A DNA stretch of 20,916 nt. Origin: a virus. The notes beneath the pieces were generated by a model. That model searched no databases, was not told the origin of the DNA, and saw nothing but the letters and a program-made list of their open reading frames with translations. The position numbers were made by a program, and so were the translations under genes. Positions 1-20,916 of the stretch are shown one piece after another; position 1 is the stretch's first letter, and every line of letters begins with the position of its first letter. The stretch spans positions 1 to 20,916 of the IMG/VR virus record IMGVR_UViG_3300046313_000494; one strand, 5' to 3'.

Positions 1-1
1 A

Positions 2-1135
2 CAAAAAGTAGAGAATGATATTCTACAAGTAGCAGTTAAGTCTGAATTAAGAAACTGTTACGAAGCAACTCAAGAGGACTTAGCATACGTAGTAGAGGAG
101 TTCACAACATTTGCAAAAAACCAAGAACTAAAAACAGCATTACTAAACTCAGCAGACCTACTTAACCAAGGAGACTTTGACGGAATCAGAAGTATGATCG
201 ACAAAGCAATGAGAGCAGGATTGGATAAGAACATGGGTCACGAGTACAATAAAGATGTAGAGAGTCGTTACAGGGAGAACTACAGACCTACAATACCAGC
301 ACCTTGGCCTATCTTAAATGAAACTATTGGAGGAGGATTTGGACCTGGTGACTTAGTAATTGTATTTGGTAATCCTGGAGGAGGTAAGTCTTGGACAATG
401 GTTTCTGCAGCAGCACATGCAGTACAGCTAGGATTCAATGTTAACTTTTACACATTAGAGTTGGGTGAGGATTATGTAGGAAAACGATTTGACTGCTACT
501 TCACAGGATATGGAATTGAAGAAGTAAACAAACACAGACCTGAGGTAGAGAAGATCGTTAAGAACCTTAAAGGTAAGTTGATCGTAAAGGAGTATCCACC
601 AAAAGGAGCTTCAATCAATACAATCAAGTCTCACATCCAGAAGTGCATCGATATGGATCACAAACCAGACATGATTATTATTGACTACGTCGATTATTTG
701 AAGGCACCTTCAAAAGGTCGTTTCTCTGAGAGAAAAGATGAAATCGATGACGTATTCATTGCAACAAAAGGATTGGCTAAGGAACTTCAAATTCCTATTC
801 TAACACCGTCTCAAGTTAATAGAATGGGAGCAAAGGATTCTGTAATCGAAGGAGACAAGGCAGCAGGGTCATACGACAAGATGATGGTAGCAGATATTTG
901 TTTATCACTATCAAGAATGAAGGAGGATAAGGTATTAGGTACAGGACGTATACACGTTATGAAAAATAGATACGGAATGGACGGTATGACTTGGGATGCA
1001 AAAGTGGATACAAACAATGGACACATAGAGATATTGGGTAAGATGTCACTCGATCTTGACGACAACAAACCAGCAGGGAATTATAAGGAAATCGCAAATA
1101 AGTTCTTTGAATTGGAGAATAAAGTTCCATTCTAA
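2..1135 (+). CDS. DnaB-like replicative helicase, 5' end outside window
   Basis: The reading frame is open from base 2, so the start lies upstream and the ATG at 194 is internal. The visible 377 residues hold a RecA-type ATPase core. Walker A is G-N-P-G-G-G-K-S at about 368-391, and Walker B is a hydrophobic run ending in I-I-I-D-Y with its Asp at about 683. A downstream segment beginning T-P-S-Q-V-N-R matches the DnaB motif that follows Walker B (S-Q-L-N-R in bacterial DnaB). The region upstream of 194 is helical and should be the end of the N-terminal domain or linker. By family knowledge the protein is a hexameric ATP-driven helicase that unwinds the replication fork. It precedes the ribonucleotide reductase genes, giving a replication and nucleotide-supply block. 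A KaiC-like ATPase is the alternative, but the S-Q-V-N-R motif favours DnaB. Confidence 0.85.
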   Translation, partial: QKVENDILQVAVKSELRNCYEATQEDLAYVVEEFTTFAKNQELKTALLNSADLLNQGDFDGIRSMIDKAMRAGLDKNMGHEYNKDVESRYRENYRPTIPAPWPILNETIGGGFGPGDLVIVFGNPGGGKSWTMVSAAAHAVQLGFNVNFYTLELGEDYVGKRFDCYFTGYGIEEVNKHRPEVEKIVKNLKGKLIVKEYPPKGASINTIKSHIQKCIDMDHKPDMIIIDYVDYLKAPSKGRFSERKDEIDDVFIATKGLAKELQIPILTPSQVNRMGAKDSVIEGDKAAGSYDKMMVADICLSLSRMKEDKVLGTGRIHVMKNRYGMDGMTWDAKVDTNNGHIEILGKMSLDLDDNKPAGNYKEIANKFFELENKVPF

Positions 1136-1189
1136 AATGCTATTTATTTCTACAGTCTTAATTTTTAACAAACACTAAAAAAAGCGAAT

Positions 1190-2167
1190 ATGAGTCTAAA
1201 AGACGAACGCATTGTTTACAAACCATTTGAATACGCAAAAGCACAGGAGTATTGGTTGAAACAGCACCAAGCGCACTGGTTACATACTGAAGTTCCAATA
1301 TCTCAAGATGTTACAGATTGGAATAGTAATTTAAAGGATCACGAGAAAAACGTGATAGGGGGAATCCTAAAAGGATTTGCTCAAACAGAAACGGTTGTAA
1401 ATGATTACTGGACATCCCTTGTCACAAAATGGTTCAGAAAACCAGAGATAATAGCAATGGCTACTACCTTTGGAGCGTTTGAAACCATACATGCAGAGGC
1501 CTACGCTCTGTTGAACGAACAATTAGGGTTAGATAACTTTGCAGAGTTCTTAGAAGATGAGACTACTGCTGCAAAGATACAAGCACTGATGACTGTTCGT
1601 GATGGAAACTCTGGAGAAACAGACTGGCATGAGGCAGCTAGATCTCTAGCAATCTTCTCAGCATTTACTGAAGGAGTTAATTTATTTTCTTCTTTTGCAG
1701 TATTGTTATCATTTAAAATGAGAAACAAACTAAAAGGAGTAGGACAAATCGTTGAATGGTCTGTAAGAGATGAGTCTCTTCATTCAGAGGCAGGATGTTG
1801 GTTGTTTAGAACCCTTATGCAAGAATATCCTGAATTAAAAACAGATAAATTGGTTAAAGATATTGAAGAAGCAGCAACACTAGCTTTACAATTAGAATTC
1901 AACTTTATCGATAAGATATTCGAAATGGGTGATTTAGAGAATTTATCTAAAGACGAACTTAAGAATTTCATCAAACATAGAGTAAATACTAAGATGGGAG
2001 ATCTAGGATTAAAACCTTTAATACCTTCAGATCAAATCGATAAAGGAGCATTAAAACAAATGCTTTGGTTCGATGCCGTAGTAGCTGGAAAACAGCACAC
2101 AGACTTCTTTGCCAATAGAGTTACAAACTACTCTAAAGGACATATGGATTGGGATAACGCATTTTAA
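1190..2167 (+). CDS. nrdB: Ribonucleotide reductase class I, beta subunit
   Basis: This 325-residue ferritin-like protein supplies the radical or metal-based oxidant to the alpha subunit for making deoxyribonucleotides. All six metal ligands can be placed by spacing against E. coli NrdB: E67, E98, H101, E161, E195 and H198. The radical-site tyrosine is present as Y105 in H-A-E-A-Y. The first ligand is Glu rather than the Asp of classical class Ia, as in some other subclasses, so the metal type (Fe2, Mn/Fe or Mn2) cannot be read from sequence. The C-terminus, D-W-D-N-A-F, fits the acidic, aromatic tail that docks on NrdA. It lies 9 bases before nrdA and is surely co-expressed with it. The order beta then alpha is the reverse of E. 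coli. Confidence 0.95.
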   Translation: MSLKDERIVYKPFEYAKAQEYWLKQHQAHWLHTEVPISQDVTDWNSNLKDHEKNVIGGILKGFAQTETVVNDYWTSLVTKWFRKPEIIAMATTFGAFETIHAEAYALLNEQLGLDNFAEFLEDETTAAKIQALMTVRDGNSGETDWHEAARSLAIFSAFTEGVNLFSSFAVLLSFKMRNKLKGVGQIVEWSVRDESLHSEAGCWLFRTLMQEYPELKTDKLVKDIEEAATLALQLEFNFIDKIFEMGDLENLSKDELKNFIKHRVNTKMGDLGLKPLIPSDQIDKGALKQMLWFDAVVAGKQHTDFFANRVTNYSKGHMDWDNAF

Positions 2168-2176
2168 TTAAATTTT

Positions 2177-3886
2177 ATGACAATAGATTACAGTACTTGG
2201 AAGCCAGGAGTTGATTACCCTGAGTGGATGAACGAAGTATCTTTGGCTACAATCTCAAAGGGATACTTACTTCCTGATGAGACACCAAAGAAGGCTTACA
2301 AGCGAGTTGCAGATGCAGTAGCAAAAAAATTAGATCGTCCAGATCTAGCAAATAAATTCTTTAAGTATATGTGGAAGGGATGGTTAAACCTAGCTTCACC
2401 AGTACTATCAAATACAGGAACTGATAGAGGATTACCAATTTCATGCTTTGGTATTGATACTCCTGACTCAATCAGAGGGATAGGATTAACCAATGCAGAA
2501 CTAATGAGACTTACCTCTCTAGGAGGAGGAGTAGGAATTGGACTAAGTAAGGTAAGAGGAAGAGGAGTTAAGATCGGAACAGGAGAGTCAGGACAGTCAG
2601 AGGGTATTGTGCCTTGGGCTAAGATATATGACTCAACTATTATTGCAACCAATCAAGGTTCAGTAAGAAGAGGAGCAGCTTCAGTTAACTTGGATATCAA
2701 CCATCCAGACATTAAGGAGTTCTTACAAATCAGAAGACCAAAAGGAGATCCAAACAGACAGTGTTTGAATTTACACCAATGTATATCAGTGGATGATAAA
2801 TTCATGCAGAGATTAGAGCACAGAGATCCAGAAGCAATGGAGGTTTGGGTAGAGATACTAAAATCAAGAGTTGAGACAGGTGAACCGTACTTAATGTTTA
2901 AAGACAATGTAAATAATGCTAATCCACCTGCATACGTTAAGAATAACCTAGAGGTAACAATGACCAACATATGTTCAGAGATTGCATTGCATACTGACGA
3001 GGAGCATTCATTTGTATGTTGTTTATCTTCTTTGAACTTAACAAGATATGAAGAGTGGAAGGATACTGACTTAGTTGAGACAGCAATCTACTTCTTAGAT
3101 GGAGTATTGGAGGAATTCTTAGTTAAGACAAACGGAAAAGAGTCTATGATTAGATCACACCGTTCTGCTAAGAAAGGAAGAGCATTGGGATTAGGAGTTT
3201 TAGGATGGCATACATTCTTACAATCAAAAGGAATTCCATTTACATCTATTGCAGCAACTTCTTGGACAAATAGAATATTCTCACAAATTAAATCACAAGC
3301 AGAAGCCGCTTCTAGAAAATTGGCTGAGGAATACGGAGAACCAGTTTGGTGTAAAGGAACAGGAATGAGAAATACTCACTTACTTGCAATTGCACCTACA
3401 GTATCTAACTCAACAATCTCAGGAGGAGTATCAGCAGGTATTGAACCAATCCCAGCTAACGTTTATACGTTCAACTCTTCTAAAGGTACTTTCATTAGAA
3501 AGAATCCAGTATTGGAAGAGTACCTAGATAAAAAAGGACACAACTCAGAAGAGGTGTGGCAACAGATTCTTAAAGATAGAGGATCAATCGCTAACCTACC
3601 AGAAGACGTTATGCCGTTTGAAGATAAAGAAGTATTTTTAACTTTTGCAGAGATTAACCAATTGGCTCTAGTTGAGCAAGCAGCAATCCGAGGCAAGTAC
3701 ATAGATCAAGCTCAATCATTGAATTTAGCATTTGATCCAGGTGACAGCCCTAAATTTATAAACCTTGTTCACCAGACAGCTTGGAAACTAGGACTAAAGA
3801 CGTTATATTATTTAAGAACAGATTCAGTAATCCGAGGGGACATCGGAAGTAGAACTTCTGAGGACTGCCTTTCATGCGATGGCTAG
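2177..3886 (+). CDS. nrdA: Ribonucleotide reductase class I, alpha (catalytic) subunit
   Basis: This 569-residue protein reduces ribonucleoside diphosphates to deoxy forms. The active-site set is complete: C90 in P-I-S-C-F (redox Cys), N264-x-C266-x-E268 (thiyl-radical loop), C281 in V-C-C-L-S-S-L-N-L, and Y544-Y545 in L-Y-Y-L-R for radical transfer. The C-terminus has the shuttle pair C564-L-S-C567, so the gene is complete and not split by an intron or intein. The N-terminus starts directly with the catalytic ten-stranded-barrel region. No ATP-cone is present, so overall activity regulation by ATP/dATP is probably absent; this is common in phage enzymes. A thioredoxin at 13038 could be its electron donor. 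A homing endonuclease follows 40 bases downstream. Confidence 0.96.
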   Translation: MTIDYSTWKPGVDYPEWMNEVSLATISKGYLLPDETPKKAYKRVADAVAKKLDRPDLANKFFKYMWKGWLNLASPVLSNTGTDRGLPISCFGIDTPDSIRGIGLTNAELMRLTSLGGGVGIGLSKVRGRGVKIGTGESGQSEGIVPWAKIYDSTIIATNQGSVRRGAASVNLDINHPDIKEFLQIRRPKGDPNRQCLNLHQCISVDDKFMQRLEHRDPEAMEVWVEILKSRVETGEPYLMFKDNVNNANPPAYVKNNLEVTMTNICSEIALHTDEEHSFVCCLSSLNLTRYEEWKDTDLVETAIYFLDGVLEEFLVKTNGKESMIRSHRSAKKGRALGLGVLGWHTFLQSKGIPFTSIAATSWTNRIFSQIKSQAEAASRKLAEEYGEPVWCKGTGMRNTHLLAIAPTVSNSTISGGVSAGIEPIPANVYTFNSSKGTFIRKNPVLEEYLDKKGHNSEEVWQQILKDRGSIANLPEDVMPFEDKEVFLTFAEINQLALVEQAAIRGKYIDQAQSLNLAFDPGDSPKFINLVHQTAWKLGLKTLYYLRTDSVIRGDIGSRTSEDCLSCDG

Positions 3887-3926
3887 GAAACCAATATCAC
3901 TGCCTATTTATAATAAACAGTGAAGT

Positions 3927-4547
3927 ATGGTAGTATATAAAATACAATGTGAGAAGGATGGGAGGTTCTATATAGGAGCCTCCACCAACCCACACAAAAG
4001 ACGATTAGAGCATTTTAACGATCTAAGGAAGAATAAGCATCACAATAGGTTTCTGCAGAGAGCATTTAATAAGTACGGTGAAGATACGTTTACCTACACT
4101 ATTTTAGAGGAGTTTCAACAAGAGGACCTAATGTGGAAGAGGGAAGAGGAGATACTGCAAGAGCTATCCAATACCTACAACATGATGCCAGGAGGAATAA
4201 GAGGACCTAGGTTATATGGTAAAGACAATCCTAAATACGGAAAACCAATATCAGAACAGCAGAGGAGATTGCAGAGTGAGGCTATGTCAGGAGAAAAACA
4301 CCACTTCTACGGAAAGAAGAGACCAGAACATTCAGAACTACTGAAAAAAAATAATCCAATGCACACACATAGCATTGACTTTTCAGGGGATAAGAATCCA
4401 AATGCAAAGCACTTTGGTGATTATGAAGCAATCTCTAAGTTAAGAGAAAACAAAAAGACCTGGAATGAAATCGCAATAGAGTTGGGTAAGAAAAGTGCAG
4501 AAGCCCTTAGAAAGTCCTACACAGCTTATTTAAAAAATCAAAATTAA
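3927..4547 (+). CDS. GIY-YIG homing endonuclease with NUMOD3 motifs, free-standing
   Basis: The N-terminal 90 residues form a GIY-YIG nuclease domain: V-Y-K (3-5), Y-I-G (15-17), Arg at 25-26 in K-R-R-L-E-H-F, catalytic Glu near 74-75 and Asn85. Residues 97-145 hold repeated Y-G-K-x-N-P / F-Y-G-K-K-R-P elements typical of the NUMOD3 DNA-binding motif. The tail (165-203) looks like a helix-turn-helix (W-N-E-I-A-I-E-L-G). Such enzymes cut a specific target in a rival genome so that their own gene is copied in, and nrd genes are frequent targets. It is not embedded in nrdA, whose C-terminus is intact, so this is a Seg-like free-standing gene. It is followed after 3 bases by the next gene. Confidence 0.92.
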   Translation: MVVYKIQCEKDGRFYIGASTNPHKRRLEHFNDLRKNKHHNRFLQRAFNKYGEDTFTYTILEEFQQEDLMWKREEEILQELSNTYNMMPGGIRGPRLYGKDNPKYGKPISEQQRRLQSEAMSGEKHHFYGKKRPEHSELLKKNNPMHTHSIDFSGDKNPNAKHFGDYEAISKLRENKKTWNEIAIELGKKSAEALRKSYTAYLKNQN

Positions 4548-4550
4548 ATT

Positions 4551-5009
4551 ATGGAAATACTAATAGTACTTTTAGTTATTCTTGTTGCTTTTTTAGTAGC
4601 AGCAATTTATCTAATACAGATTCAACTTACCGATGCTAAAGCAGCATTGATAGAGAAGGATGCTACTCATGAAATTGAAAAAGCAAAAGTAAAAAAAGAC
4701 TCAACATTCAGATCATCAGCAGTTAACTGGGGTAAGACAATTGAGCACTTCGTTCCTTTCATGACTAAATTCCCAGTACCACCTGAGGATGTAGTGTTTC
4801 TAGGAATGCCTATCGATTACGTAGGATTTACCAATACTGAAAGCAAAACCAAATGTGAGGTCCACTTTATAGAGGTTAAGTCAGGAAATTCAATACTGAT
4901 GGGTAAGCAAAGGAATATTAAGAAGGCAATACAAGAGGGAAGAGTTCACTGGCATGAAATTGCAGTGGACGGAAACCGAGCAGAGGTTGTCGAAGAGGAT
5001 AAGGTATAA
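4551..5009 (+). CDS. Membrane-anchored nuclease related to archaeal Holliday-junction resolvase (Endonuc_Holl type)
   Basis: Of 152 residues, 1-24 are a transmembrane segment and 25-50 a charged helix. From about 51 a nuclease-like domain begins with R-S-S-A-V-N-W-G-K-T-I-E, then F-L-G-M-P-I-D-Y-V-G-F, then H-F-I-E-V-K-S-G. E65, D89 and E108-x-K110 would form the restriction-enzyme-like metal site, and the ending E-G-R-V-H-W-H-E-I also fits the Endonuc_Holl family as I remember it. That family is described as predicted, often membrane-anchored, and biochemically uncharacterised. It lies between a homing endonuclease and the exported-protein run. Nuclease activity is inferred from motifs only. 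The membrane anchor may place it at the cell membrane, for example against incoming DNA, but that is speculation. Confidence 0.75.
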   Translation: MEILIVLLVILVAFLVAAIYLIQIQLTDAKAALIEKDATHEIEKAKVKKDSTFRSSAVNWGKTIEHFVPFMTKFPVPPEDVVFLGMPIDYVGFTNTESKTKCEVHFIEVKSGNSILMGKQRNIKKAIQEGRVHWHEIAVDGNRAEVVEEDKV

Positions 5010-5076
5010 CTTACCTATTTATTTAAAAGAGGTTTCATATCAACTGTTTTAGTAATTAATTTTATGTACAGAGGAT

Positions 5077-5550
5077 ATGAGACTTCTTTTTATATTAGCA
5101 GCTATGCTACTTGGTGTAGGTTCCTATGCACAAGGAACTATCAAGGTAGATGAAGTTGTAAACAATGTAGTAATGGGACCACAAGCAGGTAATAGAGACC
5201 TAGCTTTCGGTGTACAAAATATACTAGAAGAAGTAATTCAAGAAAAAGGTTACGAATTAGATCCAAACTCTACCAAAGTATTAAAAGTAGAATTACTATA
5301 CTTTGATGTTAAGAGTACCAATATGCAAATAGCAGTCTACGGAAATACCGTAGAGGTAACAGAGATCGTTGCCGCAGCTAAAATAATATTGGATGGAAAA
5401 GAATTAAAAACAGTTGTAGTTAAAGGACAAGCAAAGTCCATCTCATCATCCACTATTATAATAGATGAAGGAGGTAAGTTTTCTCAAACAAACGTTTCGT
5501 CAGCATTAAAGAAAGTGTGTGAACAGATTATCGAAAAACTAAAACTATAA
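5077..5550 (+). CDS. Small secreted protein of unknown function, first gene of exported-protein run
   Basis: The 157-residue product begins with a signal peptide (M-R-L-L-F-I-L-A-A-M-L-L-G-V-G-S-Y-A-Q, cut after Y-A), with no lipobox. The mature part alternates strands and helices. It contains F-G-V-Q-N-I-L-E-E-V-I-Q-E-K-G-Y-E-L and later V-L-K-V-E-L-L-Y-F-D-V, a layout like the small alpha/beta modules of envelope proteins such as YajG or the CsgG fold, but I cannot assign a family. It ends with a helical K-K-V-C-E-Q-I-I-E-K-L. Its stop overlaps the ATG of the next gene by one base (TAATG), so the two are translationally coupled. Given the CsgG-like gene further on, a role in the same envelope system is a reasonable inference. 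Confidence 0.75.
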   Translation: MRLLFILAAMLLGVGSYAQGTIKVDEVVNNVVMGPQAGNRDLAFGVQNILEEVIQEKGYELDPNSTKVLKVELLYFDVKSTNMQIAVYGNTVEVTEIVAAAKIILDGKELKTVVVKGQAKSISSSTIIIDEGGKFSQTNVSSALKKVCEQIIEKLKL

Positions 5551-7142
5551 TGAAAAAACTATTATTTTTACTACTATTTCCTTTACTATCTTTTGGTCAA
5601 TTAATTATTGATCAATCTATTGTAGAACCAGGTCCATACACTGTAGGTCAGATTATTACAATCAAATACACAGTAGAAAGAGGATCATCAACCCCAAGAT
5701 ACTTTTGGTTAAGATACCAATACTCTAACAAACATTTAGAGTACGTTGCAAATAGTACAGTGTTTAGTCAAGGATCATCATCTCAGACTTTCTATACTGG
5801 ATGGAGTAACTACTCATTCAACCAAAACCCACAAATCGGAGTAGGTGAATTATATAATCAATACAAGTCAACACCATGGGGATACCAGTCTAACATGGAT
5901 TGGAACGTAGGGCAGTTGACAGTACAAAGAACAGATGCTCCTATTGACGGAGTTATTGCTACTCAAAAATACAAAATACTAGACAATACTGTCTATACTA
6001 ATATACACAAGTTCGACTTATCCTATGCTGTAAATGCAGATGGTACTTATGTAGACCCAATTGGATCTAGAGTACTTTGGATGGGAGTACCTGGTACAGT
6101 AACAGGTCAGACTTCTTCATTTAAAGTAAGAGTATCTTTTCCTTCAAGTCATACAAACATTGTAGAACAAAAAGTACAAATCATGCCTCTTACTTCAGCA
6201 GGTGTTATTGATTGGACTAATGCTTCTCAACCTTTAGCTATTCAGAACTTAAACGCACAAGGTGAGGCTACATTTACCAACTTCAAAGTAGGAGATAAGT
6301 TCGGAGTAGTAATTGTACCTGCATTCCAAAAACCATTCCTAAATGATATTGTAACAGTATCTGATGCCTACAAAGCCTTCTTAGCAATTTCAGACGTAGG
6401 TCTTACAGGAAACAGTACTACATTTGCTTATCCTGCTCTACAAAAGATAGTAGGTAACGTAACAAGAGGAGATGGTAACTTCGATAATAACGATGCTTAT
6501 TACCTATTTGCTCACGTAATGGGAATTAATGTAGATACAAATGCATCAATACCAAGTTCAACAGCAACATCACTTGGATTCATCTCAGGTAAAAAAGCAG
6601 ATTGGGCAAATGGTAATGTAGGAAACTATGCAGTTGAAATTACATCACAACAACAAGCTGAGGATTTTGCTTATGCATATAGAGGTGATTTAGATTTCTC
6701 TCACTCATCAGACCCATCAGTAACCTCTTCTACTACAGGTAAACTAGGCACACTTTCTTATACAGCTAAAGTACAAGCTAACGCAGTAATGAGTTTAGCT
6801 TCTAAATTAGAAAACGGTAAAGTAGTAATCAATGCAACTCTTTCTGATTCAGATTTATCTGGAGTACAAGTAGTATTAAAATACGATACAGATAAGCTAA
6901 CATTGGATGATGTTAAGTTTGATACAGGAAATACTGTAACTAACTTCTCAACTAACAAAGACGGAAGAGTTACTTTCGGATCAATCGATCAAACTAAGAC
7001 AGGAAAGGTTAGAGCAGGTATTCCATACAAAATTACTTTTACACCAAAATCAACACTAACAAATACATCAGGATTGTTCTACACTGTATTAGCAGATGCT
7101 GTTAAGCCAGATGGAACTAAAGTAAACTTGACAGTGGAGTAA
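5550..7142 (+). CDS. Secreted protein with cohesin-like and dockerin-like modules
   Basis: The 530-residue product has a Bacteroidota-type signal peptide ending S-F-G-Q (residue 17). Residues about 20-130 are beta-rich and cohesin-like. Residues 267-325 look like a dockerin: a first half I-V-T-V-S-D-A-Y-K-A-F and a second half G-N-V-T-R-G-D-G-N-F-D-N-N-D with Ca-ligand-type residues D308, D312 and D315 and one inserted residue. Residues about 400-530 are again cohesin-like (V-Q-V-V-L-K-Y-D-T-D-K-L-T-L, then T-F-G-S-I-D, then Y-K-I-T-F-T-P-K). In cellulosomes cohesins bind dockerins, so this protein could self-associate or bind the next gene product, which has the same C-terminal architecture. 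It is coupled to both neighbours (1-base overlap upstream, 1-base gap downstream). Domain names rest on motif recognition by eye. Confidence 0.75.
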   Translation: MKKLLFLLLFPLLSFGQLIIDQSIVEPGPYTVGQIITIKYTVERGSSTPRYFWLRYQYSNKHLEYVANSTVFSQGSSSQTFYTGWSNYSFNQNPQIGVGELYNQYKSTPWGYQSNMDWNVGQLTVQRTDAPIDGVIATQKYKILDNTVYTNIHKFDLSYAVNADGTYVDPIGSRVLWMGVPGTVTGQTSSFKVRVSFPSSHTNIVEQKVQIMPLTSAGVIDWTNASQPLAIQNLNAQGEATFTNFKVGDKFGVVIVPAFQKPFLNDIVTVSDAYKAFLAISDVGLTGNSTTFAYPALQKIVGNVTRGDGNFDNNDAYYLFAHVMGINVDTNASIPSSTATSLGFISGKKADWANGNVGNYAVEITSQQQAEDFAYAYRGDLDFSHSSDPSVTSSTTGKLGTLSYTAKVQANAVMSLASKLENGKVVINATLSDSDLSGVQVVLKYDTDKLTLDDVKFDTGNTVTNFSTNKDGRVTFGSIDQTKTGKVRAGIPYKITFTPKSTLTNTSGLFYTVLADAVKPDGTKVNLTVE

Positions 7143-7143
7143 T

Positions 7144-9054
7144 ATGAAAAAATTAGTTTTACTTTTACTACTACCATTTATAGGATTCGGACAGAGTGTA
7201 TCTGCTCCGGATTCTAAGTCTTTCCTACTTAGTACAAGTGGACAGGACGCAAGTGGATTTGTATTAAGTGGATTTGCACCAACTGCAACTATACTAGCAT
7301 CAATCAGTTTAGTAGAGTTTCCAACAGGTACTACATTCTACCTAAGCAGTTATACAAACCTAACCCCAGCAAGTGGATTTGGAATGGTAGGTAATAAAAC
7401 TCGTTTAGTATTTACTGGAACAATGTCGAGTATCAATACAGCATTAGCATCTCTAAAAGTAAACACAGGTTCAGCAACAGGTAATGTTAAACTATCAGTA
7501 GCTGCAACAATTAATCCAACAGGATTTTATTATAACGGAGTAAACGGTCACTTCTACAAACCGGTAACAACAGGTGCATTTTACAAAGATGCAAGAGCCG
7601 CATCACTACTGACAACATTCAAAGGACAGACAGGTTACCTAGTAACAATTACCTCAGCTTCAGAAGATGCTTTTATTCAAGCAAATGTACCTCAAACCAA
7701 TATATGGTTTGCTTGTACAGATGAAGTAATTGATGGTAGATGGGTAATTGATGCAGGACCAGAAAAAGGTACAGTAATTAAAACATCAAACCCAAATAGT
7801 GGAAACGTTGTAGGACAATACAACAACTGGGCAGGTGGTGAACCGAATGGATATAATCATGGTGAGGATTATGCGGTAACAAAGTGGAATGGTAATCAAT
7901 GGAACGATCTAGCAAACAACTGGTACAATCCATATGTAATTGAATACGGAACTTGGACTAATCCTGATGATGCTGCCTTTACTGAGTTCTATACTAACAG
8001 TACTTCACATACAGCAGGAGATGTATTTAATGTTAAGTTTAATTTTAACTTTGGGATTCTTGATGAGACTAAATTCTCAACTAAGATGTTCTACACTCCT
8101 CAAGGAAGCACAACTCTACTACCTGTAACAGCAAGAGCATATACGGCACTAAATGCTTTAGGGAAAGTTGACATGACAGCAGATTCAGACTCAACTAAAC
8201 CTAACATGGTACTTGCATTTGCTCCTTTCACCTCAACTAATCTGACATCACTATACGATCAGATAGTAACAGTATCAGATGTATACTTAGCATTTAAGGA
8301 ATTAGCAAATGGAGGTATAATGGGTAACCAATCAGGGAATGAACTTACCTCAGGAATGCAGTACGTAAATGCAGATGTAGATTTAAATGGCATATTTGAT
8401 GAGGCTGATTGTTTCAGATTACTTCAGCATTTGACTGGAGATAGAGTATTAATAGAATCACCAACTCTTTCAAACACAATGGAGTTGATAGAGAATCCAA
8501 GTCTAATTACAAAAACAAACTGGTATACTTTTACTAACTCAACTAGATCAACATACCCTGTAACAGTACAGTCTGGAGTATTTTCTTACAACTATACTTT
8601 AAATGTATCATGGAAAGGAGACGTTAATCTATCTCATACAGCAAATGCTTCAACAGGTAAGCTAACTACTCTAAGTAGTAAAACAGTTTCAAGCGGTATA
8701 CAAGCCTCTTTAGTAACAGAACAAATAGACGGTAAGGTATGTGTTACAGTTAAACTAGATCCACTAAAAGAATCAGTAGTAGGAACTCAGTTTAGATTAG
8801 ATTACGATAACACACTCTTGCAATTTGAGAAAGTACAATCAACAGCTAAAGCTAACAACTTTGGTACAAATAGAGGAGAGTATATTAATTTTGGTTCACT
8901 AGTAAGCGACGATACAATATTGGATAATACAGTAGAGTATAGACTCACATTCAAACCAATACAGACTCTAACTAACACTTTAGGATTAACATCCATATCG
9001 TATACGGATGCTGTTAGTAAAGAAGGAGCACAACTTAAAATAACAATGATGTAA
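7144..9054 (+). CDS. Secreted C-type-lectin protein with dockerin-like and cohesin-like modules
   Basis: The 636-residue product has a signal peptide ending G-F-G-Q (residue 17). Residues 25-120 resemble cadherin-like repeat domains of surface proteins. Residues about 129-268 are a C-type-lectin fold: W-A-G-G-E-P-N (E-P-N at 233-235), G-E-D-Y-A (241-242) and W-N-D (253-255) are the Ca/sugar-site signatures, and E-P-N is the mannose-type version. Residues 374-431 are dockerin-like: Q-I-V-T-V-S-D-V-Y-L-A-F, then D411-x-D413-x-N415-G, D419 and D422 in clean EF-hand-like spacing. Residues about 510-636 are cohesin-like. It shares the last two modules with the preceding gene, so the pair arose by duplication plus insertion of the lectin domain. 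Likely role: a secreted or surface glycan-binding protein held in place by cohesin-dockerin contacts (inference). Confidence 0.8.
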   Translation: MKKLVLLLLLPFIGFGQSVSAPDSKSFLLSTSGQDASGFVLSGFAPTATILASISLVEFPTGTTFYLSSYTNLTPASGFGMVGNKTRLVFTGTMSSINTALASLKVNTGSATGNVKLSVAATINPTGFYYNGVNGHFYKPVTTGAFYKDARAASLLTTFKGQTGYLVTITSASEDAFIQANVPQTNIWFACTDEVIDGRWVIDAGPEKGTVIKTSNPNSGNVVGQYNNWAGGEPNGYNHGEDYAVTKWNGNQWNDLANNWYNPYVIEYGTWTNPDDAAFTEFYTNSTSHTAGDVFNVKFNFNFGILDETKFSTKMFYTPQGSTTLLPVTARAYTALNALGKVDMTADSDSTKPNMVLAFAPFTSTNLTSLYDQIVTVSDVYLAFKELANGGIMGNQSGNELTSGMQYVNADVDLNGIFDEADCFRLLQHLTGDRVLIESPTLSNTMELIENPSLITKTNWYTFTNSTRSTYPVTVQSGVFSYNYTLNVSWKGDVNLSHTANASTGKLTTLSSKTVSSGIQASLVTEQIDGKVCVTVKLDPLKESVVGTQFRLDYDNTLLQFEKVQSTAKANNFGTNRGEYINFGSLVSDDTILDNTVEYRLTFKPIQTLTNTLGLTSISYTDAVSKEGAQLKITMM

Positions 9055-9389
9055 TGAAAAGAATGTATTTTATTTTCCTACTAATGATAGTAGCATGCAC
9101 ATCAGATGAACTACAACCAGAACCTGTAGTAGTGAAGGACACTTTTGAAGTAGCAGAAAACACTGTAGCAGATAAAAGTGCAATTACCTTTACTCTAGAA
9201 AAAGAAGGAATATACACACTTACTTTATCAGACGGTAACCAAGTAGTATCTAGAGAGAAGTTCGTTGGAAAACAGGGGAGAAACAGTTTAACCCTATATA
9301 CTCGAACGATACAAACCAAATATTTATACTTAGAATTACAAGATAGTTACAATAATCAAATAGGTAAAACAACCATAATAATTAAATAA
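9054..9389 (+). CDS. Small lipoprotein, beta-sandwich-like
   Basis: The 111-residue product carries a type II signal peptide with lipobox I-V-A-C at residues 12-15. The residues after the Cys, T-S-D-E, are acidic, like the Bacteroidota lipoprotein export signal that directs lipoproteins to the outside of the outer membrane. The rest is beta-rich: I-T-F-T-L-E-K-E-G-I-Y-T-L-T-L-S-D-G, then V-V-S-R-E-K-F, then Y-L-Y-L-E-L-Q-D, a strand pattern like the C-terminal sorting domains of T9SS cargo. It overlaps the stop of the lectin gene (ATGA) and is followed 4 bases later by a second lipoprotein of the same design. Role unknown; a surface anchor for the two large secreted proteins is a testable guess. 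Confidence 0.75.
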   Translation: MKRMYFIFLLMIVACTSDELQPEPVVVKDTFEVAENTVADKSAITFTLEKEGIYTLTLSDGNQVVSREKFVGKQGRNSLTLYTRTIQTKYLYLELQDSYNNQIGKTTIIIK

Positions 9390-9393
9390 AGAA

Positions 9394-9765
9394 ATGAAAA
9401 AGCTATTTATAATAGTCCTAGGAATTGTAACCTTTGCAGGATGTACAAACGACGAGATTGCTCCTGAGGTAGCACAAACAGTAAAACCTGAATTAGTAAT
9501 CGCTACAGCATCTGGTATTAAACTAGAGTCAACATTCACAACTGTGGAAGTTGCAGTAAACGCTAAAGTAGCAACAGCAGGAAAAGCCGTAATAAAAATC
9601 TACGATATATCAAATAGAGTAGTATCGAAAGAAGAGATAGATGTAGTAGCAGGAGACAACGTACTTAAAGTACATACTGCAATATTACCTTCATCAGCAT
9701 ATAGAATATCGCTAACTGATGCAACAGGAGTTGTTGTAGGAGTAGCAGACTTTAATAAATTGTAA
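9394..9765 (+). CDS. Small lipoprotein with T9SS-CTD-like fold
   Basis: The 123-residue product has lipobox F-A-G-C followed by T-N-D-E, the same acidic pattern as the previous lipoprotein. Residues 68-123 read A-V-I-K-I-Y-D-I-S-N-R-V-V-S-K-E-E, then V-A-G-D-N-V-L-K-V, then L-P-S-S-A-Y-R-I-S-L-T-D-A-T-G. This matches the strand order and turn residues of type A T9SS C-terminal domains (v-x-I-Y-D-x-x-G-R-x-V ... G-x-N-x-I ... L-P-x-G-x-Y-x-v). A protein with both a lipid anchor and a CTD-like domain would not be ordinary T9SS cargo, so the fold may be used here for binding. Tandem with the lipoprotein at 9054, probably by duplication. Function unknown. Confidence 0.75.
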   Translation: MKKLFIIVLGIVTFAGCTNDEIAPEVAQTVKPELVIATASGIKLESTFTTVEVAVNAKVATAGKAVIKIYDISNRVVSKEEIDVVAGDNVLKVHTAILPSSAYRISLTDATGVVVGVADFNKL

Positions 9766-9776
9766 ACTAAATAAAA

Positions 9777-10106
9777 ATGGCAGAAGAACAAGAAACAACA
9801 GGAGGATCATTGAAGAATATCCTAATTGGATTAGTAAGCACTATTACTATTGGAGTTGGTGGTTTTATCACAAACAAGCTAACAGGAGGTGAAGAAGAGG
9901 GAGCTAAGACAGAAGTAGCAGCACCTGCACCAGTAATCAATATTACAAACTCAAACCAACAATCTCAGCAAGCAGCAGCAGGAGGTAAAACTGTAATCAT
10001 CAAAGAAAAAGCAGCACCTGCATCAGCAGCTCAACCAGCAGCAACACCTGCTCCAAAACCAGTTAAAACTGAAACTGAGAAGAGAAAAGAAGAAATGGAC
10101 TGGTAA
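9777..10106 (+). CDS. Single-pass membrane protein with Ala/Pro-rich tail
   Basis: The 109-residue product has one hydrophobic helix at about 12-32 (L-K-N-I-L-I-G-L-V-S-T-I-T-I-G-V-G-G-F) with a short acidic N-terminus. The tail is low-complexity, rich in Ala, Pro, Gln and Lys (A-A-P-A-P-V-I-N-I-T-N, then A-P-K-P-V-K-T-E-T-E-K-R-K-E-E). The tail resembles periplasm-spanning linkers of the TonB type, but there is no TonB C-terminal domain. It is 2 bases from a second small membrane protein, and the CsgG-like gene follows. The two small membrane proteins could be inner-membrane partners of the outer-membrane components (inference). Not recognised as a known family. Confidence 0.7.
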   Translation: MAEEQETTGGSLKNILIGLVSTITIGVGGFITNKLTGGEEEGAKTEVAAPAPVINITNSNQQSQQAAAGGKTVIIKEKAAPASAAQPAATPAPKPVKTETEKRKEEMDW

Positions 10107-10108
10107 TT

Positions 10109-10285
10109 ATGGAACAGCTACTTACATTTATAGGAATCATAAGTATGCTTATCTTAGCAATACTAATAAACTCAGCAATACTATTTTTAGGTTCTTTCAT
10201 AGGAGGAGTGGCTTATCATGTTATTAGAGGGACAAAGAAAGGATGGTCATTACCTAAGGAAGTAAAAGACAGACACTCATGGTAA
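10109..10285 (+). CDS. 58-residue membrane protein
   Basis: This short frame starts with ATG 2 bases after the previous stop and overlaps the CsgG-like gene by 7 bases, leaving no other coding choice for this interval. Its product is almost entirely a hydrophobic segment: residues 4-40 run I-G-I-I-S-M-L-I-L-A-I-L-I then A-I-L-F-L-G-S-F-I-G-G-V-A-Y, long enough for one or two membrane helices. A basic segment R-G-T-K-K-G-W follows and the protein ends R-H-S-W. Its position inside the exported-protein run suggests it belongs to the same system. No family recognised. Confidence 0.65.
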   Translation: MEQLLTFIGIISMLILAILINSAILFLGSFIGGVAYHVIRGTKKGWSLPKEVKDRHSW

Positions 10286-10998
10286 AAAAATTAATACTAA
10301 TGGCCTGCATTCTTGCAGGTCCACTTGTCTTTGGGCAAGTGATCGGAAAAACAGTTACAGAGGATTACCAAGCAGGATTTGAAGGTAAAGAGTCAATCTA
10401 CACCCTACCTGAGTACAATGGTAAGCCAATACCTGTAGCATTGTTGGAGATTGGAGTTAACAAAGAAGTACTTGATCAGTATCCGGACCTAGCAGATTAC
10501 CGTGTAGGATTAGGACTTACCAATATCGTTGTAGCATACCTAGAAGAGACATTTAGATTTGAATTTGTTGAAACAAAAGATGCTATTAAGGACAGAATGG
10601 TTGCTCAATACAAAGCATCTCAGAAAGGATTATCTACTGAAAAGATAGAGTTAAAAGGAAATATTGTGTTAGCAAAGTACTTTTGCTACATTGAAGTATA
10701 TGATTTCTCAATCTCAGAAGATGAAACAATCAACTTAAAAGACGGAGTAAAAAATAAACTAGTTACTAGATTAGGCCTACAAGTTAAGATGGTAGATGCT
10801 GAATCAGGAACTTACATGTCTGGAAGTGGATTAGGTAAGTCAGTTACAACAAGAGAGATGACTTTACTTAGCAACGAGAATTTAGAAGAAGTAAAATTCA
10901 ATCAATCTAGTATTGGTACTGCAACTAAAAAAGCATTGGAGTCAGCAACAGCAAAGGTTGTTAAAAGAATGATTCAGAAACAAGTCTTTACAAACTAA
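10279..10998 (+). CDS. CsgG-like outer-membrane secretion / curli-assembly family protein
   Basis: The 239-residue product has a signal peptide ending L-V-F-G-Q (residue 20). CsgG family features follow: an early strand P-I-P-V-A-L-L-E-I-G-V, a helix G-L-G-L-T-N-I-V-V-A-Y-L-E-E-T-F-R-F-E-F-V-E with D-R-M-V-A-Q-Y after it, a late strand L-G-L-Q-V-K-M-V-D-A-E-S-G-T-Y then S-G-S-G-L-G-K-S, and a terminal helix S-S-I-G-T-A-T-K-K-A-L-E-S-A. In E. coli CsgG is a lipoprotein forming a nonameric outer-membrane channel that exports curli subunits. Here the Cys at 10 has too short a hydrophobic run before it to be a convincing lipobox, so membrane attachment may differ. CsgE, CsgF and curlin repeats are not seen. 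CsgG-type genes have, as far as I recall, been noted in some aquatic phages, but their role there is unknown. Confidence 0.75.
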   Translation: MVKKLILMACILAGPLVFGQVIGKTVTEDYQAGFEGKESIYTLPEYNGKPIPVALLEIGVNKEVLDQYPDLADYRVGLGLTNIVVAYLEETFRFEFVETKDAIKDRMVAQYKASQKGLSTEKIELKGNIVLAKYFCYIEVYDFSISEDETINLKDGVKNKLVTRLGLQVKMVDAESGTYMSGSGLGKSVTTREMTLLSNENLEEVKFNQSSIGTATKKALESATAKVVKRMIQKQVFTN

Positions 10999-11000
10999 GA

Positions 11001-12413
11001 TTGAAAAAAATACTTTACATACTATTCCTACTTGTAGGATTCTGTACCTATGGTCAAACTGTAACTCAAACGTACTACGATAAGTGTACAGGAGAAACAA
11101 AGGTGTATGTAATTCCAATCCAAGGATCAACAGTAGTTACATACTACAATAGATCTACAACCGTCACTTTAGCTGATGTACAATCAGGTGCATTCAGAGC
11201 TTGGTTAGAAGCTACCTACTTATGGTGGTCTACTTATAATCCATGTTCCGTAACTCAAACTACACAAACTGTAGCACAACAAACAACACAACAAGCATCA
11301 CAGGCCGCAACAGCAGCAGCAAGTGCCGCAGCATCAGCTGCAGCCGCTGCTAGTGCCAGTGTACCTGTGCCTACGGTAAGTGTTCCTGCTGCACCACCAA
11401 CTCCACCACCTACATCCACTCCTCCACCTACTTCAAGTACCCCAACTAGCTCAACCAGTTCAAGTTCGAGTTCAAGTAGTTCAACACCTGCAGAACCAAA
11501 AACTGAAGCTAAGACTGAGACTAAAACAGAAACGAAATCTGAGGCTAAGACTGAAACTAAATCAGAGGAGAAGAAGGAAGAAGCTAAGACTGAATCTAAG
11601 GAAGAAAAGAAAGAAGAGACAAAAGAAGAAAAGAAAGAGGAGTCTAAGGAAGAGAAAAAAGAAGAAAAGAAGGAAGAGAAGAAAGAGGAGAAGAAGGAAG
11701 ATAAGAAGAAGCAACAGACAACTCAACCAGTACTTATAGCTGCTAACTTAATGGCTATGCAAAACTTAGATGGTACTTTCAACCAAGTAGCATCATTCGG
11801 ACTATCTCAGAGCTCATTAACAGGTGAAACATCCTATAGTGCAAATGCAATGATATGGTCTAACTTGAAACAGTTTTCTCTAGCTCTATCTAAGACAACT
11901 ATCTTATTTAACTACGATAGAAAAATACCACTTAAAATAAAAGGAGTGGAATATGGATCGTACTACGGTAAGGGATCTATAAATAAGATAACTGGAACAA
12001 ACCTTACTGCAATGCTAATGTTCAATACAAAAGTACTCTCAGTAGGAACTAACGAAGTATTCTTACTTAAGAAAGGATTAGTGGCAGGTTACGCTATAGG
12101 AAGTACTATTATCGTAATGGAGGACAACATAATGCTATCTCCATCACTAACTATGTTCACCACTAAACCATTTCCATTTAAAAGGTATACAATCTCCCCT
12201 ATGATTGCTACATCGTTCTCAAACGTAAGCTACACATCTCAGACAAATGAATTTGCTTTCAACAAATCGTTTACCTATATTATAGGATCGAACTTCGATC
12301 TTAACTTAACACAAAGGTTCAAAGCTAACCTAGGAGTTAATGCAATAGGAAATACTAACCCAGACGTCCCAATGACGTACGCAATAACAATAGGTTCTAA
12401 GTTACAACTTTAA
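11001..12413 (+). CDS. Exported protein with long Ala/Pro/Ser/Lys-Glu linker and C-terminal beta-barrel-like domain
   Basis: The start is TTG at 11001, 3 bases after the CsgG-like stop. It is chosen because it directly gives a signal peptide (M-K-K-I-L-Y-I-L-F-L-L-V-G-F-C-T-Y-G-Q). Residues 20-95 are a small domain with two Cys (29 and 82). Then come block-wise low-complexity segments: Thr/Gln/Ala (83-120), Pro (121-145), a Ser run (145-161) and a Lys/Glu segment of about 70 residues (166-237). Residues 243-470 are amphipathic strands with many aromatic and small residues (for example T-I-L-F-N-Y-D, Y-G-S-Y-Y-G-K-G, F-T-Y-I-I-G-S-N-F-D), as in outer-membrane barrels, ending I-T-I-G-S-K-L-Q-L. 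The linker is long enough to reach across the periplasm. Linked to CsgG by position; function unknown. Confidence 0.75.
   Translation: MKKILYILFLLVGFCTYGQTVTQTYYDKCTGETKVYVIPIQGSTVVTYYNRSTTVTLADVQSGAFRAWLEATYLWWSTYNPCSVTQTTQTVAQQTTQQASQAATAAASAAASAAAAASASVPVPTVSVPAAPPTPPPTSTPPPTSSTPTSSTSSSSSSSSSTPAEPKTEAKTETKTETKSEAKTETKSEEKKEEAKTESKEEKKEETKEEKKEESKEEKKEEKKEEKKEEKKEDKKKQQTTQPVLIAANLMAMQNLDGTFNQVASFGLSQSSLTGETSYSANAMIWSNLKQFSLALSKTTILFNYDRKIPLKIKGVEYGSYYGKGSINKITGTNLTAMLMFNTKVLSVGTNEVFLLKKGLVAGYAIGSTIIVMEDNIMLSPSLTMFTTKPFPFKRYTISPMIATSFSNVSYTSQTNEFAFNKSFTYIIGSNFDLNLTQRFKANLGVNAIGNTNPDVPMTYAITIGSKLQL
11496..11711 (+). repeat. Imperfect tandem repeat coding a Lys/Glu-rich segment
   Basis: Purine-only stretches built from short units of the type GAAGARAARAAR repeat imperfectly, coding E-E-K-K-type tetrapeptides (about 70 residues). 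The + strand is nearly free of pyrimidines over the last 120 bases. Such tracts grow and shrink by slippage, so length should vary between related genomes. Confidence 0.8.
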
Positions 12414-12431
12414 GACTTATAATTATTTACA

Positions 12432-12638
12432 ATGAAAGAAACAGCACTACCGGATGATACGCAAGAACTTCTTGACAAAATTAAACAAACCCGCAAACAC
12501 AAAGAGGCTCTACCACTTGTAGAGGAACTCGAAGAAGTACTCCACCAACAGGAGGAACAATCTCAGAAGAAGGAGGATACCCTCCAAGTTCAAATAACTC
12601 AACTAAAAGAGGAAAATAAACGACTAAATCGTTTGTAG
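12432..12638 (+). CDS. 68-residue coiled-coil protein
   Basis: The small acidic product is predicted almost wholly helical. Heptad-like spacing of Leu and Ile runs through L-V-E-E-L-E-E-V-L-H-Q-Q and L-Q-V-Q-I-T-Q-L-K-E-E-N-K-R-L, indicating a coiled coil in the last two thirds. It lies 18 bases after the barrel-protein stop and a promoter for the next gene overlaps its end. No family recognised; a dimerising accessory protein is all that can be said. Confidence 0.65.
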   Translation: MKETALPDDTQELLDKIKQTRKHKEALPLVEELEEVLHQQEEQSQKKEDTLQVQITQLKEENKRLNRL

Positions 12639-12662
12639 ATCGAAAAAGTATTTGTACCTTTA
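12632..12662 (+). promoter_or_regulatory. Bacteroidota-type promoter in front of the 12667 gene
   Basis: TTTG at 12632-12635, 19 bases, then TACCTTTA at 12655-12662. This fits the Bacteroidota housekeeping pattern TTTG ... TAnnTTTG. The -7 box ends only 4 bases before the ATG at 12667, so the transcript could be leaderless or nearly so. Confidence 0.55.
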
Positions 12663-12666
12663 AGGT

Positions 12667-12873
12667 ATGAAAGGACACACGTTTACGTTTAGAGGAAAGA
12701 CCTATCAGCTCACAGATAAGTGGGAAGAGACTATGGTAAACGATTCTAAGGACTTTCAACTATTTCAATTCAAATCTTTAATAAAAGCACATGATTACGA
12801 TACTGTAAAACGTAGAGTAATAAATCAATTAAAGTTTGGATATCTGGAAGAAGTTCCGTATATTAAAGAATAA
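12667..12873 (+). CDS. 68-residue hypothetical protein
   Basis: The small protein opens H-T-F-T-F-R-G-K-T-Y-Q-L-T-D-K-W, a beta-hairpin-like start. A charged helical part follows (F-K-S-L-I-K-A-H-D-Y-D-T-V-K-R-R-V-I-N-Q-L-K-F-G). It has its own promoter overlapping the preceding gene, with the start codon very close to the expected transcription start. No signal peptide or membrane segment. Family not recognised. Confidence 0.65.
   Translation: MKGHTFTFRGKTYQLTDKWEETMVNDSKDFQLFQFKSLIKAHDYDTVKRRVINQLKFGYLEEVPYIKE
12836..12866 (+). promoter_or_regulatory. Possible promoter inside the end of the 12667 gene
   Basis: TTGG at 12836-12839, 19 bases, TATATTAA at 12859-12866, the same spacing as the stronger promoters of this window. 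It would drive the 49-residue gene and thioredoxin. Being inside coding sequence, it could be chance. Confidence 0.35.
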
Positions 12874-12888
12874 TCAAAAATCAAACAT

Positions 12889-13038
12889 ATGTCTAAGAAT
12901 TCAGCAAAGAGTCAGTACACTCAACTTATGGAGTGGATTCCAACACTAAAGAGTAAGAGAGCAGCAGCACTGGTTGCAAGAGAACAACCAGGAGGAAAAT
13001 TCAGCAAAGCTGATCACTACAAATCAAAAGGAGCGTAA
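12889..13038 (+). CDS. 49-residue basic protein
   Basis: This short frame begins ATG-TCT-AAG and ends with TAATG shared with the thioredoxin start (1-base overlap), which argues for real translation coupling. The product is basic, with K-S-K-R-A-A-A-L-V-A-R and G-G-K-F-S-K-A-D-H-Y-K-S-K-G-A. It has no hydrophobic segment. No family recognised; its charge would suit nucleic-acid contact, but that is only a guess. Confidence 0.6.
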   Translation: MSKNSAKSQYTQLMEWIPTLKSKRAAALVAREQPGGKFSKADHYKSKGA

Positions 13039-13301
13039 TGGCAAAGAAGGTAATTAAATTTTATGCAACATGGTGTGGACCTTGTAAAGTGTATGGTCCT
13101 ACCTTTGAAAGAGTAAAACAAGAACTACAAAATGATATTGAGTTCGTTGAAGTAAACGTAGAGGATGATCCTGAGAATCTATCAGGTGAATTCAAAGTAC
13201 GAGGTATTCCACTTACAGTAGTCCTAGAGGACGGACAAAAAGTAAAAGAGAAGTCAGGTAGATTATCTGAAGCAGAGTTAAAAGAATTAATCTTAAACTA
13301 A
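13038..13301 (+). CDS. Thioredoxin
   Basis: The 87-residue compact thioredoxin has the redox motif W12-C-G-P-C16 after F-Y-A-T, and the cis-proline segment G-I-P-L-T (P58). It is shorter than cellular thioredoxins (about 105 residues) and lacks the first strand and helix, as is typical of phage thioredoxins. The likely job is to reduce the C-terminal shuttle cysteines (C-L-S-C) of the phage NrdA encoded about 9 kb upstream. It overlaps the preceding 49-residue gene by one base. It has no signal peptide, so it acts in the cytoplasm. Confidence 0.92.
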   Translation: MAKKVIKFYATWCGPCKVYGPTFERVKQELQNDIEFVEVNVEDDPENLSGEFKVRGIPLTVVLEDGQKVKEKSGRLSEAELKELILN

Positions 13302-13312
13302 AAACAAAACAA

Positions 13313-13624
13313 ATGTTACGTAATCCAAACACAATCCCAGCAGGGGACATTCTTATCGAAGATGCAGTCTTAGAACCATACTTCATTGTAAATGCTAACT
13401 CAGGAGGATACACAGTATACGAAAGAGTAACTAGAGGAAAAGGAGACAACGCGTATTTGCGTACGGTTTGTTATCCATCTACATTCAACCATGCACTTAA
13501 AGTTATTGCCAAAGAGAAGCTAAATACTGGTGATAACACCTATTATGGATCAATCAAAGAATATGTTGATCGTTGGGAGAGTATTACTAAGTCAATAGAG
13601 TCAGCAGTACAATTTCAGTTATAG
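13313..13624 (+). CDS. 103-residue hypothetical phage protein (DUF5405-like pattern)
   Basis: The layout is a beta-rich first half with Y-F-I-V-N-A-N-S-G-G-Y-T-V-Y-E-R, a short basic loop R-G-K-G-D-N-A, then R-T-V-C-Y-P-S-T-F-N-H-A-L-K-V-I and a long terminal helix. This order (strands, then a 'Y-P-S-x-x-x-A-L' helix entry, then a helix) is what I recall from small phage proteins of the DUF5405 type, though residue-level identity is not certain. It has no signal peptide. It lies 11 bases after thioredoxin in the same transcription direction. Function unknown. Confidence 0.65.
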   Translation: MLRNPNTIPAGDILIEDAVLEPYFIVNANSGGYTVYERVTRGKGDNAYLRTVCYPSTFNHALKVIAKEKLNTGDNTYYGSIKEYVDRWESITKSIESAVQFQL

Positions 13625-13629
13625 TAGTA

Positions 13630-13770
13630 ATGGGAGAGGTTATAAATCACATCTTTGGAACTTGCGGAGAAGGTCATCCAAGTCTTATCAATATTTCTGG
13701 AATATTAGTTGCAATAGGAGGATCTATTTCGTATGTTAGATATAAAATAAAATCACTATGTCAAAAATAG
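13630..13770 (+). CDS. 46-residue membrane peptide
   Basis: The frame starts ATG-GGA-GAG 5 bases after the previous stop and overlaps the next gene by 13 bases in a different frame. The product has a polar N-terminal part with a Cys (G-T-C-G-E-G-H-P) and one hydrophobic helix (N-I-S-G-I-L-V-A-I-G-G-S-I-S-Y-V) followed by basic residues R-Y-K-I-K-S, a membrane topology with the C-terminus inside. Too short to assign; small phage membrane peptides include holin accessories and host-takeover factors. Confidence 0.5.
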   Translation: MGEVINHIFGTCGEGHPSLINISGILVAIGGSISYVRYKIKSLCQK

Positions 13771-14417
13771 CAAATACATCACTATTCGATTACTTAAGGA
13801 AACCGGCAGGTATTGAATTAGGAACTGCAGTATACCAAGCAGCTAGAAGAGAGAGAGCTCCCATAGCAATAAGAGAGGTCACTACTAGAAAGTATAAAGG
13901 TAAAGTAGTTCTTTATACAAAAGAGTTCTTAGACAATTACTTTAAAAGTAGTAGTGTATTAGTATCAACAAATAATAAGTATATGAACGAAACAAACAAC
14001 AGCTTATTCACAGCAACAACAGGAACAGCAACCCTGACAAATTCAGGATACTCAGGAACCATTAATGGAAATATTAATTCCGTATTAACAGTACCATCCG
14101 CATTAGGATACTCAGGAACATCTGTTACAACAATTGCAGACGGATCAGGATTAACCTTACAAGGTAATTCAACAATTAATTATTCACATTCAAATTTAAC
14201 TCAAAACAATATGAAACCAACACAAGTAAAAGTAGCAGTATTTACAATCACAAGAGATCAAGATACTAACGAAATCAACTCAAGCAAGTTCTTAAAAGAG
14301 TTTTGGGTTGAGCAAAAGAACGGAGTATCAATTGACTTAGTTGTTGCAAAACACCTAGATAAAGACTTTGATCCAGAAACTACAATTATCAAAGTACTTT
14401 CTACAGTATCTTTCTAA
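13758..14417 (+). CDS. Hypothetical three-part protein with internal repeat
   Basis: The 219-residue product has three visibly different parts in one frame. Residues 1-63 are a basic helical domain (L-F-D-Y-L-R-K-P-A-G-I-E-L-G, then T-R-K-Y-K-G-K-V-V-L-Y-T-K-E-F-L-D-N-Y-F). Residues about 66-150 are Thr/Ser/Gly/Asn-rich and include G-Y-S-G-T twice, 20 residues apart. Residues about 152-219 are a compact domain starting at an internal Met (P-T-Q-V-K-V-A-V-F-T-I-T-R-D-Q-D). The internal ATGs at 13984 and 14211 could be starts of independent products. The middle resembles phage structural or surface-exposed linkers. No family recognised. It is the last gene before the RNA-rich region. Confidence 0.65.
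   Translation: MSKIANTSLFDYLRKPAGIELGTAVYQAARRERAPIAIREVTTRKYKGKVVLYTKEFLDNYFKSSSVLVSTNNKYMNETNNSLFTATTGTATLTNSGYSGTINGNINSVLTVPSALGYSGTSVTTIADGSGLTLQGNSTINYSHSNLTQNNMKPTQVKVAVFTITRDQDTNEINSSKFLKEFWVEQKNGVSIDLVVAKHLDKDFDPETTIIKVLSTVSF
14045..14119 (+). repeat. 15-bp direct repeat, two copies 60 bp apart
   Basis: AGGATACTCAGGAAC occurs at 14045-14059 and again at 14105-14119. The 60-bp offset is a multiple of three, so both copies code the same peptide inside the 13758 gene. It marks a small in-frame duplication. Confidence 0.8.
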
Positions 14418-14429
14418 TAAAAATAATTT

Positions 14430-14563
14430 ACCAACGCTCGCTGTTAGGTGATGTATTCAGACGAAAAAGGGTTAATAGTAGTCATTCACAAACCAGTAAC
14501 CCTGCTCATGTACAAGCCCCGTAACTGATAACTCGGTAGGCTACATGAAAGACACAGGTTGGT
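14430..14563 (+). ncRNA. Multi-helix structured RNA of unknown class
   Basis: The segment is closed by ACCAAC (14430-14435) with GTTGGT (14558-14563), continued after an internal loop by CTGT/ACAG (14441-14444/14554-14557). Inside are two hairpins: GGGTTA/TAACCC, and CATGTA/TACATG with nested GCC/GGC and CCG/CGG. There is no convincing frame across it, and it starts 12 bases after the stop of the previous gene. It lies immediately before a tRNA-like RNA, so it could be a processed leader. No known family recognised. Confidence 0.55.
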
Positions 14564-14568
14564 AAAAA

Positions 14569-14644
14569 AGTCAGGTGGGCGTAATGAGGGATTGGTCCCG
14601 AGTCCTTTAAGGTTGCTTATCCGGTTCGAGTCCGGCCCTGACTT
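14569..14644 (+). tRNA. tRNA-like RNA, anticodon not assignable
   Basis: The acceptor stem is perfect, AGTCAGG/CCTGACT, and the T-arm is canonical (CCGG-TTCGAGT-CCGG). The middle 42 nt do not make a normal D and anticodon arm; they best form GGGA-TTGG-TCCC and TAAG-GTTG-CTTA hairpins. Either it is a decayed tRNA or an RNA that uses a tRNA top half, for example to recruit processing enzymes. CTTTAAG could be read as an anticodon loop, but its stem does not pair. Confidence 0.5.
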
Positions 14645-14651
14645 CAAATTT

Positions 14652-14668
14652 TAAGATTACCGTTCTTT
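14652..14668 (+). repeat. Left arm of 16-bp inverted repeat around the 14690 gene, with boxA-like core
   Basis: TAAGATTACCGTTCTTT pairs with AAAGAACGGTATCTTA at 14961-14976 (16 pairs, one bulged T). The segment GTTCTTTGA (14662-14670) also resembles the boxA antitermination element of ribosomal leaders. Confidence 0.7.
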
Positions 14669-14689
14669 GAAATTAAAGCAACAAAAATT

Positions 14690-14953
14690 ATGGAAACACT
14701 TATAACATTTGGTTTAGGTGCAGGTACAGTTCTTATTGTAATAGGAGTTGTGGCTGTGTTTAAGTTAGTAAAACAAGTAAAGGCATTAAAACAAGCAACA
14801 GTGGACATAGGAAATACTATGACACAAGAAGTACAACATCTTCACCATAGAATAGATGACACAGAGAGAACACTAAACTCAGCAATAGATTCTAGGTTAG
14901 ATAGATTAGAGACAAAGATTACAAGAGAATACAAACAAATACTAAAAGGATAA
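14690..14953 (+). CDS. 87-residue membrane protein with coiled coil
   Basis: The N-terminal hydrophobic helix (residues 4-24: L-I-T-F-G-L-G-A-G-T-V-L-I-V-I-G-V-V-A-V-F) is followed by a basic stop (K-L-V-K-Q-V-K). A helix of about 55 residues follows with heptad-like L-x-x-R-I-D-D-T-E-x-x-L-x-x-x-I-D-x-R-L-D-R-L-E, so it is an anchored coiled coil. The topology is like a phage membrane-tethered scaffold or small lysis accessory, but no family is recognised. The gene sits between the arms of a 16-bp inverted repeat, so its message could be excised or protected as a stem-closed unit. Confidence 0.7.
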   Translation: METLITFGLGAGTVLIVIGVVAVFKLVKQVKALKQATVDIGNTMTQEVQHLHHRIDDTERTLNSAIDSRLDRLETKITREYKQILKG

Positions 14954-14960
14954 AATAATA

Positions 14961-14976
14961 AAAGAACGGTATCTTA
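14961..14976 (+). repeat. Right arm of 16-bp inverted repeat around the 14690 gene
   Basis: AAAGAACGGTATCTTA is the reverse complement of the left arm at 14652-14668 except for one extra T there. It starts 7 bases after the stop of the 14690 gene. It has no T-run, so this is not a simple terminator. Confidence 0.7.
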
Positions 14977-14994
14977 TAAAAAATAAAACAACTG

Positions 14995-15025
14995 TTGCAT
15001 TGGAAAGAAAAAAGCAGTATATTTA
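14995..15025 (+). promoter_or_regulatory. Promoter TTGC-N19-TATATTTA
   Basis: TTGC at 14995-14998, 19 bases, TATATTTA at 15018-15025. Expected transcription start is near 15032, 13 bases before the ATG of the 47-residue frame at 15045. Same layout as four other promoters in the window. Confidence 0.75.
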
Positions 15026-15044
15026 TATATAGAACAAAAGCAAA

Positions 15045-15188
15045 ATGAAAGCACAACAAAACATACATCAATCTAATCTTACAGCGCAGAGAGCCATTAG
15101 TATATGGTCGGCCTCGTTATGTGGATCAGATACTGTGATTGGCTTTACATATAATAACGAACCGAAACAAGGTGGTACCGAGGTGTGA
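15045..15188 (+). CDS. 47-residue protein, monocistronic
   Basis: A short frame that is the only ATG-started frame in a complete small transcription unit: promoter at 14995-15025, ATG at 15045, stop TGA at 15186-15188, terminator at 15226-15254. The product starts M-K-A-Q-Q-N-I-H-Q-S, contains W-S-A-S-L-C-G-S-D-T-V-I-G-F-T-Y, and ends K-Q-G-G-T-E-V. It has no membrane segment and no recognised family. Codons here are more GC-rich than in neighbouring genes, so the transcript may instead be a regulatory RNA. Confidence 0.5.
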   Translation: MKAQQNIHQSNLTAQRAISIWSASLCGSDTVIGFTYNNEPKQGGTEV

Positions 15189-15225
15189 TATGATATAATA
15201 AAAAATACATATTATTAGTAAGGTA

Positions 15226-15254
15226 CCCGGATCAAAAAAAGATTCGGGTTTTTT
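15226..15254 (+). terminator. Rho-independent terminator
   Basis: CCCGGATC pairs with GATTCGGG (8 pairs, one G-T) across a loop of seven A, followed by six T. It ends the 15045 unit and separates it from the tRNA-array promoter 12 bases on. Confidence 0.9.
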
Positions 15255-15266
15255 ATTGAAAAAAAG

Positions 15267-15297
15267 TTGCTACAAAGGAAAAAAGATAGTATCTTTA
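15267..15297 (+). promoter_or_regulatory. Promoter of the tRNA array, TTGC-N19-TATCTTTA
   Basis: TTGC at 15267-15270, 19 bases, TATCTTTA at 15290-15297. It lies 48 bases before the first tRNA and upstream of the boxA-like element and the left processing arm. Confidence 0.8.
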
Positions 15298-15317
15298 CCA
15301 AGTAGAAAAAAATAACA

Positions 15318-15334
15318 GTTCATTGACATATTGG
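15318..15334 (+). promoter_or_regulatory. boxA-like / ribosomal-leader-like element
   Basis: GTTCATTGACATATTGG differs by one base from the GTTCTTTGACATATTGG type of sequence that I recall upstream of Bacteroidota 16S genes. It sits in the leader of the array transcript, where an antitermination signal would help transcription cross 2.9 kb of strong RNA structure. Confidence 0.4.
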
Positions 15335-15342
15335 ATAAAATT
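15328..15342 (+). repeat. Left arm of 15-bp inverted repeat enclosing the tRNA array
   Basis: ATATTGGATAAAATT is the perfect reverse complement of AATTTTATCCAATAT at 18191-18205. It ends 2 bases before the first tRNA. Confidence 0.8.
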
Positions 15343-15344
15343 AA

Positions 15345-15426
15345 GGAAGAGTGGACAGTGGTCGTCAAGCGGTCTTGAAAACCGTCGCTCGGTAACGGGT
15401 TGCAGGTTCGAATCCTGTCTCTTCCG
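15345..15426 (+). tRNA. tRNA-Ser(UGA)
   Basis: Acceptor GGAAGAG/CTCTTCC, D-stem GAC/GTC, anticodon stem GCGGT/ACCGT with loop CTTGAAA (anticodon TGA), long variable arm GCTCG-GTAA-CGGGT, and T-arm GCAGG-TTCGAAT-CCTGT. G73 fits serine. First tRNA of the array. Confidence 0.95.
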
Positions 15427-15432
15427 CAACAA

Positions 15433-15504
15433 TGCCCATTCGTATACCGGTTAGTACACTTGTCTTTGACACAAGCGGAGGTAGTTCAATTCTACCATGG
15501 GCAA
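15433..15504 (+). tRNA. tRNA-Gln(UUG)
   Basis: Acceptor TGCCCAT/ATGGGCA (T1-A72, as usual in tRNA-Gln), D-stem GTAT/GTAC, anticodon stem CTTGT/ACAAG with loop CTTTGAC, T-arm GGTAG-TTCAATT-CTACC. All arms pair. Confidence 0.95.
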
Positions 15505-15511
15505 CAATCAA

Positions 15512-15587
15512 CTGGTAGTAGAGGAGCCCGGTTTATCTCGCTGGCCTTGGACGCTAGAGCACGCAGGTTCGAATCCTGCCTACCCGA
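15512..15587 (+). tRNA. tRNA-Pro(UGG)
   Basis: Acceptor CTGGTAG/CTACCCG with C1-G72 and one mismatch (T2-C71), D-stem GAGG/TCTC, anticodon stem CTGGC/GCTAG with loop CTTGGAC, T-arm GCAGG-TTCGAAT-CCTGC. Confidence 0.92.
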
Positions 15588-15601
15588 CGAGGAGACTGTT
15601 A

Positions 15602-15643
15602 CTAATTCATAGTCCTTATATGACGACGGAAGCATAGAATTAG
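15602..15643 (+). ncRNA. Stem-loop spacer RNA before tRNA-Lys
   Basis: CTAATTC (15602-15608) pairs with GAATTAG (15637-15643), with an inner TATG/CATA hairpin. It fills the 60-nt gap between tRNA-Pro and tRNA-Lys. Not a tRNA; perhaps a processing element. Confidence 0.4.
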
Positions 15644-15647
15644 ATCT

Positions 15648-15718
15648 GCCCTCTAGGCTTTAAAGTGAAGCACCTAGCTTTTAACTAGGGTAAGAAGGAG
15701 CATTACCTTCAGGGGGTA
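15648..15718 (+). tRNA. tRNA-Lys(UUU) with aberrant T-loop and D-loop
   Basis: All four stems pair: GCCCTCT/AGGGGGT (two G-T), GCTT/AAGC, CCTAG/CTAGG with loop CTTTTAA, and GAAGG/CCTTC. But the T-loop is AGCATTA instead of TTCRANY, and the D-loop TAAAGTG lacks the GG pair that normally docks on it. Standard tRNA finders that weight the T-loop may miss it. C56 and a purine at 57 are kept, while 54 and 58 are swapped to A and T. Confidence 0.85.
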
Positions 15719-15726
15719 CAACAACG

Positions 15727-15800
15727 GCCTCGTTGGCGTAATAGAAGCGTAATTGTTTTACATGCAATAGGCGGTGGAGCATAACCATCACGAGGCACCA
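15727..15800 (+). tRNA. tRNA-Val(UAC) with aberrant T-loop, CCA encoded
   Basis: Acceptor GCCTCGT/ACGAGGC, D-stem GCGT/GCGT (wobble ends), anticodon stem ATTGT/GCAAT with loop TTTACAT, T-stem GGTGG/CCATC. The T-loop is AGCATAA, almost the same as in the neighbouring tRNA-Lys, and the D-loop AATAGAA has no GG. A73 is followed by a genomic CCA (15798-15800). Confidence 0.85.
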
Positions 15801-15847
15801 TAGGGGTTCGCACTACACTGTAGAGATTTAGGAAGTGCATTTGGGGA
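15801..15847 (+). ncRNA. Hairpin spacer before tRNA-Tyr
   Basis: GCACT (15810-15814) pairs with AGTGC (15834-15838). It may be a leader of the unusual tRNA-Tyr that follows. Little else can be said. Confidence 0.3.
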
Positions 15848-15914
15848 CGACAGGCAAGGTGCCGAGCAGGTCTGTAAAACCTCACTGAGTAGGTTCGATT
15901 CCTACGGTCTGCGC
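15848..15914 (+). tRNA. tRNA-Tyr(GUA), irregular 5' half
   Basis: The anticodon loop CTGTAAA is held by AGGT/ACCT (outer C-C mismatch), and the T-arm GTAGG-TTCGATT-CCTAC is canonical. The acceptor is unclear: CG-(A)-CAGGC pairs with GTCTGCG with one bulged A, but this uses up the GGC that would otherwise form the D-stem with GCC at 15861-15863. So the molecule may lack a D-arm or have a poor acceptor. Exact ends are uncertain. Confidence 0.6.
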
Positions 15915-15948
15915 AATAGAAAAATTGTTTCACTAAAAAATGTAAATC

Positions 15949-16455
15949 ATGAACAAGTATCAAAAAACACTAGTAGTGGATTCAAGCTTTATGGCAAGAA
16001 GTGTTATCAGTACTGAAAGAGCGTTCGTGATTTCATATAAAGGTAATGCTGAAATAGTAGCTGAGCATCCAGAGACATTCGGATTAGTAAATCCACAATT
16101 AGAGATATTTAAACCATCTATCATCAGAGTGTTTAAATACGTAAAGCAAAACATCCACAAAGTACCTCTAACAAGAGAGAATGTGTACCGAAGAGATAAC
16201 TTCGAATGTGTATACTGTGGAAACAGTCACATCAAATCATTGACATTAGATCACGTGATTCCTCAATCAAAAGGAGGAAAAGATAGTTGGGACAATTTAG
16301 TGACCGCTTGTAGAAGCTGCAATAGTGAGAAAGCAGACTTAACATTGGACGAATACGGAAAAGAGATTCCAGAACCTAAACGTCCCCACTATTTAATGTT
16401 GATGAAACAAATGCATGACATACCAAAAGAATGGGAAACATTTTTATTTTTTTAG
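15949..16455 (+). CDS. HNH endonuclease inside the tRNA array
   Basis: Of 168 residues, 1-75 form the small N-terminal domain seen in Bacteroidota HNH proteins (V-V-D-S-S-F, then S-T-E-R-A-F-V-I-S-Y, then I-I-R-V-F-K-Y-V). Residues 80-130 are the HNH core: C87-x-x-C90, L-T-L-D101-H102-V-I-P-Q-S-K-G-G-K, N116-L-V-T-A-C121-x-x-C124-N125. The four Cys bind structural zinc; D-H, N and N are the nuclease residues. It sits between tRNA-Tyr and tRNA-Cys, and the array promoter motif is repeated just after it, consistent with later insertion. Family members include homing nucleases and McrA-like defence nucleases; here a homing or selfish role is most likely (inference). Confidence 0.88.
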   Translation: MNKYQKTLVVDSSFMARSVISTERAFVISYKGNAEIVAEHPETFGLVNPQLEIFKPSIIRVFKYVKQNIHKVPLTRENVYRRDNFECVYCGNSHIKSLTLDHVIPQSKGGKDSWDNLVTACRSCNSEKADLTLDEYGKEIPEPKRPHYLMLMKQMHDIPKEWETFLFF

Positions 16456-16464
16456 TAAAAAAAG

Positions 16465-16495
16465 TTGCTAGAAAGAATTAAAGTTCGTATCTTTA
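16465..16495 (+). promoter_or_regulatory. Promoter TTGC-N19-TATCTTTA after the HNH gene
   Basis: TTGC at 16465-16468, 19 bases, TATCTTTA at 16488-16495; both boxes match the array promoter at 15267 exactly. Expected start is 16501-16503, a few bases before tRNA-Cys at 16506, so it restarts the second half of the array. Confidence 0.8.
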
Positions 16496-16505
16496 AGTAT
16501 AAGAA

Positions 16506-16575
16506 GGGCAAGGTGGCCATGGAGACCGGTAGCATTGCAAACGCTACAGACAGAGTTCGATTCTCTGCTTGCCCT
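16506..16575 (+). tRNA. tRNA-Cys(GCA)
   Basis: Acceptor GGGCAAG/CTTGCCC with T73 (typical of Cys), anticodon loop TTGCAAA on TAGC/GCTA closed by an A31-C39 mismatch, T-arm CAGAG-TTCGATT-CTCTG. The D-stem is weak (GG/CC plus one mismatch). Confidence 0.88.
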
Positions 16576-16584
16576 CTTCTAAGG

Positions 16585-16666
16585 TTCGACCCTCTACCAA
16601 ATGTACTACACCTACAGATGGAATCATGAGGGAGCTACCGACTGATAAGTGACCGCACATGCGGTA
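16585..16666 (+). ncRNA. Structured spacer between tRNA-Cys and tRNA-Leu
   Basis: CCCTC (16590-16594) pairs with GAGGG (16628-16632), and ACCGC-ACAT-GCGGT (16652-16665) is a tight hairpin directly before tRNA-Leu. No tRNA arms can be drawn. Confidence 0.4.
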
Positions 16667-16670
16667 AATT

Positions 16671-16743
16671 GCCCGAGTGGTGGAACGGTAGACACGCTAG
16701 TCTTAGGAACTAGATACTGAGGGTTCGAATCCCTCCTTGGGTA
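16671..16743 (+). tRNA. tRNA-Leu(UAG) lacking the long variable arm
   Basis: Acceptor GCCCGAG/CTTGGGT, Leu-type D-arm (GTG, loop with GG, CAC), anticodon stem CTAGT/ACTAG with loop CTTAGGA, T-arm GAGGG-TTCGAAT-CCCTC. Bacterial tRNA-Leu is class II with a variable arm of 10 nt or more, but here the variable region is only ATACT. The rest is clearly Leu-derived. Confidence 0.88.
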
Positions 16744-16748
16744 CAATA

Positions 16749-16826
16749 GATAGGTCTCAAAGCGGTTGAGATATTGGTAGACATAATTGCTCGGAAGAGC
16801 TAGACTAAGCATCTAGTCCGCCTATC
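16749..16826 (+). ncRNA. tRNA-like four-way-junction RNA
   Basis: Closed by GATAGGT/GCCTATC (7 pairs, one G-T), like an acceptor stem. The first hairpin, CTCA-AAGCGGT-TGAG, looks like a D-arm. Then come GCTC-GGAA-GAGC with a GNRA-type loop and TAGA-CTAAGCA-TCTA, which could be an anticodon-like arm. No T-arm is present. Size and position match a tRNA, but it cannot be a standard one. Confidence 0.5.
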
Positions 16827-16835
16827 GCATTAAAA

Positions 16836-16901
16836 TTAGAGTTAGCTTATAGCAAAGCAGCAGGGGCTAACCTGCAGAACGGATACGAAACCCGACTCTA
16901 A
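16836..16901 (+). tRNA. Degenerate tRNA, possibly Ser(GCU)
   Basis: Perfect acceptor TTAGAGT/ACTCTAA, D-arm GCTT-ATAGCA-AAGC without GG, anticodon stem GCAGG/CCTGC with a six-base loop GGCTAA, 4-nt variable region, and a weak T-arm (CGG/CCG) without TTC. Counting from the 3' side of the loop, the anticodon is GCT (Ser), but position 32 or 33 is missing and there is no Ser variable arm. Only 66 nt long. Confidence 0.5.
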
Positions 16902-16907
16902 TTAACT

Positions 16908-16981
16908 GCTTCTGACGCATAAATGGTGGTGCACAGGATTTGTAACCCTGAATAGAATCGGTTCGATCCCGATCAGAAGCT
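16908..16981 (+). tRNA. tRNA-Thr(UGU)
   Basis: Acceptor GCTTCTG/CAGAAGC, D-stem GCAT/GTGC with GG in the loop, anticodon stem CAGG/CCTG plus an A31-C39 mismatch, loop TTTGTAA, T-arm ATCGG-TTCGATC-CCGAT. Confidence 0.92.
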
Positions 16982-16985
16982 CAGC

Positions 16986-17131
16986 AGTCATTTGAGCTAG
17001 TACTAGGACAATGACTATCAACGGAGGAAGCTAGTCTCACGGTTGGTCCTGTAGGTTGCGACGTAGGTCCGTAAAAGTGAACCCCTACCAGGTAGAGTAG
17101 GTCAAACACCAGTAAGTGGTTAAGCTCTACC
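16986..17131 (+). ncRNA. Structured spacer RNA between tRNA-Thr and tRNA-Gly
   Basis: About 145 nt with AGTCAT/ATGACT (16986-16991/17011-17016), GTAGG/CCTAC (17051-17055/17084-17088), and GGTAGAG/CTCTACC (17091-17097/17125-17131) enclosing ACCA-GTAAG-TGGT. No coding frame and no tRNA arms. Class unknown. Confidence 0.45.
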
Positions 17132-17136
17132 AAACT

Positions 17137-17208
17137 GCGGCTATCGTATAATGGTCATTACTTTAGACTTCCAATCTAAAGATGAGAGTTCGATTCTCTC
17201 TAGCCGCT
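17137..17208 (+). tRNA. tRNA-Gly(UCC)
   Basis: Acceptor GCGGCTA/TAGCCGC, anticodon stem TTAGA/TCTAA with loop CTTCCAA, T-arm GAGAG-TTCGATT-CTCTC, T73. One D-stem mismatch. Confidence 0.95.
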
Positions 17209-17214
17209 CAAAGT

Positions 17215-17299
17215 GTTGTTCCCTTGAGGAAGGAATTATAAACCATGATTAAAGGCGTAGAAATGAATCTAATGTACGCACAGCACAGAGGAACTCAAC
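17215..17299 (+). ncRNA. Structured spacer RNA between tRNA-Gly and tRNA-Glu
   Basis: Closed by GTTG-TTCC (17215-17222) with GGAA-CT-CAAC (17290-17299). An inner GCGTA/TACGC stem competes with TAGA/TCTA. No tRNA arms seen. Confidence 0.4.
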
Positions 17300-17307
17300 C
17301 TCAAATT

Positions 17308-17379
17308 GGCCCTATCGTCTATCGGTTAGGACATATGGTTTTCATCCATAAAAGTCGGGTTCGACTCCCGGTGGGGCTA
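17308..17379 (+). tRNA. tRNA-Glu(UUC)
   Basis: Acceptor GGCCCTA/TGGGGCT (terminal G-T), D-stem GTCT/GGAC, anticodon stem TATGG/CCATA with loop TTTTCAT, T-arm TCGGG-TTCGACT-CCCGG. Confidence 0.94.
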
Positions 17380-17380
17380 C

Positions 17381-17466
17381 AAGGGTTAGGAGCAACGTGT
17401 CCCCTTAATTGCACAATGTTGACACTGGAAAGACAGATGGTGGTTGACGGCTCGGAACAGACGAGC
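17381..17466 (+). ncRNA. Structured spacer RNA between tRNA-Glu and tRNA-Ala
   Basis: AAGGG/CCCTT (17381-17385/17402-17406), GTGTC/GACAC as an alternative pairing, and hairpin GCTCG-GAACAGA-CGAGC (17450-17466) just before tRNA-Ala. Class unknown. Confidence 0.4.
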
Positions 17467-17470
17467 ATTT

Positions 17471-17543
17471 GGGGCTGTAGCTCAACTGGATGAGCGCTAT
17501 CCTTGCACGATAGAGGATGTGGGTTCGACTCCCATCAGTTCCA
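17471..17543 (+). tRNA. tRNA-Ala(UGC)
   Basis: Acceptor GGGGCTG/CAGTTCC (with G-T pairs), D-stem GCTC/GAGC, anticodon stem CTATC/GATAG with loop CTTGCAC, T-arm GTGGG-TTCGACT-CCCAT. All arms pair. Confidence 0.96.
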
Positions 17544-17545
17544 CA

Positions 17546-17698
17546 AAAATAATAAGCGAGGTAAGACTGGTAGGCTTTTAATCCTAAACCTAGAAAGAGG
17601 AGGGAGAGGCTAACGAAAGAACCGAACGAGTAGTTAGTTGAAGGGATTTACTTGAAGGTTAAGTTTGGTGTAGAGTAAATTGTGTACCTTATTATTTT
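17546..17698 (+). ncRNA. 153-nt structured RNA with 11-bp closing stem, between tRNA-Ala and tRNA-Asp
   Basis: AAAATAATAAG (17546-17556) pairs perfectly with CTTATTATTTT (17688-17698). Inside are TAGG-CTTTTAAT-CCTA, CTAAC/GTTAG, and ATTTAC/GTAAAT enclosing ACTT/AAGT, a multi-branched layout. The first hairpin loop contains CTTTTAA, identical to the anticodon loop of the array's tRNA-Lys. No coding frame crosses it. No known family recognised. Confidence 0.6.
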
Positions 17699-17702
17699 AA
17701 TT

Positions 17703-17773
17703 GGTCTATTAGTACAGAGGTAGTATACTTGGTTGTCGCCCAAGAGAAGACGGATCGTTACCGTCATAGACCG
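17703..17773 (+). tRNA. tRNA-Asp(GUC) with aberrant T-loop
   Basis: Acceptor GGTCTAT/ATAGACC with G73 (Asp type), D-stem GTAC/GTAT with GG in the loop, anticodon stem CTTGG/CCAAG with loop TTGTCGC, T-stem GACGG/CCGTC. The T-loop is ATCGTTA: C56 and a purine at 57 are kept, while 54 is A and 58 is T. This is the same swap as in the Lys and Val tRNAs. Confidence 0.88.
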
Positions 17774-17777
17774 CTTA

Positions 17778-17935
17778 TTACTTATTGCAAAGTTTGTGGG
17801 TTTCATGGTGTGAGTTGAAAGCAACCCTAAAAGTGAAGTTAATCATCACAAGTGCGTATATGGTACCTTATGTGTTCCAAACCCATATATGTTAGCATGA
17901 ATTGACATGCAAGTTAAATAGCACCCAATAAGTAA
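17778..17935 (+). ncRNA. 158-nt structured RNA with 10-bp closing stem
   Basis: TTACTTATTG (17778-17787) pairs with CAATAAGTAA (17926-17935). Inside are GGGTT/AACCC, TATATGG/CCATATA and GCATG-AATTGA-CATGC hairpins. No coding frame and no tRNA arms. Located between tRNA-Asp and the Met tRNAs; class unknown. Confidence 0.55.
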
Positions 17936-17947
17936 AAATATGAATAA

Positions 17948-18014
17948 GTAAGTAGTCGTTCCGCCAATAGAGACTTTAAATACTCAGTACTCGCGGATAA
18001 CTGAAGTGGCTTAC
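17948..18014 (+). ncRNA. Rod-like structured RNA before tRNA-Met
   Basis: GTAAGT/GCTTAC (17948-17953/18009-18014), then TCCGC/GCGGA (17960-17964/17993-17997), then GAG/CTC around an A/T-rich loop. About the size of a tRNA but a single interrupted helix. Confidence 0.4.
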
Positions 18015-18037
18015 CTCTTTTCATTAAAAAAACATAT

Positions 18038-18107
18038 TGCGTTAAAGTGTAAAGGTTGCATCCTGGTCTCATAAGCCAGGGGGGTGGTTCGAGTCCACGC
18101 TACGCTA
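18038..18107 (+). tRNA. tRNA-Met/Ile(CAU), weak acceptor stem
   Basis: D-stem GTGT/GCAT, anticodon stem CTGGT/GCCAG with loop CTCATAA, T-arm GTGG-TTCGAGT-CCAC. The acceptor pairs only at GCGT/ACGC with mismatches on both sides, including position 1-72. A mismatched 1-72 is an initiator trait, but the other mismatches suggest decay. Confidence 0.7.
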
Positions 18108-18113
18108 CTAATT

Positions 18114-18187
18114 GGTCTTTTAGCTCAGATGGTTAGAGCAGCTCGCTCATAACGAGAAGGTCGCAGGTTCGAGTCCTGCATGGACCA
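18114..18187 (+). tRNA. tRNA-Met/Ile(CAU)
   Basis: Acceptor GGTCTTT/ATGGACC (one T-T mismatch), D-arm GCTC/GAGC, anticodon stem CTCG/CGAG with loop CTCATAA, T-arm GCAGG-TTCGAGT-CCTGC. Elongator Met and lysidine-modified Ile cannot be told apart here. Last tRNA of the array, 4 bases before the right processing arm. Confidence 0.9.
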
Positions 18188-18190
18188 CTA

Positions 18191-18205
18191 AATTTTATCC
18201 AATAT
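18191..18205 (+). repeat. Right arm of 15-bp inverted repeat enclosing the tRNA array
   Basis: AATTTTATCCAATAT, perfect reverse complement of 15328-15342. It lies between the last tRNA and the next protein gene. Confidence 0.8.
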
Positions 18206-18219
18206 TAAAAATAAGAGTT

Positions 18220-18660
18220 ATGTCAGACTTGAATTACCAATTAGGGGTATATGTAGGTGAAGTAATTGAATTTAGGTACCTACTTACCCTATCCACAGAT
18301 ATGTTAAGGACACGTAATGTAGTTGAGGTATCACCAGAGGATGCTGAAAGGCATAGAATCGTAAACGAAGCATTACTTAAAACATCTAAGTACAATGGAG
18401 GTAGTGGGGATAGTAAACAGGAGTTTGCTGCGTTTAAGGCATTAAATAATGAACTTGCTAGAAAATATCTTCCAGAAAAACTACAATGTATGGTGCCTCA
18501 TGTAAGACCTACAGACATGAAGCAATTTCATGAAGGACTAAAGGATCAATTATGGGATACAGATCTATCACATTATTGGCCTGAGGATGACTTTTACAAA
18601 CTAGGACATCCATCTGGTCACTCAGATTATATTATTTTGACTTTAAAAATAAATGACTAA
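18220..18660 (+). CDS. 146-residue hypothetical protein
   Basis: A soluble protein without signal peptide or membrane helix. It starts with L-N-Y-Q-L-G-V-Y-V-G-E-V-I-E-F-R-Y-L, continues with a helical, charged middle (S-P-E-D-A-E-R-H-R-I-V-N-E-A-L-L) and ends H-P-S-G-H-S-D-Y-I-I-L-T-L-K-I. It starts 14 bases after the right processing arm and has no promoter of its own that I can see, so it is probably read through from the array. No family recognised. Confidence 0.65.
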   Translation: MSDLNYQLGVYVGEVIEFRYLLTLSTDMLRTRNVVEVSPEDAERHRIVNEALLKTSKYNGGSGDSKQEFAAFKALNNELARKYLPEKLQCMVPHVRPTDMKQFHEGLKDQLWDTDLSHYWPEDDFYKLGHPSGHSDYIILTLKIND

Positions 18661-18665
18661 AAAAG

Positions 18666-18696
18666 TTGCATACTTAAAATAGTATTCATATATTAA
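18666..18696 (+). promoter_or_regulatory. Promoter TTGC-N19-TATATTAA
   Basis: TTGC at 18666-18669, 19 bases, TATATTAA at 18689-18696, 23 bases before the ATG at 18720. The preceding gene ends 5 bases upstream of it. Confidence 0.75.
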
Positions 18697-18719
18697 ATAA
18701 AAAAGATAAAATCATAGTT

Positions 18720-19634
18720 ATGAAAAATTCGTTAGCAGAAAAAGGGTTATCAATGTCTCAAGCACAATCAATCTCAAACTTGTGCAACCAAAGAGCAAAA
18801 GAGATTGCATCAAAACTATCAGATGTAAATAATGCATCAAAGCAAATCGTAATTGACAAAGTAACTTACACAGAACAACAAGGAATCGAACTTCCAGCAA
18901 ACGTAAGTGAGTTACTAATTGAAAAAGCAAGACTATCTGCTACTCAAGCATTCTTGATGGAGAACATCAAAGCTAAGGACGAATTAATCAACTCAATAAA
19001 AGGAGAGTACTTCGAGTTCGCTACTCCAGCTCCAGTCCGTCCTGACTATGTAGAGGCTAACCAAATCAACTCAGTGAATGAGAAATGGGGATGGGATCAG
19101 CTAACAGTTGCAGAGTATAACGAATTCCTAGAAGCAGAGGCATTTGCTGCACACATAGGGCAATTTATCCACAAAGGTGGTAAGTTAGATCAGCTAAGAG
19201 CTGAACTTCCAACTATTAAGACTTTAGAGTTCATGGAGATTGAAACAGGTAAGAAAACACCTATGACAATTTCAGTTCATCATAAAGCAGATGACTTAAT
19301 GGAACTACACGAGGAATTAGCAGGTCTACATAGAGGATATGAGCAAAAGGTAAACTACTTCAAAGCGAAAGTAAAAAATGCAGTAACGGCTGAAAATGCT
19401 AGAATTGCAAAAGAAAATGCAATCGCAGAGAGTAATGCAGATGAAACAAACGAGGTACTAAGAAACAGTTACAAACAAGTGGCTGATGCTTGGCAATCAC
19501 AATACAAAAAAGCACTTCAAGAGTTTGAAGCACAACGTCAAGTAAGAATCCAAACAGCTGCCAATTTACGAATTGAAGTAGCACCAAGATTCCAAGACGT
19601 AGTAGATGAGTTCTTGAAAGCAGTAAAAGAATAG
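18720..19634 (+). CDS. 304-residue hypothetical helical protein
   Basis: Largely alpha-helical and soluble. Residues 1-100 contain M-S-Q-A-Q-S-I-S-N-L-C-N-Q-R-A and V-S-E-L-L-I-E-K-A-R-L-S-A-T-Q-A-F-L. A middle part has W-G-W-D-Q-L-T-V-A-E-Y-N-E-F-L-E-A-E. The last 100 residues form a charged, Ala-rich coiled-coil-like helix (K-N-A-V-T-A-E-N-A-R-I-A-K-E-N-A-I-A-E) ending in V-A-P-R-F-Q-D-V-V-D-E-F-L. It has its own promoter of the common type, so it may be well expressed. No motif identifies a function; a scaffold or nucleoid-type role cannot be excluded. Confidence 0.7.
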   Translation: MKNSLAEKGLSMSQAQSISNLCNQRAKEIASKLSDVNNASKQIVIDKVTYTEQQGIELPANVSELLIEKARLSATQAFLMENIKAKDELINSIKGEYFEFATPAPVRPDYVEANQINSVNEKWGWDQLTVAEYNEFLEAEAFAAHIGQFIHKGGKLDQLRAELPTIKTLEFMEIETGKKTPMTISVHHKADDLMELHEELAGLHRGYEQKVNYFKAKVKNAVTAENARIAKENAIAESNADETNEVLRNSYKQVADAWQSQYKKALQEFEAQRQVRIQTAANLRIEVAPRFQDVVDEFLKAVKE

Positions 19635-19635
19635 T

Positions 19636-19970
19636 GGTACCAAGGGGGAGAAGCACAAGCTGATACCCCTAAGGTTTTATGCTGGAAGTATGGAGTTTTT
19701 AATTATATATACAAGATAAACTATAACTTAAATATGACATCATTTATTTAGTACCTTCGGGTCTAAATGACCAATCCGCTTCCCTACACCTTTATACAAA
19801 ACTGAGATAGAACTCAATAACTAGATATGTTACTCCTTTGAGAGACTAAAAGTAGCTAGTGAAAAGAGACTTAGTTTTTGTCTTTGCCCTTGCGGTAGAG
19901 GAAGGTCTTTAACTTTGATTTAGTATTTGACATCGACTATATACTCTATCTTCCAGCAACATAGTAATAC
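19636..19970 (+). ncRNA. 5' domain of a gene-free structured RNA region
   Basis: No coding frame of credible length. Hairpins include AGGGG/CCCCT with inner AGC/GCT (19643-19670), ATTTAG...ACC-TTCG-GGT...CTAAAT with a UUCG tetraloop (19746-19768), GTTACT/AGTAGC inside ACTAG/CTAGT, and CCTT/AAGG near 19888-19906. GNRA- or UUCG-capped stable hairpins in an A/T-rich genome point to a functional RNA, perhaps one molecule with the next domain. Confidence 0.5.
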
Positions 19971-20187
19971 AATTTAACACCTCGACGGCTGTCTATGGCC
20001 GGTACAACTTATAGACTAGGCGTGTTGATAGTGGTAACCTCGCAACAGTACCCGATTAAGTTCAAGGAAAGATACGGCATAGAGCATTAGGTAACGAACA
20101 CGACGGAGTCCTAATCATTCCCACGAGAAGTAATTCTCAAGTAGCCCGGTACGACCAGAGTGCGGATAGAGGTGTTAAATTTTTTTT
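19971..20187 (+). ncRNA. Structured RNA of about 215 nt with 13-bp closing stem and T-run
   Basis: AATTTAACACCTC (19971-19983) pairs perfectly with GAGGTGTTAAATT (20169-20181), and eight T follow from 20180, so this stem may also end transcription. Inside: GTCTAT/ATAGAC (19991-19996/20011-20016), TGTTG/CAACA (20023-20027/20043-20047), ATTAGG/CCTAAT (20086-20091/20110-20115), and GAGAA-GTAA-TTCTC with a GNRA loop (20125-20138). GGTAC in the first loop can pair with GTACC at 20048-20052 as a pseudoknot. The domain is clearly richer in G and C than nearby genes. It does not match RNase P, tmRNA or group I/II cores that I know. Confidence 0.65.
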
Positions 20188-20206
20188 AAAATAATCACAA
20201 AAAGGC

Positions 20207-20237
20207 TTGCTTACGTAGGTCTTTTTTTGTATATTTA
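20207..20237 (+). promoter_or_regulatory. Promoter TTGC-N19-TATATTTA
   Basis: TTGC at 20207-20210, 19 bases, TATATTTA at 20230-20237, 19 bases before the ATG at 20257. It restarts transcription after the structured RNA. Confidence 0.78.
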
Positions 20238-20256
20238 GGTATAAGAAAAAGGGGTT

Positions 20257-20403
20257 ATGAAAAATCAAATGGATTGGAAAAAAATGGGATTTAAGACTGA
20301 AAAAGAGTACTTAGATTTCTTAGAAGAAAAATGGCAATCTTTGAAGAAGAAATTAGAGCAGCCAGAAATCAAAGCAGTATTTAAACGATTAGCAGATAGG
20401 TAG
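20257..20403 (+). CDS. 48-residue charged protein
   Basis: A short frame directly behind a promoter and 2 bases before the phosphoesterase gene. The product is helical and strongly basic/acidic: M-D-W-K-K-M-G-F-K-T-E-K-E-Y-L-D-F-L, then W-Q-S-L-K-K-K-L-E-Q-P-E-I-K-A-V-F-K-R-L. No family recognised; likely co-translated with the downstream enzyme. Confidence 0.65.
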   Translation: MKNQMDWKKMGFKTEKEYLDFLEEKWQSLKKKLEQPEIKAVFKRLADR

Positions 20404-20405
20404 TT

Positions 20406-20916
20406 ATGAAAATAGTATTAGAAAAAGGACAAAGACTGTTCTTCACATCAGACACACATTACGCTCACTCTAATATCTGTAGTGCAACTACAAAATGGGA
20501 AGGTGCATCAAACTTAACAAGACAATTTGATTCGCTTGATAAGATGAATGATACCATAGTGAATAACATCAACAACATGGTTGATGAAGATGACATCTTA
20601 ATTCACTTAGGTGACTTCAGCTTTGGAGGATTTGACAAGATACAGGAGTTCAGAAGTAGAATCGTATGTAAGAACATCCACCTAGTACTAGGTAACCACG
20701 ATCACCACATTGAAAGAAACAAGGAAGGAGTACAGAGTTTATTCTCTTCAGTACAGGACTACTTGAGACTAGAAGTAAGAAAACCAGTTAGCAAGACAAT
20801 GATGGAGCGATTTACTTTCGTTTGTATGCACTATCCAATTGCTTCATGGCATGATATGAACCAAGGAGTAATTCACTTGCATGGTCACGTTCATTTACCT
20901 TCACACCTACGAATAG
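20406..20916 (+). CDS. Calcineurin-like metallophosphoesterase, 3' end outside window
   Basis: The 170 visible residues contain the five metallophosphoesterase signatures in order: D16-x-H18 (S-D-T-H), G-D70 (H-L-G-D-F), G-N97-H98-D (L-G-N-H-D-H-H), H142 (M-H-Y-P) and G-H161-V-H163 (H-G-H-V-H). These bind a two-metal centre that hydrolyses phosphomonoesters or diesters. Phage homologues are often annotated as phosphatase, or as nuclease-like in SbcD relatives. The short length before G-H-V-H suits a small single-domain enzyme that would end soon after the window. Substrate cannot be inferred. It has the 48-residue gene's promoter. Confidence 0.9.
   Translation, partial: MKIVLEKGQRLFFTSDTHYAHSNICSATTKWEGASNLTRQFDSLDKMNDTIVNNINNMVDEDDILIHLGDFSFGGFDKIQEFRSRIVCKNIHLVLGNHDHHIERNKEGVQSLFSSVQDYLRLEVRKPVSKTMMERFTFVCMHYPIASWHDMNQGVIHLHGHVHLPSHLRI

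Follow-up and report, generated by a model that had tools for sequence, protein, structure and literature searches.

The gene-free stretch behind the tRNA genes of this Flavobacterium-type phage is, as judged from its homologues, composed of two RNAs: RNA1 (19634-19962) and a separate RNA2 (about 19971-20187). RNA1 follows a gene for a protein of 304 amino acids, and the comparisons made here suggest that the two together form a new phage RNA-protein device. The most distinctive feature of the region, which is absent from the initial annotation, is an array of UUG-NNN repeats with a 6-nt pitch at 19872-19935. All positions refer to the window, i.e. the whole stretch of 20,916 nt that was analysed, which is a 20.9-kb viral contig.

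An IMG/VR search with the 304-aa protein yielded 80 loci, nearly all of which carry DNA resembling 19636-19965 of the window behind the gene. Past 19965 the similarity of these loci is lost and returns only at a terminator module (about 20183-20240), and this break implies that the region, initially described as one large structured RNA of some 550 nt near the tRNAs, is composite. The remainder of that description is borne out: no ORF of at least 50 aa is present on the + strand inside 19636-20187, 11-12 tRNA genes lie upstream, and covariation is found where a coding frame is not. The 13-bp stem is exact as well (AATTTAACACCTC at 19971-19983 with GAGGTGTTAAATT at 20169-20181, and eight T at 20180-20187), but it closes RNA2 and not the whole region, RNA1 being closed by a stem of its own (19680-19696/19943-19958). 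The folding energy of the region is only mildly unusual (z -2.0, with 2 out of 100 shuffles equally good); minimum free energy alone is weak evidence, and it is the comparison of homologues that provides the proof of structure.

RNA2 is, on comparative grounds, a second, independent structured RNA. Its seven sequences share internal blocks that include GCGUGUUGAUAGUGGUAA and GACCAGAG, and in its closing stem letters are replaced with pairing kept in L244 and partly in L237. The annotated GTACC (20048-20052) and GGTAC (20148-20152) are present and covary in homologues (GTAAC/GTTAC, GTAAT/ATTAC); the proposed pseudoknot, in which this pairing would cross GCGUGUU/AACACG, is possible but unproven, since the latter helix hardly varies. 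The window and L009/L010 are the only places where RNA2 follows RNA1 directly; in L025 it lies ~550 nt further down. Its other copies occur in contigs where no RNA1 was found, most RNA1 copies are without an adjacent RNA2, and the RNA2 copies are mostly situated near tRNAs. In the window and in L009, where RNA2 follows directly, the T-rich tail found behind many RNA1 copies is less pronounced, and both RNAs could share the T8 of RNA2 there. Downstream, an intergenic module resembling a terminator plus promoter (about 20183-20247) is repeated in carrier contigs, and Flavobacterium phage immuto has four copies of it; when the region was compared by BLAST with 50,697 phage records, only this terminator repeat and chance matches were returned.

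Features of the RNA region and of the gene upstream, in window coordinates
Feature	Position	Strand	Evidence or remark
304-aa partner gene	18720..19634	+	homologues (44-69% identity) upstream of RNA1
RNA1, whole structured RNA	19634..19962	+	93 non-redundant homologues, covarying helices
P0, 5' side	19634..19636	+	pairs with 19960-19962; 94% of cells paired, 78 compensatory cells
P1 hairpin	19639..19675	+	conserved AAGCACAAGCYGAU interior; compensatory changes in 10/10 pairs
P2 closing stem, 5' strand	19680..19696	+	pairs with 19943-19958; compensatory in 17/17 pairs, 88% paired
P3, 5' strand	19779..19787	+	pairs with 19896-19904; compensatory in 9/9 pairs, 93% paired
Conserved ACTGAGATAGAACTCA hairpin	19801..19816	+	kept in most homologues; basis of RNA-only search pattern
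P4 hairpin domain	19820..19860	+	97% of cells paired, compensatory in 7/8 pairs
Array 1: UAG 19872, UUG 19878, UUG 19884, UUG 19890	19872..19892	+	exact 6-nt spacing
P3, 3' strand, between the two arrays	19896..19904	+	pairs with 19779-19787
Array 2: UUA 19909, UUG 19915, UAG 19921, UUG 19927, UCG 19933	19909..19935	+	6-nt spacing
P2 closing stem, 3' strand	19943..19958	+	pairs with 19680-19696, covariation
RNA2, with 13-bp closing stem and T8 tail	19971..20187 (start about)	+	7 distinct sequences
Terminator-like hairpin 3' of RNA2	20199..20226	+	part of intergenic repeat common to immuto

Fold and triplet arrays of RNA1

A profile of the RNA1 core was found in 188 fetched loci (including those obtained with the RNA-only DNA pattern), and RNA1 is represented by at least 93 different viral sequences from uncultured phages. 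Within the data searched it occurs in viral contigs only; the RNA pattern also gave 20 matches in GTDB genomes, which were taken as chance because none of them scored as RNA1. From the 93 non-redundant sequences, RNAalifold yielded P0, P1, the long closing stem P2, P3 and P4. Across the 53 pairs of this fold, 90.2% of the cells are standard pairs, whereas column shuffles give 70.8% and partners displaced by 1-3 columns 37.7-49.5%. There are 1149 compensatory cells, versus 165-313 for displaced partners and a mean of 372 in shuffles (these two being the controls, rather than a full phylogenetic null), and compensatory changes are present in 50 of the 53 pairs. Almost all leading column pairs by corrected G-score fall inside the helices P0-P4, the middle pair of P0 reaches a z of 18.7, and in a second alignment, of the RNA1 core, RNAalifold found compensatory changes in 14 out of 16 pairs. 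The covariance model R1 matches the window, which was part of its training set. A pairing between the conserved AUAGA loop and the conserved UCUAU near the 3' end is possible but is not claimed here, as the loop changes in homologues without a matching change opposite. Covariation in homologues, which had been named beforehand as a check, is thus extensive in RNA1, and the protein-coding frame that had been named as counter-evidence was not found in it. By its covariation RNA1 is a real RNA, and it is non-coding.

The arrays are two U-rich strands, one of four triplets between P4 and P3' and one of five between P3' and P2', the second being followed by a conserved CUAUAU (19937-19942). Not a single insertion or deletion occurs inside either array among the 93 sequences, the block of array 2 has a constant 38 nt in all of them, and units 4 and 5 are 18 or 19 nt apart. 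G frequency is autocorrelated at lag 6 (0.99 in array 1, 0.98 in array 2) and negatively so at lags 1-5. In phase, 7.5 of the nine triplets are UUG or UAG, compared to at most 0.35 off phase. A pairing of the two arrays with each other was rejected, as no covariation between them was seen in the G-scores. That this periodic stretch would be a remnant of coding sequence (alternating beta-strand codons) and not an RNA feature is hardly credible, even though the array length is constant and slightly more than half of the sequences can be read through both arrays in one frame without meeting a stop. What argues against it is that, in the frame set by the repeat, codons whose first base is fixed vary freely at their second (0.11 bit of information, column 344). 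Depending on which frame is read, 45-95% of the sequences contain stops, and the median length of the longest open stretch in RNA1 is 39 codons. A coding frame in RNA1 was rejected on this distribution of stops across frames.

Linkage to the protein gene and setting in the phage genome

A member of the 304-aa family lies upstream of RNA1 in 89 of the 93 loci, which are all those whose contig reaches far enough; in the remaining four, about 175 nt at most lie between RNA1 and the end of the contig. Among the other neighbours, no gene family occurs in more than 21 of the 93 loci. The linkage holds from both directions, as loci fetched through the RNA alone have the same ~300-aa protein upstream, while in the three protein loci without RNA1 (L039, L047 and L059) the contig does not reach beyond the gene match. 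Moreover, the distances between RNA1 sequences and those between the proteins are correlated (Mantel r 0.75, with a maximum of 0.12 in 999 permutations). In 74 of 88 loci no more than 20 nt lie between the stop codon and the start of RNA1; in 11 of the 88 the gap exceeds 100 nt, with other DNA inserted, which speaks against taking a transcript shared by gene and RNA1 for granted.

The RNA stretch is flanked by the 304-aa gene and by a small ORF preceding a phosphoesterase gene. The first 3.9 kb of the window have 85% DNA identity to immuto, a cultured sister phage, and the helicase and ribonucleotide reductase proteins are 90-93% identical to those of immuto (93% for the reductase). The immuto genome is otherwise syntenic, but its phosphoesterase gene comes immediately after a tRNA gene, without the 304-aa gene or RNA1 in between, and no RNA1 was found in this genome with the RNA1 model. 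The gene-RNA1 unit is consequently accessory at this site. From the loci compared, gene and RNA1 are best described as a two-part accessory unit of tailed phages, which spans 18720-19962 and encodes a protein of roughly 303 aa. Its carriers include contigs of 100-434 kb, and a tRNA gene is predicted within 3 kb of RNA1 in 59 of the 93 loci. With tblastn the 304-aa protein had no match in the phage record collection, nor was it found in 395 bacterial genomes of the Flavobacterium class (a set without an internal positive control). Among the cultured phage genomes searched, none has the protein or RNA1.

Several other elements were observed in these contigs. In the window, the tRNA array contains an HNH endonuclease gene (15949-16455), relatives of which lie near RNA1 in 21 of the 93 loci, and an additional tRNA at 15727-15797 (47.4 bits in Rfam) was not called by ARAGORN. 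A protein with a C-type lectin and a cohesin domain, encoded at 7144-9054, is poorly conserved with respect to its syntenic immuto counterpart. In another viral contig, a Hatchet ribozyme (RF02678, 82.3 bits; L197:1091-1253) is situated ~3 kb upstream of RNA1.

The 304-aa family has 34 invariant positions among 73 sequences, is acidic (median pI 5.9) and has no usable match in Pfam, PHROG, PADLOC or NCBIfam. The AlphaFold model of the protein is confident (pLDDT 89) and consists of two units of a helix, a beta-hairpin and a long helix. Against the PDB no significant match was obtained, either for the whole chain or for residues 116-242 alone: the best Foldseek E values were 0.037 and 0.57, respectively, and VIA-align Z scores reached 6.6 and 7.9, which is within the usual noise for helical models. 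VIA rows with prefoldin and with Psu of phage P4 are within this noise, and the protein may have a known fold all the same. The sole clear structural relative of the model is a protein from an uncultured phage.

Possible function of the RNA1-protein pair

The reading we prefer, with slightly less than even credence, is that RNA1 and the protein form a ribonucleoprotein encoded by this phage accessory unit, in which the arrays serve as multivalent binding strips and which probably acts on the host or on the expression of phage genes. RNA1 would be made as the 3' part of the transcript of the 304-aa protein, would then fold, and would associate with that protein, which the fixed linkage between gene and RNA1 indicates as the partner. 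The arrays would be single-stranded multivalent strips held apart by P3, and each triplet would dock, in a TRAP-like manner, on a protein surface that is present in several identical copies, as in an oligomer or a ring. As a particle that presents or sequesters proteins, the product would probably act on the host or on the expression of phage genes, and in this phage RNA2, located behind RNA1, would supply the T8 tail. A series of identical protein surfaces would call for a fixed pitch while leaving the spacer bases free to vary; the TRAP site is the nearest known case. No TRAP gene (PF02081) was found in the 12 RNA1 carrier contigs searched, which may be fragments, while the Bacillus subtilis control genome was positive; a ring, if there is one, would thus have to consist of the 304-aa protein or of one from the host. 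The acidity of the 304-aa protein and its predicted structure, which matches no known RNA-binding fold, speak against a ribonucleoprotein, and RNA1 and the protein could also travel together without touching. Somewhat less probable is a further reading, by which the pair would represent a phage ribonucleoprotein of a new class: the folded RNA would present two UUG strips with an exact 6-nt pitch to an oligomeric protein, and the resulting multivalent assembly, of defined make-up, would take over or protect the gene-expression machinery of the host.

A real rival, although we deem it unlikely, is that RNA1 is a decoy (sponge) for host proteins with a cold-shock domain or another OB-fold, with the U-rich arrays offering tandem sites of ~6 nt for binding as single strands and the adjacent protein acting separately. 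What makes it a real rival is that the consensus of Bacillus CspB (GTCTTTG/C, with six base subsites; PMC7825780) is found as GUCUUUG or GUCUUUC in 76 of the 93 RNA1 sequences, and a pitch of 6 nt fits one domain per repeat. As no cold-shock protein gene was found in the 12 RNA1-bearing contigs, the target would have to be that of the host. Cold-shock domains, however, have low sequence specificity (PMC7825780), separate monomers do not need a spacing that is free of indels over 93 sequences, and the strict link to the 304-aa gene is left unexplained. Equally improbable to us is a cis-acting role, in which RNA1 would be a 3' UTR element of the 304-aa mRNA that stabilises it, terminates its transcription or allows autoregulation by the protein. 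The short distance to the stop codon in most loci is consistent with this, as is the terminator-like succession of P0/P2 and a T-rich tail (at least four consecutive T in 40 of 93 sequences). Yet the size and complexity of RNA1 are far beyond those of a terminator, other DNA separates it from the gene in the 11 loci with a wide gap, and such sequence conservation would rarely be needed to regulate one message.

We consider it very improbable that RNA1 keeps the protein inactive, in the style of type III systems, as part of a toxin-antitoxin-like or abortive-infection unit. The pair is indeed an accessory, co-inherited, two-component unit of a protein and a repeat-bearing RNA. On the other hand, neither ToxN nor AbiF, nor any other convincing match, was found in Pfam (no ToxN/Abi-family match among the 73 family members at E 0.01), NCBIfam or PADLOC. 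RNA1 lies behind the gene and not in front of it, and its repeats are 6-nt triplets within one fold instead of tandem folded units.

Comparison with known RNA systems

The initial annotation had considered a divergent GOLLD or ROOL RNA, or else a new class. Phages and prophages encode GOLLD and ROOL as large structured RNAs, frequently in the neighbourhood of tRNA islands (PMC12286853), a setting that RNA1 and RNA2 share as structured phage RNAs near tRNAs. At the curated Rfam cut-offs, however, the window gave tRNAs only and ten homologous loci gave no GOLLD or ROOL, and a search of 19600-20260 up to E = 10 gave chance matches, among which neither was present. RNA1 (~330 nt) and RNA2 (~220 nt) are also much shorter than GOLLD and ROOL, whose lengths are about 660 nt and frequently above 800 nt (~600-900 nt as one RNA). 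Furthermore, the latter are RNA-only cages that have Rfam models and no known protein partner, whereas neither RNA1 nor RNA2 matches an Rfam model and RNA1 has a protein gene as its fixed neighbour. OLE RNA is a structured RNA that works with dedicated proteins; it is bacterial and longer than RNA1. A dedicated protein is also what is proposed here for RNA1, but the 304-aa protein belongs to no known family, and RNA1 had no OLE match in Rfam.

As for the arrays, an invariant 6-nt spacing is unusual for RNA, and it is relevant to TRAP-like rings, cold-shock proteins and RNA scaffolds alike. The TRAP site consists of 11 GAG/UAG repeats with spacers of 2-3 nt (PMC3913778). RNA1 resembles it in having triplets that end in G at a regular, short spacing (nine, with 3-nt spacers), but in place of some 11 (G/U)AG triplets it has mostly UUG and some UAG, and these lie within a folded RNA that is not a trp leader and are split 4+5 by a helix. 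The likeness to cold-shock targets consists in the pitch, which equals the footprint of one domain, and in the shared consensus word; the difference is that the spacing in RNA1 is invariant over all sequences, which loosely specific monomers do not need.

No prior description of RNA1 or RNA2 was found in the literature, which was searched mostly outside subscription journals. Of the two initial suggestions it is the new class that is supported, in the form of two unrelated RNAs, the first of them with a conserved protein gene at its side. This constant neighbour makes the function directly testable: it is a known candidate partner, the triplet arrays lend themselves to clear-cut mutants, and a natural relative that lacks the unit is cultured, namely the immuto phages of Flavobacterium sp. 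LMO8. That phages have structured RNAs close to tRNA genes is already known; RNA1 and RNA2 add to phage biology two structured RNA classes that are new at the family level, the first of which, unlike GOLLD and ROOL, has a constant protein neighbour.
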